A DNA stretch of 64,000 nucleotides from Thermanaerovibrio acidaminovorans DSM 6589 (GTDB lineage: Bacteria > Synergistota > Synergistia > Synergistales > Synergistaceae): contig NC_013522.1 of assembly GCF_000024905.1 (NCBI RefSeq), positions 1,364,001 through 1,428,000 on the forward strand, read 5' to 3'. Below, one piece after another: positions 1-64,000 of this stretch (position 1 is its first letter; each line of letters opens with the position of its first letter). The position numbers and the translations under genes were made by a program. The notes under the pieces were generated by a model. That model had not been told where the DNA came from, ran no database searches, and saw only the letters and a program-made list of their open reading frames with translations.

Positions 1-51
1 TGCCTCGTCCAGAAACGCTCCTATGTACTGACTCATGTCCATGTTGGTCAT
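1..51 (-). CDS. cheA: Chemotaxis histidine kinase CheA, 5' end only
   Basis: Only the first 17 codons lie in the window; the gene runs off the left edge. The ATG at 51 follows a GGAGG ribosome site with a 10-nt spacer. The residues read MTNMDMSQYIGAFLDEA, which resembles the start of the P1 phosphotransfer domain of CheA. CheA autophosphorylates in response to receptors and passes phosphate to CheY and CheB. It lies directly after cheB on the same strand, the same order as in Bacillus. The call rests on 17 residues plus context. Confidence 0.72.
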   Translation of the reverse strand, partial: MTNMDMSQYIGAFLDEA

Positions 52-95
52 CGGCTATCCGCCTCCAGGTTCACGGGATTTTTAGAGTCTAGAAC

Positions 96-1190
96 CTAAG
101 GACCCACGGTCCAGCGATGAAAGGCCTCCGGCATCTCGTAGAGAGGGATCACCTCGTCCGCTATGCCAGCCTCCACCACCGCCCTAGGCATGCCATAGAC
201 AACGCAAGTCTCTGGGCTCTCCGCCAAGATTATCCCTCCCTTTCGGTGCAGCGCCAGGGCTCCGTCCGCCCCGTCCCTGCCCATGCCGGTCAGGACCGCC
301 GCCACCACCGAACCGCCCACCACGTCCGCCACGCTCATGAACAACATGTCCGCCGCGGGCTTCACGGATCTGACCGGTGGAGCGTCGGAGAGTCTGCAGA
401 CCAGGTCCGCACCGGATCTGTCCACCACCATATGATAACCTCCAGGGGCTATCACCGCCATACCCCTTTGCGGTTTTAATCCATCGTAGCCCTCCACCAC
501 CTTCAGCTGGCTAGCGTCGTCCAGCCTCTCGGCGAAGGAGGCGGTAAAACCCCGGGGCATGTGCTGAACCACCAGGACGGGACAGGGGAAGTCCTTCCTT
601 ATGGCGGGGATCACCTCCTGAAGGGCCCTGGGCCCCCCGGTGGAGGAGGCGATGAGCAACAGATCCACCCGCTGGGGCCTCCTCCTGGGCGCCGTAGCCG
701 CCGCAGGGGCGGAGGGCTGGGACACCGGGGGCTGAGGCCGCCTCTCCGGAGGGAACCTGCGAAGGCCGAGCCGGCTCCGGTCCACCGTGCTGGCCACCCA
801 GACCTTCTGCTTGAGCTCCTCCTCCACCTTGTTCATGTCCAGGGATATGGTGCCCGACGGCTTGGTTACGAAATCCACCGCCCCCAGCGACAGGGCCTGC
901 AACGTCACCTCCGCCCCCTCCCGGGTCAGGCTGGAAACCATCACCACCGGGGTGGGACGCCGCTCCATTATCTCCTTGAGCGCCTCCAGGCCGTTCTTCC
1001 GGGGCATCTCCACGTCCAGGGTTATCACGTCCGGCGAGGCCTCCTGCAACTTCTGAAGGGCCTCCTCCCCGTCCCTGACCCGGGCCACCACCTCGAAACG
1101 GCCATCGGAGGAAAGGATGTCGCCGATGACCTTGCGCATGAAGGCCGAGTCGTCCACCACCATAACCCTTATCTTTCTGCTGGTCGTCAT
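96..1190 (-). CDS. cheB: Chemotaxis response regulator, protein-glutamate methylesterase CheB
   Basis: This 364-residue protein removes methyl groups from chemoreceptor glutamates and deamidates glutamines, giving sensory adaptation. Residues 1-125 are a receiver domain with the acidic pair at VVDDS and the phosphoacceptor Asp near 59 (VITLD). A proline/alanine-rich linker follows at about 150-172. The C-terminal esterase domain shows the catalytic triad context: Ser in ASSTGGP, His in VQHMPRGF and Asp in GMGRDGADG. Length is normal for the family. The start overlaps the PilZ gene by 4 nt, so the two are translationally coupled, and cheA follows. Confidence 0.96.
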   Translation of the reverse strand: MTTSRKIRVMVVDDSAFMRKVIGDILSSDGRFEVVARVRDGEEALQKLQEASPDVITLDVEMPRKNGLEALKEIMERRPTPVVMVSSLTREGAEVTLQALSLGAVDFVTKPSGTISLDMNKVEEELKQKVWVASTVDRSRLGLRRFPPERRPQPPVSQPSAPAAATAPRRRPQRVDLLLIASSTGGPRALQEVIPAIRKDFPCPVLVVQHMPRGFTASFAERLDDASQLKVVEGYDGLKPQRGMAVIAPGGYHMVVDRSGADLVCRLSDAPPVRSVKPAADMLFMSVADVVGGSVVAAVLTGMGRDGADGALALHRKGGIILAESPETCVVYGMPRAVVEAGIADEVIPLYEMPEAFHRWTVGP

Positions 1191-1885
1191 GGCGCATCTC
1201 TCCCCTGGCGGGAATTAAGTTCCTGGGTCCGTATGAACTCTATTATATACTTTTCCGACCATCCCGGGATGGACTCGAAGGAGGATCCGCAGTCTAACAG
1301 CCCGTCGGCGGTCCTCTCCACCCTTGTCAGCCTGAGCACCGCCGGCACCCCCGCCTCCCCGAAGGGTAGCATGCCCAGGAACGAGTCCTCCCTGGACAGC
1401 CGGTAGGGGAACGCCAGCCTGAACCGGATGCCCCCAAGGCTCAGGTCAACCCCCACAGCCCGGAGCCAACGGCCCGACAGGGGGGAACGGTGCTCCACCT
1501 CCAGGGGGAACACCCTGAACTCCTTGACGCAGCTTACCCTGAGGTAGCGCCGGCGCTGAACCCTCTCCACCGGACCTGAGATCCTCACCCACAGCAGGGG
1601 CACCGGGGACGAGAGGTCGCTCCGGACCACCACACAACTGCCCCTCATGGGGGACCGGGAGTCCTCGGATATCACCTCGCACTCCATGTCCCGGTAGACC
1701 GGCAACAGCCCCCCCTTGAACATGGGGTGCGCCAGCGCCACCATGCCGTCCCTCAAATCCTCCACCCGGCTAGCGTAGGTCCCCTTGAAGAGCCCGTCGT
1801 GGACCTTGAACTCCGCCTTGGCCCCAACGGGGAACTCCGCCACGCCCGCATTCGACCCCTGAGACCCCAAGGAGACCACCCCCAA
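1187..1885 (-). CDS. PilZ-domain c-di-GMP effector, YcgR-like flagellar brake
   Basis: This 232-residue protein has an N-terminal beta-rich part (about 15-110) like the YcgR N domain and a C-terminal PilZ domain. The c-di-GMP ligands are visible: the arginine cluster QRRRYLRV at about 118-125 and DLSLGG about 40 residues later, matching the RxxxR...D/NxSxxG pattern. In the YcgR/YpfA/MotI families such proteins slow the flagellar motor when c-di-GMP rises. The position between flhG and cheB fits a flagellar target. The motor partner is inferred. The start is the first in-frame codon, 3 nt after flhG. Confidence 0.85.
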   Translation of the reverse strand: MGVVSLGSQGSNAGVAEFPVGAKAEFKVHDGLFKGTYASRVEDLRDGMVALAHPMFKGGLLPVYRDMECEVISEDSRSPMRGSCVVVRSDLSSPVPLLWVRISGPVERVQRRRYLRVSCVKEFRVFPLEVEHRSPLSGRWLRAVGVDLSLGGIRFRLAFPYRLSREDSFLGMLPFGEAGVPAVLRLTRVERTADGLLDCGSSFESIPGWSEKYIIEFIRTQELNSRQGRDAP

Positions 1886-1888
1886 ACA

Positions 1889-2797
1889 TCAGGACTTGAG
1901 CCGCATCCTCCTGCCCAGCCGCAGCATGAACGCCTTGAGCCCCCGCCCCTGGGGGGCCTCCTGGTCCTGCCCCCCGGACACCAGCCTCCGGGCTATAACC
2001 TTGACGCAGGAGGCGGCGGGAGAGTCGGGCATCTCCAGGAGGAAAGGCCTCCGGCGCCTCACCGACTCCATCACCGACTGATCCCAAGGGACGTACCCCA
2101 CGTAGTCTATGGCCAGGTCCAGGAACTGGCTGGCCGCCATCCTCACCCGGTCCGCCACCGATAGGGCCTCCTCCTGGCTCATGGCCATGTTCACCACCAG
2201 GGACACGTTGGGCTTCCAGGACACCCCCATGACCAGGGATTTGAGGACCCCGTAGGCGTCCCTTATGGCGGTGGGCTCCGTGGTGGTGAGAAGCAACACC
2301 TGGTCCGCCGCGGCGGCGAAGGATATGACGTTCCTGTGGATCCCCGCCCCGGTGTCCACCAGCAACACCTCCGCCTGGGACTCCATGGCGGAGAACCGCT
2401 CTATCAGCATGGCCTGGCTCTGCTCGTCCAGGTCCGCCAGGTCCGAGAACCCAGCCCCCCCGGGGATCAGCCTCACCCGGTCGTTCACCGATATCACTAT
2501 GTCCTCCAGCCCCATGGTCCCCCCGATCACGTGGCCCAGGTGGTGCTTGGGCACCACCCCCAGGAGCAGGTCCACGTTGGCGAGCCCCATGTCCGCGTCC
2601 ATCAACATCACGTCCCGGCCCAGCTGGCCCATGGCCAGGGCCAGGTTGACCGACAGGTTGGTCTTCCCCACCCCACCCTTGCCGCTAACGACCGCTATGG
2701 ACCTAAGCCCCCGGAAGCGGGATTGGGCCTGCCGGGAGGACATGACCGCCTCCCTAAGCGCCCAGGCCTGATCGAACCTGCCGTTGGGCCTATCCAA
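1889..2797 (-). CDS. flhG: Flagellar number regulator, MinD-type ATPase FlhG (YlxH)
   Basis: This 302-residue MinD/ParA-class ATPase controls flagellar number and placement together with FlhF. The N terminus carries a DQAxxLR motif (DQAWALR, about 9-15), the known activator helix for FlhF GTPase. A deviant Walker A motif, GKGGVGKT, follows near residue 40, and the MinD-like DADMGLANVD follows it. The C terminus ends in basic residues, as in amphipathic membrane-targeting helices of the family. It overlaps the end of flhF by 8 nt, the usual flhF-flhG pairing. Confidence 0.94.
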   Translation of the reverse strand: MDRPNGRFDQAWALREAVMSSRQAQSRFRGLRSIAVVSGKGGVGKTNLSVNLALAMGQLGRDVMLMDADMGLANVDLLLGVVPKHHLGHVIGGTMGLEDIVISVNDRVRLIPGGAGFSDLADLDEQSQAMLIERFSAMESQAEVLLVDTGAGIHRNVISFAAAADQVLLLTTTEPTAIRDAYGVLKSLVMGVSWKPNVSLVVNMAMSQEEALSVADRVRMAASQFLDLAIDYVGYVPWDQSVMESVRRRRPFLLEMPDSPAASCVKVIARRLVSGGQDQEAPQGRGLKAFMLRLGRRMRLKS

Positions 2798-4001
2798 TCT
2801 GGTCCCCCTCCAGTATTAGCCGGGCGAGCCGCTCCGACTTGGCCACCTCTATATCGTTGGGCACGTTCTGACCCACGGTGAAGAAGGACACCGGCAGGTT
2901 GAAGTCCTCCAAAACGTTGAGCAGGGGGCCGAAGGAGTAGGTCTCGTCCAGCTTGGTGAATATCACCGACCCGATGGGGACCACCGCCATCCGGTCGATC
3001 ACCTTGAGCATGTCCTTGTACTTCAGGTTCGCCGCCAGCACCAGGTGCACCGCGTCGGGCTGGAAGGCGTCGTAGAGCCACTTGAGCTCCTCCATCTTCT
3101 TGGCGTCCCGGGAGCTCCTGCCGGCGGTGTCCAGCATTATGAGGTCACACCCCTGGTGCTTGGACACAAGCCCCTCAAAGTCCTTGGCCTCGAAGACCAC
3201 CTCCATGGGGATGCCCAGGATCTTTGCGTAGGTCCTAAGCTGCTCCACCGCCGCTATCCGGTAGGTGTCTGCGGTGGCCAGGGCCACCTTCCGGCCCTCC
3301 CACAGGGAGTGCACCGCCGCCAGCTTGGCTATGGTGGTGGTCTTCCCCACCCCGGTGGGACCCACGAACATGACCCGACGCCCCCCCATGGCGGACACCG
3401 GATCGGACCCCATGACCCTCACTCGGGAGGACAGAAGCTCCAGCAGGTCCTCACCGCCCCGGCGGGACGACAGGATCCGTTGGGCCACCTCCGGGTCCAC
3501 ATCCGCCTCCACCAGGCGCCTCACCTCCGGGTCCTCCCCCAGGTACCTCTCCCCGGAGCCAACCCGCTTCACCACCTGGTCCAACGTCCGGCGAAGCTCC
3601 TCCACCTGGGCCTCCAGGTCGGGCCTCCTGGCGGCCCCGTAGGCCTCCAGGGCCGCCGCCTGGCTCAACGGGCCCATGGGCTGGGGCGACACCGGGGGCT
3701 GAACCGGGGGGGGTGCCTCCACCCCGGACACCGCCCGCTGGACCTCCTTGCGCATGTCCAGAAGCTGCTGAAAGGAGAAGAGCCTCTGCCTGGACTCCTG
3801 ATCCATCACCGGCTCGTCGTCCTCCAGGATGCCGGCGGTCACCATCAAAACCCGCTTACCGAAGAGGCCCATGAAGCCCCCCTTCTTCACCGGCCGGGTG
3901 CTCAGTATGACCGCATCCCGCCCCAGCCGGCGGGAGGCGATCCTCATGGCCTCCGCGTCATCCTTGGCCTCGAACTCTATCTGCTTGAGGACCCGCATCA
4001 C
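2790..4001 (-). CDS. flhF: Flagellar SRP-type GTPase FlhF
   Basis: This 403-residue protein is the third SRP-family GTPase beside Ffh and FtsY. It positions the flagellar base at the membrane. Residues 1-150 form the variable basic B domain with a proline-rich stretch. The N domain follows, then the G domain with P-loop [10 protein letters not shown] near 215, DTADTYR-like (ATADTYRIAA), DTAGRSSRD and the TKLDE guanine-specificity motif. It overlaps flhA by 4 nt and flhG by 8 nt, so the three are one translational unit. Confidence 0.96.
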   Translation of the reverse strand: MMRVLKQIEFEAKDDAEAMRIASRRLGRDAVILSTRPVKKGGFMGLFGKRVLMVTAGILEDDEPVMDQESRQRLFSFQQLLDMRKEVQRAVSGVEAPPPVQPPVSPQPMGPLSQAAALEAYGAARRPDLEAQVEELRRTLDQVVKRVGSGERYLGEDPEVRRLVEADVDPEVAQRILSSRRGGEDLLELLSSRVRVMGSDPVSAMGGRRVMFVGPTGVGKTTTIAKLAAVHSLWEGRKVALATADTYRIAAVEQLRTYAKILGIPMEVVFEAKDFEGLVSKHQGCDLIMLDTAGRSSRDAKKMEELKWLYDAFQPDAVHLVLAANLKYKDMLKVIDRMAVVPIGSVIFTKLDETYSFGPLLNVLEDFNLPVSFFTVGQNVPNDIEVAKSERLARLILEGDQIG

Positions 4002-6091
4002 TCCACCACTCCCAGGGATCTAAGCTGAGTTGAAGGGGCTATTTCGTTATAGCTTACCACGAAGAGCTGGGGAAGGCTCCCCTCCACTATGCGGCGCACC
4101 ACCAGCCTCACGTCCGGATGGGTGAGCAACACCGGCGTCAGCCCCCCCATCACCATGGCCTCCGCGGCGGCCCCCACCGCCTCCATCAGCTCCTGCATCT
4201 CCTTAGGCGGCATGTTCAGCTGCCAGCCCTGCATAAGGTCCCCCTTGATGCATTCCTTTATCCGTTGCTCCCAGCGGGGGGACAGGGTGTAGACCCCAAG
4301 CACCCCGTCCTGGTCCTGGAGCTTCAGGGTTATGACCCGGGAGAGGGCCTCCCTCACCCGCTCCATCAGATAGTCCGGGCTCTTGGTATACCTGCCGTGG
4401 TCCGCCAAGGTCTCGAATACGGTCACCAGGTCCCTTATGGACACCTGCTCCCTTATGAGCCCCTGCAGCACCTTCTGCACGTCCGCCAGGCTCAGCACGT
4501 CCAGGAGGTCCTTGGTTATGGCCGGGTTGGTCTCCGCCACCAGGTCCACCAGCTTCTGCACCTCCTGACGGGTCATCAGGTCCGCCCCGTACCTCTTGAT
4601 CACCTCCGACAGGTGGGTGGCCAGCACCGACGGACAGTCAACCACCGTGTAGCCCAGCCCCTCCGCCTGGTCCCGGATCTCGGGGGATATCCATAGGGCC
4701 GGCAGGCCGAAGGCGGGCTCCTTGGTGGGGATCCCCACCAGCAGGTCCTCTCCACCGGTGCTCATGGCCAGGTAGTGATCCGGCAGCAGCTCCCCCCGGC
4801 CCACCTCCGCCCCCTTCACCCTTATGACGTACTCGGTGGGCTTGAGCTGGATGTTGTCCCTTATGCGGATCGGGGGCACCACCAACCCCAGGTCCATGGC
4901 CATCTGGCGCCTTATGGTGCCTATCCTCTCCAGGATGTCCCCCCCCTGGGAGGGGTCCACCAGGGGGATCAGGGCGTAGCCTATCTCCACCTCCATGGGG
5001 TCCACGGTAAGCAGCGGCAGCACGTTCTCGGGCCCCGAGGGGGCGGAGGGAGGGGCGGACGGAGCACCAGGCGCCCCCTTGGGCTGGGGGGACCCCTCAC
5101 CCCTGCCGGCGGGAACCTCCGCCTCCGCGGCCTCCCGCTGGATCCCGTAGGCCATGGCGGCCATGGCGGAGCCCAAAAGGGCGAAGGGGATGGTGGGCAA
5201 CCCGGGCACCACCGCCAGGGCGAAGAGGAGGCCCGAACCTATGTACAGGGGCCGATGGTTCCTGGTCATGGAGGCCACCATGTCCCTGCCCAGGTCGCTC
5301 TCCCCCGCCGCCCGGGTGACTATTATGCCCGTGGCGGTGGACAGCAGCAAAGCGGGGATCTGGGCCACCAGACCGTCCCCAACGGTGAGCAGGCTGTAGG
5401 TGCTAAGCGCCTGCCGTAGCTCCATGCCCCGCTGAAGGACCCCGATGGCCAGGCCACCCAGGATGTTTATGGCGGTTATTATGAGCCCCGCGATGGCGTC
5501 CCCCTTTACGAACTTGGAGGCCCCGTCCATGGCACCGTAGAAGTCCGCCTCCCGCTGGACGTTGGCCCTCCTCTTCCGGGCCTCCTGCTCGTCAATCATC
5601 CCCGCGTTGAGGTCCGCGTCTATGGCCATCTGCTTGCCCGGCATGGCGTCCAGGGTGAACCGGGCGGCCACCTCCGCCACCCGCTCGGCCCCCTTGGTGA
5701 TCACCAGGAACTGGATTATCACCAGGATCAGGAACACCACGCCACCAACCACGTAGTTGCCCCCCACCACGAAGTTGCCGAAGGCGTTGATTATCTCCCC
5801 CGCATAGCCGTTGAGCAGCACCAACCGGGTGGTGGAGACGTTGAGGGCAAGCCGGAACAGGGTGGCCATGAGCAGTATGGTGGGGAAGGCGGCGATCTCC
5901 AGCGCCTGCTTCACGTAGAAGGTGCTGAGCAGTATCACCACCCCGAAGGTGATGTTGAGCGCCAGCAAAACGTCCAGAAGCCAGGTGGGCAGGGGGATTA
6001 TCATCATCCCCACGATGAGCACCAAAAGGACGGCCATTCCCACGTCCGCGTACCTCAGAACCTTGTTGGAAACCGAAGCGGATCCTCCCAT
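3998..6091 (-). CDS. flhA: Flagellar export gate component FlhA
   Basis: This 697-residue protein is a core membrane subunit of the flagellar type III export gate. The N-terminal half has about eight hydrophobic segments and the conserved cytoplasmic loop with MPGKQMAIDADLNAG near 150-165. The C-terminal half is the soluble ring domain that docks chaperone-substrate complexes. A proline/serine-rich linker lies at about 325-352, between the membrane and soluble parts. The length is that of typical FlhA. The gene starts 32 nt downstream of the flhB stop and overlaps flhF. Confidence 0.97.
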   Translation of the reverse strand: MGGSASVSNKVLRYADVGMAVLLVLIVGMMIIPLPTWLLDVLLALNITFGVVILLSTFYVKQALEIAAFPTILLMATLFRLALNVSTTRLVLLNGYAGEIINAFGNFVVGGNYVVGGVVFLILVIIQFLVITKGAERVAEVAARFTLDAMPGKQMAIDADLNAGMIDEQEARKRRANVQREADFYGAMDGASKFVKGDAIAGLIITAINILGGLAIGVLQRGMELRQALSTYSLLTVGDGLVAQIPALLLSTATGIIVTRAAGESDLGRDMVASMTRNHRPLYIGSGLLFALAVVPGLPTIPFALLGSAMAAMAYGIQREAAEAEVPAGRGEGSPQPKGAPGAPSAPPSAPSGPENVLPLLTVDPMEVEIGYALIPLVDPSQGGDILERIGTIRRQMAMDLGLVVPPIRIRDNIQLKPTEYVIRVKGAEVGRGELLPDHYLAMSTGGEDLLVGIPTKEPAFGLPALWISPEIRDQAEGLGYTVVDCPSVLATHLSEVIKRYGADLMTRQEVQKLVDLVAETNPAITKDLLDVLSLADVQKVLQGLIREQVSIRDLVTVFETLADHGRYTKSPDYLMERVREALSRVITLKLQDQDGVLGVYTLSPRWEQRIKECIKGDLMQGWQLNMPPKEMQELMEAVGAAAEAMVMGGLTPVLLTHPDVRLVVRRIVEGSLPQLFVVSYNEIAPSTQLRSLGVVE

Positions 6092-6123
6092 GAAAACCTC
6101 CTAAAAAGCCAGGCTAAAACCCC

Positions 6124-7224
6124 TCAGCCCCTCCGGGCCCCGCCCCTCAAACGGTACACGAAGGCCAACACTTCCGCAACGGCCTTGTACAGGGACTCGG
6201 GGATCTCCTCCCCCACCTCCACCTGGGCGTATATGGCCCTGGCCAGGGGGGGGTTCTGAACCACCGGCACCCGGTTCTCCCGGGCTATCTCCCTTATCCT
6301 CTGGGCGATTAGCCCCTTCCCCTTGGCCAGGACCACCGGAGCCTCCGCCACCTTCCGGTCGTAGCTCAGGGCCACCGCCACGTGGGTCGGGTTTGTTATC
6401 ACCACGTCCGCCTTGGGGACGTCGGACATCATCCGACGCCGAGCCAGCTCCCGCTGCCGCTGCCTTATCCGGCGCTTGACCAGCGGGTCCCCCTCCATCT
6501 GCTTGTACTCCTCCTTTATCTCCTGTTTCGACATCCTGATGGACCGCTCGAACTCCCACCGCTGGTAGGCGTAGTCGAAGAGACCCAGCACCATTAGCAT
6601 CAGGGTCATCTTCATGCAGAGCACCCAGACCCGCCACATTACAAGCCCCAAGCCCTCCCCGAAGGGCTGCCCTATGGCCCCAAGCAGGGTCAAAAGGTCC
6701 TTCCTCAGGGCCCCATAGAGCATGAGAAGCAATATAAGGGCCTTCAGCACCCCCTTCAGCATCTCCACGAAGGACCGGCCGGAGAACATCTTCTTCATGC
6801 CGCTCACCGGGTTCATCCGGTTCAGGTTCGGCACCAGGGGCTTGGGCGTTATCATAAGCCCCACCTGGTAGGCCATGAGCCCCAGGGCGGCCAGGGCGCA
6901 GGCAAGACCCAGGGGAAACCATATGAGAAGGTAGGACCCGAGGGCCCGGGAGAAGGGGAGCAACAGCCACTCCTCACCCCCCATTGAGGGGTCCTTCAGG
7001 TAACCCATCACCTGGGCGAAGAGAAGCTGCAACCGGCGGAAGAAGAACCCGCCGAAGACCAGGACCCCCAGGAGCCCGGAGGCGATCACCACCGCGGCGG
7101 TGAGGTCCTGGCTCTTGGTCACCTGCCCCTCCTCCCGGGCCTTCCGCCTCTTCCTCGGGGTGGCGGGCTCGGTCTTCTCCTCCGCGAAGAACTGGAGGTC
7201 CAATCGGATGGGGGCTACCTCCAC
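6124..7224 (-). CDS. flhB: Flagellar export switch protein FlhB
   Basis: FlhB is the export gate subunit that switches secretion from rod/hook to filament substrates. I chose the GTG at 7224, which gives 366 residues. It has a GGAGGGGG ribosome site 7 nt upstream and places the family signature LDLQFFAEEKTE about eight residues in, as in B. subtilis. Longer in-frame extensions would read through fliR. Four hydrophobic segments precede the cytoplasmic domain with the autocleavage site NPTH (VITNPTHVAV). The start overlaps the fliR end by 10 nt. Confidence 0.95.
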   Translation of the reverse strand: MEVAPIRLDLQFFAEEKTEPATPRKRRKAREEGQVTKSQDLTAAVVIASGLLGVLVFGGFFFRRLQLLFAQVMGYLKDPSMGGEEWLLLPFSRALGSYLLIWFPLGLACALAALGLMAYQVGLMITPKPLVPNLNRMNPVSGMKKMFSGRSFVEMLKGVLKALILLLMLYGALRKDLLTLLGAIGQPFGEGLGLVMWRVWVLCMKMTLMLMVLGLFDYAYQRWEFERSIRMSKQEIKEEYKQMEGDPLVKRRIRQRQRELARRRMMSDVPKADVVITNPTHVAVALSYDRKVAEAPVVLAKGKGLIAQRIREIARENRVPVVQNPPLARAIYAQVEVGEEIPESLYKAVAEVLAFVYRLRGGARRG

Positions 7225-7994
7225 ATCATGACCCCCTCCAGGGCCCCGGTCACGGCCCCCCCGAGGGTTCCGTAGAAGAGGTCCACCACGAAGGGGATCA
7301 CCGCCATGAGCAGGATGAGCCCCAGGCCTATCTTCAGGGGTATCCCCAGGATGAAGACGTTGATCTGGGGGACCGTCCGGGCCACGAACCCAAGCCCCAC
7401 GTCCGCCAGCAGAAGGGCCCCCATGATGGGCAGGGAGAACCGGATGGCCAGGAGGAACAGGTCGGTGATCCACCTGCCAAACGGCTGTCCCGGCGGCAGG
7501 TCCAGCACCCCCTTGCCCAGGGGGATCAGGCTGAAGCTGCGGTTAATCGCCTCGATCAGCACCAGGTGCCCGTTCCAGTGGAGCAGGAACCAGATGCCCA
7601 GCAGGTACTTCACCTGCCCCAACAGGGCCACGTTCCCCTCCTGGGTGGGATCGAACAGGGTGGCCATGGCCAGCCCCATCTGGCTCCCCTCCAGGTAGCC
7701 GGAAAGCTGCAGGGCGTAGAGGGGGAGCCCGGAAAGGAGCCCCACCATGGCCCCCACCAGGAACTCCCGAACTGCGAAGATGGCCATGCCAGTCCAGGTA
7801 GCCAGGAGAACCATGGGCACCTGGGGATCAACCGAAGGGACCATGAGCAGGGAGAGCATCAGGGCCAGCCACATCCTTACCGGTATGGGCCAGGAGGGGA
7901 GCATGAAGACCGGACTTGACATCAAAAGCCCCAGCACCCGTATTGAGCACAGCAGGTGGACCGCCAGAACGTCCACCAGGGCCTCGTAGTTCAT
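7215..7994 (-). CDS. fliR: Flagellar export gate protein FliR
   Basis: This 259-residue, highly hydrophobic protein has about six membrane segments and is a core part of the FliPQR pore. The length and the conserved segment near the middle (ALQLSGYLEG...MGLAMATLFDP) match FliR. It overlaps fliQ by 4 nt and flhB by 10 nt. The start is the first ATG and its reading frame is clean throughout. Confidence 0.95.
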   Translation of the reverse strand: MNYEALVDVLAVHLLCSIRVLGLLMSSPVFMLPSWPIPVRMWLALMLSLLMVPSVDPQVPMVLLATWTGMAIFAVREFLVGAMVGLLSGLPLYALQLSGYLEGSQMGLAMATLFDPTQEGNVALLGQVKYLLGIWFLLHWNGHLVLIEAINRSFSLIPLGKGVLDLPPGQPFGRWITDLFLLAIRFSLPIMGALLLADVGLGFVARTVPQINVFILGIPLKIGLGLILLMAVIPFVVDLFYGTLGGAVTGALEGVMMWR

Positions 7995-8260
7995 GACACG
8001 AACCGGTGCAGGGACTGGAACAGGAACCGGGCCATGTCCACCACCGTCCTGCCCATCCAGGGTCCCAGGATCAGCAGCCCCCCTATGATCGCCAGGATCT
8101 TGGGGATGAACAACAGGGTCTGCTCCTGGATGGAGGTGGCGGTCTGAAGTATGCCTATCACCAGCCCCACCACCATGGCTATCACCAGGATGGGCATGCT
8201 ACTTATCATGGAGATCCAAAGGGCCTGCCGGAAGGCGTCCGCCACGCTGAGGGATTCCAC
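7991..8260 (-). CDS. fliQ: Flagellar export gate protein FliQ
   Basis: This 89-residue protein has two hydrophobic hairpin segments (about 16-40 and 50-75). The SIQEQTLLFIPKI segment between them is highly conserved in FliQ. It assembles with FliP and FliR in the export pore. It sits 11 nt after fliP and overlaps fliR by 4 nt. Confidence 0.96.
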   Translation of the reverse strand: MESLSVADAFRQALWISMISSMPILVIAMVVGLVIGILQTATSIQEQTLLFIPKILAIIGGLLILGPWMGRTVVDMARFLFQSLHRFVS

Positions 8261-8271
8261 GGTCCGTCACC

Positions 8272-9033
8272 TCACTTGAAGCTGGAGACCAGGCTGGCGA
8301 TCACCAGGTCCCATCCGTCGGCCATCACGAAGAGGAGCACCTTGAATGGAAGGGAGATCATCATGGGGGGCAGCATTATCATCCCCATGCTCATCAGCAC
8401 GCTGGAGACTATCATGTCCACCACGATGAAGGGTATGAAGATCACCACCCCCATCTGGAATGCGGTCTTCAGCTCGCTTATGACGAAGGCGGGGATCAGC
8501 ACCCGGGTGGGCACCTCCGACGGGTTCTTGGGCTGCTTCATCTTGGCCAGGCGCACCATGAGGGACAGCTCCGGCTCCCGGGTCTGCCTCAGCATGAAGG
8601 CCCTCACCGGCCCCTCCACCCCATCGAAGGCCCTCTGGGCGGATATCTCCCCCCTCATGTATGGCACCAGGGCCCCCTTGTAGACCTGGTCCCATACGGG
8701 GCTCATGGTGAAGAAGGTTAGGAACAGGGCCAGGGAGGCTATCACCTGGTTGGGGGGCATCTGCTGGAGCCCCATGGCGTTCCTGACGAACCCCAGCACC
8801 ACCAGGATCCGGGTGAAGCTGGTTAGCATGAGGATTATGGCGGGAGCCATGCTGAGCACCGTCATCAGCGCCACTATCTGAAGCGTCAAGGCCACATCCT
8901 GTTGGGATCTGGCGGCCTCCACTCCAACCCTTATGGCAGGTATCGGAAGCGTCGGAGGCACCGGCTGAGCCCAAGCGGCAGAGGCCGCAAGGACCAGCGC
9001 CAAAATCAGCGGCAACCTAAGCCTCACCGCCAC
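8272..9033 (-). CDS. fliP: Flagellar export gate protein FliP
   Basis: This 253-residue protein forms the main FliP ring of the export pore. A cleavable signal peptide is visible at residues 1-22 (hydrophobic, ending ASAAWAQP), as is normal for FliP. The core contains the conserved MLTSFTRILVVLGFVRNA and MGMIMLPP segments and four membrane helices. It overlaps the end of fliO by 17 nt. Confidence 0.97.
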   Translation of the reverse strand: MAVRLRLPLILALVLAASAAWAQPVPPTLPIPAIRVGVEAARSQQDVALTLQIVALMTVLSMAPAIILMLTSFTRILVVLGFVRNAMGLQQMPPNQVIASLALFLTFFTMSPVWDQVYKGALVPYMRGEISAQRAFDGVEGPVRAFMLRQTREPELSLMVRLAKMKQPKNPSEVPTRVLIPAFVISELKTAFQMGVVIFIPFIVVDMIVSSVLMSMGMIMLPPMMISLPFKVLLFVMADGWDLVIASLVSSFK

Positions 9034-9328
9034 TCGCCCCCTCTCCCACCTCGGCCCTCCAGCTCTCCCAGTCCCACCGATCGAGCACCGCGAATTCCCC
9101 CTTTGGGGAGGAGATAACTGCCATCACCGACGGGCCAACCCTCAGGACGTACAGCAGGTCCCTCCCAACGGGCGTAACGGACAAAACCGACACCACTCCA
9201 CCGCCACCAATCCCCCTGAACCTGGGGGACAGTCGGAGGGCTCCAAAGGCCATGAGCCCTATCACCGACAACCCAAGGGCCACCTTCAGAAGGTAGTTCC
9301 AGATAGAGATCCCTTCCAAATCAGACAC
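9017..9328 (-). CDS. fliO: Flagellar biosynthesis protein FliO (FliZ)
   Basis: This is a short bitopic protein. It has one membrane segment (LLKVALGLSVIGLMAFGALRL) followed by a small cytoplasmic domain with the FliO-like SVTPVGRDLLYVLRVG. It helps FliP ring assembly. The start is uncertain: a TTG at 9364 lies inside the terminator stem upstream and is unlikely, so I use the GTG at 9328 (103 residues), with TTG 9319 as an alternative. Position before fliP supports the call more than sequence, because FliO is poorly conserved. Confidence 0.8.
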   Translation of the reverse strand: MSDLEGISIWNYLLKVALGLSVIGLMAFGALRLSPRFRGIGGGGVVSVLSVTPVGRDLLYVLRVGPSVMAVISSPKGEFAVLDRWDWESWRAEVGEGASGGEA

Positions 9329-9347
9329 CCCAAACCGTAATTTAATA

Positions 9348-9399
9348 TGATCAAATAAACACAAGGGGGCGCCGGGGGAACCGCCCCGCCACCCCCTTG
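9348..9399 (-). terminator. Rho-independent terminator between cheY and fliO
   Basis: The arms CAAGGGGG and CCCCCTTG (9362-9369 and 9392-9399) pair perfectly, and inner GC-rich pairing extends the stem. Reading the minus strand, the stem is followed by a T-rich run (TGTTTATTTG). It lies in the middle of an otherwise gap-free flagellar operon, so it probably lowers rather than abolishes transcription into fliO. Confidence 0.72.
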
Positions 9400-9418
9400 G
9401 GGATGAGGCCCATAACGT

Positions 9419-9781
9419 CTAGGAGAGGGCCTTGCTCAGCGCCTCCAAGACCCGGTCGGGCTGGAAGGGCTTCACGATGAAGTCCGCCGCCCCGGCCCTT
9501 ATGGCCTCTATGACCATGGCCTGCTGCCCCATGGCGCTCACCATGACCACCTTGGCGTTGGGATCCTGCTGCTTGATCTCCTTCACCGCCGCAAGGCCAT
9601 CCATCTCCGGCATGGTTATGTCCATGGTGACCACGTCGGGCTTCAGCTCCGAGTACATCTGGACCGCCATCTTGCCGTTCTCGGCCTCGCCCACCACCTC
9701 GAAACCGTTCTTGGTGAGGATATCCTTCAGCATCATCCTCATGAAGGCCGCGTCATCTACTATAAGAACCCTGGTTCCCAT
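9419..9781 (-). CDS. cheY: Chemotaxis response regulator CheY
   Basis: This 120-residue stand-alone receiver domain has the acidic pocket VDDAAF, the phosphoacceptor in VTMDITMPEMDG (Asp near 54), the conserved Ser/Thr position in VMVSAMG and the Lys in VKPF. Phospho-CheY binds the FliM and FliY N termini to set motor direction. It follows fliY, as in B. subtilis. Confidence 0.95.
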   Translation of the reverse strand: MGTRVLIVDDAAFMRMMLKDILTKNGFEVVGEAENGKMAVQMYSELKPDVVTMDITMPEMDGLAAVKEIKQQDPNAKVVMVSAMGQQAMVIEAIRAGAADFIVKPFQPDRVLEALSKALS

Positions 9782-9815
9782 TCCGCCCTCTCCTTCCTGG
9801 AAGAAAATGGCTACT

Positions 9816-10943
9816 TCAAACGCCCATGGAGCGGATTCGCTCCGCCCGGCTGACGATCTCGGTCACCCTGACCCCGAAGTTCTCGTCTATGACCACCACT
9901 TCGCCCCTGGCTATCAGCTTGCCGTTAACCAGGACGTCCACGGGCTCACCGGCCATCCTGTTCAATTCTACCACGGAGCCGGGGCTCATGTTCAATATCT
10001 CCCCGATGGTCTTCCGGGTCCGGCCTAGCTCAACGGTTATTCTAACAGGAATGTCCGATATCAGGTCAATAGCGCTGGCAGAAATAGCCACCTCCTGTCC
10101 GCCCAGGGGGGCGAACTCCGCGGGACGCACGTCCACCGGGGCGGTGGATATGGAGGCGCTCCTGGGGGCGTAGAACCCCTCGTCCCGGGCGGGGGCAGCG
10201 GGTTGGGGGGCCCTGGGGGCCGCCGCAGCCTGAGGGGCCCTGGCCTCCTGCTTCGGCTCCTCCTTGGGGACCGAGACCTCCCTGATCCGCTCCGCCAGAT
10301 CCTTGGCGTTGGGGGCGGGCAGCACCAGGAAGAGGGGGAAGGGGGCCACGTCGTCCACCGCCACCTCCATGCCCGCTATCCATGCCTCATCGGTCACCGC
10401 CAGCTGGTCGAAGGGCACCCAGGAGAAGTCCGCCAAACCACCGGAGGTGTCCTTGGGCGCCAGCTTGGCCCCCTTGAGAAGCCCGCTTATGCTGGTAAGG
10501 GCGGAGCCGATCAGCTGGCTGAAGCCCTCCTGGGAGGCGGAGAGGTAGAGGTCGTTGGGCTCCTCCGGGAGCTCCTTCGCATCCCCACCCATCATCAGGT
10601 CCGCCAGGGTCAGGGCCCCCTTGTCGCTGGTCACCAGCCTGGCGGGGGCGTCGTCCAGCCCATCCCACTTCATGGAGAAGACGAAGATGGACATGGCCCC
10701 CACCTTCTCCACCACCGAGTTCTGGGGGGCCACCTCGCAGTTGGTGACGTTGACCGACACGGACCTGCCGGCCAGCATGCCCATCACGTTGCCCACCGAC
10801 GAGGCGGCGGTGGACGCCACCTCCCTAAGTATCTCCATCTCGTCACCGCCGATGGATCCGCCACCGGACGGTCCGCCCCCGGAGGGCTTGCCCCCCGATA
10901 GGAGGGCGTCTATCTCGTCTTGGCTAAGGAAATCCTCGCCCAT
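9816..10943 (-). CDS. fliY: Flagellar switch protein FliY (CheC-like plus FliN domains)
   Basis: This 375-residue C-ring protein starts with a CheY-binding peptide (LSQDEIDALL). A CheC/CheX-type domain covers about 35-205, followed by a proline/alanine-rich linker (about 225-275) and a C-terminal FliN/SpoA domain (DIPVRITVELGRT...VNGKLIARGEV). In B. subtilis FliY the CheC domain dephosphorylates CheY-P through two E-x-x-N motifs. Here both read E-x-x-S (E41/S44 and E139/S142), so phosphatase activity may be lost. The FliN part should still build the C-ring. Confidence 0.94.
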   Translation of the reverse strand: MGEDFLSQDEIDALLSGGKPSGGGPSGGGSIGGDEMEILREVASTAASSVGNVMGMLAGRSVSVNVTNCEVAPQNSVVEKVGAMSIFVFSMKWDGLDDAPARLVTSDKGALTLADLMMGGDAKELPEEPNDLYLSASQEGFSQLIGSALTSISGLLKGAKLAPKDTSGGLADFSWVPFDQLAVTDEAWIAGMEVAVDDVAPFPLFLVLPAPNAKDLAERIREVSVPKEEPKQEARAPQAAAAPRAPQPAAPARDEGFYAPRSASISTAPVDVRPAEFAPLGGQEVAISASAIDLISDIPVRITVELGRTRKTIGEILNMSPGSVVELNRMAGEPVDVLVNGKLIARGEVVVIDENFGVRVTEIVSRAERIRSMGV

Positions 10944-10946
10944 GGC

Positions 10947-11954
10947 CTAATCCTCCCCCTGATGGGCGAGACCTTCCTCGCTGCTTAGAACCTCGAGGAC
11001 CCTCGCCGCGTAGTGCTTGTTGAAGCTGCCCGCCTCGCAAAGGAACTTGACCCGGTTGCCCACCCTGAGGCCCAGCGGGTCCGACGTCTTGGCGTCCAGG
11101 CGGATCACATCCCCCTCCCGGAGCTGAAGCACGTCCCCCAGGGAGAGAACCGTGTGCCCCAGCTCCAACGCCACCGGAACCGCCACCTTGCTGAGCCGGG
11201 CCTCTATTATCTCCCGAGCACCCTCCACGTTCTTCCTCCCCGTGGAGGCGAACCAGTGCTGGGACGACAGCTTGTCTATCATGGGCTCCATCACGAAGTA
11301 GGGGATGCACAGGTTCATTATCCCCTCCGCCTCGCCCACCTGAACCTTAAGCGTCACCAAAAGCACCATGTCAGTGCCGGGACATATCTGGACGAAGAAC
11401 GGGTTGCTCTCCATGCTCTCGAACCGGAACCGGATGTCCACCACGGTGCTCCAGCTCTCCTCCAGGTGCTCAAGGATCTTGAGCATCACCCGCTCCACCA
11501 CGGTCCGCTCTATATCGGTCAGGTCCCTTGGCTTCCTTATGGGCTCCCCCTTGCCCCCCAACATCCGGTCGATTATGGCGAAAACCAGGTGGGGGTTCAT
11601 CTCCAGCACCGCGTTGCCGCTCAAGGGGTACATCTCCAGCACCCCGATCACCGTGGGCTGCACCAGGGACCTTATGAACTCGTCGTAGGCCAGCTGATCC
11701 ACCGACACCACCTCGGAGGAGACCATGGACCTCACCAGGGTCGACAGGGAGGTGGTCAGCTGCCTGGCGAAGGAGTCGTGGATCATCTGGATGGCCCGCA
11801 GCTGGTCCTTGCTGAACTTGTCCGGGCGCCGGAAGTCGTAGACCTTTATCTTCCGGTCGTCCTTGCTCTCTATGGCCGCCAGGTCAACGCTTCCACTTGA
11901 GAGGGCCTGCAGCAGGGAGTCTATTTCGTTTTGGGAGAGTACCTCCGGCACCAT
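10947..11954 (-). CDS. fliM: Flagellar motor switch protein FliM
   Basis: This 335-residue C-ring protein has the N-terminal CheY-P binding peptide LSQNEIDSLLQAL. A CheC-like middle domain carries the conserved GG motif region (DRMLGGKGEPI), and a SpoA domain lies at the C terminus (LGDVLQLREGDVIRLD). It forms the middle of the rotor and receives the chemotactic signal. The fliY start follows its stop by only 3 nt, so the two are coupled. Confidence 0.97.
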   Translation of the reverse strand: MVPEVLSQNEIDSLLQALSSGSVDLAAIESKDDRKIKVYDFRRPDKFSKDQLRAIQMIHDSFARQLTTSLSTLVRSMVSSEVVSVDQLAYDEFIRSLVQPTVIGVLEMYPLSGNAVLEMNPHLVFAIIDRMLGGKGEPIRKPRDLTDIERTVVERVMLKILEHLEESWSTVVDIRFRFESMESNPFFVQICPGTDMVLLVTLKVQVGEAEGIMNLCIPYFVMEPMIDKLSSQHWFASTGRKNVEGAREIIEARLSKVAVPVALELGHTVLSLGDVLQLREGDVIRLDAKTSDPLGLRVGNRVKFLCEAGSFNKHYAARVLEVLSSEEGLAHQGED

Positions 11955-11966
11955 CGTCTCACCCCC

Positions 11967-12416
11967 TTACTGCAGCATGAACTGATCGAACAACACCTGC
12001 CTAACCGGCACCTTGCGGGTCTTCTTGGTCCTGGGGAGTATGGAGTTCAGCTTACCCCTCAGGTCCTGAGCCAGGATCTGGGCCCCCTCGGAGCTCTTCA
12101 GGTCGTCGTACCTACGGTCCTTGACCGTAAGGATCACCTCGTTCTTTATCCTGGACATCCACCCGGGATCCGCCAGCATTGTGGCGGTCTCCTGGTCCTC
12201 CAGCTCCAAAGTAACCCCCAGCTGAATTAGATGGGGCTCCGGGTCCGCCAGGTTGATGGTGAAGCTTCCCAGGGAAACGGTGGGCCCCGGGGGGAGCAGC
12301 TTCTCCTCCGGCTTGTCGGAGCCGAAGAACTTGAGCCCCACCATCACCCCGCCCCCTATGCCGAGGAGCAGGACCACCACCCCGATCACCCCAAAGATCA
12401 AAGCCTTCTTAGCCAT
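11967..12416 (-). CDS. fliL: Flagellar basal-body protein FliL
   Basis: This 149-residue single-pass membrane protein has an N-terminal hydrophobic helix at about 6-30 and a periplasmic domain with the FliL-like LGSFTINLADP and LGVTLEL motifs. FliL rings surround the stator and stabilise torque. It lies between motB and fliM. The ATG start is 16 nt downstream of motB. Confidence 0.93.
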   Translation of the reverse strand: MAKKALIFGVIGVVVLLLGIGGGVMVGLKFFGSDKPEEKLLPPGPTVSLGSFTINLADPEPHLIQLGVTLELEDQETATMLADPGWMSRIKNEVILTVKDRRYDDLKSSEGAQILAQDLRGKLNSILPRTKKTRKVPVRQVLFDQFMLQ

Positions 12417-12432
12417 GGTCCCTCCCCCTCGC

Positions 12433-13158
12433 TCAAATGGAGTGTTCCGTCAGTATCACTATGTCCACCCGCCGGTTTATGGCCCGATGCTCCGGCGTGT
12501 CGTTGGGCACCAGGGGCTTGGATGGCCCGTAGCCCACCGCCTGGACGTTCTTGTCCGACAGGCCTATCCGGTTAACCATGTAGGACGCCACCGCCGCAGC
12601 CCGGGCGGCGGAGAGGCCCCAGTTGTCCCCGTAGAGGCCCCCCTCCATTGGGGTGTTGTCCGTGTGCCCCTCAAAGGAGAGGGGGAACCGAACAACCCGC
12701 AGCACCTGTCCAACCTTGAAGAGCACCCGCCTGGCAAAGGGGCTCAGCTCCGCACTACCGGGAGCAAAGAGGAACTGCTCCGACATGGAGACCGTCACCC
12801 CCCGCTGGTCCACATGAACCTTCATCTGGCTCTGAAGCCCCTCCTCCTTGGCCAGGGCCTGGAGCTGCCTGGCTATGCCCTCCTTGAACTCCTGGGTCCT
12901 CTTTATGGAGTCCCCCGCATCCTGGCCAACCTTACCCTGGTAGACCCCCGCATCCTCCTGGATGGTCTTCCCCCCAGGCAGAACCCCCAGTGCCCCCTGG
13001 AAGGAGAAGATCATCTTCTGGAACTTCTGGACGTCTATGGACGAGAAGGAGTACAGGAACACGAAGAAGGTGAGAAGCAGGGTGACCATGTCCCCGTAGG
13101 TGGCCATGAATAGGGGCGCCCCGGTGGGGCCCTCAGGCTGCTTCTTCTTCCGAGCCAA
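12433..13158 (-). CDS. motB: Flagellar stator protein MotB
   Basis: This 241-residue protein has one membrane helix carrying the ion-binding aspartate (ATYGDMVTLLLTFF, Asp near 23). A plug/linker region follows, then a C-terminal OmpA-like peptidoglycan-binding domain (FEGHTDN...LSAARAAAV...GYGPSKP). It pairs with MotA to form the torque-generating stator. Ion choice (H+ or Na+) cannot be settled by eye. Confidence 0.95.
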   Translation of the reverse strand: MARKKKQPEGPTGAPLFMATYGDMVTLLLTFFVFLYSFSSIDVQKFQKMIFSFQGALGVLPGGKTIQEDAGVYQGKVGQDAGDSIKRTQEFKEGIARQLQALAKEEGLQSQMKVHVDQRGVTVSMSEQFLFAPGSAELSPFARRVLFKVGQVLRVVRFPLSFEGHTDNTPMEGGLYGDNWGLSAARAAAVASYMVNRIGLSDKNVQAVGYGPSKPLVPNDTPEHRAINRRVDIVILTEHSI

Positions 13159-13164
13159 CGGTCA

Positions 13165-13953
13165 TCACCCCCCCTGCTCCTTCTCCTTCTCCTCCTCCAT
13201 CTTGGCCCTGAGGTCCGGGGAGAGGAAGACCTTGAGTTTCTCCTCCACTATCCGGGGGTTCTCTCCCGCCTGAATAGCCAATATACCCTCCACCATGAGC
13301 TCCCGGGCCAGCACCTCCTGGCTGGACCGGTAGGCCAGCTTCTTGCTGGTGGGGATGCAGAGCACGTTGGCGATGAATGACCCGTAGAAGGTGGTGATCA
13401 GCGCCGTGGCCATTCCGGGCCCCAGGGCGTCCGGGTCGTCCAGGTTGCCAAGCATCAGGATCAGCCCTATCAGGGTCCCCAACATGCCGAACGCGGGGGC
13501 CAGCTCCGCCATGGTGTCGAAGTAGGCCTTACCGGCCCCGTGACGCTCCTCCAGGAGCCCTATCTCCGTGTCAAGGATGGACTTCACCAGCTCCGGATCG
13601 GTGCCATCCACCACCAGCTGGATGGACTTCTTGAGGAAAGGATCGTCCAGCTGGGCTGCGTCCTCCTCCAGGGCCAGAAGCCCCTCCCAGCGGGCCTTCT
13701 CGGCGAAGCTCACCAGCGTCTGAATGAGCCCAGGAAGATCTATCGGGTCGTTGAAAAAGGCCTTCCGGATGATCTTGGGCAATGCCTTGGTCCTCTCTAT
13801 CGGGTTAGCCATTATGGCGGCACCAAGGGTACCTCCACCGGTTATGAGAAGTGAAGGGGCATCCACAAAGGCCCCCGGGTCTCCACCCGCCAATATGCCC
13901 CCGATGACCAGAATCAAGGCCAAAAGAAAACCTATCACGCTCGCAAGATCCAC
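13165..13953 (-). CDS. motA: Flagellar stator protein MotA
   Basis: This 262-residue protein has four membrane segments (about 3-20, 34-51, 147-167 and 180-200) and a large cytoplasmic loop. The GTLIGLILMLGNLDDPDALG region before the last helices is typical of MotA/PomA. The protein ends in a charged cytoplasmic tail. motB follows after 6 nt. Having motAB inside the fla/che operon differs from B. subtilis, where they are elsewhere. Confidence 0.96.
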   Translation of the reverse strand: MDLASVIGFLLALILVIGGILAGGDPGAFVDAPSLLITGGGTLGAAIMANPIERTKALPKIIRKAFFNDPIDLPGLIQTLVSFAEKARWEGLLALEEDAAQLDDPFLKKSIQLVVDGTDPELVKSILDTEIGLLEERHGAGKAYFDTMAELAPAFGMLGTLIGLILMLGNLDDPDALGPGMATALITTFYGSFIANVLCIPTSKKLAYRSSQEVLARELMVEGILAIQAGENPRIVEEKLKVFLSPDLRAKMEEEKEKEQGG

Positions 13954-14003
13954 CGGCGCCTCACCTCGATGAAATCAAGTGTAGATCCCCAAACCCCGGG
14001 GGC

Positions 14004-14219
14004 TCACGCCCCCCCGGATCCGTCACCGATCCCCGGGGGAGACCACAGCCTCCGTTTGAACCGCACCACCTTCTCTATTATATCCTCCGGCGGCTCCTTA
14101 ACCACGTAGCGATGTCCATTGGTCATCGTCACCACCGTGTCCGGTGTGGCCTCAACGGTCTCTATGAGCTCGCAGTTCACCACGAACTTGCCGCCGCCGA
14201 ACCGAGTGAGCTCTATCAT
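14004..14219 (-). CDS. flbD: Small flagellar protein FlbD/SwrD
   Basis: This 71-residue protein opens MIELTRFGGGKFVVNCELIE and contains the TPDTVVTMTNGHRYVV segment, both diagnostic for the FlbD/SwrD family. In B. subtilis SwrD raises flagellar torque through the stator. It sits between flgE and motA, which fits a stator role. It starts 8 nt after the flgE stop. Confidence 0.92.
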   Translation of the reverse strand: MIELTRFGGGKFVVNCELIETVEATPDTVVTMTNGHRYVVKEPPEDIIEKVVRFKRRLWSPPGIGDGSGGA

Positions 14220-14227
14220 GAGGCCAA

Positions 14228-16138
14228 CTACCTCTTGAGGTTTATAAGCTCCTCAAGAACCTGGTCCGAGGTGGTGATGACCCGGGCGTTGGCCTGGAAA
14301 CCCCTCTGGGCCACGATCAGGTTCACAAACTCCTGGGACAGGTCCACGTTGGACATCTCCAGGTTGCTACCCATTATCCGCCCCGCCCCGCCCTCCATGG
14401 GCTTAACTATCTGGGCTATCCCCGAGTTGGCGGACTGGGAGAAGACCGTGCCGCTCTCCTTGAAAAGCCCCTGAGGGTTGGCAAAAAGCGCCAAAGCCAG
14501 CTTGTAAAGGGGCTGCCTCTGACCGTTGCTGTACACCCCCTGGACCGTGCCGTCGGAGCTCACCGCGTAATCCTGAAGCACCCCCATGGGGTAGCCGTCC
14601 TGGTAGTAGGCCTTGGTGGTGAAGGCGGACCCGTACTGGGTGACCCCCTCTATTGCGTCCTTGTCGAAAGACCTACCGCTGAAGTCCAGCCTCACGGTGG
14701 AGTCCTCGGCCCCGAGGGCGGCGAAGTTGATGGTCACGTCGAAGGTGTCCACCCCCTCGATCTTTCCCTCGGAGGTGAAGTTTATTACCCCCGTGTTGTC
14801 CGTCATGGTGATCCCCGGCTCGCTGGGCAGGAAGGCCCGCCAGCGCCACTGGTTGTTATCTATCTTCTCCCAGGAGACCTCCAGGGTGTGGGCGTTGCCC
14901 AGGCTGTCGTATATGTCCATCTTGCTGGTGTGGACGCTGGAGAGCCGCTGGTTCAGGGTGGCCACCGTGGTGGCCCCATCCTTGACCACCAGCCCCAGCC
15001 CGTCGGTGGTGGCCTGAACGGTTACCGCATTCCCCGTGGGGGACTGGGCGGCGGCGAGCAGGTTGGTGGCCGCGCTCAGATCGAAGGTCCCGTCCCTCCT
15101 GGTTGGGACCGTGACGGAGTAGCGGGTCATGGCGCCGCCAGCGGAGGCGTCGGGCCCCCAGAGAACCAGCTCTTTGTCCCCCGTGGTGGCCACGTCGTTG
15201 AACTCCGCCAGGTAGTAGTAGGTGTTGTTGAGCGCATCCTTCACGCTGAGCACCTGGAAGTCCATGAGGGCCGCCAGGTCCACGGTGCTTGAGTTGGTGC
15301 CGTCGGTTACGGTCAGCTTCCCGGTGGCGGGGTCGTAGGAGGCGCCGGTGAAGGCCCCGGCGGTGGTTATCTGCGTGAGGTTGGGAAGAAGCGACGTAGG
15401 ATCAACTATGGGACCCGCGGCAGGGAAGCCCAACGTAACCGAGTTGGTGCCATCCGATAAGGTCATAAAGCTGGCCACCGCCCCCCCCTCGGACACCTGG
15501 TTCAGGGTGTAGGTGTTGGTCCCCAGCACGATCTTGAACTCCGAGTCGTTGCCGGTTATCCCCATGGGCAGGTGGGCCTTGACCCGGCTGTCCAGATTGC
15601 ACCGGTAACCCCCCAGGGTTGTCTTGTTGGCCTCCAGCTTCTGCCCCACCGGTATGTTTATGTCCCCCAAAGGACCCTCTACGTACTTGGTCGGATCCGT
15701 GGGATCCTTCGACATCTTGTAGCCCTGGTATATGTAGCCCATTCCGGACATGACCAAGTTGCCACCGGAGTCCATGGTGGCGGAACCGGCACGGGTGTAG
15801 AAGGTATCGGCACCGGTCTTGACCACGAAATAACCATCTCCGGATATGCCGAAATCGTTCCGGTTGCCCGTGTACTGCATGGTACCTTGGGTGTGGATGG
15901 TCTCCACCGCCCCCACCATGCTGCCAAGACCTACCTGCATGGGGTTTATGCCCCCCCTGCCCTGACCCGCGTCGGGGGCCATGGCTCCCCTGACGTTCTG
16001 GTAGAGCAGGTCCTGGAACAGCACGTTAGACCTCTTGAAGCCGGTGGTGTTCACGTTGGCTATGTTGTTTCCCACCACGTCCAGGTAGGTCTGATGCCCC
16101 TTGACGCCGGAGACTCCAGAATATAGGGATCTAAGCAT
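14228..16138 (-). CDS. flgE: Flagellar hook protein FlgE
   Basis: This 636-residue protein has the flagellar-rod N motif (GVSGVKGHQTYLDVVGNNIANVNT, about 8-31) and a C-terminal domain ending in the hook-family SQEFVNLIVAQRGFQANAR. The long middle (about 150-500) is an enlarged, threonine-rich surface-domain region, so the protein is longer than the roughly 400-residue enteric FlgE. FlgE polymerises into the hook. The gene is preceded by a GGAGGAGG ribosome site. Upstream lies flgD, whose product caps the growing hook. Confidence 0.95.
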   Translation of the reverse strand: MLRSLYSGVSGVKGHQTYLDVVGNNIANVNTTGFKRSNVLFQDLLYQNVRGAMAPDAGQGRGGINPMQVGLGSMVGAVETIHTQGTMQYTGNRNDFGISGDGYFVVKTGADTFYTRAGSATMDSGGNLVMSGMGYIYQGYKMSKDPTDPTKYVEGPLGDINIPVGQKLEANKTTLGGYRCNLDSRVKAHLPMGITGNDSEFKIVLGTNTYTLNQVSEGGAVASFMTLSDGTNSVTLGFPAAGPIVDPTSLLPNLTQITTAGAFTGASYDPATGKLTVTDGTNSSTVDLAALMDFQVLSVKDALNNTYYYLAEFNDVATTGDKELVLWGPDASAGGAMTRYSVTVPTRRDGTFDLSAATNLLAAAQSPTGNAVTVQATTDGLGLVVKDGATTVATLNQRLSSVHTSKMDIYDSLGNAHTLEVSWEKIDNNQWRWRAFLPSEPGITMTDNTGVINFTSEGKIEGVDTFDVTINFAALGAEDSTVRLDFSGRSFDKDAIEGVTQYGSAFTTKAYYQDGYPMGVLQDYAVSSDGTVQGVYSNGQRQPLYKLALALFANPQGLFKESGTVFSQSANSGIAQIVKPMEGGAGRIMGSNLEMSNVDLSQEFVNLIVAQRGFQANARVITTSDQVLEELINLKR

Positions 16139-16234
16139 GCCCCGCCTCCTCCTTCAATCCAAAATTCGAAACCACAATCCCTAGATCCTAAAGCCCGCCG
16201 TCCCTGGGGGCCATAGATTCTGCCATCATAGTCC

Positions 16235-16639
16235 TCAACCCACGTACTGAACCTTCTCCATTGGAATCGAGTTGCCGTCTGCCAGGTGGAGCGTCACGGA
16301 GCCGTCCTTCATCTCCACGAACTTCACCACCCCCGCCGCCTCCTGCCCCTGGTCGTCCGTGTACCCCACGGTGCGCCCCACGTAGTTTACCGCCGAGGCC
16401 ATGGAAAGCTTGGATAGACCCTCTATGCCCTTGGCTATGTTCATCTGCTGCTCCAGCGCGGAGAACTGGGCCATCTGGGCGATGAAATCCCGGTCCTTCA
16501 GCGGATCCAACGGATCCTGGTGGGTCAGCTGGGCTATCAGGATCTTGAGGAAGTCGTCCTTGCCCAGCTCCTTCTTGACCGCCCGGGTGGCCTCCTGACC
16601 GCCGGAGGCGGCCTGGGTCACCCCGTTAACCTCCGCCAT
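16235..16639 (-). CDS. flgD: Flagellar hook capping protein FlgD
   Basis: This is a short FlgD of 134 residues from the ATG at 16639, chosen because GAGGAGGG lies 7 nt upstream. A TTG at 16660 would overlap that site. The conserved scaffold KDDFLKILIAQLTHQDPLDPLKD...FIAQMAQFSALEQ is present in the N-terminal half. A small beta-rich tail follows (YVGRTVGY...), and the larger enteric tudor/FnIII insertion is missing. FlgD caps the growing hook and lies between fliK and flgE. Confidence 0.93.
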   Translation of the reverse strand: MAEVNGVTQAASGGQEATRAVKKELGKDDFLKILIAQLTHQDPLDPLKDRDFIAQMAQFSALEQQMNIAKGIEGLSKLSMASAVNYVGRTVGYTDDQGQEAAGVVKFVEMKDGSVTLHLADGNSIPMEKVQYVG

Positions 16640-16652
16640 TCCGAATCCCTCC

Positions 16653-18164
16653 TCACGCAAGCCAGTGGAGGAGCCCCTCCCTCAGGTCCACCCGGAAGAG
16701 GCTGGCCTCCTGGTCCGATCCCGGGTTCAACCGGGACCGACCCCTTCGCTGATCCCCGCCCCCCCGGGGACGGTTCTCGTCGTTCCTCAGGTCCACCGAG
16801 AGCCCCATAACCTGAAGGCCCTGGGCCTCCAGCGACTCCCTGAGCCGCTGGGACTGGGCCTGAACGATCCCCAGAAGCTCCCGGTTCTCCACCCGGATGT
16901 TGGCGGTCACCGCCCCGTCCTGCACCGAGAGCTCCACCTCCACCCGACCCAGGGACGGGGGCTCCACCACCATCTCCGCCCGCCCCCCCTGATCCGATGA
17001 GGAAAGGGGGATGATCCGGATCAGCGCCTCCCCCAGCGCCATCTCCCCCACCGAACCGAGCCGATAGGTCACCGGAACCTGGGGACGAGACGGAACCTGG
17101 GGCGCCCCCGGGACACCGGTGGCAGTGGAACCCTCCACACCGAAGGGGATCGACACAGGGCCAGGTGATTCGGCCACCTGGCCCCACCGCTGGGGCCTCA
17201 CGGGCTCCCCCGACCCGGATGAGCCGGAGCGACGCAACTCCAGCGGCCCCGCAAACCCCTTCTGTCCATCCCCACCGGGACGGACCTCATCCTCCGCTCC
17301 GTCCACTCCCCGGCCGGATGCGGAACCCTTGAACTCGACCCCGGGAGACGTGGCCGAGGGGCCCGCATCGGGGGAAGACGCCTCCGGCGCCTCCCCGGGG
17401 AGCGACTCGGTGGCCATCCACCCCCCATTAGGGACCTCCTCCAAAGATGCCAAAGGCACGGGATCGAGGTAAACAACGGGCAAGCCCCCTTCCCCGGCGA
17501 GCTTGGACGCGTGGAACATCAGCTCCGCCGGGCCGGCATAAAGCCAACTGTCCCCACCCATGGCCCCTGACTCCGAAACAGGCCTCTCCGGCGCCCCCGC
17601 CCGGGTGTCACACCCCTCTTCGTCGCTGGAGCCCTCTTGATGCCCGCGGACCTCTGGCCTTAAGACGTCCGCATCCATCACCGGCACATCCCGTTCACCC
17701 GTGACCCTGGCCTTACCCAGGGCATCCAAGGCCTGGATCAACCGGTCAAGCCTCTCGTCCACCCCACAGGACCCACCCGCCTCTGTGGCTGACACATCCG
17801 CATCCTTCGGGACGGACCTCCCTACATCGGGATCCAACGAGGACCACCGAGCCACACCATCGCGACGAAGCCCCCCTAGAACACCCATGGAGAACGGAAC
17901 CATGGGCTGAATGAACCGCCCCTTGGCACCGCCCTCACCCCTTTCCCGGGGCTCTTGGGCCCACGAGACAAGGGCTCCCCCCGCCACCCCATGGGCGTCA
18001 CCACTCGGGGGTTTGCCGCCATCCCCCGTGGCGGATGTCATCTCCTCCATCATGTTCAGGAACGCTTCGGCGTCACCCTTGGGCCCCTCGGATCCAATGC
18101 TTGGAACCAAGGGCCCCAGCAAGGACCAGAGGTCCAGGTTAACAGAGTCGGGCACGAACGCCAC
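16653..18164 (-). CDS. fliK: Flagellar hook-length control protein FliK
   Basis: This 503-residue protein has a long low-complexity, glycine/proline/serine-rich N-terminal region (about 1-380). A C-terminal FliK domain carries LGRVEVELSVQDGAVTANIR and the QSQRLRESLEAQGLQV helix. FliK acts as a secreted ruler and triggers the FlhB switch through its C domain. Its place between the motE-like gene and flgD is the standard one. Only the C domain supports the call by sequence. Confidence 0.9.
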   Translation of the reverse strand: MAFVPDSVNLDLWSLLGPLVPSIGSEGPKGDAEAFLNMMEEMTSATGDGGKPPSGDAHGVAGGALVSWAQEPRERGEGGAKGRFIQPMVPFSMGVLGGLRRDGVARWSSLDPDVGRSVPKDADVSATEAGGSCGVDERLDRLIQALDALGKARVTGERDVPVMDADVLRPEVRGHQEGSSDEEGCDTRAGAPERPVSESGAMGGDSWLYAGPAELMFHASKLAGEGGLPVVYLDPVPLASLEEVPNGGWMATESLPGEAPEASSPDAGPSATSPGVEFKGSASGRGVDGAEDEVRPGGDGQKGFAGPLELRRSGSSGSGEPVRPQRWGQVAESPGPVSIPFGVEGSTATGVPGAPQVPSRPQVPVTYRLGSVGEMALGEALIRIIPLSSSDQGGRAEMVVEPPSLGRVEVELSVQDGAVTANIRVENRELLGIVQAQSQRLRESLEAQGLQVMGLSVDLRNDENRPRGGGDQRRGRSRLNPGSDQEASLFRVDLREGLLHWLA

Positions 18165-18173
18165 CTCCCACGG

Positions 18174-18863
18174 TCAAGGCCTCTTCTCCACGTTGGCTAG
18201 CCGTTCCGTCAGCCTGGCCGCCAGGTCCGCGTCCATGCGTCCCAGTATCTTGGCCGCTTGATCCTTGGGCAACCTCGAAAGGATCTCCACCGCCAGGTCC
18301 TCGTTCATCTTGCCGATGATCTGGGCCGCGTTCCTGGGGGACATGTCCTTGTAGGTCTTCAGCACGTCCTCCAGGGAGGCCAGCGAGGCCTGCTCTTTCT
18401 TATCGTCTTCGGCCTCCAGCTCCTTTAGCTTCGCCTGAAGCTGGGCCTCCAGCTTCGCTATCTCCCCCTGCCGGGCACTCAGGTCCGCGGAGGCCGCGTC
18501 CAGCTCCGCCCCCCTCCTGTCCAGCTCCGCTTTGAGGGCCGAGAGGGCCTCCTCCATCTGCCGGATCTCCATGGCCCGGCGCTCCTGGGAGGACATGGCG
18601 TAGGTGGCGGGTATCCCGAGAGCGGCCCCCAGGGAGGGCCCCACCTTGGGTATCGAGTACACCGCGCGGAACATGGGCCCCCTCATGTCCACCGCCCCGG
18701 AGAAGTGAAGCCCCAGGGCCACCCCCAGGAGGAGCAAGGACAGCAACAGAAGGCGCCTCAGCTTCGACGGCCCCTTCTTCTTTTTGGGCTTGGGCTTATC
18801 CTCCCTCTTGGGCCTCTCCTCTTGGACCTCGGGCAGTTCCTCCCGGGTATCGTCCTCGGGCAT
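18174..18863 (-). CDS. MotE/YlxF-like flagellar protein with MgtE-N domain
   Basis: This 229-residue protein has a basic cytoplasmic N terminus, one membrane helix (about 34-52) and a coiled coil (about 95-150). A C-terminal MgtE-N-like helical repeat region follows (MSPRNAAQIIGKMNEDLAVE...LPKDQAAKILGRM). The same domain order is seen in B. subtilis YlxF and in MotE of rhizobia, a chaperone for the stator-linked protein MotC. It lies between fliJ/transglycosylase and fliK, as ylxF does. The exact function here is unknown. Confidence 0.82.
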   Translation of the reverse strand: MPEDDTREELPEVQEERPKREDKPKPKKKKGPSKLRRLLLLSLLLLGVALGLHFSGAVDMRGPMFRAVYSIPKVGPSLGAALGIPATYAMSSQERRAMEIRQMEEALSALKAELDRRGAELDAASADLSARQGEIAKLEAQLQAKLKELEAEDDKKEQASLASLEDVLKTYKDMSPRNAAQIIGKMNEDLAVEILSRLPKDQAAKILGRMDADLAARLTERLANVEKRP

Positions 18864-19429
18864 CAGCGGTTACCTCCGTCGTACTTGCGGTATAGGGCCA
18901 TCACGTTCTTCACGTACCTCTGGGTCTCCGGGATCGGGGGGACTCCACCGTGGGAGTCCACCCGGCCGGCGCCGGCGTTGTAAGCCGCCAGGGCCTTCTC
19001 CACGTCACCACCGTAGCGGGCCAGCATCTGGGCCAGGTACTTGACCCCCCCCTCCAGGTTCCGCACCGGGTCCCGGGGATCCACCCCCAGGGCCCTGGCG
19101 GTGCCGGGCATGAGCTGCATGAGGCCTATGGCCCCCGCAGAGGACACCGCATCGGGACGTCCCCCGGACTCGTGGTACATCACCGCCCTGGCCAGGTCCG
19201 GATCCACCCCGTACCGGCCGCACAGCTCCTGCAGGACCGGCTCCCAAACCTTTAGCCGCTCCTGGGCCGACTCGGGAATCTCCACATCGCCCCCGGGAAG
19301 GGACTCATCCTCCAGATCCCCCTCCGCCTCCTTCAGCGCCCGGTCGAAGGAGACCACCTCTCCCCGCTGGACCCGCTCTATGCCGAACCGGGACTCTATC
19401 TCCCTTATCCTGCTAAGGACCCCATCCAT
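18863..19429 (-). CDS. Lytic transglycosylase (SLT domain) in flagellar operon
   Basis: This 188-residue protein is predicted to cut peptidoglycan strands so the rod can pass. The SLT fold is clear from residue 75 on: catalytic Glu in MYHESGGRPDAVS, GAIGLMQLMPGTA and ALAAYNAGAG. The start is the ATG at 19429 (GAGGG 4 nt before); an upstream ATG at 19447 is possible. No signal peptide or membrane helix is seen at the N terminus, which is odd for a cell-wall enzyme. Export through the flagellar apparatus, like FlgJ, is plausible. It overlaps the motE-like gene by 1 nt. Confidence 0.86.
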   Translation of the reverse strand: MDGVLSRIREIESRFGIERVQRGEVVSFDRALKEAEGDLEDESLPGGDVEIPESAQERLKVWEPVLQELCGRYGVDPDLARAVMYHESGGRPDAVSSAGAIGLMQLMPGTARALGVDPRDPVRNLEGGVKYLAQMLARYGGDVEKALAAYNAGAGRVDSHGGVPPIPETQRYVKNVMALYRKYDGGNR

Positions 19430-19436
19430 GCAGCCC

Positions 19437-19892
19437 TCAGGCCTCATCCAACACACCCCCGCCCCTCAAACGCAACGCCATCTCGTCCAACATGGACTGC
19501 TCCACCCGGGACTCCTCCGCCGCAAGGCGGCTCCGAAGCCTGCCCATGAAGCTCTCGAGAACCTTCAAGTCCCGGTGGGACTCGGTCACCGCCTCCATGG
19601 TCCGCTCTATCTCCTCCATGCACCTGGAGAGGTCCGATCCTGCGGACTCCACCTCCTGGGCCGCCAGGTCTATGGAGCTCCTCATCATCCACATGTCCCG
19701 GGCGCTCACGGTGCCGCAGAGGGACATGAAGTCCGCCTCCGCCCGGTGCCTCATCTCCTGGGCGGCCTCCAGGCGACGCCGGTGAGCCTCCTCCTCCGCC
19801 CGGCGCCGGGCCAGCTCGGTCATCCGCTGGTCCAGCTCCGCCTCCCTTGCCCTGTATATCCGCTCGAAGCGGGCTATCCTCTGCCTTATCAA
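19437..19892 (-). CDS. fliJ: Flagellar export chaperone FliJ
   Basis: This 151-residue protein is almost entirely a charged antiparallel coiled coil, as FliJ is. FliJ is the central stalk of the FliI ATPase ring and an export chaperone. The start is TTG at 19892, with GGAGGT 6 nt upstream. It begins 14 nt after the fliI stop. Weak sequence conservation means the call leans on shape, length and position. Confidence 0.85.
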   Translation of the reverse strand: MIRQRIARFERIYRAREAELDQRMTELARRRAEEEAHRRRLEAAQEMRHRAEADFMSLCGTVSARDMWMMRSSIDLAAQEVESAGSDLSRCMEEIERTMEAVTESHRDLKVLESFMGRLRSRLAAEESRVEQSMLDEMALRLRGGGVLDEA

Positions 19893-19906
19893 GGGTCAAC
19901 CTCCCC

Positions 19907-21232
19907 TCAAGCCCCCAGGGGGGCCAGCTCCAGGAGCCTTGATACGGTCTCGTCGAAGGAGCTCCTCTCGTGCATCCCCTGACGTAGGAAGTTTCGGACG
20001 TCCTCCAGGTTGGCCAAAGCCCAATCTATCCTGGGGTTGCTCCCCGCCTTGTAGGCCCCGATGTTCACCAGGTCCTGGGCCTCCTCGTACACCGCCAGGA
20101 GCTCCCTCACCCGGCCCGCGGACTCCAGGTGCTCCCGGGATACTATGTGGGGCATAACCCGGCTGACGCTCCGGCCCACCTCCACCGACGGGTAGTGGTT
20201 CTTGGCCGCCAGGGACCGGCTGAGCACTATGTGGCCGTCCAGGATCCCCCGGACCGTGTCCGCCACCGGCTCGTTCATGTCGTCCCCCTCCACCAACACG
20301 GTGTAGATGGCGGTTATGCTCCCCCGGTCCCCCGCCCCGGACCTCTCCAGCAGCCGGGGCAGGAAGGCGAACACCGACGGGGTGTACCCCTTGGTGGCCG
20401 GGGGCTCCCCTATGGCGAGACCAACGTCCCGCTGGGCCATGGCCACCCGGGTAACCGAGTCCATCATGAGCAACACGTTGGCCCCCTGATCCCGGAAGTA
20501 CTCCGCCACCGCCGTGGCGGTGAGGGACGCCTTGAGCCTCACCAGGGGGGGCTGGTCCGATGTGGCCACCACCACCACCGACCGCTTGAGCCCCTCGGGC
20601 CCCAGATCCCGCTCCACGAACTCCCGGACCTCACGGCCCCTCTCCCCCACCAGGGCGATCACGTTCACGTCCGCCTCGGTGTTCCGGGCCATCATGCCCA
20701 GGAGCACGCTCTTGCCCACCCCGGAGCCGGCGAAGATCCCCACCCTCTGGCCCTGCCCCAGGGTCAACAACCCGTCTATCACCCTGACCCCCACCGAGAG
20801 GGGGCGGTCTATCATCTGCCTCTTCAGCGGATGGGGCGGCGGGGCATAGAGGGGGTAGAACTCGCTGGCCCCCACCGGGCCTAGGTCGTCAATTGGGTTA
20901 CCTAGCCCATCCAGGATCCGGCCCAACAGGTCCTCCCCCACGTGGACCCCCAGGGTGGGGCCCAGGGCGGCCACGTCACACCCGGGGCCTATGTCGTTCA
21001 GGTCCCCCAGGGGCATGAGGAGCACCCGGTCGGACCTGAAACCCACCACCTCAGCCTTTAAGGGGTTCCGGCGGTTCCGGAAGGATATCTCGCACAGGTC
21101 CCCCACCTGGACGTCGGGCCCTTGGGACTCTATCACGAGCCCCACCACCTGGACCACCCTGCCGTTCAGTCGGATCAGCTCGGTCCTCTCCAGCCGCCCC
21201 TCCAGGGCCTTGAAGACCTCACTCCCCCTCAA
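19907..21232 (-). CDS. fliI: Flagellum-specific ATPase FliI
   Basis: This F1-beta-like ATPase of the flagellar export apparatus has Walker A GSGVGKS (FAGSGVGKSVLLGMM), Walker B VLLMMDSVTR and the conserved GEPPATKGYTPSVFA loop. Upstream in-frame codons run back to 21328 but give no FliI-like sequence and lie inside fliH. TTG 21232 leaves about 20 residues before the conserved NGRVVQVVGLVIE, matching relatives (441 residues). It would overlap fliH by 14 nt; GTG 21241 is an alternative. Confidence 0.95.
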   Translation of the reverse strand: MRGSEVFKALEGRLERTELIRLNGRVVQVVGLVIESQGPDVQVGDLCEISFRNRRNPLKAEVVGFRSDRVLLMPLGDLNDIGPGCDVAALGPTLGVHVGEDLLGRILDGLGNPIDDLGPVGASEFYPLYAPPPHPLKRQMIDRPLSVGVRVIDGLLTLGQGQRVGIFAGSGVGKSVLLGMMARNTEADVNVIALVGERGREVREFVERDLGPEGLKRSVVVVATSDQPPLVRLKASLTATAVAEYFRDQGANVLLMMDSVTRVAMAQRDVGLAIGEPPATKGYTPSVFAFLPRLLERSGAGDRGSITAIYTVLVEGDDMNEPVADTVRGILDGHIVLSRSLAAKNHYPSVEVGRSVSRVMPHIVSREHLESAGRVRELLAVYEEAQDLVNIGAYKAGSNPRIDWALANLEDVRNFLRQGMHERSSFDETVSRLLELAPLGA

Positions 21233-22079
21233 GGCCCCCACCCCCGAACAGGAGGGCCCCCACCTGGAGGTCCACCTGCTCCAGCTGGGTCCTCCACCGG
21301 GCGTCATACACCCCCAGGTTGGTCTCAACTATGCAGCTACCCCGGTCCACGTCCCCATCGGGCACCACCTCCAGGTGTTTGACCCCCCGAAGCAGGTCCC
21401 CCAGCCCGGATGCGGCCTCCTCCACCATCCGGTGATCTTGGGGGTTAACGTAGACCACCAGCCGTTCCCGGTCGCTTATCTTGGCCAGTATCCCCTTGAG
21501 GACCCTCGTAGCGGCCCCCTCCTCCAGGCGGACCCGGTCGAAAAGCATCCGGGACAGCAGGGCCTCCCACAGCCTCACCATCTGGGGCACCAGCAGAGAC
21601 GCCAGCGCCTGCCGCTCCTCCTCCAGGGACCGGTGTATCCCCTCCAGCACGTCCAGGGCCCCCTTAAACCGGGAGCGGTACTCCTCCTCCAGCTCCGCCC
21701 GGGCGGCCAAGAGCCCCTGGGAGTGCCCCGCCTCGAAACCCTCCCGACGCCCCTCCTCCATCGCCTGGCGCTTGAGCTCCTCCACCTTCCGGGTCGCCTC
21801 CTCCATGAAGGCCCGCATCTCCTCCTCCTGGCGGAGCTTCAGGGAAACCAGCTCCGCCTCCAGGGCGGACGCCTTGGAGAGGGCCCGCTCCAGCTCCGAC
21901 TCCAGCTCCGACACCCTGGCGCTCAGGGCCTCCTCCCGGGAGACCTCGGGTGCCGCCGGGGAGGACGACCCATCCTCCTGTGCTGGGGACGGCCCCCTGT
22001 CCCTCTGGGTCCTGCCGATCCGGACCACCTCGGGGATGACCCGGACCGCCTTTATCAGGCTGCGGCGAGGGCTAGACAA
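21219..22079 (-). CDS. fliH: Flagellar export apparatus protein FliH
   Basis: This 286-residue protein has a long charged coiled coil (about 55-125) and a C-terminal domain resembling the V/F-ATPase E/delta stator (VVYVNPQDHRMVEE...DVDRGSCIVETNLGVYDA). FliH dimers bind FliI and link it to the C-ring and export gate. It overlaps fliG by 8 nt and fliI by 14 nt. Length is normal. Confidence 0.93.
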   Translation of the reverse strand: MSSPRRSLIKAVRVIPEVVRIGRTQRDRGPSPAQEDGSSSPAAPEVSREEALSARVSELESELERALSKASALEAELVSLKLRQEEEMRAFMEEATRKVEELKRQAMEEGRREGFEAGHSQGLLAARAELEEEYRSRFKGALDVLEGIHRSLEEERQALASLLVPQMVRLWEALLSRMLFDRVRLEEGAATRVLKGILAKISDRERLVVYVNPQDHRMVEEAASGLGDLLRGVKHLEVVPDGDVDRGSCIVETNLGVYDARWRTQLEQVDLQVGALLFGGGGLEGE

Positions 22080-23082
22080 CCAGCTCCTCCTCTCCGCCCC
22101 GGGCTATGACGATCTCTCCCGCCTCCTCCAGGGACCTGACTATGTTCACGATCTTCTGCTGGGCCTCCTCCACCATCCGGACCCTCACGGGGCCCATGAA
22201 GTCCATGTCCTCCCGTAGCATGTCCGCCGCCCGCTTGGACATGTTCCGGAGGAACTTGTTCTTGAGCTCCTCCGACGCACCCTTGAGGGCCAGTGCCAGG
22301 TCCTTCATGTCGACCTCCCGGAGCACCCGCTGCAGCGACCGGTCGTCCATGCCCAGGATGTCCTCGAACACGAAGAGCCGCTTCTTTATCTCCTCCGCCA
22401 GTTCCGGATCCTGCTCCTCCAGGGCCTCTATGATGTTCCGCTCCGTGCCCCGGTCCACCCGGTTGATTATGGCCACCACCGCGTCCACCCCGCCCGCCAT
22501 GGTGAAGTCCTGACCCATGACGGTGGACAGCTTCCTCTCCAACACCCGCTCCACCTCCCGAAGGACCTCGGGGGTTATCCGATCCATCCGGGCGATCCTC
22601 CTGGCCACGTCCCACTGGGACGACGGGGGAAGGCCCCCCAACACCTGCCCCGCCTGCTCGGGGGACAGGTACGACAGGATGAGGGCGATGGTCTGGGGAT
22701 GCTCCCCCTGGATGAAGGATATGAGCTGGGACGGGTCCGCGTGCCGGACGAAGTCGAAGGGCCTGACCTGGAGGCTGGCGGTGATGCGACGCAGTATGTC
22801 CTGGGCCCGCTCGGGTCCCAGGGCCTGCTCCAGCAGCTTCCGGGCGTACTCCACCCCGCCCTGGGTCATGAACTCCCGGGCCATGATTATCTCCTGGGCC
22901 TCCTTGAGGACCTCCAGCTTGGTCTCCGGGGTCACCTTCCTCAAGTTGGCTATCTCCAGGGTGAGAAGCTCTATGGTGGGGTCGTCCAGGTGCTTGTACA
23001 CCTGGGCGGAAACCTCCGGCCCTATGGCCACCAGGAATATGGCGGCCTTCTCCCTGCCCCTAAGGTCCTTGGCCTTGGCCAT
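22072..23082 (-). CDS. fliG: Flagellar motor switch protein FliG
   Basis: This 336-residue rotor protein joins the MS-ring (FliF) to the C-ring. The FliG_N, middle (with EHPQTIALILSYL, the EHPQ motif) and C-terminal torque domains are all present. The C-terminal charged helix LREVDMKDLALALKG carries the residues that face MotA. The start is ATG at 23082 after an acceptable ribosome site. It lies 16 nt after fliF. Confidence 0.97.
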   Translation of the reverse strand: MAKAKDLRGREKAAIFLVAIGPEVSAQVYKHLDDPTIELLTLEIANLRKVTPETKLEVLKEAQEIIMAREFMTQGGVEYARKLLEQALGPERAQDILRRITASLQVRPFDFVRHADPSQLISFIQGEHPQTIALILSYLSPEQAGQVLGGLPPSSQWDVARRIARMDRITPEVLREVERVLERKLSTVMGQDFTMAGGVDAVVAIINRVDRGTERNIIEALEEQDPELAEEIKKRLFVFEDILGMDDRSLQRVLREVDMKDLALALKGASEELKNKFLRNMSKRAADMLREDMDFMGPVRVRMVEEAQQKIVNIVRSLEEAGEIVIARGGEEELVV

Positions 23083-23098
23083 TCAAATCCGTCCTTCC

Positions 23099-24673
23099 CT
23101 AAGATTCCTCCGCCAACCAGTTCTTTATGAGGTTGGCCACCTCTTCCGGGTTGTTGGAGGCGTAGAGCCTGAGCTGCTCCTCCAGTATGGCCAGCTCTCC
23201 CTGGGCGGTCATGAGCTCCGGGTTCTCCAGGAGCTCCTTGAGGGACGGAGCCTTCTGCTCCCCCTCCTGGGGGACCAGCCTTGCAAGGGCCGCCAGCTTA
23301 CGCCGCCGGTACCAGAGGAAGCCGAAGCCCCCGGCGGCCAAAAGCACCAGAAGCCCCACCAGGGCGGCCCCGATGAGCCGCTGACGCCTCTCCGCCTCCA
23401 GCTGGGCCAGCATCTGATCCGCCAGGGTGGTGTCGAACTTCATGGCCTGGATCACCAGCCGATCCCCCCGGGCCTCGTCGATCCCGATGGCGGCCGCCAC
23501 GGTCTGCCTCAGGTTCTGAGAGGCCGCCTCATCCAGCTGACCGTCCACGATCACCGATGCGGATAGACGCTTTATGGCCCCCGGGGTCGACTGGGTCTGG
23601 GACTCCTGGGTGGTTATGTCGTAGTTGGTCACCGTGTCGGTCTTGTTGTACTCCACGTTGCCCCCCTGGTTGGGGTTCACAACGTAACCCGGTATGTTGG
23701 TGGTGGTGCCCGGCGCACCACCGGGAGGGGTGCCTGGACCGGTGTAGCTCTCCTCCACGTTCTGCTGGCTCCTTATGACCCCCTTGCCGTCCGGACCGGG
23801 GATGAACTCCCTCCGGGACGTGCTCTTCTTGTCGAAGTCAAGCTCCACCCGGACCCGGACCACCGCCTTGCCGGGGCCGAAGACCTTCTCCAGCATCACC
23901 CGCACCTTCCGCTCCAGCTCCTGCTCCTGCTGGCGCTCCAGCTCCCGCTGGACCGAAGACACCGCTCGCCCGTCGGAGCCGGACATGTAGATCAGGTTGT
24001 CGTCGTGGATAAGGTCCGACAGCACCTTGCCGGAGGTGTCCACCACCGTCACGTCCTCGGGCCTGAGCCCCTCCACGCTCCGGGCCACCAGGTTCACTAT
24101 CCCCCGGACCTGCTCCTGGCCTATCTCCCGGCCGGGCTTGAGCCTCACCAACACCGAGGCGGTGGACGGCCGCTGCTCCTCCAGGAAGAGCCGCTGCTCG
24201 GGGATCACGATGCTCACCCGGGCCTCCTCCACCGCGTCTATCTTGGATATGGTCCTGGACAGCTCCCCCTCCAGGGCCCTGGCGTAGGCCACCCTCTGCT
24301 GGAAGTCGTTCATCCCCATCTTGGGCTGGTCGAATATCTCGAAACCCACCACGCCCCCCTTTGGGATACCCATCTGGGCCAGGGCTATCCGGGCCTCGTA
24401 GACGTTCCGCCGGGGCACCAGTATGGCGTTTGCCCCCGGATCAACCTTGAAGGGGATCTTCTGCTCCTTCAGGTACTCCACCACCGCCCCCTGGTCCTCC
24501 ATGGTGAGCCCCGAGAAGAGGGGATCGTAGGCGGTCCGCCCGGCCACGAAGGCCAAAAGCACCAGGGAGGCCAGGACCAACGCCCCGGCCCCCACCAGGG
24601 AGTACCGCTGCCACCTCTCCAGCCCAAGGAAGAAGCCCTTGAGCCGTTCCAACTGCTCCTTAAGCCTGTCCAT
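23099..24673 (-). CDS. fliF: Flagellar MS-ring protein FliF
   Basis: This 524-residue protein forms the inner-membrane MS-ring. Two membrane helices flank the periplasmic part (about 25-47 and 433-453). The secretin-like ring-building motifs, for example ARVSIVIPEQRLF and ASVLVRLKPG, lie between them, with a glycine/proline-rich loop near 310-330. The C-terminal tail, which binds FliG, is intact. It follows fliE by 6 nt. Confidence 0.97.
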   Translation of the reverse strand: MDRLKEQLERLKGFFLGLERWQRYSLVGAGALVLASLVLLAFVAGRTAYDPLFSGLTMEDQGAVVEYLKEQKIPFKVDPGANAILVPRRNVYEARIALAQMGIPKGGVVGFEIFDQPKMGMNDFQQRVAYARALEGELSRTISKIDAVEEARVSIVIPEQRLFLEEQRPSTASVLVRLKPGREIGQEQVRGIVNLVARSVEGLRPEDVTVVDTSGKVLSDLIHDDNLIYMSGSDGRAVSSVQRELERQQEQELERKVRVMLEKVFGPGKAVVRVRVELDFDKKSTSRREFIPGPDGKGVIRSQQNVEESYTGPGTPPGGAPGTTTNIPGYVVNPNQGGNVEYNKTDTVTNYDITTQESQTQSTPGAIKRLSASVIVDGQLDEAASQNLRQTVAAAIGIDEARGDRLVIQAMKFDTTLADQMLAQLEAERRQRLIGAALVGLLVLLAAGGFGFLWYRRRKLAALARLVPQEGEQKAPSLKELLENPELMTAQGELAILEEQLRLYASNNPEEVANLIKNWLAEES

Positions 24674-24679
24674 AAAGGG

Positions 24680-24982
24680 CTACACCGGCATCCTCGATAT
24701 CTGCTGGTACGCGTCCACCAGCTTGTTGCGGATCTCCACCAGGGTCCTCAGCGCCAGCTCCGCCTTCTCCACCGCTATGGACACCTGGGACACGTCCTCC
24801 ACCTCCCCAAGCGCCAGCCGCTGGACTATCTGATCCGCCCCCATCTGAAGGGAGTTCACGCTCCTCAGACTGGAACGCAACACCTCCTCGAAGGGCGTCA
24901 CCGACCCAACGGCCCCCGACGAAGGGGAAGCCACCGGGGACACCGACGCAAGCCTAGAAAGATCCAACCGGACCACGTCCAC
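24680..24982 (-). CDS. fliE: Flagellar MS-ring/rod junction protein FliE
   Basis: This 100-residue protein joins the MS-ring to the proximal rod. The start is GTG at 24982, with a G-rich ribosome site 8 nt upstream. Longer in-frame extension runs into non-coding AT-rich sequence. The C-terminal FliE core is clear: VSIAVEKAELALRTLVEIRNKL and AYQQISRMPV. The length is typical. Confidence 0.93.
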   Translation of the reverse strand: MDVVRLDLSRLASVSPVASPSSGAVGSVTPFEEVLRSSLRSVNSLQMGADQIVQRLALGEVEDVSQVSIAVEKAELALRTLVEIRNKLVDAYQQISRMPV

Positions 24983-25145
24983 AAGAAATACCCCCCCAAA
25001 GCCGCCACCGGCGGCCACGTCACGTCGGTTACGAATCTTATCCCATCCCCCGGGGGGAGATAAAGAGACCAAAATAAAATCTTGTTAATCCGATCTTCCC
25101 GTTCTTACGGGACTTTAGACCCATTAAAACAAACCAGTATTTACT
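24983..25145 (-). other. fliE leader region with two hairpins
   Basis: This 163-nt AT-rich gap separates flgC from fliE in an otherwise tight operon. It contains a small hairpin (CCCGT...ACGGG, 25098-25111). A larger one lies at 25037-25065, with arms CTTATC and GATAAAG around TCCCCC/GGGGGA. Neither is followed by a clear T-run on the minus strand. An RNA processing site, internal promoter or regulatory leader is possible; I recognise no riboswitch family. Confidence 0.4.
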
Positions 25146-25568
25146 TTAGCCCCTCATGATGTCGATGGCGCTGTTCCACATGGCCTTGCCGGTCTCCACC
25201 ACCGTCAGGTTGGCCTCGTAGGCCCGGCTGGCCACCATCATGTCAGCCATCTCCCGGACCACGTTTACGTTCGGATAGGCCACGTACCCCTCCTGGTTGG
25301 CGTCCGGGTGGTCCGGCTGATAAACCATCCGGGGTGGGAGGGGGTCCCTCTCTATGGCCACCACCTTGACCCCCGACGAGGTGGAGCCGTCCTTCATGGC
25401 CGCCATGAGCCTCTCCTGGAATATGGGGACCCGCCTCACGTAGGGCCCCCCCTCGGGGGTCCTGGTGGTGTTCACGTTAGCCAGGTTGGACGATATGGCG
25501 TCCATCCATACCCGGTGGGCGGTCAGCGCGCTGCCCGCCACGTCAACGCTCCTGAAGACCTTCATCAA
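25146..25568 (-). CDS. flgC: Flagellar proximal rod protein FlgC
   Basis: This 140-residue rod subunit has the N-terminal rod motif (SALTAHRVWMDAISSNLANVN) and the C-terminal FlgC signature (YPNVNVVREMADMMVASRAYEAN). It overlaps flgB by 4 nt. It polymerises with FlgB, FlgF/G and FliE into the rod that crosses the periplasm. Confidence 0.96.
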   Translation of the reverse strand: MMKVFRSVDVAGSALTAHRVWMDAISSNLANVNTTRTPEGGPYVRRVPIFQERLMAAMKDGSTSSGVKVVAIERDPLPPRMVYQPDHPDANQEGYVAYPNVNVVREMADMMVASRAYEANLTVVETGKAMWNSAIDIMRG

Positions 25569-25969
25569 CGTCCACCTCCTATGGCGGTCCTGTACATGGC
25601 CACCTTCCGGCTCAGGACCCGGCTCATGGCCTGGTACATCATCCTGGTCTCCGCCAGCTTGGCCATCTCAACCTCAGGGTCCACGTTATTGCCGTCGTAC
25701 CGGTAGATCTCGTCCTCCACCCGGTCCTCCCGGGGCTTGACGTTATCTAACCCCAGAGGGACGTTGGTCATGTGCCTCTGGTCGCTCACCGCAAGGGGCA
25801 ACCTCCTGGGCTGATCTATCACCGCCGCCAGCTGGTCCTCGAAGCTGACCTCCCGGCGGGCGTACCTGGGCGTGTTGGCGTTGGCCACGTTCTGGGCCAC
25901 CGCCCCCATCCGGCGGGACAGCCCCTCCAGATCCTTCTGGATAACCCCCCAAGAAAGATCTCCCCGCAC
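25565..25969 (-). CDS. flgB: Flagellar proximal rod protein FlgB
   Basis: This 134-residue rod subunit has the motif GAVAQNVANANTPRYARREVSF near the N terminus and VDPEVEMAKLAETRMMYQAMSRVL near the C terminus. The start is GTG at 25969, with GGAGGT 8 nt upstream. It is the first gene of the flagellar operon, downstream of the codY terminator and a candidate promoter. Confidence 0.95.
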   Translation of the reverse strand: MRGDLSWGVIQKDLEGLSRRMGAVAQNVANANTPRYARREVSFEDQLAAVIDQPRRLPLAVSDQRHMTNVPLGLDNVKPREDRVEDEIYRYDGNNVDPEVEMAKLAETRMMYQAMSRVLSRKVAMYRTAIGGGR

Positions 25970-26003
25970 CGCCTACCACCTCCCAATGGGTCCATCGCCC
26001 CAT

Positions 26004-26009
26004 ATTATA
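26004..26009 (-). promoter_or_regulatory. Candidate -10 element of the flgB operon promoter
   Basis: A perfect TATAAT on the minus strand lies 34 nt upstream of the flgB GTG and its ribosome site. No good -35 sits 16-18 nt away (that position reads CCCCCG), and TTGACG lies too far at 24 nt. An activator-dependent promoter would explain this, and a 10-bp inverted repeat lies just upstream. Confidence 0.5.
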
Positions 26010-26037
26010 TCCGCAAAGACAACGTTCGGGGGGCGTC

Positions 26038-26065
26038 AACAAAGTTACACCCTCCTAACTTTGTT
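26038..26065. repeat. Perfect 10-bp inverted repeat upstream of flgB
   Basis: AACAAAGTTA (26038-26047) and TAACTTTGTT (26056-26065) are exact inverted copies separated by 8 nt. The repeat lies between the codY terminator and the flgB -10 element, where an activator or repressor could bind. The plus-strand copy is followed by T-rich sequence, so it might also act as a weak terminator from that side, but no plus-strand gene reads into it. Confidence 0.55.
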
Positions 26066-26076
26066 TTCTTTTGTTA

Positions 26077-26100
26077 CAAAAAGGGGGCCTGAACGGCCCC
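26077..26100 (-). terminator. Rho-independent terminator of codY
   Basis: GGGGCC and GGCCCC (26084-26089 and 26095-26100) form a stem with a 5-nt loop. Five Ts follow on the minus strand (26078-26082). The stem begins at the codY stop codon. It separates the housekeeping block from the flagellar operon. Confidence 0.85.
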
Positions 26101-26930
26101 TACTCCTCTATGCCCAGCTCCTCCAGGAAGAGAGAGCTTATGACCTTGATGTAAGTCCCCTTCATACCCAAGCTCCGGCTCTCTATTATCCCCGCGCTGC
26201 TCAGCTTCCTCAGGGCGTTGACTATCACGCTCCGGGTGACCCCCACCCGGTCCGCCACCTTGCTGGCCACCACGACCCCCTCGGAGCCCCCCAGGTCCTG
26301 GATTATGTGCCTCACGGACTCCACCTCCGAGTAGGACAGGGCCCTCATGGCCATCTGGACCACCAGCCTCTCCCGGCCCCTCTCCTCTATGGATCTGGAG
26401 CGGTCGTGAAGGATCTCCAGCCCCACCACCGTGGCCAGGTACTCCGCCAACACCAGGTCCCGGGTGTCGAAGGGACAGCCGAACCGGGCCAGGATCAGGG
26501 TCCCAAGCCGGTCGCCCCCGCCATTTATCGGAACGTACAGCACGTGCTTGTTGGAGTAGGTGCAGGGCTGGTCCGTGTAGGCGCACATGCCGTTGTCCGT
26601 GTGGTTCAACACCGACTCGTGGTACTGGTTCAACCGATCCATGTACCCGCTGGGCAGGGTATTGGAGGACAGGATGTCCACCATGATGGGACAGTCGTAG
26701 GAGCTTATCCAGGCGTAGCCCAGGATGCGGCCATCGCGGCTCACGATGTACACGTTGGCGGCGGACAGGTCGCAGAGCAACCTGGACAGCTTGGAGTAGT
26801 CCGGGGCCCCCCGGTCCTTCCGGTTCTGCAGCGCCCGGGCCACCAGCCGGGTCTTCTCCAACAGATCCTGCATGGCCGAGGGATCCAGGATCTTCGGCCG
26901 GGACTCAACCAACTCACTAGGGGTGTTCAT
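26100..26930 (-). CDS. codY: Global nutrient regulator CodY
   Basis: This 276-residue transcription factor senses branched-chain amino acids through an N-terminal GAF domain (in bacilli also GTP). It binds DNA through a C-terminal winged helix. The GAF domain has the conserved VPINGGGDRLGTLIL. The DNA-binding helix ASKVADRVGVTRSVIVNAL is nearly identical to that of B. subtilis, so the target box should be similar. The GGAGG site lies 8 nt before the ATG. It sits between hslU and flgB exactly as in B. subtilis. Confidence 0.96.
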   Translation of the reverse strand: MNTPSELVESRPKILDPSAMQDLLEKTRLVARALQNRKDRGAPDYSKLSRLLCDLSAANVYIVSRDGRILGYAWISSYDCPIMVDILSSNTLPSGYMDRLNQYHESVLNHTDNGMCAYTDQPCTYSNKHVLYVPINGGGDRLGTLILARFGCPFDTRDLVLAEYLATVVGLEILHDRSRSIEERGRERLVVQMAMRALSYSEVESVRHIIQDLGGSEGVVVASKVADRVGVTRSVIVNALRKLSSAGIIESRSLGMKGTYIKVISSLFLEELGIEE

Positions 26931-26977
26931 CTTCGATTCCTCCTGATTGCATACACCTTGATTTATTTTAACCTCAA

Positions 26978-28360
26978 CTATAGAAGATACCTTCTCGGAT
27001 CTCTCTCCTCCAGCAGCCCACCCACCCGGGACGCCACGTACTCCCGGTCCACCGTGACCTCCCCTCTCACCCCGTCGGGGGCTTCGAAACTGAGATCCTC
27101 CAGCAACATCTCCATCAGGGTGTGCAGCCGCCGGGCCCCTATGTCCTCCATCTCCCGGTTCATCCGGTGGGCCATCTGGGCCACCTCCCGGAGCCCCTCG
27201 TCCAGGAACTTAAGCTCCACCCCGTCGGTCCGGAGCAGCTCCCCGTACTGGACAGTCAGGCTCCCCTGGGGCTCCACCAGTATCCGGTACAGGTCCTCCT
27301 CCCCCAGGGGCTCCAGCTCCACCCTTATGGGGAACCGGCCCTGGAGCTCCGGCGCCAGGTCCGAGGGCTTCACCTTGTGAAACGCACCGGCGGCGATGAA
27401 GAGCACGTGGTCGGTCCTCACCGGTCCGTACTTGGTGTTCACCACCGTCCCCTCCACCAGGGGCAGAAGGTCCCGCTGAACCCCCTCCCGGCTCACGTCC
27501 GGCCCGTGGGAGGCCCCGCTGGAGGCTATCTTGTCCATCTCGTCGATGAAGACGATACCCTCCTCCTCCGCCAGGCGCACCGCCTCCCGGCTCAAGGACT
27601 CCCGGTCCAGCAGCTTGTCCGCCTCGTCGGCCTCCAGCTCCTCCAGGGCCTTGGCCACCGTCATGGACTTGCGCCGGGGACGCTTGGGGAACAACCCACC
27701 AAGCATGTCCCCCAGGTCCAAACCCTCGCCCCCCATGGGGCCCATCACCGCCACGTTGGGCAACGGGGACTCGAAGACCTCCACCTCCACGGTCCTTTCG
27801 TCCAGCTTGCGGGCCCTCAGAAGCTCCCGCAGCTTCTCCCGGGTGGCGGACCTCCTCTCGTCGGGCTCTTCCGGCGCGGCCTCCTCCTGGGACCCCTCGA
27901 CCCCAAGGAGCTTCAGGAAGTTCAAACCCTCCGTCCTGGGCTTGGGGGACGGCAACAGCGCGTCCAGGACCCGCTCCTCCGCCCGACGCCGGGCCTCGGG
28001 GGACACCTCCTCCAGCCTGCGGGACCTCACCATCTGGAAGGCCACTTCCACCAGGTCCCGGATCATGGACTCCACGTCCCTGCCCACGTAGCCCACCTCG
28101 GTGAACTTGGTGGCCTCCACCTTGACGAACGGGGCCCCCACCAGCTTGGCCAGCCGACGGGCTATCTCGGTCTTACCCACCCCGGTGGGACCCACCATCA
28201 GGATGTTCTTGGGGTAGACCTCCCGGGCCAGCTCCTCCGGAAGGCGACGACGCCTTATCCGGTTCCTCAACGCCACCGCCACCGCCCGCTTGGCCTTGGA
28301 CTGCCCCACTATGTGCCGGTCCAGGTACTCCACCACCATCCGGGGCGTGAGATCCATCAT
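26978..28360 (-). CDS. hslU: ATP-dependent protease ATPase subunit HslU (ClpY)
   Basis: This 460-residue AAA+ unfoldase feeds substrates to HslV. It shows the N-terminal [16 protein letters not shown], Walker [12 protein letters not shown], the pore motif region ([15 protein letters not shown]) and Walker [11 protein letters not shown]. The intermediate domain (about 130-235) and the C-terminal LL end, which docks into HslV, are present. It overlaps hslV by 4 nt. Confidence 0.97.
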
Positions 28361-28893
28361 CTGCCTATCTCCTCCAACGTCACGTTGCTGTTAGTGTATA
28401 TGCATATCTCCGCCGCTATCTCCAACGACCTCCGGGCCACCGCTGGGGCGTCCCAGTCGGTGCCCTCCAGAAGGGCCCGGGCGGCCGCCAGGGCGTAGCC
28501 GGAACCGGAGCCTATGGAGGCGCACATCTCCTCCATCTCCAGCACGTCCCCCGCTCCGGACAAGAGGAGCGTCCTGTCCAGGTCCGCCACCAACATCATG
28601 GCCTCCAGCCTCCGAAGGACCCGGTCGGTCCGCCACTCCTTCACCAGCTCCACCGACGCCCTAAGCACGTCCCCCTTGTGGGCGTCCAACGCCCGCTCGA
28701 ACCGCTCGAACAGCGTCATGGCGTCCGCGGTGGACCCCGCGAAGCCCGCCAACACGTCCCACTTGAGGCGCCTCACCTTCCGGGCCCGGGTCTTGACCAC
28801 CTGGGCCCCCAGGGTGACCTGGCCGTCCCCCGCCATGGCCACCCGGCCACCCCGCCTCACACAGACCACCGTGGTACCCTTAAGCATCTCCAT
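28357..28893 (-). CDS. hslV: ATP-dependent protease peptidase subunit HslV (ClpQ)
   Basis: This 178-residue proteasome-like peptidase has its catalytic threonine in GTTVVCVRR, about residue 7. Six residues (MEMLKG) precede it, so N-terminal processing is required, unlike E. coli HslV where only Met is removed. [11 protein letters not shown] and ARKVRRL are conserved. It pairs with HslU. It overlaps the xerC end by 14 nt. Confidence 0.96.
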
Positions 28894-29779
28894 GGCTCTT
28901 ATCCCCTCCAGCCCGCGGATGATGGACCTGATAGCTGAACCTCATCCGCTCCGCCGTAACGTCCAGATACCGCTGGGTGGTCACCAGGCTCTCGTGCCCC
29001 ATGAGCTCCTGAACCACCCGAAGCGATGCGCCCCCCTCCAAAAGGTGGGTGGCGAAGCTGTGCCTCAACGTGTGGGGGCTAACCCCGAAGAGCCCCACCC
29101 GCCTGGCGCAGCCGGACACTATCCGGTGCACCGTCCTCTGGGTCAGCCGCTCCGCCCCCCTCTTGCCGGGGAACAGGGGACCCGCGCGACCCACCATCTC
29201 ACCCCAACGGCGCAACATGTCCTGCACTATGGACCCGAAGGGGACCATGCGCCCCTTGCTCCCCTTGCCCATGACCCGGATCCAGCGCTCCTCCACGTCC
29301 ACGTCATCCCAGTCCAGATCGCACAGCTCCGAAACCCGAAGCCCCGAGCCGTAAAGGAGCTCCATCACCAGCCGGTCCCGAAAGGCCTCCCTGCCCGACG
29401 GGCCCTCCTCCAGGAGACGGCACACGTCCGGATAGGAGATGGCCCGGGGCAACCCCGGCGATGACCTGGGGCCCTTCACCCCCTCGCTGGGATCCCTCTC
29501 GATCACCCCAATGTCCCTGAGGTAACCCATGAAACCCCGGATGGAGGACATCTTCCTCAGCGCCGACGCCTTGGCAAAGCCATACCCCACAAGGCTCCGC
29601 AGGAAGCCCCTCACGTGATCCCTGGTAATATCCTGGACCCGGTGTACCTCCGCCTGTTCCAGGTACTCGGCGAACTGCCCCAGATCCACCCCGTAGTTGA
29701 TCACCGTGTGTTCCGATCTGCCGAGACTCTTTAAATATTCCAGAAAAGAATCGATCATGGGGTAAATTCCATCGGCCAT
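28880..29779 (-). CDS. xerC: Tyrosine recombinase XerC (CodV-like)
   Basis: This 299-residue site-specific recombinase resolves chromosome dimers. The N-terminal SAM-like core-binding domain spans about 10-90. The catalytic domain shows Arg in [10 protein letters not shown], Lys in [23 protein letters not shown], and His plus Tyr in [14 protein letters not shown]. No ribosome site lies before the ATG at 29779, and the predicted promoter would start transcription within a base or two of it. Position before hslV matches codV in B. subtilis. Confidence 0.93.
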
Positions 29780-29786
29780 GCCGACT

Positions 29787-29814
29787 ATTTTACCCCATGT
29801 TCAGGCTAACACAA
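29787..29814 (-). promoter_or_regulatory. Candidate sigma-A promoter of xerC-hslV-hslU(-codY)
   Basis: TTGTGT (29809-29814) and TAAAAT (29787-29792) on the minus strand are separated by 16 nt. The expected start point falls at or just before the xerC ATG at 29779. This suggests a leaderless transcript, or a start at the later in-frame ATG at 29758, which also lacks a ribosome site. Confidence 0.5.
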
Positions 29815-29845
29815 TATTTAGAATTTTTCCAGCCCCGGAATGATT

Positions 29846-31180
29846 CTAGCCCGCCGTGTCCAGATGGGGGTTCTCCCGGAGGAACGCCTCCAGGGCCTCC
29901 AGGGCCCTCCGGAAGTACCGGGCGCAGCGCTCCCTCCGGTCCCGGATCCTCTCCTCCAGGGGAGGGAAGATCCCCAGGTTCACGTTCATGGGCTGGAACC
30001 CCTCGGGCCGGGCCTCCCTAAGGTGCCTCAGCAGGGACCCCAGGGCGGTCTCGGGGGGCAGATGGGGCAGCTCCAGTCCCTTGAGGACGCAACCCATGAA
30101 CATGGCGGCACATAGCCCCATGGCGGCGCTCTCCAGGTAGCCCTCCACGCCGGTTATCTGCCCCGCCAGGAACAGATCCCGCCTGTGGGCCCCAAGGGGC
30201 CTCAGGTACCCGTCCAGCACCTTGGGGGCGCAGACGTAGAGGTTCCGATGCATGACCCCCTTGCGGACGAACTCCGCATCCCTAAGGGCGGGGATCATCC
30301 GGAAGACCCGCTCCTGCTCCCCCCACAGCAGGTTGGTCTGGAACCCCACCAGGTTGTAGAGCCTCCCCTCCCGGTCGTCCTGCCTCAGCTGGACCACCGC
30401 GTAGGGCTCCCGGCCGTCCGGGCCCGGTAGCCCTACGGGCCTCATGGGGCCGAAGCGCAGGGTGTCCACCCCCCGGCGGGCGATCTCCTCCACCGGCAGA
30501 CACCCCTCGAAGAACCTGGGCTCCTCGAATTGGTGCCGAGGCGCCTGCCTGGCGGACACCAGGGCCTCCCAGAAGGCCAGGTACTCCTCCCTGGTCAGTG
30601 GACAGTTGACGTAGTCCTCCCCCTGACCGTAACGGCTCCCCCGGTAGGCCCGGGACATGTCAACGCTGTCTATGGTGACGATGGGGGAGGCGGCATCGTA
30701 GAAGTACAGGAACCGGCCATCCTCGCCCCCCGCCACGGCTCTCAGGGCCTCCGCCATCTCCCCCTCGGTAAGGGGGCCCGTGGCGAGGATGCAGGGCCCG
30801 GTGGGGATGGAGGTCACCTCCCTACGGACCACCGTCACGTTCGGGAGGGAGCTCACCATATCGGTCAGGTCCCGGGCGAAGCCCTCCCGGTCCACCGCCA
30901 GGGCCCTGCCGGCGGGGACCCGGTTGCGGTCCGCGCTCGCCATAACCGGACTGCCAAGTCGCCTAAGCTCCGCCTTTAGGATCCCCGCGGGGCTGGTCTC
31001 CTGGTCCGCCCCCAGGGAGTTGCTGCACACCAGCTCCCCCAACAGGTGGGTCCTATGGGCGGGGGAGCGCCTCTCGGGGCGCATCTCGTAGAGACCCACG
31101 GAGAACCCCATCCGGGCGAGCCGGAAGGCGGCCTCCACCCCGGCTAGCCCGCCGCCTATCACCTCCACGTCAAACCTCAT
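29846..31180 (-). CDS. trmFO: tRNA m5U54 methyltransferase TrmFO
   Basis: This 444-residue folate- and FAD-dependent enzyme makes 5-methyluridine at tRNA position 54. The N-terminal FAD motif GGGLAGVEAA, the YEMRP motif, SNSLGA and the C-terminal ITGVEGYLESAAMGL are all typical. It replaces SAM-dependent TrmA in Firmicutes and several other phyla. It overlaps topA by 11 nt, the standard topA-trmFO pair. Confidence 0.97.
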   Translation of the reverse strand: MRFDVEVIGGGLAGVEAAFRLARMGFSVGLYEMRPERRSPAHRTHLLGELVCSNSLGADQETSPAGILKAELRRLGSPVMASADRNRVPAGRALAVDREGFARDLTDMVSSLPNVTVVRREVTSIPTGPCILATGPLTEGEMAEALRAVAGGEDGRFLYFYDAASPIVTIDSVDMSRAYRGSRYGQGEDYVNCPLTREEYLAFWEALVSARQAPRHQFEEPRFFEGCLPVEEIARRGVDTLRFGPMRPVGLPGPDGREPYAVVQLRQDDREGRLYNLVGFQTNLLWGEQERVFRMIPALRDAEFVRKGVMHRNLYVCAPKVLDGYLRPLGAHRRDLFLAGQITGVEGYLESAAMGLCAAMFMGCVLKGLELPHLPPETALGSLLRHLREARPEGFQPMNVNLGIFPPLEERIRDRRERCARYFRRALEALEAFLRENPHLDTAG

Positions 31181-33290
31181 CCCGCACCTCCGAAACCGTC
31201 CCGTCCCCCTTGGGCTTGCTCCAAGACACGTAGTCGCACTCCGGGTACCTGGAGCAGCCGTAGAAGGTCCGGCCCTTACCCTTTCCCTTGGAAGCCTTCC
31301 GGGCCACCACGGTCCCCTGGCCGCACTTGGGACAGGGGACCCCGGTGGAGGTCTCCTTCCGTTTGGTGAAGTCGCACTCCGGGTAGCCGCTGCACCCGAT
31401 GAACTCCCCGTACCGGCCCCGGCGGATCAGGAGGGGCCGGCCGCACTGGGGGCAGTCCTCGCCGGCAAGCTCCGGGGGGACCGTCATCCGCTGGGCGCTG
31501 GCGGCCACCTCCTGGAGCCTGGACTCGAAGGGACCATAGAAATCCCCTATGGGCTCCCTCCACTGGATCTCGCCGGACTCCACCCGGTCCAGCTGGTCCT
31601 CCATCCTGGCGGTGAAGTCCACCTGGACCACGTCGGGGAAGTGGGTCACCAGGAAGGCGTTCACCACCCGCCCCAGCTTGGTGGGGGAGAGCTTCTTGTC
31701 GTCGTCCCGAACCACGTAGCCCCGGTCGGAGAGGGTCTCCACTATGGTGGCGTAGGTGGAGGGGCGCCCTATGCCCTTCTCCTCCAGGGCCTTTATGAGC
31801 CCCGCCTCGGTGTACCTCCCCGGCGGCTGGGTGAACTTCTGCTCCAGCCTCACCTGGAGGGGCCTCAGATCCTCCCCCTCGGAGGCGGCGGGCACCTCGG
31901 TGTCCTTGACCCCAAGGGGCCACACGGCCCCCCAGCCCTGGAAGGTGACCTCCACCCCGGAGCACTTGAAGGTGAGCTCCCCGCATCGGGCCTCCAGGGT
32001 GTTGGTCCTCACCCGGGCGTCCGCCATCTGGCTCGCCAGGGCTCGGCGCCAGATCAGGTCGTAGAGCCGGTACTGCTCGCTGGACAGGTACTCCCTTATG
32101 GCGTCGGGCTCCAGGGTCACGTCCGTGGGGCGGATGGCCTCGTGGGCGTCCTGGCTCCTGCCCTTCTGGGCAAAGTGGTTGGGCCTCTCGGGCAGGTACA
32201 TGGGGCCGAACCGGGAGGCTATGTGGCCCCTCATGGCGGATATGGCCTCGTCGGAGATCCGGAGGCTGTCGGTCCTCATGTAGGTTATGAGCCCCACCGG
32301 GCCCCGACCGGGGATCTCCACCCCCTCGAAGAGGGACTGGGCGATCCGCATGGTCCTCCTGGGGCCGTAGCCCAGGCGCCGGGAGGCCTCCTGCTGGAGG
32401 GTGCTGGTCTTGAAGGGGGGCATGGGACGCCTCAGGCCATCCCGGCTCCGGAAGGAGGACACCTGGAGGGGGCTGGACCTAACCAGGGCCTCCACCCGCC
32501 GGGCATCCGCCTGGTCCTTTAGCCTTACGGGCTTACCCGCCTCCTTGTCCAGCTTGAGCAGGTAGGACCTGCCCCCCTCCGCCTCCGCTTGGACCTCCAC
32601 CAGCCAGTACTCCTCGGGCACGAAGGAGTCTATCTCGTCCTCCCGCTCGCACACCAGCCGCAACGCCACCGACTGGACCCTCCCGGCGCTGAGCCCCCGC
32701 TGGACCTTGGCCCAGAGGAGGGGGCTCAGCCGGTAGCCCACCAGCCTGTCCAGGACCCGCCGGGCCTGCTGGGCGTAGACCTTGTTCATGTCTATGCCCT
32801 CCACCTCCTGAAGGGCGGCGGAGATCCCCGAGGGGGTTATCTCGTGGATCCGGACCCTGCAGGGGGAGTCCAGGGGTACCCCCAGGAGGGTGGCCAGATG
32901 CCAGGCTATGGCCTCCCCCTCCCGGTCCGGGTCCGAGGCCAGGAGAACCCGGCTGGCCCCCCTGGCCAGCTCCTTGAGGCGCTTTATCACCGGCCCCTTG
33001 CCCCTGACCTGGATGTACTCGGGCTCGAAACCGTTCTCCACGTCCACCCCCAGCCTCACCTTGGGAAGGTCCATCACGTGCCCCAGGCTGGCCTCCACCG
33101 CGTAGCCGGGCCCCAGCATCTTGCTCAAGCTCTTGGCCTTGGTGGGGGACTCCACCACCACCAGGGTCTCCACGGGACCCACCTTGGGGGACCGGGTCCC
33201 GGAGGCCCTGCTACCCTTGCCGGTGGCCTTGCTCCCCTTGGCCGTCTTGGGGGCCTTGGCCTCCGGGGCGGACTTCGATCGGGCCGCCAT
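31170..33290 (-). CDS. topA: DNA topoisomerase I TopA
   Basis: This is a type IA topoisomerase of about 706 residues that relaxes negative supercoils. A Lys/Ala/Ser-rich N-terminal extension of about 40 residues precedes the Toprim domain (VVVESPTKAKSL, ASDPDREGEAIAW). The active tyrosine lies in GLITYMRTDSLRIS. Two C4 zinc ribbons close the protein (CPQCGRP...CSGYPEC and CPKCGQG...CSRYPEC). The start could be ATG 33290 or TTG 33296, the latter better placed after a GGGGG run. Confidence 0.96.
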   Translation of the reverse strand: MAARSKSAPEAKAPKTAKGSKATGKGSRASGTRSPKVGPVETLVVVESPTKAKSLSKMLGPGYAVEASLGHVMDLPKVRLGVDVENGFEPEYIQVRGKGPVIKRLKELARGASRVLLASDPDREGEAIAWHLATLLGVPLDSPCRVRIHEITPSGISAALQEVEGIDMNKVYAQQARRVLDRLVGYRLSPLLWAKVQRGLSAGRVQSVALRLVCEREDEIDSFVPEEYWLVEVQAEAEGGRSYLLKLDKEAGKPVRLKDQADARRVEALVRSSPLQVSSFRSRDGLRRPMPPFKTSTLQQEASRRLGYGPRRTMRIAQSLFEGVEIPGRGPVGLITYMRTDSLRISDEAISAMRGHIASRFGPMYLPERPNHFAQKGRSQDAHEAIRPTDVTLEPDAIREYLSSEQYRLYDLIWRRALASQMADARVRTNTLEARCGELTFKCSGVEVTFQGWGAVWPLGVKDTEVPAASEGEDLRPLQVRLEQKFTQPPGRYTEAGLIKALEEKGIGRPSTYATIVETLSDRGYVVRDDDKKLSPTKLGRVVNAFLVTHFPDVVQVDFTARMEDQLDRVESGEIQWREPIGDFYGPFESRLQEVAASAQRMTVPPELAGEDCPQCGRPLLIRRGRYGEFIGCSGYPECDFTKRKETSTGVPCPKCGQGTVVARKASKGKGKGRTFYGCSRYPECDYVSWSKPKGDGTVSEVRDEV

Positions 33291-33292
33291 GG

Positions 33293-33562
33293 TCAACAGA
33301 GCCCCCAGCCGCCGGACAGGGTGGGCAGCTCATGGGGCTGATCCTCCCGCCTCTTCGGCCCATCGGTCCACCGGGCCATGGCCTCCCGGAGGGTCTCCTG
33401 GTCCAGCGGGACGCCGGTCAGGCGGTGCAGCAACACCGCGTCCAGCAGGGCCCGCTCCAGGTCCTCCGGGGGGAAGCCGTGATATATCATAGAGTACGCC
33501 AGGGCCGCCGCTTCGGGCATAAGGGCCGCCCTCTCCATGGGTGAAAGTATCCTCGAGATCAT
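33293..33562 (-). CDS. Small hypothetical protein between dprA and topA
   Basis: This 89-residue protein starts at the ATG at 33562, which has GGAGGT 5 nt upstream. The first ~55 residues are mostly helical (MERAALMPEAAALAYSMIYH, DLERALLDAVLLHRL) and the C terminus is polar. I recognise no domain. It overlaps the topA start by 4 nt if TTG 33296 is used, so the two are probably co-translated. It has no clear counterpart at this spot in the B. subtilis order. Confidence 0.7.
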   Translation of the reverse strand: MISRILSPMERAALMPEAAALAYSMIYHGFPPEDLERALLDAVLLHRLTGVPLDQETLREAMARWTDGPKRREDQPHELPTLSGGWGLC

Positions 33563-33652
33563 CGAACACCTCCGGGAAATTTGGAGGACCCAGAGCCAAG
33601 GCTTCAAGAGGCCCTCTGATGAAGAGACCAAAAGCGCCGAACCGCCGAAGTC

Positions 33653-34738
33653 TCACGCCCCAGCGCCGGGAGACAGGCTGTACCTGCCGGGAGACGAGCG
33701 GTACACCAGCCCCCTCGCCTCCAGGATCGCCAGGCGACTCAACAGGTCGGCGGCGCCGATTTTACATTCAAGGGCCAACTTGTCAACCGTCCAATCCCCT
33801 TCGGAGGCCATGACCTGGAGGATGGCCCCCTCCAGGGGATCCACCTGCCGGGAGCTCCCCCTATCCTCCCCGGGGGGAAACAGGAGATCCAGGTCCACCA
33901 GGGGCATGGCCCCGTCGTATATGAGCAGGTTGGAACCCCTGCACTGGGCCTCCCCGATCTTGCCGGGCACCGCCCAGACCTCTCGCCCCAGGTCCAGCGC
34001 CCTGGACGCGGTTATCAAGGCCCCGCTCCTCTCCGGCGCCTCCACCACCACCAGCCTGGCGGAGAGGGCGGCGATGATCCGGTTCCTCATGGGGAAGCGC
34101 CACTGGCTGCCCTTGGTCCCCAGGGGGTACTCGCTGACCAGGCACCCATCCCGGGCCACCAGCTCAAACAGCTCCCGGTGATCCGCCGGGAAGACCACGT
34201 CCACCCCGTTCCCCAGCACGGCGCAGGTGAGTCCCCCCTTGGAGAGGGCCCCCTGGTGGGCTGCCCCGTCGATCCCCATGGCGCCGCCGCTCACCGTCCA
34301 TAGGGATGACCCGGCGCACCTCTCCCCCACCGCCATGGCCACCTTGAGGCCATAGGTGCTGGCCCGCCGGGTTCCCACCACGCTCACCGCCCCCTGAGGC
34401 CTCAGGGGGATACCCCTGGTGCCCCTCACGTACAGGGCCGCCGGCGGATCTGACAGCTCCAGGAGGGATTCCGGGTAGCCCTCCTCCCCCAGGGCCAGGA
34501 CCCCGATCCCCATGGACGAGGCCCGGTCCAGCTCCCGACGGGCCCAGCCGGTCCTCATGGCCTCCTCCACCCGGGACCAGCCACCCCTGGGAAACCCCGC
34601 CTCCTCCAGGGCAGCGGGGCCGGAGATCACCTCCCGGGGAAGGCGCCCCATCCGGGCCCACCGGACCAACGCGGCACCGGCGCGGCCCTCGAAGAGCCTG
34701 TTGAGGCAAAGCACCGCCTCCTTGGACGCCAGATCCAT
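33653..34738 (-). CDS. dprA: DNA-processing protein DprA (Smf)
   Basis: This 361-residue protein loads RecA onto incoming single-stranded DNA during natural transformation. The Rossmann-like core is visible: SVVGTRRASTYGL, SGGAMGIDGAAHQGAL, YPLGTKGSQWRFPMRNRIIAALS and VPGKIGEAQCRGSNLLI. A C-terminal winged-helix domain follows from about 290. It overlaps comM by 1 nt (TGATG). With comM, this suggests competence or general recombination capacity. Confidence 0.95.
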   Translation of the reverse strand: MDLASKEAVLCLNRLFEGRAGAALVRWARMGRLPREVISGPAALEEAGFPRGGWSRVEEAMRTGWARRELDRASSMGIGVLALGEEGYPESLLELSDPPAALYVRGTRGIPLRPQGAVSVVGTRRASTYGLKVAMAVGERCAGSSLWTVSGGAMGIDGAAHQGALSKGGLTCAVLGNGVDVVFPADHRELFELVARDGCLVSEYPLGTKGSQWRFPMRNRIIAALSARLVVVEAPERSGALITASRALDLGREVWAVPGKIGEAQCRGSNLLIYDGAMPLVDLDLLFPPGEDRGSSRQVDPLEGAILQVMASEGDWTVDKLALECKIGAADLLSRLAILEARGLVYRSSPGRYSLSPGAGA

Positions 34739-36243
34739 CAGCCCACCTCCTCCAAGCTACGGTAGGAGAGGGCCTCCCCCACGTGGCGCCCCTCCACCGA
34801 CGGGGATCCCTCCAGGTCCGCCACGGTCCTGGAGAGGCGTATCACCCGGCTGAGGCCCCTGCCGCTGAGGCGGAAGGCCCCTATGGCCCCCTTCAGGATC
34901 TCCTTGGCATCCCCGGTGAGCCTCACGTGCCTCCTCAGGATCCCCTCGGGCACCTCGGAGTTGCACAGGTAGCCCAGGGGTCCCCACCGGTCCGCCTGGA
35001 TCCTCCGGGCCGCCAGGACCCGACTCCTCACCATCCGGGAGTCCTCCCCGCCTGAGGGGGCGTCGATGAGCTCCGCCGCCGGCACCCGGGGCACCTCGAG
35101 CCGCATGTCCATCCTATCCAGGATGGGGCCCGATATCCTGCGCCGGTAGCGCCTCACGTCCCCCAGGCTGCAACGGCACCGGCCCTCCGGATCCCCCAGG
35201 TACCCGCATGGACAGGGGTTGGCGGAACATACCAGCAGGACCCGGGCGGGGTACTCCACCGTGCCGGACGCCCGGCTCACCCGGATGACCCCGTCCTCCA
35301 GTGGGCCCCGGAGGGCCTCCAGCACGTCCCGCTGGAACTCCGGCAGCTCGTCCAGGAAGAGCACCCCCCGATGGGCTAGGCTAACCTCCCCGGGCCTAAG
35401 GGACGAGCCTCCGCCGCAGATGGCCACCGTGCTGGCGGTGGGGTGGACGGGCCTGAAGGGTCTCTCCCTGCAACTGCGCACCGGCAGGCCCGCCACGCTG
35501 TGCACCGATAGGACCTCTATCATCTCCCGATCGTCCAGGGGGGGCAGGAGACCCTTGAGGGCCCGGGCCAGCATGGTCTTGCCGGAGCCCGGGGGCCCCA
35601 CCATCAGCAGGTTGTGATGCCCCGCCGCCGCCACCTCCAGGGCCCGCTTGGCCGCCGCCTGGCCCCGAACGTCCCTCAGGTCCACCGGGACATCCCCTCC
35701 GGGATCCTCCACTTCGGGGCTCACCGCCTGCTCCAGGACCCGCTCCCCCTTGAGATGGGATACCACCTGGGAGAGGGTGGAGGCGCCGAACACCCGGGCC
35801 TCCCTCACCATGGCGGCCTCCCGGGCGCTCTCGGCGGGCAGGATCAGCGGTAGCCCCAGCCTTGCGGCCAGCACCGCCGCCGGTATGGCCCCCCTGACGG
35901 GGCGCAGCCGCCCGTCCAGGGAGAGCTCCCCGATGAACAGGGATCCCTCCAGGGGGAGGGACATCCCCGAGGCGTCCATCATGGCCAGCGCCATGGGGAG
36001 ATCCAGCAGGGCCCCCTCCTTGGGGACCTCAGCCGGGGCCAGGTTCACCGTCACCCGCCCCCTCAAGGATACCCCAAGGCTCTTCAACGCCCCCCTTACC
36101 CTCTCCCGGGCCTCCCGGACCGATGCGTCCGGCAACCCCACCACGTTGATGGCGAAGAGGCCCCCGGTGACCTGCACCTCCACCTCCACCGGCACCGCCT
36201 CTATGCCCCGCAAGGTAACCCCCATGGACCGGCTCAAAGGCAA
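34738..36243 (-). CDS. comM: Mg-chelatase-like AAA+ helicase ComM (YifB)
   Basis: This 501-residue protein extends heteroduplex DNA during transformation and recombination in species where it has been tested. An N-terminal Lon-like/S5 domain (VEVEVQVTGGLFAINVVGLPDASV) precedes the AAA+ module. That module has Walker A GPPGSGKTMLARAL, Walker B GVLFLDELPEF and the C4-type CSANPCPCGYLGDPEGRC region. The C-terminal lid domain is complete. It sits between yraN and dprA, a common arrangement. Confidence 0.94.
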   Translation of the reverse strand: MPLSRSMGVTLRGIEAVPVEVEVQVTGGLFAINVVGLPDASVREARERVRGALKSLGVSLRGRVTVNLAPAEVPKEGALLDLPMALAMMDASGMSLPLEGSLFIGELSLDGRLRPVRGAIPAAVLAARLGLPLILPAESAREAAMVREARVFGASTLSQVVSHLKGERVLEQAVSPEVEDPGGDVPVDLRDVRGQAAAKRALEVAAAGHHNLLMVGPPGSGKTMLARALKGLLPPLDDREMIEVLSVHSVAGLPVRSCRERPFRPVHPTASTVAICGGGSSLRPGEVSLAHRGVLFLDELPEFQRDVLEALRGPLEDGVIRVSRASGTVEYPARVLLVCSANPCPCGYLGDPEGRCRCSLGDVRRYRRRISGPILDRMDMRLEVPRVPAAELIDAPSGGEDSRMVRSRVLAARRIQADRWGPLGYLCNSEVPEGILRRHVRLTGDAKEILKGAIGAFRLSGRGLSRVIRLSRTVADLEGSPSVEGRHVGEALSYRSLEEVG

Positions 36244-36246
36244 ACC

Positions 36247-36603
36247 TCACCCCCCGGTGACGTCCCTTATCAGCTCCACCCGGTACCCGCAGGGCCCCTG
36301 GTCGATGGCCAGCAGGTCTATCCTGAAGGGGCCGTCGTAGCCCCGGGACTCCGCGAAGGCTCTGCAGGCCCGGATGAGCTTCCTCAGCTTGGCGGGGCCC
36401 ACGGTCTCCGCCGCCCTCTGGGGGCCGGGCCCCCGGAGGCGCACCTCCACGAAGACCAGCTCCGTGCCGTCGTGGGCCACTATGTCTATCTCCCCGAAGG
36501 GGTAGCGGACGTTCCGGCCCAGTATCCTCCAGCCCATCCTGATCAGGTGCCGGACCGCCATCTCCTCCCCCAGGGCACCCCGGGCCAGGTTCCTAGCCTC
36601 CAC
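36247..36603 (-). CDS. UPF0102 family YraN-like protein (nuclease fold)
   Basis: This 118-residue protein of the YraN family has a restriction-endonuclease-like fold. The conserved core reads GEEMAVRHLIRMGW, then PFGEIDIVAHDG and LVFVEVRLR, which gives the E...D...E-x-K/R pattern. The start is GTG at 36603. Its role is not established; gene neighbours (rnhB, dprA, comM) point to nucleic-acid processing. It overlaps the flhB-like gene by 11 nt. Confidence 0.9.
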   Translation of the reverse strand: MEARNLARGALGEEMAVRHLIRMGWRILGRNVRYPFGEIDIVAHDGTELVFVEVRLRGPGPQRAAETVGPAKLRKLIRACRAFAESRGYDGPFRIDLLAIDQGPCGYRVELIRDVTGG

Positions 36604-36889
36604 CCCTGGCCCTCCTCTCCACCTCCATGACGAAGGCCAGCACCTTGGCCACCGCCCCGTAGAGCTCCGGCGGGATCTCCTCCCCCACCTCCAAGGCCAG
36701 CAGGGCCCCCACCAGGGCCGCGTCCTCCACGATGGGCACGCTGGCCTCCCGGGCCACCTCCAGGATCCTCTCCGCCACGTGACCCCGGCCGGAGGCCATC
36801 ACCACCGGCGCCCGGTCCCGCTCCTCGTCGTACCGTAGGGCCGCCGCCTTCCTCTGGCCCCGGCGCTTGGGGCTGGATCCACCGGACAT
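36593..36889 (-). CDS. FlhB cytoplasmic-domain-like protein (YlqH type)
   Basis: This 98-residue protein matches only the C-terminal cytoplasmic half of FlhB (AAALRYDEERDRAPVVMASGRG and EIPPELYGAVAKVLAFV). There are no membrane segments and no NPTH cleavage motif. It is the counterpart of B. subtilis YlqH, next to a FliK-like gene as there. It might bind FliK-type proteins or substitute for the cleaved FlhB fragment. It is a paralog of the full flhB at 6124-7224. Confidence 0.9.
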   Translation of the reverse strand: MSGGSSPKRRGQRKAAALRYDEERDRAPVVMASGRGHVAERILEVAREASVPIVEDAALVGALLALEVGEEIPPELYGAVAKVLAFVMEVERRARGGG

Positions 36890-36891
36890 GA

Positions 36892-37905
36892 TCAGGCCTC
36901 CACGTCTATGGGGCGAGGCCCCTCCGCCGCCCTACGCCGCCTCAGGGAGACGGACAGGTGCGACACCGAGACCCCCCCGGATGACAGGTCATCCATCAGC
37001 TTGTCGGAGTGTCTCCTCATCAGCTCCACCCCCTCCGGCCGATCGCATCGGATCTCCACCCCCAGCAGGGGGCCTATCAGGGTCACGGTCCCATCGGTCC
37101 TGCCAACCTGCAGGTCCTCCACGTCGAAGAAGACCGAGAAGGCCCGCCTATCCCCCTCCCGCCCCTCAGAGAAGACCACCCGGGCCATGGGCCCCTGATC
37201 CCCCACGGGCCAGAAGGCGGGACACAGAAACCCCTCCCCCTGGAGGGGCCACCGGACCGGCCGCATGGCCCAGCGGTGGGCCTTTAGGAACCGGCTCGCC
37301 TCCGGGTCGTCCCGGGTGATCTCCTCCAGGGACCGTCCCTTGGAGGATTTTAGCCTATCCCGGATCCTCCTCCACAGGGCCAGTGCCTGGCCGGGGCTGA
37401 GGGCCATGTACCAGCCCATCAGGTCCACCGACTCCCGGTTGATGGGCACCCCCCGGGCGAAGAGCTCCACCGCGGCGGACAGGTCCGCCTCCCCGCCCCC
37501 TAAGGACATCCAAGCCTGCCTCAAGGCCAGGATGGAGTCCCCGTCGGTGGGGAGGCCCCGCAGGATCAGTGCCTGGGCAAGGGGGCGATCCCTCAAGGGG
37601 AACCGGGAGAGGAGCTGCAGGTCCTCCTGCCTCAGTCGCAGCACCGGCACGTCCCCGGAGGAGTCCCAGATGGCCCGGAAGCGCTGTCCCGGGAAGAGGG
37701 GCACCGACGACCTGGCCCAGAGGGTGGAGGTGCCCACCCGCACCTGCACCATGGAGTCCTCGGAGCGGAGCACCAGCCCCTCCACCTCCTGGCCGTCCTT
37801 GAGGCCCCTTACCTCCCTCCCGGGGGATACCGGCTGGGGGGCCGATGGGCCCAGATCCCTGCCTACCCCCCCGGATCTCACACCCCCCACGTCGTAGCCC
37901 GTCAT
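36892..37905 (-). CDS. FliK-like protein beside flhB-like gene (YlqG type)
   Basis: This 337-residue protein has a FliK_C-like end, with FSVFFDVEDLQVGRTDGTV and GPLLGVEIRCDRPEG resembling the second FliK-type proteins found next to YlqH. The middle is rich in charged and hydrophobic residues without a known motif. It ends 2 nt before the flhB-like gene. The pair sits away from the main flagellar operon. Its function is unknown; the call rests on the C-terminal pattern and synteny. Confidence 0.68.
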   Translation of the reverse strand: MTGYDVGGVRSGGVGRDLGPSAPQPVSPGREVRGLKDGQEVEGLVLRSEDSMVQVRVGTSTLWARSSVPLFPGQRFRAIWDSSGDVPVLRLRQEDLQLLSRFPLRDRPLAQALILRGLPTDGDSILALRQAWMSLGGGEADLSAAVELFARGVPINRESVDLMGWYMALSPGQALALWRRIRDRLKSSKGRSLEEITRDDPEASRFLKAHRWAMRPVRWPLQGEGFLCPAFWPVGDQGPMARVVFSEGREGDRRAFSVFFDVEDLQVGRTDGTVTLIGPLLGVEIRCDRPEGVELMRRHSDKLMDDLSSGGVSVSHLSVSLRRRRAAEGPRPIDVEA

Positions 37906-37906
37906 C

Positions 37907-38473
37907 TCAGATCCTCCTGAACGAGAAGCTCCGCCGGTGCACCGGGGAGGGACCCAGCTGGGACAGGATCCTCCGGTGCTCCTCCGTGGGGTAGCCCTTG
38001 TGGGAGGCGAAGCGGTACTGGGGGTAGAGCCGGTCCAGGGCTAACATGACCCGATCCCTAAGCACCTTGGCTATCACCGATGCGGCCATTATCGACGGCA
38101 CCTTGGAGTCCCCCTTAACCACGCACCGCTGGGGTATGCGCAACCCCTCTATGGGCACCGAGCCATCCACCAGGACCAGCTGGGGCCTCACCGGAAGGGC
38201 CATCACCGCCATCCCCATGGCCCAAAGGGAGGCCTTTAGCACATGGGTTCGGTCTATCCTGCCCCAGGAGGCCGCTTGGGCCCTCCATTGGACGTTCAGG
38301 GAGCGGATGGCCTCGAAGAGGGCCTCCCGCCTCCGGGGGGAGAGGGCCTTGGAGTCCTTGAGCCCCAGGGCCATCAGCTCCCGGGCCTGATCTCGGGTCA
38401 GCACCGCCGCAGCGGCCACCACCGGCCCCGCCAGGGGCCCCCTGCCCGCCTCGTCAACCCCCGCCACCGTCAT
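37907..38473 (-). CDS. rnhB: Ribonuclease HII RnhB
   Basis: This 188-residue enzyme removes ribonucleotides from DNA and RNA-DNA hybrids. The first two catalytic acids lie in AGVDEAGRGPLAGP. GLKDSKALSPRRR and the later acidic positions (LVLVDGSVP) are conserved, as is SIMAASVIAKVLRD. The length is a little short because the N terminus begins only five residues before the DEAGRG motif. It overlaps rbgA by 4 nt. Confidence 0.95.
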   Translation of the reverse strand: MTVAGVDEAGRGPLAGPVVAAAAVLTRDQARELMALGLKDSKALSPRRREALFEAIRSLNVQWRAQAASWGRIDRTHVLKASLWAMGMAVMALPVRPQLVLVDGSVPIEGLRIPQRCVVKGDSKVPSIMAASVIAKVLRDRVMLALDRLYPQYRFASHKGYPTEEHRRILSQLGPSPVHRRSFSFRRI

Positions 38474-39294
38474 GGAACCAGGGGCCTCCCGGGCACCTCC
38501 AGGCTCACCCGGCCCAGCCTGCCGGAGGCGAAGGCCTCCAGGAAGGCCTTGGCGGCCCCGTCCAGGTCCAGCACGCCGCCCTTGAGGCGCTTGCCTAGCC
38601 GCTCCGCCACCGCCCCCAGGATCTCATGGCAGGGTCGGTCCTCCACCTCAACTCCCCAGTGGGACATGATGTCCCGGAGGAGCCCCAGGCGGGAAAGGCA
38701 GTCCAGGCAGTCCGCCGCCAGGTCCACCGGGGAGGAGACCACCGCCCCCTTCACCGCGTTGAGCCAGGCCAGCCGGCGGTGGACCAGGGCGCCGGACCGG
38801 GGGTCCAGCACCCCCGGGGAGTCCACGATCATGATCCCGTCGCCCCGGAACCAGGAGACCCCCCGGGTCACCCCCGGCATGCTCCCCACCTTGGCGGAGC
38901 TCCTGCCTATCATGTGGTTGAGCAGGGCAGACTTGCCCACGTTGGGGACCCCCACCACCGCCAGCCGGACCTCCCGGTGGGCGGGGGCCAGGGACCGGAT
39001 CTGCCTCATCATGGCCGACGGGGCCTGCTTCCGGGCGTCCAGGGCCCAGCAGGGTACCCCCTTGGATCTCAGGTGTTTCACCCACAGATCGGTGACCGCC
39101 GGGTCCGCCAGGTCCGCCCGGGAGAGCACCACCCACCGGTTAAGCCCCTTCACGGCCTCCATGAACGGGGAGGACGTGAGGTGAGGGGCCCTGGCGTCCC
39201 GGACCTCTATCCAGAGGTCCAGGGCGTCCAGAAGCCCCTCCAGCTGACGCCTTCCCTTGGCCATGTGGCCCGGGTACCATACGGTGCGTCCCAT
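38470..39294 (-). CDS. rbgA: Ribosome biogenesis GTPase RbgA (YlqF)
   Basis: This 274-residue circularly permuted GTPase is needed late in 50S subunit assembly. The WYPGHMAKGRRQ N terminus is diagnostic. The permuted motif order is visible: G4-like SRADLAD near 60, then G1 GVPNVGKS near 130 and G3 DSPGV near 175. The C-terminal RNA-binding domain follows. It directly precedes rnhB, as in B. subtilis. Confidence 0.95.
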   Translation of the reverse strand: MGRTVWYPGHMAKGRRQLEGLLDALDLWIEVRDARAPHLTSSPFMEAVKGLNRWVVLSRADLADPAVTDLWVKHLRSKGVPCWALDARKQAPSAMMRQIRSLAPAHREVRLAVVGVPNVGKSALLNHMIGRSSAKVGSMPGVTRGVSWFRGDGIMIVDSPGVLDPRSGALVHRRLAWLNAVKGAVVSSPVDLAADCLDCLSRLGLLRDIMSHWGVEVEDRPCHEILGAVAERLGKRLKGGVLDLDGAAKAFLEAFASGRLGRVSLEVPGRPLVP

Positions 39295-39810
39295 CTACCT
39301 GGGCACCCCCAGCCGGCTCAGGGGCCAGTAGCGGAAGACCACCGGACCACGGATCATGCTCTTGGGCACGAACCCCCAGTAGCGGCTGTCCTGGGAATTG
39401 GGGCGGTTGTCCCCCATGCAGAAGTAGTTGCCCTCCGGAACCTTGGTGGGCGTCATGTCGAAGTCGTCGGGGTTCACCACGTAGGGCTCCGACAGGCCTA
39501 TGCCGTTGACGAAAACGTTGCCTCCCCGGATCTCCACCATGTCCCCCGGGAGGCCTATTATGCGCTTCACGAAGTCCCGCCTGGGGTCCACCGGATACTT
39601 GAAGACCACCATGTCCCCCCGCTTGGGGGCCACGTTGGGCAGATGGTACCAGAACTTGAGCACCAGGACCCGATCCCCAGGCTCCAGGGTGGGCTCCATG
39701 GAGCCGCTGGGTATCCAGAAGGCCTGGATGACGAAGGTCCTCAGGATCAGCGCCAGCACTAACGCCCAGAAGAGGGTCTCCGCCCCCTCCCTCCACCACG
39801 GTTTAGCCAT
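39295..39810 (-). CDS. lepB: Signal peptidase I LepB
   Basis: This 171-residue type I signal peptidase has one N-terminal membrane anchor (about 11-31). The catalytic Ser is in IPSGSMEPTL (near 37) and the catalytic Lys in DFVKRIIGLPGD (near 82). The GDNRPNSQDSRYWG box is intact. This is the short Gram-positive-like form. It is the first gene of the leftward block, with GGAGGT 9 nt before the ATG and a good promoter upstream. Confidence 0.96.
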   Translation of the reverse strand: MAKPWWREGAETLFWALVLALILRTFVIQAFWIPSGSMEPTLEPGDRVLVLKFWYHLPNVAPKRGDMVVFKYPVDPRRDFVKRIIGLPGDMVEIRGGNVFVNGIGLSEPYVVNPDDFDMTPTKVPEGNYFCMGDNRPNSQDSRYWGFVPKSMIRGPVVFRYWPLSRLGVPR

Positions 39811-39829
39811 TCACCATATACCTCCCAAC

Positions 39830-39880
39830 TTGTTGGAACCGATGCCTTCTGTTTATAATGCCCCATTCGCTCATTTTCAA
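39830..39880. promoter_or_regulatory. Divergent promoter pair with overlapping -10 boxes
   Basis: On the minus strand, TTGAAA (39875-39880) and TATAAA (39852-39857) are 17 nt apart and face lepB. On the plus strand, TTGTTG (39830-39835) and TATAAT (39854-39859) are 18 nt apart and face the thioredoxin-like gene. The two -10 boxes share the same TTTATAAT, so the promoters cannot both be occupied at once. Confidence 0.75.
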
Positions 39881-39908
39881 GTTCGACAACATAAATGGGG
39901 GTGTTCCG

Positions 39909-40349
39909 GTGAGGATCTTGGGAATCGTGATGTCCGTCTTCGCCCTCATCTCCCTGGGCTACGGGGCGGGAGAGGTGATGGCCCAGAGGGGCCAGCAGCG
40001 GGCCCATGTCCAGCTCGATGGAACCTATGCGGAGGTGATCCTGTTAAGCCCCGACGGGTACTGCCCGTCCTGCCGGAGGCTGAGGGAGCGGCTCAAGGGG
40101 GCCATGGCGGGGGAGCTGGGGGACCTGATCCTCAGGGGATCCGTCCGGGTGCGGGAGGTATCCTGGGGGGACGGGGCGGTCCAGCTGATGGAGCGGCACC
40201 ATCTCCCGGAGGGGGGGCTACTGCTCCTGGGGCCCGGCGGCAAGGGAATCCCCCTCAGGGACCCATACGGCCACCTGGACAGCCAGGGGGACTTCGACCG
40301 GTACCTGATGGGGCACCTGTCCCGCCTCCTTGGGGGTGTCAACCGGTGA
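39909..40349 (+). CDS. Membrane-anchored thioredoxin-like protein with CPSC motif
   Basis: This 146-residue protein has an N-terminal hydrophobic segment (signal peptide or anchor, about 3-22). A short thioredoxin-like part carries a CxxC redox pair in DGYCPSCRRLRERL. A single acidic/glycine-rich tail follows. The start is GTG at 39909 after a GGGGGTG site; the ATG at 39858 lies on the promoter -10 and is unlikely. The next gene, a CcdA/DsbD-like membrane protein, overlaps by 4 nt. The pair probably forms an extracytoplasmic thiol-reducing system. The target is unknown. Confidence 0.75.
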   Translation: MRILGIVMSVFALISLGYGAGEVMAQRGQQRAHVQLDGTYAEVILLSPDGYCPSCRRLRERLKGAMAGELGDLILRGSVRVREVSWGDGAVQLMERHHLPEGGLLLLGPGGKGIPLRDPYGHLDSQGDFDRYLMGHLSRLLGGVNR

Positions 40350-41002
40350 TCTCCCCCCTCCATCTTGGGCTATTCGCCCTGCTTGGAGCCACGTCGTCCC
40401 TCATTCCCTGCGGGGCGGTGTATCAGCTGGCCGCCGCCTTCGCGGTGCTGGGGGGCGGCTCAAGGGGGCATCTCTGGCGGGCCGGGGCCTACCTGGCGGC
40501 CCGGGGGGCGGCCCACGGCCTCATGGGGCTCGCCATCTCCGCCCTGGGGGCCCTAAGCCTTCCGATCCTCCTGGTCCAGAGGGCCGCAGGTCCCCTGCTG
40601 ATCCTCTCCTCCTGCGCCATGCTCAAGGCCCTCCCATGGCTTGACATGAGGCCCCTGGCGGAGCGGGGGGCCCGGGCGGCGGGGTCTGGGCACCTGGGGG
40701 CCGCCGCGGCGGGGATCCTGCTCTCCCTGGTGCCCTGCCCGGAGGGGGCAGCGGCGCTCTTCGGGGCGGTGATCCCCCAGGCGGCCAGCATGGGACCCGT
40801 GGGGGCCCTGCTTGGGGCCATGGCGTTCGGCCTGGGTAGCGGGTTGCCCCCGGTGCTCATGGCGGCGGGGCTGAGGCTACTGCCCCCGGGCCTTGAGGGG
40901 TGGATCGCCCGGAGGGAGGGGAAGATCAGGACCTGGGCGGCGATGGGCCTCATGGGGATAGGGCTTTACATGACAATGGCTCACGTGTATCATTTGTTTT
41001 AG
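40346..41002 (+). CDS. CcdA/DsbD-like transmembrane electron-transfer protein
   Basis: This 218-residue protein has about six membrane helices in two similar halves. Each half opens with a Pro-Cys motif (SLIPCGAVYQL near 20; SLVPCPEGAAAL near 130), the pattern of CcdA and of the DsbD membrane domain. These carry electrons from cytoplasmic thioredoxin across the membrane. The start is GTG at 40346, overlapping the thioredoxin-like gene by 4 nt. A TauE/SafE-type carrier is a less likely alternative. Confidence 0.72.
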   Translation: MISPLHLGLFALLGATSSLIPCGAVYQLAAAFAVLGGGSRGHLWRAGAYLAARGAAHGLMGLAISALGALSLPILLVQRAAGPLLILSSCAMLKALPWLDMRPLAERGARAAGSGHLGAAAAGILLSLVPCPEGAAALFGAVIPQAASMGPVGALLGAMAFGLGSGLPPVLMAAGLRLLPPGLEGWIARREGKIRTWAAMGLMGIGLYMTMAHVYHLF

Positions 41003-41037
41003 ATTACGGGCTTTAGTCGGATCGAACCTTGACACAT

Positions 41038-41160
41038 CACGGGGGAGCTCCTGATCTGGGGCTGAGAGTGCGGGAGGACCCGCAGACCCTTCGAACCTGA
41101 GCGCCCAAGGGGCGCTGTCGCGGTTTAGCGGCACCGGTTAATACCGGCGCAGGGAGGCCC
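41038..41160 (+). ncRNA. TPP riboswitch (THI element) with enlarged J4/5
   Basis: The aptamer core is clear: GGGG at the P2 start, CTGAGA at 41062-41067, ACCCTTCGAACCTGA at 41086-41100, GGTTAATACCGGCG at 41136-41149 and AGGGA at 41151-41155. An ordinary variable hairpin (GTGCGGG...CCCGCA) follows CTGAGA. Unusually, 33 nt forming two hairpins (41101-41115 and 41116-41133) are inserted between ACCTGA and the P5 helix, where relatives have only one or two bases. It controls thi4-thiC according to thiamine pyrophosphate level. Confidence 0.93.
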
Positions 41161-41193
41161 TTCGCAAGAAGAGAGCGGTTCAAGCCGATGGAT

Positions 41194-41240
41194 AAGGCCG
41201 GGCCGCCTTCCACAACGGAGGGCGGCTCGGCCTTCCTCGT
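41194..41240 (+). terminator. Terminator of the TPP riboswitch expression platform
   Basis: AAGGCCG (41194-41200) pairs with CGGCCTT (41228-41234). Inside it GCCGCC pairs with GGCGGC, and the short TTCC/GGA extension closes the loop. A weak pyrimidine run (CCTCGTTTC) follows. It lies between the aptamer and thi4, so ligand binding likely favours termination. Confidence 0.75.
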
Positions 41241-41300
41241 TTCATCCCCGGCCCCGCCCCAGCCTCCCTGGGTCGTATCAAGCGAAAGGAGATGGTGAGC

Positions 41301-42095
41301 TTGGAGCTGGACGAGCGGAGGATATCGGCGGTGATCGTAAGGAGGTTCATGGACAGGCTGCTGGACTCCATGGACCTGGACGTGGCAATAGTGGGGGGAG
41401 GTCCCGCCGGCCTGGTGGCGGGTCACAACCTGGCCCGGGAGGGGTTCAAGGTGGCCATGTTCGAGCGGAAGCTGTCCCTGGGGGGAGGCATGTGGGGGGG
41501 CGGCATGATGTTCAACCAGATAGTGGTCCAGGAGGAGGGGGCCCAGGTGCTCCGGGAGTTCGGGGTCCGGGTCCTGGACGAGGGGGAGGGCTACTACTCC
41601 GCCGACTCGGTGGAGGCGGTGAGCACCCTCATCTCCTCCGCCACCCGGGCGGGGCTGAGGGTCTTCAACTGCGTCACCGCCGAGGACGTGACCATGCGGG
41701 AGGACCGGGTGGTGGGCCTCGTTATCACCTGGACCCCGGTGGAGATGGCGGGGCTTCACGTGGACCCCTTGGCGATCCGGAGCCGGTTTGTAATAGACGC
41801 CACCGGACACGACATAAACGTGGTCCGGGTGGTGGAGCGCAAGGTGCCCGGCAAGCTCATGACCCCCACGGGCCGGGCGGAGGGGGAGAAGTCCCTCTGG
41901 AGCCACCGGGCGGAGGAGCTGACGCTGGAGAACACCCGGGAGGTGTTCCCGGGGCTCTACGTGGCGGGCATGTCCGCCAACGCCACCTTCGGCGGTCCCC
42001 GGATGGGCCCCATCTTCGGGGGCATGCTCCTGTCGGGGCGCAAGGCGGCCCAGCTGGTCTCCCGGGCGCTGAGGGGCCAGGGTGGTCGAGGATGA
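41301..42095 (+). CDS. thi4: Thi4-type thiazole synthase, histidine (sulfide-using) form
   Basis: This protein of about 264 residues makes the thiazole half of thiamine from NAD, glycine and a sulfur source. The FAD/NAD-binding motif [29 protein letters not shown] and the C-terminal [15 protein letters not shown] are typical. The sulfur-donor cysteine of yeast-type suicide enzymes is replaced by His ([10 protein letters not shown], near residue 170), as in archaeal catalytic Thi4 that uses free sulfide. Start: AAAGGAG ends at 41291, so TTG 41301 (9 nt) fits better than ATG 41292 (0 nt) or GTG 41295. Confidence 0.93.
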
Positions 42096-43378
42096 TGACC
42101 CTGATTGACAGGGCCCGGGAGGGGGTCATGGACCCCATCTTCCAGAGGGCCTGCGCTGGTGAGGACGTGGGGCCCGAGGAGCTGGCCCGGCTGGTGGCGG
42201 AGGGGCTGGCGGTGATCCCCTACAACCCATCGAGGGGTTGCGCGAGGCCCGTGGGGATCGGCCAGGGGCTTAGGACCAAGGTGAACGCCAACATAGGCAC
42301 CTCAAAAGATCAGAGCTCGGTCCAGATGGAGCTTCGGAAGCTCAAGGCGGCGGTGGGCAACGGGGCCCACGCGGTGATGGACTTGAGCACCGGGGACGAC
42401 GCGGGGGAGGTCCTCCAGGCGGTGCTCTCCCATTCCCCGGTGCCGGTGGGAACCGTGCCCATATACCACGGGGCGGTCATGTGCCGGCTCTCCGGCAGGC
42501 CTGTGGTGGACATGACCGAGGACGAGATGTTCCAGGCGGTGGAGCTCCACGGGAGGATGGGGGTGGACTTCGTCACGGTGCACACCGGTCTAACCCGCCA
42601 GGCCCTGTCGCACCTGGTGGACCAGGGGCGCCTCACCGACATAGTGAGCCGCGGGGGCTCCATCATGGCCGCCTGGATGATCCACCACGACCGGGAGAAC
42701 CCCTTCGCCCGGGACTTCGGCCGGCTACTGGAGATAGCCCGGCGGTACCAGATGACCCTGAGCTTAGGCGACGGGATGAGGCCCGGATCGGGGCACGACG
42801 CCACCGACCGGGCCCAGGTGGCGGAGCTACTGGAGCTGGGACGCCAGGTGGGGGCCTGCCGGGAGGCGGGGGTCCAGGTGATGGTGGAGGGCCCCGGTCA
42901 CGTGCCCCTGGGGCAGATAGGGGCCAACGTGCAGCTTCAGAAGAGGCTCTGTCAGGGGGCCCCGTTCTACGTGCTGGGTCCCCTGGTGACCGACTCAGCG
43001 GCGGGCTACGACCACCTGGTGGGGGCCATAGGGGGTGCGGTGGCCGCCTCCTTCGGGGCGGACTTCCTCTGCTACGTGACCCCCAAGGAGCACCTGGGGT
43101 TCCCCGACGAGGAGGACGTGGCGGAGGGAGTCAGGGCCTCGGTGGTGGCGGCCCACGTGGGGGACCTGGAGAAGGGGATCCGCTCCGCGGTCCGACGGGA
43201 CATGGAGGTGTCCCGGGCCAGGAGGGCCATGGACTGGGACGCCCAGAGGGAGGCGGCCCTGTTCCCCTGGAAGTTCGACCGGGTGACCGGCATGTCCAGC
43301 CAGGGCTGCGCCATGTGCGGCCCCCTCTGCGCCATGAGGATCGCCCAGGAGGCCCTGGGATCTTGGAAAAAGGTCTGA
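42092..43378 (+). CDS. thiC: Phosphomethylpyrimidine synthase ThiC (short form)
   Basis: This 428-residue radical SAM enzyme turns aminoimidazole ribotide into HMP phosphate, the pyrimidine half of thiamine. It is the short form without the N-terminal extension of enteric Thi[30 protein letters not shown] and EGPGHVPL are conserved. The C-terminal cluster motif reads CAMCGPLC, that is C-x2-C-x3-C. The start (ATG ATG) overlaps the thi4 stop by 4 nt. Confidence 0.96.
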
Positions 43379-43391
43379 CCAATATTATAAT
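43363..43391 (+). promoter_or_regulatory. Promoter of the small zinc-ribbon gene
   Basis: TTGGAA (43363-43368) and a perfect TATAAT (43386-43391) are separated by 17 nt, overlapping the thiC end. A hairpin (GGGCCG...CGGCCC, 43394-43409) follows in the presumed leader. Confidence 0.72.
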
Positions 43392-43465
43392 TTGGGCCGT
43401 GGGCGGCCCCACGTTCCGCCCTTCGTATGCGCTTGAAAACCTAGGACTTAGGAGGTGTAGCTGCG

Positions 43466-43630
43466 GTGCGTCGTTTTCGTTGCGTGAGCTGCAAGCACGA
43501 GTTCCAGGTGGAGGGCAAGGAGCAGGTCACCCGCTGTCCCAAGTGCTTCGACAAGTTCCTCCAGCTCCTGGAGGGGGACCCCATCAAGGGGAAGCCCTGG
43601 GGTAGCAAGAGCTACAGCGTGAAGCGCTGA
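43466..43630 (+). CDS. 54-residue zinc-ribbon protein
   Basis: This small gene starts at GTG 43466 with GGAGGT 9 nt upstream and ends at 43630. The N-terminal half carries two Cys pairs, FRCVSCKH at 6/9 and TRCPKCFD at 24/27, a C2-C2 zinc ribbon. The C-terminal half is basic (KGKPWGSKSYSVKR) and could touch nucleic acid. It has its own promoter. I do not recognise a named family; a regulator or ribosome-associated factor is possible. The ribosome site, Cys pattern and clean ORF support it being real. Confidence 0.78.
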   Translation: MRRFRCVSCKHEFQVEGKEQVTRCPKCFDKFLQLLEGDPIKGKPWGSKSYSVKR

Positions 43631-43645
43631 TCTTCACCGGGGGGC

Positions 43646-43674
43646 TTGCAAAGAGGAGGATTCGGTGCTAGAAT
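43646..43674 (+). promoter_or_regulatory. tRNA-Val promoter
   Basis: TTGCAA (43646-43651) and TAGAAT (43669-43674) are separated by 17 nt. They end 14 nt before the tRNA 5' end. Confidence 0.72.
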
Positions 43675-43688
43675 CCTTCTCGTGCTTC

Positions 43689-43763
43689 GGGCGGCTAGCT
43701 CAGCGGGAGAGCACTGCCTTCACACGGCAGGGGTCACAGGTTCGATCCCTGTGCCGCCCACCA
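43689..43763 (+). tRNA. tRNA-Val (anticodon CAC)
   Basis: A complete cloverleaf is visible. Acceptor GGGCGGC pairs with GCCGCCC. The D arm is GCTC...GAGC, the anticodon arm CTGCC-TTCACAC-GGCAG with anticodon CAC, and the T arm ACAGG-TTCGATC-CCTGT. The discriminator A and CCA are encoded. The length is 75 nt. Confidence 0.97.
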
Positions 43764-43773
43764 TGATGACCGA

Positions 43774-43798
43774 GGGGACCCTGACGGGTCCCCTTTTT
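43774..43798 (+). terminator. Terminator after tRNA-Val
   Basis: GGGGACC (43774-43780) pairs with GGTCCCC (43787-43793). TTTTT follows at 43794-43798. Confidence 0.88.
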
Positions 43799-43840
43799 GA
43801 GTTCAGTCCCACTGGACGGATTTCCAGCCGCCCCCAAGGC

Positions 43841-43871
43841 AAAGGCCCCCGGGGTCTATCCCCCGGGGGCC
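43841..43871 (-). terminator. Terminator of the uridine-kinase-like gene
   Basis: An 11-bp perfect stem, GGCCCCCGGGG (43844-43854) with CCCCGGGGGCC (43861-43871), follows the stop of the minus-strand gene. A short TTT follows on that strand. It faces the tRNA terminator across a short convergent gap. Confidence 0.72.
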
Positions 43872-43878
43872 CGATGTG

Positions 43879-45522
43879 TCAGTCCTCGAAGCAGCTGCCG
43901 CCGATGAACTCCCGAAGGATGGATATGTTGGGCACGTCGTCGGAGGGGATGAAGGGCACGAACCTAAGCATGGAGAGGAGCCGCTGGGCCTCCCCGTAGG
44001 CGGGGGATTCCTCCGGCACGGACCTAAGGAGGGGCTCCGCGTAGCCCTTCAGCACCGGCAGCTCGTAGACCAGGGCGGTGTTGAACATCACGTCAGCCCT
44101 CTCCTGGTAGGGGAAGATGTGCCGGTGGGATCCCCGGATCACCGAGGGCCACATGAGGAGCGTGCTCTCCGGCGAGTGCCCCCTGACCCGGTGGTCCCGC
44201 ACGAGCCGCCTAAGAAGCCGGTTGTCGGTGGTGCTGGTCCTGTTGTGCCTGTCCAGGCTGACCCCCGTGAGGGGGGAGACGAAGATCTTGTACTTCGTCT
44301 CCTCCGGTATGGACCGGGTCAGCTTCTCGTTGAGGCCGTGGATCCCTTCTATTATTATCACGTCGTCGGAACCCACCTTGATCCTCTTCCCCTTCTTCCT
44401 GCGGCCGGTGAGGAAGTCGAACTTGGGGAGTTGCACCTCCTGGCCCTCCAGCAGGGCGGAGAGGTCCTGGTTTATCTGCTCCACGTCCAAGGCCTCCAGG
44501 GCCTCGAAGTCGTAGTTGCCGTTCTCGTCCCTTGGGGTCTTCTCCCGGTCCACGAAGTAGTCGTCCAGGGAGATGGCCACCGGCCGCTTGCCGCAGACCT
44601 GGAGCTGCACCATGAGCCGCCTTGCGGTGGTGGTCTTGCCGGAGCCGGAGGGCCCCGCCAGGCAAACCAGCCTCACGTCCGGCCGGTCGCATATCTCCCG
44701 GGAGACCCGGGCCAAGGCCTCCCCGTGGAGCGCCTCGGATATGAGGATCAGTTCCAGCCCCCTGCCGGAGGTCACCCTCTCGTGAATGCTGTCCATGGTG
44801 GTGACCCCCAGCACGTCCAGCCACTGGGAGTACTGGATGAACACCTCCGCCAGGCTCTTGGGGGCCTGAAAAGGGGGGATCCGGTCCGGGAAGGATATGG
44901 TGGGGAACTGGAGCACCATCCCCGGCGGGTAGTACAGCAGGTCGAAGACCTTCACCTGGCCGGTGTTGGACGCCAAGGGGGCGTAGAAGTAGCCGTAGGT
45001 GTCGGCGCAGCGGTAGACCACCACCGGGTCCATGGCGGTCCACTTGAGGAGCCGGGCCTTGTCCAGGTTACCCTGCCGCTCGAAGATCCCCTTGGCCCGG
45101 TCCAGGGGGAGCACCTCCCGGTTTATTGGGATGTTGAGGTCGATGAGGCGCTTCATCTCCCCCCTTATGGCCTCCACGTCCCCCTGGCTGGCCTCTCCCC
45201 CCACCAGCTCGCAGTAGTAGCCATCGCTCATGGAGTGCCGGATTATCACGTCCTGCCCCAGGGCCCGCTTGGAGGCCATGACCAGGAGGAAGCTCAACGT
45301 CCGCCGGTAGACCTCCATGCCCTCGAAGCTGCCGGTGTCCACGAACTCCACATCCGACGCCCCGTCGATAACCCAGCTGAGAGGCCTCAGGTAGTGGTTC
45401 ACCCGGCAGGCCACCACCTGGTGGGCCATCTCCGCCTTGGCCAGGGACAGAAGCTCCGCCCCGGTGAGGGGCATCTCACACTCGATGCTTCCAAACCCGG
45501 ATATGTTGACCTTGAACCCCAA
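43879..45522 (-). CDS. Uridine kinase-like P-loop protein with TGS/threonyl-tRNA-synthetase-like N terminus
   Basis: This protein of about 547 residues has three parts. An N-terminal TGS-like region (PLTGAELLSLAKAE) comes first. A middle region resembles the second additional domain of class II tRNA synthetases (EMAHQVVACRVN, RHSMSDGYYCEL). A C-terminal uridine kinase/phosphoribulokinase-type domain has P-loop AGPSGSGKTTTARRL, SLDDYFVDRE and EGIHGLNE. Such proteins occur in Thermotoga and clostridia; the substrate is unknown. The start is TTG 45522, with GGAGGGG 5 nt upstream. A longer frame reaches 45624 but lacks a ribosome site. Confidence 0.83.
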   Translation of the reverse strand: MGFKVNISGFGSIECEMPLTGAELLSLAKAEMAHQVVACRVNHYLRPLSWVIDGASDVEFVDTGSFEGMEVYRRTLSFLLVMASKRALGQDVIIRHSMSDGYYCELVGGEASQGDVEAIRGEMKRLIDLNIPINREVLPLDRAKGIFERQGNLDKARLLKWTAMDPVVVYRCADTYGYFYAPLASNTGQVKVFDLLYYPPGMVLQFPTISFPDRIPPFQAPKSLAEVFIQYSQWLDVLGVTTMDSIHERVTSGRGLELILISEALHGEALARVSREICDRPDVRLVCLAGPSGSGKTTTARRLMVQLQVCGKRPVAISLDDYFVDREKTPRDENGNYDFEALEALDVEQINQDLSALLEGQEVQLPKFDFLTGRRKKGKRIKVGSDDVIIIEGIHGLNEKLTRSIPEETKYKIFVSPLTGVSLDRHNRTSTTDNRLLRRLVRDHRVRGHSPESTLLMWPSVIRGSHRHIFPYQERADVMFNTALVYELPVLKGYAEPLLRSVPEESPAYGEAQRLLSMLRFVPFIPSDDVPNISILREFIGGSCFED

Positions 45523-45645
45523 CTGGACCCCTCCCCTGCCGGGCCCGATCCGGACCCATGATCGCTCACAAGGTGAATCTATTTGTAAGGATACCACGGA
45601 AGGTCCAACTTGGTAATTTTCCAACTATTCAAAACTAGCTCCCCA

Positions 45646-45674
45646 TTGCACAATTCGTTCGAATGGTATATAAG
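45646..45674 (+). promoter_or_regulatory. Promoter of the GntR-leuCD-cit operon
   Basis: TTGCAC (45646-45651) and TATAAG (45669-45674) are 17 nt apart. The predicted start point is near 45681, just before an inverted repeat that could be the operator. Confidence 0.65.
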
Positions 45675-45685
45675 GTGCACTGGGT

Positions 45686-45700
45686 GGTCCAATTGAGACC
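45686..45700. promoter_or_regulatory. Candidate GntR operator (GGTC-N7-GACC)
   Basis: GGTC and GACC flank a 7-nt centre (CAATTGA) directly downstream of the predicted transcription start and 19 nt before the regulator start codon. FadR-subfamily regulators often bind TNGT...ACNA-type inverted repeats, and TGGTC...GACC resembles this. Autoregulation is inferred. Confidence 0.45.
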
Positions 45701-45719
45701 CCGTTTGGGAGGGATGCGG

Positions 45720-46415
45720 TTGACGCAGGATCGGGTCAGGCAGACCAGGATATACGAGAAGGTTGTGGAGGAGATAAAGGACGACATCGCCGCCGGGCGC
45801 CTCAGGCCCGGGGATCCCTTGCCCCCGGAGCGGAAGCTGATGGACAGCCTGGGGGTGAGCCGCAGCTCCCTCCGGGAGGCCTTCCGTGTGCTGGAGCTCA
45901 TGGGGCTCATCGAGAGCATCCCCGGCAAGGGGCGGTTCGTCCGGCGCCCCCGTAAGGACCAGGGGGAGAACCGGGGCATACCGCTGGAGGACGAGGCCAT
46001 CCTGGAGCTCATGGAGGCCCGGCGGATACTGGACCCCGCCATAGCCCGGGAGGCGGCAAAGCGAGCCACCCCGTCGGACCTCACCAAGCTTCGCCGGGTC
46101 ATATCCGCCACCAAGGACGGGCTGGAGGACCTGGAGAGCCGGGCCAAGGGGGACTTCGACTTCCACCTGACCCTGGCGGAGGCCACCAGGAACTTCGTGT
46201 TCGTCAACATCGTCCGGATGAACTTCAACCTCATAATGGCCACCCACGACAGGATCTACGCCCTGCTAACCGACCGGGAGGTCTTCGTGGACGAGCACCA
46301 GGCCATATACGAGGCCATCCTGGACCACGACCCGGACCGGGCGGAGCGGTCCGCCCACGAGCACATCGACCGGATATACAAGACCCTGCAGGAGGTAATG
46401 GCCCTTGGCCGGTGA
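45720..46415 (+). CDS. GntR/FadR-family transcriptional regulator
   Basis: This 231-residue regulator has an N-terminal winged helix (YEKVVEEIKDDIAAGRLRPGD, LMDSLGVSRSSLREAFRVLE). A C-terminal all-helical FCD domain carries the metal-binding pattern D...H...H...H (FDFHLTLAEA, DEHQAIYEAI, SAHEHI). FCD regulators sense small organic acids. The start is TTG 45720 with GGGAGGG 6 nt before; ATG 45714 directly abuts that site. As the first gene of the leuCD-idh-cit operon it most likely controls the operon, with a dicarboxylate or tricarboxylate as effector (inference). Confidence 0.9.
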   Translation: MTQDRVRQTRIYEKVVEEIKDDIAAGRLRPGDPLPPERKLMDSLGVSRSSLREAFRVLELMGLIESIPGKGRFVRRPRKDQGENRGIPLEDEAILELMEARRILDPAIAREAAKRATPSDLTKLRRVISATKDGLEDLESRAKGDFDFHLTLAEATRNFVFVNIVRMNFNLIMATHDRIYALLTDREVFVDEHQAIYEAILDHDPDRAERSAHEHIDRIYKTLQEVMALGR

Positions 46416-46461
46416 TCCGGGGCCCATCCACAAGGCACCGCCAAGAGAGAGGAGGATAAAG

Positions 46462-47019
46462 ATGAGAGAACGCATAGCCCAGTTGCTGCCGGAGGTGGAC
46501 TGGATCTGCGACCGGGAGCTCAAGGAGAAGGTGCTTGCCACCTACGAGGACGCGCTGAAGACCGGCGGCTGGGAGCCGGACGACATGGCCCGGATACCCT
46601 TCACGCTGCTCATCCCCAACTGCCCCGCCTCTTACCTGACCCACGTTCGAGGGGTCACCCGGATGGCCAAGGCGGCCATGGACGAGTTCAACGCCCTCTA
46701 CCGGGACGAGGGGGGCTACCGGCTGGACAACGACCGGCTCATCGCCGGCGCCCTGCTCCACGACGTGGGCAAGCTGGTGGAGTACGAGAAGGACCCGGAG
46801 GGCAAGACGGTCAAGTCCCAGATGGGCAAGGACCTGAGACACCCCTTCTCCGGCACGGTGATCGCCATGAGGAACGGGATCCCCAGCGACATAGCCCACA
46901 TAATAGCCAACCACGCCCACGAGGGGGACGGGAGCCTGCGGAGCCCCGAGGGGGTCATGGTCAACAAGGCGGACTTCATGAACTTCGAGACCATAAAGTC
47001 CTTCCTGGGCATGAAGTAG
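46462..47019 (+). CDS. HD-domain protein of the leuCD-cit operon
   Basis: This 185-residue protein has the metal-dependent phosphohydrolase HD motif: His in LTHVRGVTRMA, HD in GALLHDVGKLVEY, then HPFSG and IIANHAHEGD further on. Start ATG 46462 has GAGGAGG 6 nt upstream. It is the second gene of the operon, between the regulator and the first hydro-lyase. It may hydrolyse a phosphorylated or nucleotide compound, but no substrate can be assigned. Confidence 0.82.
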   Translation: MRERIAQLLPEVDWICDRELKEKVLATYEDALKTGGWEPDDMARIPFTLLIPNCPASYLTHVRGVTRMAKAAMDEFNALYRDEGGYRLDNDRLIAGALLHDVGKLVEYEKDPEGKTVKSQMGKDLRHPFSGTVIAMRNGIPSDIAHIIANHAHEGDGSLRSPEGVMVNKADFMNFETIKSFLGMK

Positions 47020-47046
47020 CCCGGAAGGCGGGAGGGAGGATCTCAA

Positions 47047-48327
47047 ATGGGACGCACGGCGATACAGAAGATAATGGCCCGGGCCTCCGGTAAGGACGTG
47101 CAGGTGGGGGATCGGGTCTGGTGCAGGATAGACCTTTCCACCGCCCGGGACTTCGGGGGGCCCAACTGCGTTCTCCAGTTCGAGGAGGTGATGGGCACCG
47201 AGGGGAAGGTGTGGGACCCCAACAAGATCGCCTTCACCTTCGACCTCCAGGCCCCGGCCCACTCGGAGAAGGTCTCCAACAACCAGAAGATAATCCGCCA
47301 GTTCGCCAAGCGCCAGGGGATCTCAAAGGTCTTCGACGTCAACTGGGGCATAGGCCAGCACGTGCTCCTGGAGAACGGGCTGGTCAAGCCCGGGGACGTG
47401 ATCCTTGGCACCGACAGCCACATGAACCTCCTGGGGGCCGTGGGGGCCTTCGCCACCGGGGTGGGCAACACGGACATCGTGGCCTCCTGGATCCAGGGGA
47501 CACTATGGTTCAGGGTGCCGGAGACCATGAAGGTGACCGCCACCGGCAAATTCCAGCGGGGGGTCTACATGAGGGACCTGTTGACCCACCTGGTGGGGAC
47601 CCTGGGGGCGGACGGCATGTTCTTCAAGGCGGTGGAGTTCGTGGGGGACGCCATCGAGCGCAGCTCCCTGGCGGAGAGGATCACCCTATGCTCCATGGTG
47701 ACCGAGATGAGCGGCAAGGTGGGGCTCATCATGCCCAACGGGGAGGTGCTTGACTGGCTGGTCCGGAGGGCCGGCCAGGAGGTGCCGGAGCGGGTGGAGA
47801 TGATCCGCCCCGACGAGGACGCGGTCTACTCGGAGACCGTCGCCGTGGACGTGTCCTCCCTGGAGCCCCTGGCCTCCTGCCCGGACGCGCCGGACAACGT
47901 GAGGAAGGTCCGGGAGGTTCAGGGGGAGAGGATCGACCAGGTCCACATAGGATCCTGCTCCAACGGCCGGTTCGAGGACATACGGGCCGCATACGAGGTG
48001 CTCAAGGCGGCCAACTTCAAGGTGGCGGACCACGTGCGGGTCATCATAACCCCCGCCACCCGGGAGGTCATGAAGGCCTGTGCCGAGGCGGGGATGATCC
48101 AGGACTTCCTCTCCGCGGGGGTCATCTTCACCAACCCCACCTGTAGCCTCTGCACCGCAGAGCACTACGGGGCCCTGCCCTCCGGTGACGTGGGGGTCTC
48201 CACCACCAACAGGAACTTCATAGGCAAGGTGGGCAAGGGGAGCCACACCTACCTGATGAGCCCCGCCTCCGCCATGGCCAGCGCGGTGAGGGGCGTCATA
48301 ACGGACCCCAGGGACATCCTGGGCTAG
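47047..48327 (+). CDS. Aconitase/LeuC-type hydro-lyase large subunit 1 (divergent)
   Basis: This 426-residue large subunit of a 4Fe-4S hydro-lyase belongs to the LeuC/homoaconitase family. GTDSHMNLLGAVGAFATGVG and the cluster cysteines in IGSCSNGRFED and NPTCSLC are present. It diverges at sites near the active centre: the usual H-D pair is A-R-D (LSTARDFGG), and NPGCGPCxG is replaced by NPTCSLCTA. The substrate may therefore differ from that of the second pair. It is followed by its small subunit 13 nt later. Confidence 0.87.
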   Translation: MGRTAIQKIMARASGKDVQVGDRVWCRIDLSTARDFGGPNCVLQFEEVMGTEGKVWDPNKIAFTFDLQAPAHSEKVSNNQKIIRQFAKRQGISKVFDVNWGIGQHVLLENGLVKPGDVILGTDSHMNLLGAVGAFATGVGNTDIVASWIQGTLWFRVPETMKVTATGKFQRGVYMRDLLTHLVGTLGADGMFFKAVEFVGDAIERSSLAERITLCSMVTEMSGKVGLIMPNGEVLDWLVRRAGQEVPERVEMIRPDEDAVYSETVAVDVSSLEPLASCPDAPDNVRKVREVQGERIDQVHIGSCSNGRFEDIRAAYEVLKAANFKVADHVRVIITPATREVMKACAEAGMIQDFLSAGVIFTNPTCSLCTAEHYGALPSGDVGVSTTNRNFIGKVGKGSHTYLMSPASAMASAVRGVITDPRDILG

Positions 48328-48340
48328 GGAGGTGCCAGAC

Positions 48341-48859
48341 ATGAAGGATGCGGTTCTTCGCGGCAGGGCCTGGGTCTTCGGGGACGACGTGGACACGGAC
48401 CTCATATATCACAACAAGTACCTGGCGGAGACGGACCCCAAGAAGATGGCCCAGTACTCCTTCGAGTATTACCCCGGCAAGGAGAACTTCGCCAAGGAGG
48501 TCAAACCCGGGGACTTCGTGGTGGCGGGGCGCAACTTCGGCACCGGCTCCAGCCGGGAGCACGCGGTCTACTGCCTCAAAGAGATAGGGGTGCCCATGGT
48601 GCTGGCGGAGTCCTTCGCCCGGATCTACTACCGGAACGCCATAAACAACGGCTACCCGGTCCTCTTCGTCAAGGGGCTCTCGGAGGCCATCAAGGAGGGC
48701 AAGGTGAGGGACGGGGATCAACTGGAGGTGAACGCCTCCACGGGGGTCATAAGGAACCTGACCCAGGGGGTGGAGTTCCAGGGAGACGCGGTCACCGACC
48801 TGGAGATGGAGATCATGGAAGCCGGGGGACTCATCGAGTACCTCAAATCCAAGGCCTGA
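48341..48859 (+). CDS. Aconitase/LeuD-type hydro-lyase small subunit 1
   Basis: This 172-residue swivelling domain completes the first hydro-lyase. The start is ATG 48341 (GGAGGT 7 nt upstream). FGDDVDTDLIYHNKYL and FGTGSSREHAVYCLKE are the family signatures, and AESFARIYYRNAINNGYP is conserved. The substrate-specificity loop reads YLAE, unlike YLRT of homoaconitases or the YLVx of isopropylmalate isomerases. It partners with the divergent large subunit. Confidence 0.88.
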   Translation: MKDAVLRGRAWVFGDDVDTDLIYHNKYLAETDPKKMAQYSFEYYPGKENFAKEVKPGDFVVAGRNFGTGSSREHAVYCLKEIGVPMVLAESFARIYYRNAINNGYPVLFVKGLSEAIKEGKVRDGDQLEVNASTGVIRNLTQGVEFQGDAVTDLEMEIMEAGGLIEYLKSKA

Positions 48860-48873
48860 GGAGGGGTTGTGAG

Positions 48874-50136
48874 ATGACGGAACCTAGGACCTTCGCGGAG
48901 AAGGTGCTCGGCAAGTGGGCGGGGCGGCCGGTTAAGGCCGGTGACGTGGTCACCGTGGAGCCCCACTTCTGCATGAGCCACGACAACGCGGCCCCCATAG
49001 CCAGGACCTTCAAGAAGATAGGGGTCTCAAGGGTCTTCGACCCCAACCGGATCGTCTTCATCCTGGACCACGCGGTGCCAGCCCCCTCGGACGACCACGC
49101 CCAGAACCACAAGGAGATCCGGGAGTTCGTCAGGGAGCAGGGGATACCCCACTTCTTCGACGTGACCAGCAAGGGCGGGGTGTGCCACCAGAAGATGTGC
49201 GAGGAGGGCTACGCCCTGCCGGGGCTCATCATGATAGGCAGCGACAGCCACACCTGCACCTACGGGGCTTTCGGGGCCTTCTCCACCGGCATAGGCCGCT
49301 CCGAGATGGCCGCCGCCTGGGCCACCGGCAAGATCTGGTTCCGGGTGCCGGAGTCCATGAAGATCACAGTCACCGGCTCATTCCCCAAAGGGGTATCCGC
49401 CAAGGACCTGATCCTCAAGATCATAGGCGACATAGGGGCCGACGGGGCGGACTACATGAGCGTGGAGTTCCACGGGGAGGGCATCCTCCAGATGTCCCTG
49501 TCGGAGCGGATGACTTTGTGCAACATGGGGATAGAGATGGGGGCCAAGAACGCGGTCTGCCCGCCGGACCAGAAGGTGCTGGACCACGTGAGGGACATTG
49601 CCAAGAGTGACCAGTGGGAGGCCATCTGGGCGGACCAGGGGGCCACTTACGCCAAGGAGCTGTCCTACTGCCTGTCGGAGCTGGTACCCGGGGTGGCCAA
49701 GCCCCACACGGTGGACAACTACGCCCCGGTGGACCAGGTGAAGGGGGCCCAGATCCACCAGGCCTTCATCGGCAGCTGCACCAACGGCCGGATCGAGGAC
49801 CTAAGGGAGGCGGCAACGATCCTCAAGGGCCGTCAGGTGGCGGTGCGCACCATAGTGATCCCCGCCTCATGGCGGGTCTACCGGCAGGCCATGGAGGAGG
49901 GTCTCCTGGAGACGTTCCTGGACGCGGGCTGCGTGATCTCCAACCCGGGATGCGGTCCCTGCATGGGGAACCACCAGGGTATCCTGGCCCCCGGGGAGAC
50001 GTGCATAAGCACCGCCAACCGGAACTTCAAGGGCCGGATGGGCAACAAGGACAGCTTCATATACCTGGCGAGCCCACTCACCGTGGCGGCCTCCGCTGTG
50101 GCGGGGGAGATAGCGGACCCCAGGGAGGTGCTGTAG
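48874..50136 (+). CDS. Aconitase/LeuC-type hydro-lyase large subunit 2
   Basis: This 420-residue subunit is close to canonical LeuC/homoaconitase: CMSHDNAAP with the His-Asp pair, GSDSHTCTYGAFGAFSTGIG, IGSCTNGRIEDL and NPGCGPCMGNHQGIL with the cluster cysteines. It isomerises a 2-hydroxy di- or tricarboxylate through a cis-dehydrated intermediate. Candidates are citrate/isocitrate, isopropylmalate or an alkylmalate. The small subunit follows with no gap. The operon lacks leuA, so leucine synthesis is not indicated. Confidence 0.9.
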   Translation: MTEPRTFAEKVLGKWAGRPVKAGDVVTVEPHFCMSHDNAAPIARTFKKIGVSRVFDPNRIVFILDHAVPAPSDDHAQNHKEIREFVREQGIPHFFDVTSKGGVCHQKMCEEGYALPGLIMIGSDSHTCTYGAFGAFSTGIGRSEMAAAWATGKIWFRVPESMKITVTGSFPKGVSAKDLILKIIGDIGADGADYMSVEFHGEGILQMSLSERMTLCNMGIEMGAKNAVCPPDQKVLDHVRDIAKSDQWEAIWADQGATYAKELSYCLSELVPGVAKPHTVDNYAPVDQVKGAQIHQAFIGSCTNGRIEDLREAATILKGRQVAVRTIVIPASWRVYRQAMEEGLLETFLDAGCVISNPGCGPCMGNHQGILAPGETCISTANRNFKGRMGNKDSFIYLASPLTVAASAVAGEIADPREVL

Positions 50137-50631
50137 ATGAGGATAAAGGGCAGGGTCTGGAAGTACGGGGACGACGTGAACACCGACGTGATCTTCCCCG
50201 GCAAGTACACTTACACCATAAAGGAGAGGTCCGAGATGGCCAAGGTGGCCTGCGAGGACCTGGATCCGGAGTTCAACCGGGATGCCCAGCGGGGGGACAT
50301 CATCGTGGCGGGCAAGAACTTCGGTTGCGGCTCCTCCCGGGAGCAGGCGGTCACCTGCCTGGTGGAGCGGGGCATAGGGGCCATCATAGCCAAGGGGTTC
50401 GCCAGGATCTACTACCGGAACGCCCTTAACGAGGGGCTCCCCATAATCGTGTGCCCCCAGGCGGTGGACGCCCTGGAGAAGGGGGACACGGTGGAGATCG
50501 ACTTCGACCTGGGGCAGGTCCACACCCCCAAGGGGACCTTCTCCTTCCCCCCCTACCCGGAGTTCGTCAAGGGCCTTATCGAGGACGGGGGCCTCATCCC
50601 CCACGTGAAGAAGTCCCTGGGACTCTCTTAA
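50137..50631 (+). CDS. Aconitase/LeuD-type hydro-lyase small subunit 2
   Basis: This 164-residue small subunit begins at the base after the large-subunit stop. YGDDVNTDVIFPGKYTYT, FGCGSSREQAVTCL and KGFARIYYRNALNEGLP are typical. The specificity loop reads YTYT, different from that of the first small subunit, which suggests a different substrate. It is translationally coupled to its large subunit and followed by the dehydrogenase. Confidence 0.9.
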   Translation: MRIKGRVWKYGDDVNTDVIFPGKYTYTIKERSEMAKVACEDLDPEFNRDAQRGDIIVAGKNFGCGSSREQAVTCLVERGIGAIIAKGFARIYYRNALNEGLPIIVCPQAVDALEKGDTVEIDFDLGQVHTPKGTFSFPPYPEFVKGLIEDGGLIPHVKKSLGLS

Positions 50632-50653
50632 AACCAATAAGGAGGTATTCCGC

Positions 50654-51916
50654 ATGAGCCGCAACGTTCTGAAGGTGAAGGAGCGCAAGGACCGCTACAA
50701 GGTCTGCTACATGCCCGGGGACGACTCGGGGTTCGACATGATGGAGGGGGCCCTGGTGGTGCTCCTCTCCATGGACCTGCCCATCGACTGGGTAAGAGCC
50801 GACCTGGGCTGGTGCATGTGGGAGAAGTCGGTCAACAAGTTCGGCCAGGGGGATCCCCGGTGCAACACGGTCCCCCCGGAGACCATCGACAAGATCCGCT
50901 CCTCGGACGCCACCCTGATGGCGGCCATAACCTCCAAGTCGGGGGTCAAGGGCTTCAAGTCCGCCATCCTCCAGATGCGGCAACTCTTCGACCTCTACAT
51001 AAACCTGCGCCCCGCCAAGACGTTGCCGGACCTGGGCTCCCCCCTCAAGGGGGACCCAAAGATCGACCTGGTCCTCTTCCGGGAGAACACCGAGGATCTT
51101 TACTCTGCCGTCGAGTTCCACCCCCTTCCGGAGGAGATGTTCAACCTCCACAAGGGGATGGAGCGGTTCAGGAAGATGGGGGACGTGGCGGTCTCCTGGC
51201 GGGTCTTCTCCAGCGTGGGCTGTGAGCGGATAATCCGGGCCGCCTTCGAGTACGCCAAGTCCACCGGCAGGACCAAGGTTCACTGCTGCAACAAGGCCAA
51301 CGTTATCCGGGAGACCGACGGGATGATGAAGCGCATCTTCCTGGAGGTGGCCAAGGAGTACGAGCAGTACGGCATCACCGGCATAGAGGAGAACGCGGAC
51401 GCCACCGCCATGTGGCTCATAAAGAACCCCCAGGACTACCAGGTGATCGTCACCAGCAACGTCTTCGGGGACATCCTCTCCGACGAGGCCAGCCAACTGA
51501 CCGGCGGCCTGGGCTTTGCCCCCAGCGGCAACATAGGGGAGAACACCGCCATATTCGAGCCCTGCAGCGGCTCGGTTCCCAAGTACGCCCACCAGTACCG
51601 GGTTAACCCCTCCGCCATGTTGCTCACCTCCAAGATGATGCTGGAGTACCTGGGGCTGGACCAGGCGGGGCAGAAGATCGAGTGGGCCATAAACGAGGTC
51701 CTGAAGGAGAACCGGCCCAAGACCCTCACTTACGACATCCTGAGGGACTTCCGGAACGATCCCGACTGGGAGAGGAACGCGGCCAGCACCATAGAGATGG
51801 CCACCGCCATAGCCCAGAAGATAAACCCCTCCCTCACGGACAGCACCTTGGAGGACATCAAGGCCAAGGCAAGGGAGATGTGCGACTGGACCAAGACGTT
51901 CGGGTTCGAGGACTGA
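50654..51916 (+). CDS. Isocitrate/isopropylmalate dehydrogenase-family protein
   Basis: This 420-residue oxidative decarboxylase family member has NLRPAK, LFRENTEDLYSAVE, CNKANVIRETDG and SNVFGDILSDEASQLTGG. The cofactor site PKYAHQYRVNP keeps the Lys-Tyr pair that selects NADP in E. coli isocitrate dehydrogenase. In the substrate helix (KSAILQMRQ) the Ser113-like serine is kept, but the Asn115 position is Ile, as in isopropylmalate enzymes. Isocitrate or an alkylmalate is therefore possible. A GGAGGT site precedes the ATG. Confidence 0.86.
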   Translation: MSRNVLKVKERKDRYKVCYMPGDDSGFDMMEGALVVLLSMDLPIDWVRADLGWCMWEKSVNKFGQGDPRCNTVPPETIDKIRSSDATLMAAITSKSGVKGFKSAILQMRQLFDLYINLRPAKTLPDLGSPLKGDPKIDLVLFRENTEDLYSAVEFHPLPEEMFNLHKGMERFRKMGDVAVSWRVFSSVGCERIIRAAFEYAKSTGRTKVHCCNKANVIRETDGMMKRIFLEVAKEYEQYGITGIEENADATAMWLIKNPQDYQVIVTSNVFGDILSDEASQLTGGLGFAPSGNIGENTAIFEPCSGSVPKYAHQYRVNPSAMLLTSKMMLEYLGLDQAGQKIEWAINEVLKENRPKTLTYDILRDFRNDPDWERNAASTIEMATAIAQKINPSLTDSTLEDIKAKAREMCDWTKTFGFED

Positions 51917-51922
51917 TCACCC

Positions 51923-51947
51923 GAGGGGGGAGCTCGCCTCCCCCCTC
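51923..51947 (+). other. Intercistronic hairpin between dehydrogenase and citD
   Basis: GAGGGGGGAG (51923-51932) pairs perfectly with CTCCCCCCTC (51938-51947) around a 5-nt loop. Only CTTC follows, so it is not a standard terminator. It may stabilise the upstream message or partly attenuate transcription into citDEF. Confidence 0.55.
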
Positions 51948-51969
51948 CTTCGCACGGGGGGGAAACCAC

Positions 51970-52239
51970 ATGAGAACCGTACAGGCGGGGACCTTGGAGT
52001 CCATGGACTGTCTGGTCACCGTATCCGACTGCCCCGGAGAAGTTAAGGTCTCCATAAGCGGATCCGGGGCGTGCCGCTTCAGGTCCTCCATGGAGGCGGC
52101 GGTGAGGGAGACGCTGGAGCGCCTGGGCGTAAGGGACGTGTCGGTGGACCTGCAGGATAACGGGGCCATCGACCTGATCATAAGAGCCCGGGTGGAGGCA
52201 GCGCTGAGGAAGCGCATGGAGGGGGGGGAGGCCCCGTGA
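51970..52239 (+). CDS. citD: Citrate lyase acyl-carrier subunit CitD
   Basis: This 89-residue gamma subunit has the prosthetic-group serine in QAGTLESMDCLV (Ser near 11), matching the AGTLES motif of CitD. The remaining core (SGSGACRFRSSMEAAVRETL, DNGAIDLIIRARVEAAL) is typical. The serine must receive a phosphoribosyl-dephospho-CoA arm from CitX/CitG, neither of which is in the window. The start is ATG 51970. It overlaps citE by 4 nt. Confidence 0.92.
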   Translation: MRTVQAGTLESMDCLVTVSDCPGEVKVSISGSGACRFRSSMEAAVRETLERLGVRDVSVDLQDNGAIDLIIRARVEAALRKRMEGGEAP

Positions 52240-53117
52240 GGCGCACAATGCTGTACCTGCCGGGCAACAACCCCAACATGCTGCTCAAGGGGTACCTGTT
52301 CGCCCCCGACGGGATAATCCTGGACCTGGAGGACTCGGTCCCCCTGGGGGAGAAGGTCTCCGCCCGGGTCCTGGTCCGGGAGGCCATAAGGGGATGGGAG
52401 TTCGGGGGCTGCGAGGTGACCGTCCGGATCAACGGGCTGGACACCCCTTACGTTCAGTATGACCTGGAGGAGATCGTTCCCCTGGGTATAAGCGGGATCC
52501 GGGTCCCCAAGGTGGAGGACCCGGCGGAGGTGGCGGACCTGGACCGGACCATGTCGAAACTGGAGGCCCAGGCGGGGCTCCAGGTGGGCAGCACCAAGAT
52601 CTTCTGCCTGCTGGAGACCGCCAGGGGGGTGCTCCGGGCCTTCGACATAGCCACCGCGTCCAGCCGGGTGGCGGCCATAATCCCCGGCGGGGAGGACCTG
52701 GCGGCGGACCTGAAGACCTCCAGGTCCAAGGAGGGGACCGAGCTGGAGTGGGCCCGGCGATACGTGGTCATGGCCGCCCGGGCCGCGGGGGTGGACCCGC
52801 TGGACACGGTCTACCCGGACGTTAACGACCCGGAGGGGCTGGAGCGGGAGGTCCGGTTCATCCGGCAGCTGGGCTTCGAGGGGAAGAGCGTGATCCACCC
52901 CAACCAGATCCGGGTGATCCACCGGGTCTTCACCCCCTCGAAAGAGGAGGTGCTAAGGGCCCGCCGGATCGTGGAGGCCGCCAGGGAGGCGGAGGCCAAG
53001 GGGCTGGGGGCGGTGGCCCTGGACGGCAGGATGATAGACGCCCCGGTGGTGAAGAGGGCCATTAGGACCCTGGAGCTGGCGGAGGCCATGGGGGGAGGTG
53101 ACCGCCATGACGGTTAA
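52236..53117 (+). CDS. citE: Citrate lyase beta subunit CitE (citryl-ACP lyase)
   Basis: This 293-residue TIM-barrel lyase cleaves the acyl-carrier-bound citryl (or citramalyl) group to acetyl-ACP plus an oxo acid. MLYLPGNNPNML, ILDLEDSVPLGEK, VRINGLDT, LLETARGVLRA, IIPGGEDLAADL and GKSVIHPNQI are family motifs. The start is GTG overlapping citD, and its end overlaps citF by 11 nt. Citrate and citramalate lyases cannot be told apart by eye. Confidence 0.93.
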   Translation: MRRTMLYLPGNNPNMLLKGYLFAPDGIILDLEDSVPLGEKVSARVLVREAIRGWEFGGCEVTVRINGLDTPYVQYDLEEIVPLGISGIRVPKVEDPAEVADLDRTMSKLEAQAGLQVGSTKIFCLLETARGVLRAFDIATASSRVAAIIPGGEDLAADLKTSRSKEGTELEWARRYVVMAARAAGVDPLDTVYPDVNDPEGLEREVRFIRQLGFEGKSVIHPNQIRVIHRVFTPSKEEVLRARRIVEAAREAEAKGLGAVALDGRMIDAPVVKRAIRTLELAEAMGGGDRHDG

Positions 53118-54660
53118 CCGGGCGGGACGTTCCGTGCCGGACCACATAGAGGGCTACGGACCGGTGCGTCACTATGAGGGGGCCTTCGAGAGGCTCCCTC
53201 AGGGGCCCAAGGTGGGGCCCCTGATCAGGAGGGCCAGGGACGGGGCGTCCTCCAAGGTGCTCAAGGACCTCAAGGAGGCCATCGAGGCATCGGGGCTCAA
53301 AAGCGGCATGACCGTATCGTTCCACCACCACCTGCGCAACGGGGACATGGTGGTTAACCAGGTGATACGAACCTGCGCGGAGATGGGGATCGGGGATCTT
53401 ACCATCTTCCCCACCGCCCTCTTCGGGGTCCACAGAGAGCTGATGGAGCACATAAGGTCCGGGGTGGTTCGCCGGATAATGGGGTCCGTGAACGGCCCCA
53501 TAGGGCGGCTGGTCTCCGAGGGGGGCATGGCGGAGCCGGTGGTGCTCCGAAGCCACGGGGGACGCCCCCGGGCGGTGGCCTCCGGGGACGTGAAGATAGA
53601 CGTGGCCTTCATAGCCGCCCCATCGGCGGACCGGCACGGCAACCTGTCTGGATCCCAGGGCAGGAGCGCCTGCGGCTCCCTGGGCTACGCCTTCACCGAC
53701 GCCATGTACGCGGACCACGTGGTGGCGGTGACCGACAACCTGGTGGAGGGTACCCTCTGCCCCATCTCCATTCCCCAGATCTACGTGGACCACGTGGTCA
53801 AGGTGGACTCCATCGGGGATCCGGCGGGGATCGTGTCGGGCAGCACCAGGATAACCAAGGACCCGTTGAGGCTCCTCATAGCCCGGATGGCTTCGGAGCT
53901 CATCGAGGCCTCCCCCTACTTCAGGGACGGGATCTCATTCCAGACCGGGGCGGGGGGCATACCCCTGGCGGTGACCGCCTTCCTCAAGGAGGCCATGATC
54001 CGACGGGGGGTCAAGGGGAGCTTCGGCCTGGGGGGTATAACCGGCTACTTCGTGGAGTTGCTCAAGGAGGGGTTGCTGGAGTGCCTCATGGACGTGCAGT
54101 CCTTCGACCTGGAGGCGGTTAGGTCCATAGCCTCCGACGGTCGCCACATGGAGATCTCCGCCGAGTGGTACGCCAGCCCCTGGACCTGCGGCAGCGCGGT
54201 GGACAGCCTGGACGCGGTTATCCTGGGGGCCACGGAGGTGGACCTGGACTTCAACGCCAACGTGAACACCGAGGCGGACGGCTACCTGCTCCACGGCATA
54301 GGGGGGCACCAGGACACCGCCGCGGGGGCGAAGCTCACCATAATAGCCCAGCCCCTCCTTCGGGGCCGGATACCCTGCGTGGTGGACCGGGTCCACTGCG
54401 TCACCACCCCCGGTGAGGTGGTGGACGCGGTGGTCACCGAGTTCGGCATCACTGTGAACCCTAGGAGGGAGGACTTGCTGGAGGCCGCCCGGGAGGCCAG
54501 GCTCCCCCTGATATCCATGGAGGAGCTGCTGCATCGAGCCCGCCGGATCTCGGGCCCCATGGACCCCCTGCCCCAGGAGGACCGGATCGTGGCGGTGGTG
54601 GAGTGGCGGGACGGCACGGTGATCGACGTGATAAGACAGGTCAAACCCAAGGCCCGGTGA
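53107..54660 (+). CDS. citF: Citrate lyase alpha subunit CitF (ACP transferase)
   Basis: This 517-residue CoA-transferase-fold subunit swaps acetyl for citrate (or citramalate) on the acyl carrier. SFHHHLRNGDMVVNQV, SADRHGNLSG, ADHVVAVTDNLV, FQTGAGGIPLAVTAFLKE and ANVNTEADGYLLHGIGGHQDTAAG are CitF signatures. The start is ATG 53107 with GGAGGT 7 nt upstream. It is the last gene of the operon. CitC ligase, CitX and CitG are not nearby. Confidence 0.94.
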   Translation: MTVNRAGRSVPDHIEGYGPVRHYEGAFERLPQGPKVGPLIRRARDGASSKVLKDLKEAIEASGLKSGMTVSFHHHLRNGDMVVNQVIRTCAEMGIGDLTIFPTALFGVHRELMEHIRSGVVRRIMGSVNGPIGRLVSEGGMAEPVVLRSHGGRPRAVASGDVKIDVAFIAAPSADRHGNLSGSQGRSACGSLGYAFTDAMYADHVVAVTDNLVEGTLCPISIPQIYVDHVVKVDSIGDPAGIVSGSTRITKDPLRLLIARMASELIEASPYFRDGISFQTGAGGIPLAVTAFLKEAMIRRGVKGSFGLGGITGYFVELLKEGLLECLMDVQSFDLEAVRSIASDGRHMEISAEWYASPWTCGSAVDSLDAVILGATEVDLDFNANVNTEADGYLLHGIGGHQDTAAGAKLTIIAQPLLRGRIPCVVDRVHCVTTPGEVVDAVVTEFGITVNPRREDLLEAAREARLPLISMEELLHRARRISGPMDPLPQEDRIVAVVEWRDGTVIDVIRQVKPKAR

Positions 54661-54676
54661 TCCCACCAAACACGGA

Positions 54677-54713
54677 CTGCTGGGGAGGGGGCGTTCCCCT
54701 CCCCAGCAGTTTT
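54677..54713 (+). terminator. Terminator of the GntR-leuCD-cit operon
   Basis: A 14-bp perfect stem, CTGCTGGGGAGGGG (54677-54690) with CCCCTCCCCAGCAG (54696-54709), carries a 5-nt loop and is followed by TTTT. It clearly closes the operon. Confidence 0.95.
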
Positions 54714-54777
54714 AAACTGTCCACATCACGTTTAAAATACTACAAAAATCCCCCGATGGCAGGGAGGTGTGCTGACC

Positions 54778-57700
54778 ATGGGATCCTCCATCCCTACCAG
54801 GCGAAGGGGCCTAAGGTTCAAGGCGGCCCTGGCGCTGGGCAGCTTCATGGCCTTGATGGTTCTAGTGCTCTTGACAGCCGGCTACTGGATCCTCCACCGG
54901 GGCTTCGAGAAGCTGGAGGTGGAGGACGCCAGGAAGGACCTGGACCGGGTGGAGACCGCCATCGACACCATGGGCTACTTCCTCCAGGGAAGCGCCACCG
55001 ACTGGGGCCGGTGGGACGACACCTACCTCTTCGCCACCAATCGCAACCCGGGGTACATAAGAAACAACCTCAACGAGGACAGCTTGAGGGCCCTTAACGC
55101 CAACCTTTTCCTGATCTTCGACCGGGAGGGATCCCCCCTCTTCGGCGCCCTGCTGCCCCAGGGGGGGGAGATGACCCTCTTGAGCGGAGAGGACATCCGC
55201 CGGGAAGGGCCCGTCAGATCCCTGGGTGCCCTCACCGGCAATCCCAACCGGGGGGTCCTCTTTGCCTTTGGCATGCCCATGATGATCGCCCACTCCCCCA
55301 TCCTCACGAGCCTGGGCGAGGGCCCCTCGGCGGGGCGGCTGGTCCTGGGAAGGGCCCTCACCTCCGAGGAGTTCTCCTGGGTGCTCAAGATGGATGTGAT
55401 GATAGATAGCACATCCAAGACCGGGGACCTCTCGGACGGATCCCACCGAAGCTGGATCCACCCAGTGGACCATCGGACCCTCAAGGCCCACCGGATCGTG
55501 CCCACCCTGGACGGGAACGGCGTCCTGGTCACGGTCACCAGGACCAGGGACATCTACGCCCACGAGGAGAGGACCCTGTGGACCCTGGGGGTGCTCCTGG
55601 CCTCCATAGGGCTAATGGGGACCCTGGGGGTCAACCTGATAACCCGCCGGATGGTGCTGGATCCCCTGGAGGGGATCAGCTCCAGGATCCATCGGATAGC
55701 CCAGTCGGGCCGGTTCGACGAGGCTCTGCCGGTGGAGGGGGACGACGAGCTGTCGGACCTGGCGGAGGACGTGAACCTGCTGCTCCGGGCGGTGGTCTCC
55801 TCTCAGGAGCGCCTGGCGGACCTGTCCGCCACGCTGGAATCCCTGAGCGACGGGGTCTTGGTTTGCGACCCGGACGGCAGGGTGGTGAACGCCAACGCCT
55901 CCGCCGCATCTATCCTGGGGGTCCCCGAAGGGGAGGTCCGGGGGAGGGACTTCATGGACCTGATCGCTTTGGAGCACGGGGACCTGCGAGGTGTCCCCCA
56001 GGTCCACGCATCCTTCGGCGGGGTGGTCAGCGTCCGGGGAGAGGACAGGTTCCTGGAGGGGAGCGTCTCCTCCATCGTGGGCCCCAACGGGGATGTCACC
56101 GGATCGGTGACGGTCTTCCGGGACGTGACCCAGGACAGGCGGAACCGGGAGGAGCTAAAGGAACGGGAGGCGTTCCAGCGGGAGCTCCTGGAGATCATGC
56201 CTGTGGGGGTCATGGTGGTGGACCCGGAGAGCCGTTCCATCGAGTCGGTTAACCCCCACGCGGTGAAGCTCCTGGGGGTTGAGGACCCGTCCCAGCTGGT
56301 GGGACGCCGCTGCCACGGCTCCGTGTGCCCCGCGTTGGAGGGGTCGTGTCCCATATGCGACCTGGGAAACCCGATGGACAACGCGGAGCGGACCTTGCTC
56401 AGGTCCGACGGGAGTCAGCCTCAGGTGCTCAAGACCGCCAGGATGGTGACCCTGGGGGGCAGGAGGAAGCTGCTGGAGGTCTTCATGGACATAAGCACCC
56501 TTAAGCACATGGAGGAGGAGCTCAGACGAGCCAACGAGCGGCTGGACCTGGTGATAAGAGGCACCAATGACGGCATCTACGACTGGGACTTTGCGAGTGG
56601 CAGCCTTTACCTCTCTCCCCGATGGAAGCAGATCCTGGGCTACCAAGACAACGAGTTGGAGAATAGTCACGAAACCTTCGTTCGACTCCTCCACCCGGAC
56701 GACAGACCCAGGGTTGAAGAGTATCTGGGTCTCTATCTGGAAGGTAGGGTTAGGAACTACTCGATTGAGTTCAGGATGATTCACAAGGACGGATCAGTCC
56801 GTTGGATCCTCTCAAAGGGGACCGCGGTTAGGGACCGGGATGGCAGGCCTATCCGGATGGCGGGATCCCACTCGGACATCACCGACAGGAAGATGGCGGA
56901 GGAGGAGCTGATCCGCCGGGCGGAGATCCTGAGCGGGCTCACCTCCGCGGCCAACAACCTCATAAACGTTCCAACGGACAGTTGGGACGAGGCACTGACA
57001 TCCTCCCTGGCCGCCGTGGGGGACGCGCTGGGAGCCATCGGTGGCTACGCCTTCTCCTACGATGACCGCCGGGAGGCGGCGGCGATGACCCACCGGTGGG
57101 CCCCTATGGGGCATGAGTTCCCCAAGACCGGGGAGATCCGGTACCATCTCATGGGGCCAATGCGGGAGGCTCACCGGAATGGGCTTGCCTTCCAGGTGGG
57201 GGATCTGCGGGAGCTGCCCCAGGGGGACCCCATGGGTGAGATGATGAAGAGTCTAGGGGTGACCGGCCTGGTCACGGTGCCAATCCTTGGGCCCGAAGGC
57301 TGCCACGGCTTCGTGTGCTTCGGCTGGGACGTGCCGAACCGTCTTAATGATGACCAGCTGGGGCTTCTGAGCCTGCTGGGGATCATGCTTAAGGCTACCA
57401 TGGACAGACTGAGCTCCTTGGCGGAGACGCTGGAGGCCAAGAGGCGGGCTGAGGAGGCCAGCGCCGCCAAGTCTGCGTTCCTGGCCAACATGAGCCACGA
57501 GATCCGGACCCCCATGAACGCCATCCTGGGCTACACCCAGATCCTGGAGAGGGACCCATCGCTGGGGCCCAAGCAGAGGGAGAAGGTGCAGGCCATAATA
57601 CGCAGCGGCAACCACCTCCTGGAGCTCCTTAACGACCTTCTTGACCTATCCAAGATCGAGGCGGGGGTGCTGGAGATCCGGCAGGAGGTCTTCCCACTGC

Positions 57701-58866
57701 GGAAGATGCTCCAGGACGTGGAGGTCATGTTCCGGGGCGGGGCGGAGGCCAAGGGGTTGCACCTGCTCCTGGAGGGGCTGGACCAGGCCCCCCACTGGGT
57801 GTCGGGGGACCAGCGGAAGCTGAGGCAGGTGTTGGTGAACCTCCTGGGCAATGCGATCAAGTTCACCTCCGAGGGGATGGTGGTCCTTCGGGCCCAGGAG
57901 ATCCACAGGGACCAGGAGGGCGGCAGGACCCAGCTTCGCTTCCAGGTGGAGGACACGGGGCCCGGGATACCGGAGGAGGAGCTTGAGGTGATATTCGACC
58001 CCTTCGGACAGGGCAGCGTGGGGCTCAAGGCGGGGGGAACCGGGCTTGGGCTTGCCATCTCGAAGCGCATAGTGGAGGCCATGGGGGGTGACATCCGGGT
58101 CTCGAGCCAGGTGGGCCATGGGACCGTGTTCACCGTCACGGTGCCCCTGGGACTTCCCTCATCCACCCGGGAGGACCTCCCCGGTGAGGTGAAGCCCGTT
58201 GGATCGGTGGTGGGCATCCAGGGGGACGGGGGCCTCAAGCGCATACTGGTGGTGGACGACGACCGGGAGAGCCGGGAGGTGCTAAGGCACCTGCTGGAGG
58301 AGGTGGGCTTCCTGGTGGACCAGGCGGAGGACGGGGAGCAGGCGGTTCGGATGGTGACATCATCCCCCCCGGACCTCATCATCACGGACCTTCACATGCC
58401 GCGGTTGGGTGGTGCGGAGGCCGCCAGGATCATTGGGCAGAGTGCCAGATCACCGGTGCCCATCCTTATAATGAGCGGCAGCAGATCCGCCGACGTGAAG
58501 GAGGACCTGTCCTGGGCGTCGGGTATCCTCCTCAAGCCCGTGGATGCGGAGGAGCTGTACCGGGCGGTGGGGAGGGCCCTCGGGGTGAGTTATGTCTATC
58601 GGGAGGAGCGGAGGGAGGGGTGGAGGGATGATGCCCCCCGGCAGAACATTGACCTGCCGCCCTCCCCGGAGGCGGCTACGCTGTTGGACGCCATCCAGGA
58701 TGCGGTTCTCATGGGGGACGTTGGAGCCCTGGAGGATGCCATAGGGAAGCTGGGAGAGATCAGTCCCGGGGTCGCCGGTGTCATCGGCGCCATGGCAGAG
58801 AGGTTCGACTACGAGGGGATCCTCAAGCTTTTAGAAGGGGGGAAGCGGCGGGATGATATGGATTGA
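54778..58866 (+). CDS. CHASE4-HAMP-PAS3-GAF hybrid sensor histidine kinase
   Basis: This 1362-residue protein is read from ATG 54778 (GGAGGT 9 nt upstream). Helix 1 spans 17-38. An extracytoplasmic CHASE4 domain (TDWGRWDDTYLF near 74-85) follows, then helix 2 (266-288) and HAMP (290-345). Three PAS regions (about 350-455, 467-575, 588-705) and a GAF region (about 715-880) come next. The kinase core shows His907 in SHEIRTPMNAILGY, GNAIKFT and DTGPGIP. A receiver (Asp near 1204) and a short helical tail close it. PAS2 has four cysteines (CHGSVC...CPIC). It likely signals to the adjoining HD-GYP regulator. Confidence 0.93.
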   Translation: MGSSIPTRRRGLRFKAALALGSFMALMVLVLLTAGYWILHRGFEKLEVEDARKDLDRVETAIDTMGYFLQGSATDWGRWDDTYLFATNRNPGYIRNNLNEDSLRALNANLFLIFDREGSPLFGALLPQGGEMTLLSGEDIRREGPVRSLGALTGNPNRGVLFAFGMPMMIAHSPILTSLGEGPSAGRLVLGRALTSEEFSWVLKMDVMIDSTSKTGDLSDGSHRSWIHPVDHRTLKAHRIVPTLDGNGVLVTVTRTRDIYAHEERTLWTLGVLLASIGLMGTLGVNLITRRMVLDPLEGISSRIHRIAQSGRFDEALPVEGDDELSDLAEDVNLLLRAVVSSQERLADLSATLESLSDGVLVCDPDGRVVNANASAASILGVPEGEVRGRDFMDLIALEHGDLRGVPQVHASFGGVVSVRGEDRFLEGSVSSIVGPNGDVTGSVTVFRDVTQDRRNREELKEREAFQRELLEIMPVGVMVVDPESRSIESVNPHAVKLLGVEDPSQLVGRRCHGSVCPALEGSCPICDLGNPMDNAERTLLRSDGSQPQVLKTARMVTLGGRRKLLEVFMDISTLKHMEEELRRANERLDLVIRGTNDGIYDWDFASGSLYLSPRWKQILGYQDNELENSHETFVRLLHPDDRPRVEEYLGLYLEGRVRNYSIEFRMIHKDGSVRWILSKGTAVRDRDGRPIRMAGSHSDITDRKMAEEELIRRAEILSGLTSAANNLINVPTDSWDEALTSSLAAVGDALGAIGGYAFSYDDRREAAAMTHRWAPMGHEFPKTGEIRYHLMGPMREAHRNGLAFQVGDLRELPQGDPMGEMMKSLGVTGLVTVPILGPEGCHGFVCFGWDVPNRLNDDQLGLLSLLGIMLKATMDRLSSLAETLEAKRRAEEASAAKSAFLANMSHEIRTPMNAILGYTQILERDPSLGPKQREKVQAIIRSGNHLLELLNDLLDLSKIEAGVLEIRQEVFPLRKMLQDVEVMFRGGAEAKGLHLLLEGLDQAPHWVSGDQRKLRQVLVNLLGNAIKFTSEGMVVLRAQEIHRDQEGGRTQLRFQVEDTGPGIPEEELEVIFDPFGQGSVGLKAGGTGLGLAISKRIVEAMGGDIRVSSQVGHGTVFTVTVPLGLPSSTREDLPGEVKPVGSVVGIQGDGGLKRILVVDDDRESREVLRHLLEEVGFLVDQAEDGEQAVRMVTSSPPDLIITDLHMPRLGGAEAARIIGQSARSPVPILIMSGSRSADVKEDLSWASGILLKPVDAEELYRAVGRALGVSYVYREERREGWRDDAPRQNIDLPPSPEAATLLDAIQDAVLMGDVGALEDAIGKLGEISPGVAGVIGAMAERFDYEGILKLLEGGKRRDDMD

Positions 58867-59950
58867 ACGGCCCCCCACCGTGATGGTGGTGGACGACACG
58901 CCGGAGAACCTGCACGTGCTGAGGGGGTTGCTGGAGTCCGGGGGGGTCAAGGTCAGGGCCTTCCCCAACGGACCCATGGCGCTGAAGGCCGCCTGCCAGG
59001 ACCCGCCGGACCTGATCATGCTGGACGTGATGATGCCCCAGATGAACGGCTTCCAGGTGGCCAGGCGCCTTAGGGAGGACGAGAGGACCCGGGGGATCCC
59101 CATCCTTTTCGTGAGCGCCCTGTCGGACACGGGCAGCAAGGTGAGGGCCTTCCGGGAGGGGGGGGTGGACTACGTCACCAAGCCCTTCCAGGCAGAGGAG
59201 GTCATGGCCCGGGTGAGGACCCACCTGGAGCTAAGCATGGCCCGGCGGGAGCTCCAGATGCACAACCGTCACCTGAACGACCTGGTGAACGAGAAGGTGC
59301 GGGAGATATCGGACTCCCAGATGGCCATAATACTGGCCATCACCAGGATAACCGAGTACAGGGACAGCGAGACGGGGATGCACATAGAGAGAACCGGGCA
59401 CCTGTGCAAGGCGCTGGCCATGGAGGTCGCCCGGGACCTGGTGTCTCGGGTGAGCGACCAGTTCGTGGAGAACATCTTCCACGCCGCCCCGCTCCACGAC
59501 ATAGGGAAGGTGGCCATACCGGATCAGATCCTCCTCAAGCCCGGCAAGCTAACCGGTGAGGAATTCGAGATCATGAAGACCCACGCGGTCATAGGGGCGG
59601 AGGCCCTCAAGGCCGCCAGGGACCGGTACCCAAACAACCCTTTCGTCAACATGGGGATGGAGATCGCCCGGTGGCACCATGAGAGATGGGACGGCAGGGG
59701 CTACCCGGACGGGCTCGTGGGGGATCAGATACCCTTATCCGCCAGGATAATGTCCGTGGTGGACGTGTACGACGCCATAAGGTCAAGGCGACCCTACAAG
59801 CCCCCCTTCCCCCACCACAGGGCGGTGGAGATGGTGCTGGAGGGCCGGGGTACCCAGTTCGATCCCATGGTGGTGGAGGCCTTCGTTCGGGCCTCCGACG
59901 CATTCCAGGCGATACACCTGGAGATGGGGGACGGGGAAGGTGAGGCATGA
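58853..59950 (+). CDS. Response regulator with HD-GYP c-di-GMP phosphodiesterase domain
   Basis: This 365-residue protein has an N-terminal receiver (VVDDTPENL, Asp58 in IMLDVMMPQMNG, Lys in VTKPFQ). A short coiled linker follows, then an HD-GYP domain (ITEYRDSETGMHIERTG, APLHDIGKVAIPD, ARWHHERWDGRGYPDGL). HD-GYP proteins hydrolyse c-di-GMP. Both the HD pair and the GYP motif are intact. It overlaps the kinase gene by 14 nt, so they form a cognate pair. Confidence 0.95.
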   Translation: MIWIERPPTVMVVDDTPENLHVLRGLLESGGVKVRAFPNGPMALKAACQDPPDLIMLDVMMPQMNGFQVARRLREDERTRGIPILFVSALSDTGSKVRAFREGGVDYVTKPFQAEEVMARVRTHLELSMARRELQMHNRHLNDLVNEKVREISDSQMAIILAITRITEYRDSETGMHIERTGHLCKALAMEVARDLVSRVSDQFVENIFHAAPLHDIGKVAIPDQILLKPGKLTGEEFEIMKTHAVIGAEALKAARDRYPNNPFVNMGMEIARWHHERWDGRGYPDGLVGDQIPLSARIMSVVDVYDAIRSRRPYKPPFPHHRAVEMVLEGRGTQFDPMVVEAFVRASDAFQAIHLEMGDGEGEA

Positions 59951-60275
59951 GAGGCTGGCAGCTCCAGACGGGAGGGTGGTGACCGTGCCCGGGGGTTTCT
60001 CGTTCGCCGCGTGCCTGCTACCACCCCTTTGGATGATCTACCATCGGCTGTGGCTTCACCTGGCCGTTTGGATTCTGGGGGCTGTTGCCGCGTTCTTCGG
60101 CATCGTATGTCTGGCCCTTGAGGCCATGGGGCCTGGGCCTTGGCTGTGGATGGCTCAGGTTTTCGCTTGCCTGTCCATCGGGTGCCTCACCCTGATACCC
60201 GGCGCCTTCGGCAACCGCTGGCGGATCCGGCGCCTCAAACGCCTGGGGTTCAAGCCTCTGGGGGACGGGGATTGA
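59940..60275 (+). CDS. Small membrane protein, DUF2628-like
   Basis: This 111-residue protein has a short polar N terminus with PDGRVVTVPGGFSF, two or three hydrophobic segments (about 23-58 and 66-90) and a basic C terminus. The GFSF...LPPLWMIYHRLW pattern resembles the DUF2628 family. The start is GTG 59940, which overlaps the HD-GYP gene by 11 nt and preserves the family N terminus. The function is unknown; it may be a membrane partner of the sensing pair. Confidence 0.75.
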   Translation: MRHERLAAPDGRVVTVPGGFSFAACLLPPLWMIYHRLWLHLAVWILGAVAAFFGIVCLALEAMGPGPWLWMAQVFACLSIGCLTLIPGAFGNRWRIRRLKRLGFKPLGDGD

Positions 60276-60284
60276 GAAGTGATC

Positions 60285-60308
60285 GGGGGGACCCGAACGG
60301 GTCCCCCC
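60285..60308. terminator. Convergent hairpin between the DUF2628-like gene and gltS
   Basis: GGGGGGACCC and GGGTCCCCCC (60285-60294 and 60299-60308) form a perfect 10-bp stem with a GAAC loop. It lies between convergent genes. There is no T-run on either side, so efficiency is uncertain. Confidence 0.6.
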
Positions 60309-60322
60309 ATCTGGGCCTTGGG

Positions 60323-61537
60323 TTACATCCCCCGGGACGCCAGGGAGGAGAAGATCTGGATCACGAAGGAGTTCACTATGTCCACGAAGAAGGCCCCCAC
60401 GATGGATATGGTGAAGAAGGCCTTGGGGGCGTGGCCGTACTTTATGGTGACCGCCTGCATGTTGGATATGGCGTTCGGCGTGGCCCCAAGGCCAAAGCCG
60501 CAGTGCCCCGCCGCCATGACCGCCGCGTTGTAATCCCGGCCGTTCATGTTGAAGGTCACGAAGTAGGCGTAGAGGACCATCAGCGCCACCTGTCCCAGGA
60601 GGATCACCAGTAGCGGGCCCGCCACTCCGGCCAGCTGCCAGAGCTGGAGGGACATGAGGGCCATGGCGAGGAACAGATAGAGGGCCACTCCCCCCAACTG
60701 CTCGATCATGGGCATGTTGACTCTGTATAGCCCCGTGAGGTCCGCCACGTTCCTAATGATGATCCCAACGAAGAGGGCGCAGAGGTACGTGGGGATCTTT
60801 ATGCCCTGGTCCTTGAAGAAGTCCAGAAAGACCGCTCCTATGCTAATGGCCAGGGCGATCTGGAATATGCTGACCACCATGGCCTCGGTGGTGGTGGGCT
60901 GGTCCATCCGGTCATGGAGCTCCTCGGTGACGGGCTCTATGGGCTCCAACTGATCCTCCGGCCGGGCCTTGAGGTTGAAGCAGGTTATTAGGGCCCTGGC
61001 CACGGGACCGCCTACGAGGGCCCCGGACACCAGGCCGAAGGTGGCGGCCGCCATGGCGATCTCCATGGCCCCATCGAGGCCGTAAGCCTCGGTGAAGTAG
61101 CTGGCGAAGGTGGCGCCGGTGCCGTGCCCGCCTGACATGGTTATGGATCCCGCCAGGAGCCCCAGCAGGGGATTGAAGCCCGTGGCGATGGAGAGCCCCC
61201 AGGAGACCAGGTTCTGGAGCACCAAGAGGATCGACGCGGTTAGCAGGAACACCGCCACCGCGGGCCCCCCCTTCTTGAGGAGCCTAACGCTGGCCCCGAA
61301 GCCTATGGTGGAGAAGAAGGCTATCATCATTGGGTCCTTCAGGGCGGTATCGAAGGTTATCTCCACCCCCCCGGTCCTGAGCCCCAGGTTAAGGAGGGAG
61401 AACAGGAACCCTCCTACCACCGGGGCGGGGATGTTGTATTTGTAAAGAAACCGGATCCGCTCCACTAGCCGGAACCCCACCCAGAGGAGCATGCAGGCGA
61501 AGGCCAGGGTCTCAACCGCATTAAAAGAAAATTGCAC
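60323..61537 (-). CDS. gltS: Sodium/glutamate symporter GltS
   Basis: This 404-residue carrier has about ten or more hydrophobic segments and the two-fold pore-loop motifs of the GltS family (SITMSGGHGTGATFA near 150; AAGHCGFGLGATPNAISNM near 345). It imports glutamate with sodium. The start is GTG 61537, with GAGGGGG 7 nt upstream; a longer frame to 61630 lacks a ribosome site and lies in the AT-rich promoter region. It is convergent with the sensing operon. Glutamate import fits the nearby organic-acid operon. Confidence 0.93.
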   Translation of the reverse strand: MQFSFNAVETLAFACMLLWVGFRLVERIRFLYKYNIPAPVVGGFLFSLLNLGLRTGGVEITFDTALKDPMMIAFFSTIGFGASVRLLKKGGPAVAVFLLTASILLVLQNLVSWGLSIATGFNPLLGLLAGSITMSGGHGTGATFASYFTEAYGLDGAMEIAMAAATFGLVSGALVGGPVARALITCFNLKARPEDQLEPIEPVTEELHDRMDQPTTTEAMVVSIFQIALAISIGAVFLDFFKDQGIKIPTYLCALFVGIIIRNVADLTGLYRVNMPMIEQLGGVALYLFLAMALMSLQLWQLAGVAGPLLVILLGQVALMVLYAYFVTFNMNGRDYNAAVMAAGHCGFGLGATPNAISNMQAVTIKYGHAPKAFFTISIVGAFFVDIVNSFVIQIFSSLASRGM

Positions 61538-61877
61538 GAAGATACCCCCTCTACTGAAAATAGCCAAAAGGCCCAAGGTAGAATACATAAATCCCAATAT
61601 GGAATCCATACCAATCTCCAATATGCCCAATAGAAAGATTCTTTGAACCTTTCAACCCTGATTGGGTTAAAAATGACCGAATCGAACCGGGGAATTCACC
61701 CCCTCAGCTTCACCGAAACGCATATTCACAGGTCAACCGCTACAGATCGACATACCAACTTCTGAATATTGGGATATAATCCGCGAAGCATGGGGTGCAA
61801 ATTCATGGGATGGGGTTTTTAAATTCCGTTCTTTTATGGTATGCTAAATGTCCATTCAGACCCGGGAGGTGAGCCAG
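61538..61877. promoter_or_regulatory. Divergent intergenic region, gltS and PAS kinase
   Basis: This 340-nt AT-rich region holds no gene. Plus-strand candidates for the PAS kinase are an extended -10 (TGGTATGCT, 61837-61845) and, further upstream, a perfect TATAAT (61775-61780), both with poor -35 boxes. A 10-mer ATATTGGGAT occurs near 61590-61600 on the minus strand and at 61768-61777 on the plus strand. AACCC-N5-GGGTT lies at 61654-61668. These may be regulator sites. Confidence 0.5.
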
Positions 61878-64000
61878 ATGCATCATAGGAGCGTACATGG
61901 GACCGCATCCCCCATGGACATATCCTCCTTTGTGGAGGCCCACAGAGGGATCGTCATGGACTTCCCCAAGGGCATGACGGTGATATCCCCCGACGGCTCC
62001 GTGCTCCTGGCCAACCGGGCTGCCTCCCTACTCATCGGAGACGGCCCCATCTCCTGGAGTTTCAAGGACCTCTCCATCCTGGACCTGATGACCCAGGAAC
62101 CCCTCTCCCCAATGGACATGCTCTCCCAAGCCCTCGGGGGGGATAACGTGGAGGCCAACTGCCTCATGGGGTCCCCGTGGAGGGAGGGGCAGGCGCCGGT
62201 GAACCTTACCCTCTGGCGCCTTTCCTCTCCCACTGGGGGTCCCATGGGGGTCATGGGGATCATCACCGACCTGTCGGACCTGTGGGAGAAGCAGATGAAG
62301 CTGGCGGAGAGCGAGAGGCGGCACCGGGAGCTCTCCACCCTACTCAGGAGCATGTGCGACAACGTGCCGGACATGATATGGGCCAAGGACCTGAACAAGC
62401 GATACATATTCGCCAACCGGGCCCTGGCGGAGAAGCTCCTGAACGCCAGGGACACCGACGAGCCCATCGGAAAGACGGACATATTCTTCGCCCAGCGGGA
62501 ACGGGACTCCCACCCGGAGGACCCCCAGTGGCACACCTTCGGTGAGATCTGCCAGGACTCGGACCTTCTGACCATCCAGGCCATGGCCCCCAGCCGGTTC
62601 GATGAGTGGGGGAACGTGAAGGGCCAGTTCCTCTTCCTGGATGTTCACAAGGCCCCGTTCTTCGATCCCAACGGGGTCCTCATCGGCACCGTTGGTTGCG
62701 GCCGGGACATCACCCGGGAGAAGGCCATGGAGATGGAGCTGACAGAGAGCCGCAAGAGGCTAAGGCTGGCCATGGAGTGCGGGGACATATACGCCTGGGA
62801 CTGGGACGTCGATGGGGGGAAGATAACCCTAACCCCATCCCCCTGGGGGGACGGGAACGGGGACGAGGTGTCGATGGGAGAGGACGACATGCTTTTCTCC
62901 CGGATCCACCCGGATGACCAGGAGGCGGTGCGGTCCAAGATCGCCCAGATTCTAGATGGCTCCAGGAGCGTGTTCGACCACGTGTTCCGCCGAAGAAACC
63001 GCCTGGGTGAGTGGGAGTGGATCTGGTGTAAGGGGGCGGTCACTCAGTGGGATCCGGAGGCGAGGCCCATCCGGGTCACCGGAGTGGCAAGGGACGTAAC
63101 CGACCGAATGGAGGCTACGGTAAGGCTGGAGAGGTCCGAGGCCCGATACCGGGGCCTCTTCGAGGGGTCCCTGGACGGCCTGCTGGTCCTGGGCTGGCGC
63201 AGCTCCGTGATAGTGGAGGCCAACGCGGAGGCCCGGCGGCTCCTGGGCAAGAACGACCCCATAGGGCACAAGGTGCTCCTCTACCCCATATCCGGCGAAG
63301 CGGCCCGGCCCATCTCACCCGATGAACTGGCCCAGAGGCCCACCGCCTCCCGGGTGGAGGTCTTCGCGTCAGTGCCAGGAGGGGCCCCCAGCCCGGTGGA
63401 GGCCTCCGCCAAGTGGATGGAGCTACCCGGGGGAGAGAGGGCCATCCTGGTAACCCTGAGGGACTTGGCCCCAATACTGAAGATGAAGACCCAGCTCCTT
63501 CAGTCCCACAAGATGAGGGCCCTTTCCACCCTGGCGGAGGGGATGGGACATGAGTTGAACAACATTCTTTCCCCTCTCCAGGGCTACGCGGAGATGGGAC
63601 TCTACGGAAACCTGCACCCCATACTGTGCTTCGAGAAGATCCTGGAAGGGGTCAAGAGGGCCAGGGAGCTGACAATGAAACTGATGATGGCAGCCCATCC
63701 ACCAAAGTCCACCGCGGACCTGCTGGACCTGAGGGAGTTCCTGCAAAGGCACCTGTCCATCCTGGCGGAGTCCGCCCCAGATGGGATAGAGCTCTCGTGG
63801 ACCCTTCCCGATGAGCCCGCATGGGCGGTGATCTCCATGGAGCACGCTCGGCAGATCTTGCTCCACCTCTGGTCCAACGCAATATGGGCGGTGGAAGACA
63901 AGGGGAAGGTGACCGTTACACTATCGCTGGAGGAGATCGACGCCACCCAGGCGGCCATGGATCCCAGCCTCTCCGAGGGCCCCTACTGTGTGATCCAGGT
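61878..64000 (+). CDS. Multi-PAS sensor histidine kinase, 3' end missing
   Basis: At least 707 residues are read; the gene runs off the right edge. The start is ATG 61878 with GGGAGGT 8 nt upstream. No membrane helix is seen, so the protein is likely cytoplasmic. About four PAS-type regions follow in series: near 30-130, 150-285 (MIWAKDLNKRYIFANRAL), 290-420 (PAS3-type, RIHPDDQEAV and WEWIWCKG) and 425-530. The phospho-His region reads LAEGMGHELNNILSPLQGY near 555. An ATPase domain has begun (QILLHLWSNAIWAV). The ligand is unknown. Confidence 0.9.
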   Translation, partial: MHHRSVHGTASPMDISSFVEAHRGIVMDFPKGMTVISPDGSVLLANRAASLLIGDGPISWSFKDLSILDLMTQEPLSPMDMLSQALGGDNVEANCLMGSPWREGQAPVNLTLWRLSSPTGGPMGVMGIITDLSDLWEKQMKLAESERRHRELSTLLRSMCDNVPDMIWAKDLNKRYIFANRALAEKLLNARDTDEPIGKTDIFFAQRERDSHPEDPQWHTFGEICQDSDLLTIQAMAPSRFDEWGNVKGQFLFLDVHKAPFFDPNGVLIGTVGCGRDITREKAMEMELTESRKRLRLAMECGDIYAWDWDVDGGKITLTPSPWGDGNGDEVSMGEDDMLFSRIHPDDQEAVRSKIAQILDGSRSVFDHVFRRRNRLGEWEWIWCKGAVTQWDPEARPIRVTGVARDVTDRMEATVRLERSEARYRGLFEGSLDGLLVLGWRSSVIVEANAEARRLLGKNDPIGHKVLLYPISGEAARPISPDELAQRPTASRVEVFASVPGGAPSPVEASAKWMELPGGERAILVTLRDLAPILKMKTQLLQSHKMRALSTLAEGMGHELNNILSPLQGYAEMGLYGNLHPILCFEKILEGVKRARELTMKLMMAAHPPKSTADLLDLREFLQRHLSILAESAPDGIELSWTLPDEPAWAVISMEHARQILLHLWSNAIWAVEDKGKVTVTLSLEEIDATQAAMDPSLSEGPYCVIQ

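Follow-up and report, generated by a model that had tools for sequence, protein, structure and literature searches.

Can a TPP riboswitch carry 33 additional nucleotides inside its pyrophosphate-binding junction and still work, and if it can, what part do these nucleotides play? The question is raised by a leader in the genome of Thermanaerovibrio acidaminovorans, which consists of one contig of 1,848,474 bases. The 64,000-nt stretch of this genome that was analysed is called the window here. Between the end of a short upstream ORF (41002) and the start of thi4 (41292), the leader holds a TPP aptamer with two hairpins inserted at J4/5, and the thiamin genes thi4 and thiC follow it. The features of the locus, in window coordinates, are listed below.

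40965..40993, plus strand: candidate sigma-70-like promoter, TTTACA-17 nt-TATCAT (10/12 of the consensus; consensus match only)
41031..41172, plus strand: TPP riboswitch aptamer, whole extent (RF00059 cmscan, 31.3 bits, E = 2e-4; model R1, 120.4 bits at the same place)
41041..41067, plus strand: P2 5' strand, P3 hairpin and the pyrimidine sensor CTGAGA (41062-41067) (RF00059 alignment, relatives' alignment)
41068..41083, plus strand: optional P3a hairpin GTGCGGGAGGACCCGC (RF00059 alignment; 4/6 pairs doubly changed in 28 sequences)
41095..41100, plus strand: P4 5' strand and J4/5, ACCTGA (sequence; roles from PMC3764141)
41101..41115, plus strand: inserted hairpin H1, GCGCCC-AAG-GGGCGC, GCGCCCAAGGGGCGC (fold, alignments of relatives)
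41116..41133, plus strand: inserted hairpin H2, TGTCGC-GGTTTA-GCGGCA, TGTCGCGGTTTAGCGGCA (fold, alignments of relatives)
41134..41147, plus strand: P5, CCGG-TTAATA-CCGG, with L5 = TTAATA (sequence; pairing in 28 relatives)
41148..41155, plus strand: J5/4 and P4 3' strand, CGCAGGGA (sequence; roles from PMC3764141)
41194..41234, plus strand: intrinsic-terminator-like hairpin AAGGCCGGGCCGCC...GGGCGGCTCGGCCTT (strong, GC-rich, poor U-tract; kept in the congener G175)
41292..42095, plus strand: thi4, sulfide-dependent ADP-thiazole synthase (TIGR00292, 319.9 bits, cut-off 148.3)
42092..43378, plus strand: thiC, phosphomethylpyrimidine synthase (TIGR00190 / NF009895, above cut-off)

The locus, the aptamer and the inserted hairpins

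The candidate promoter sits within the 3' end of the upstream ORF, and both of its hexamers are also present in the alignment with the congener. Upstream of the riboswitch there are two tandem ORFs (39858-41002). One encodes a small protein with a CPSC motif that looks thioredoxin-like by eye and has no NCBIfam match, and the other an apparent membrane protein with a weak match to an ArsG-family transporter (42 bits against a cut-off of 200). On the minus strand at 43879-45624 lies a gene for a 581-aa protein with a long N-terminal part and a uridine-kinase-like domain at residues 318-515 that scores below the curated cut-off.

The identification of the element as a TPP riboswitch, made in the initial annotation from the letters alone, is borne out by the RF00059 match, the core bases and the thi4-thiC genes downstream. 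A scan with the Rfam THI covariance model, which that annotation had named as a check, recovers the aptamer at 31.3 bits; the gathering score, an operational cut-off and not a structural feature, is higher, at 54.3 bits. The interval first assigned to the element, 41086-41155, lies inside the aptamer but covers only part of the 41031-41172 found by cmscan. In E. coli thiM numbering, U59, G60 and A61 correspond to 41098, 41099 and 41100, and C77, G78 and A80 to 41148, 41149 and 41151. G60, C77 and G78 line the pyrophosphate site, and U59-A80 is a pair of P4 (PMC3764141). The ligand-contact bases (CTGAGA, U59, G60, C77, G78 and A80) are all present in the sequence of the aptamer, its P2, P3, P4 and P5 are in the TPP arrangement (98-100% paired in 28 relatives), and L5 carries the UAAU of the putative P3-docking loop. 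The view that all other conserved core bases are kept is therefore correct as regards the ligand-binding core; it does not clearly extend to P1, where 4/5 pairs are non-standard in the Rfam alignment and the helix is weak or unrecognisable.

In the two-hairpin copies of Synergistota generally, P1 can hardly be made out (41003-41040 and 41156-41180 in the window), and in the G108-G111 group a separate hairpin, CTGTTTC-GTAAGA-GAAACAG, stands immediately 5' of P2. A duplex test for P1 had no power, as canonical copies look like shuffles in it; the idea that loss of P1 is tied to gain of the insert was dropped on this ground.

The insertion itself consists of 33 nt at 41101-41133, between ACCTGA and P5 on the 5' strand of J4/5, with GAACCTGA (41093-41100) directly 5' of it. 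It was described correctly from the start. Folded alone, the 33 nt form exactly two hairpins at -20.0 kcal/mol, whereas dinucleotide shuffles of the insert average -12.8 kcal/mol (sd 2.1; z = -3.5) and none of 200 is as good. The hairpins have no linker, H2 abutting both H1 and P5, and the spacing from G60 to G78 is 50 nt, not 18. Relatives had been expected to have 1-2 nt, UC or similar, at this point; canonical copies in Synergistota are indeed short there, although they have one nucleotide, usually T.

Conservation and recurrence of the two-hairpin form

The collection of relatives, likewise proposed as a check, showed both hairpins kept in the congener and in other phyla. The congener has the orthologous leader, with 1 of 83 core positions changed relative to the window as against 11 of 33 positions changed in the insert plus 3 gap columns, and its insert keeps two hairpins, with H2 longer by three pairs. 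The third genome of the genus (G174) is without the riboswitch and without thi4, a pattern consistent with the entire locus being lost or absent. Among 19 Synergistota genomes with thi4, 5 have the two-hairpin switch; in two further genomes of the phylum (G017 and G018), which have no thi4 match, the two-hairpin switch stands before thiC, and the insertion in Synergistota is not strictly tied to thi4. Two thi4 homologues (G182:C1:1930415-1931206 and G011:C1:852777-853562) have one stop codon in the match, TAG and TGA, respectively, which may just be the match end. Four genomes of the phylum (G137, G138, G167 and G170; loci L045, L047, L048, L053 and L055) carry a pair of TPP aptamers, one on each strand and some 65 nt from each other; these belong to divergent thiamin units that have a switch apiece.

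Covariation supports both inserted helices. In a MAFFT alignment of 12 two-hairpin aptamers, made with no use of structure, 98% of H1 and 96% of H2 pairs are standard, 3/5 and 5/7 of them, respectively, are doubly changed, and sliding the partners by 1-3 columns lowers total pairing from 94% to 36-58%. With R1, a covariance model made from these 12 aptamers, seven genomes among 188 of Synergistota reached 104-120 bits, and none of the other TPP switches listed exceeded 66 bits. The inserts of G108, G109 and G111, which were left out of its building, have a new sequence and the same fold: GCGTG-TGAT-CACGC and TGTCGTC-..-GACGACA (GACGATA in G109). Scans with R1 of the classes around Desulfotruncus and Thermoleophilia brought further members; L169-L171, L197, L199, L200 and L215, also outside the model's building, have other sequences and keep both hairpins. 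In 28 model-aligned sequences, H1 (five modelled pairs) is 99% paired with 4/5 doubly changed and H2 (seven modelled pairs) 98% paired with 5/7 doubly changed, giving double changes in 9/12 pairs; this alignment was fitted to the model structure and so leans toward it, which the 12-sequence alignment does not. The original argument that the conserved core speaks for a working switch is much strengthened by this covariation across three phyla. Because the same pair of hairpins is retained by relatives from three phyla, the sequences indicate that the two-hairpin form is very likely a working, recurrent variant.

A pattern scan of 84,980 species genomes (GAACCTGA, a gap of 20-50 nt and the P5/J5-4 signature) yielded 66 loci; about 50 of these proved to be true aptamers in which the insertion directly follows ACCTGA. 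Some 16 of the 66 were discarded, mostly for GAACCTGA overlapping CCTGAGA or for a second ACCTGA following at normal spacing, and locus L111 for a run of N. The two-hairpin type occurs in a Synergistaceae MAG, Desulfotruncus, a Peptococcaceae MAG and many Thermoleophilia/Actinomycetota, so that the architecture spans Synergistota, Desulfotomaculum-type Bacillota and Thermoleophilia. One-hairpin types were found in Paenibacillus, Dethiobacter, Hydrogenibacillus, Aquicultor, Sumerlaeota, Thermincola and cyanobacteria, much smaller insertions occur at the same J4/5 point, and J4/5 insertions also recur in other Synergistota. The genes behind insertion loci elsewhere include thiC and thi4, recognised by similarity to the window's proteins, and thiD, thiG, thiM and thiT, recognised by reading translated proteins. 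Among 398 sampled Bacillota genomes, 206 have the normal-spacing pattern and 5 newly drawn ones a genuine insertion, ten more insertion genomes being already known from the scan, and the draw may be biased. The insertion recurs, yet it is uncommon, at roughly a few percent. The initial annotation had regarded a large insertion at J4/5 as unexpected, but an exceptional status finds no support: since insertions at exactly this point recur across lineages, the site is permissive, though uncommonly used.

In Thermoleophilia (L072, L080, L086, L087, L092 and others), the presumed Shine-Dalgarno sequence AGGGAG is the P4 3' strand. The start codon about 10 nt downstream of AGGGAG suggests translational control in these copies, with the aptamer directly occluding the ribosome site.

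Switching and the place of the insert

Behind the aptamer, the terminator-like hairpin at 41194-41234 was not reported by a simple terminator scan of the window; relatives in Synergistota and Bacillota have clear intrinsic terminators in this position, several with U-tracts. Leaders of ten relatives were folded up to the end of the terminator 5' arm, using an energy model for free RNA. In these truncated folds the arm pairs with core strands, the P4/P1 3' side or the linker, and in none of the ten leaders is there measurable pairing of the arm with the insert. In the window's own truncated fold, part of the arm's pairing is internal or with the linker, and pairing with the aptamer is not clear. 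H1 and H2 remain folded in the truncated leaders, except that H1 is disturbed in the predicted apo fold of the congener. A part for the insert in an antiterminator was rejected, as the terminator arm has negligible pairing mass with the insert in every one of the ten leaders.

We consider it likely that the element is a functional TPP-responsive OFF switch of thi4-thiC acting by termination, and that the two-hairpin module is peripheral, forms a four-way junction and keeps its fold with and without TPP, outside the switching. The insert is read as peripheral because the terminator arm never measurably pairs with it and H1 and H2 mostly stay folded. In the scheme that we infer for TPP binding, P4-P5 stacking geometry and OFF logic, bound TPP would lock the pocket together with P2 and P4, and the terminator would form from the GC-rich hairpin downstream. 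Without TPP, the core aptamer strands would rearrange and could pair with the terminator 5' arm, allowing transcription to go on; the insert is predicted by the folding to remain folded in this antiterminated state. After A61 and before the first pair of P5, the insert would branch off the 5' strand of J4/5 as two abutting hairpins, so that P4, H1, H2 and P5 make up a four-way junction that would still allow P4 and P5 to stack across the pocket. H1 and H2 would fold on their own as an outward-pointing module at the outer face of the pyrophosphate-sensor arm, with no switch role, and the ordinary TPP-dependent rearrangement would be unchanged.

A more active part for H1 and H2 within the aptamer is conceivable but, in our estimation, rather unlikely. 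The hairpins might contact P3, L5, the pocket or another factor and thereby tune affinity, folding speed or the need for Mg2+. The retention of the linker-less architecture across the three phyla, with the junction-side stems best kept, and the one C-G pair per hairpin that is invariant in 28 sequences are consistent with such a part. However, the hairpin loops differ in sequence and length among species, the same site accepts one-hairpin and much smaller insertions, and genomes with the insert also have canonical copies that lack it.

It is improbable that a reshaped pyrophosphate pocket senses a different ligand, such as TMP, HMP-PP or thiazole phosphate. Such a change would suit the location of the insertion in the pyrophosphate-binding junction and its control of precursor-synthesis genes here, in a genome that also has two canonical TPP switches, but the pyrophosphate-side bases G60, C77, G78, U59 and A80 are all unchanged and thiamin genes of every kind, thiT and thiM included, occur behind the insertion. 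A decayed, non-functional riboswitch that has acquired an insertion would account for the low Rfam score and the P1 that is hard to recognise; we hold this to be very improbable in view of the near-identical core in the congener despite 33% change in the insert, the covariation and the retained operon and terminator. That a small mobile or palindromic repeat landed in J4/5 by chance is barely credible: the GC-rich palindromes resemble REP elements, as judged from their sequence, but they have no second genomic copy beyond chance matches of 14-21 nt, and other phyla have the same architecture in a different sequence.

Detection and comparison with known systems

At 31.3 bits against a gathering score of 54.3, the aptamer is missed by routine annotation, and a default Rfam scan of the window returned a tRNA only. 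The low score is due to a local stretch of the RF00059 alignment into which 44 nt are put, against 12 nt in the consensus; the two canonical TPP switches elsewhere in the same genome score 72 and 67 bits. Over 49 insertion genomes, insertion copies mostly score 27-53 bits, and all but three of about 55 fall below the gathering score, the three long matches that pass reaching 54.6-55.7. These sub-threshold scores are attributable to the insertion. In 27 of the 49 genomes nothing passes the gathering score, so that the organism appears to be without any TPP riboswitch, which exposes an annotation blind spot. A similar situation exists for fungal TPP riboswitches with an extended P3, where RF00059 likewise misses genuine members and custom covariance models recover them; the fungal extension, however, is in P3, remote from the pyrophosphate junction, whereas that of the window is in J4/5 (PMC11683625).

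Few riboswitches are as widespread as those for TPP, and the spacing over the pyrophosphate junction has been described as conserved, as in fungal TPP riboswitches with their 18-nt G-G spacing across J4/5 (PMC5882874), a rule from which the window aptamer departs with its 50 nt. The recurrent, covariation-backed insertion indicates that J4/5 tolerates opening and lengthening of its 5' strand, and gives RNA engineering and structural studies a natural site for grafting. Among the open-access papers searched, we found no description of a J4/5 insertion in TPP riboswitches. Less probably, J4/5 could be a natural grafting site at which a two-hairpin module conserved in three phyla forms a four-way junction that preorganises the pyrophosphate pocket and alters ligand affinity or kinetics, which would define an undescribed structural subclass having a function of its own.

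The window aptamer shares with RF00059 the helices P2, P3, P3a, P4 and P5, CTGAGA, U59/G60/C77/G78/A80, the UAAU of L5 and the association with thiamin genes, and differs from it in the 33-nt two-hairpin J4/5 insert, the score of 31.3 bits and the poorly recognisable P1. In those parts of Barrick and Breaker 2007 (PMC2258182) on which we draw, riboswitches in general are said to tolerate stem-loop insertions, and genuine low-scoring matches with insertions at unusual positions are noted; the optional TPP element described there is P3a, predicted to stack coaxially on P2, and the same parts make no mention of J4/5 of TPP riboswitches. Like the new element, P3a is an optional peripheral hairpin adjoining a binding junction. 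P3a, however, belongs to the pyrimidine-sensor arm, whereas the new element consists of two hairpins on the pyrophosphate-sensor arm.
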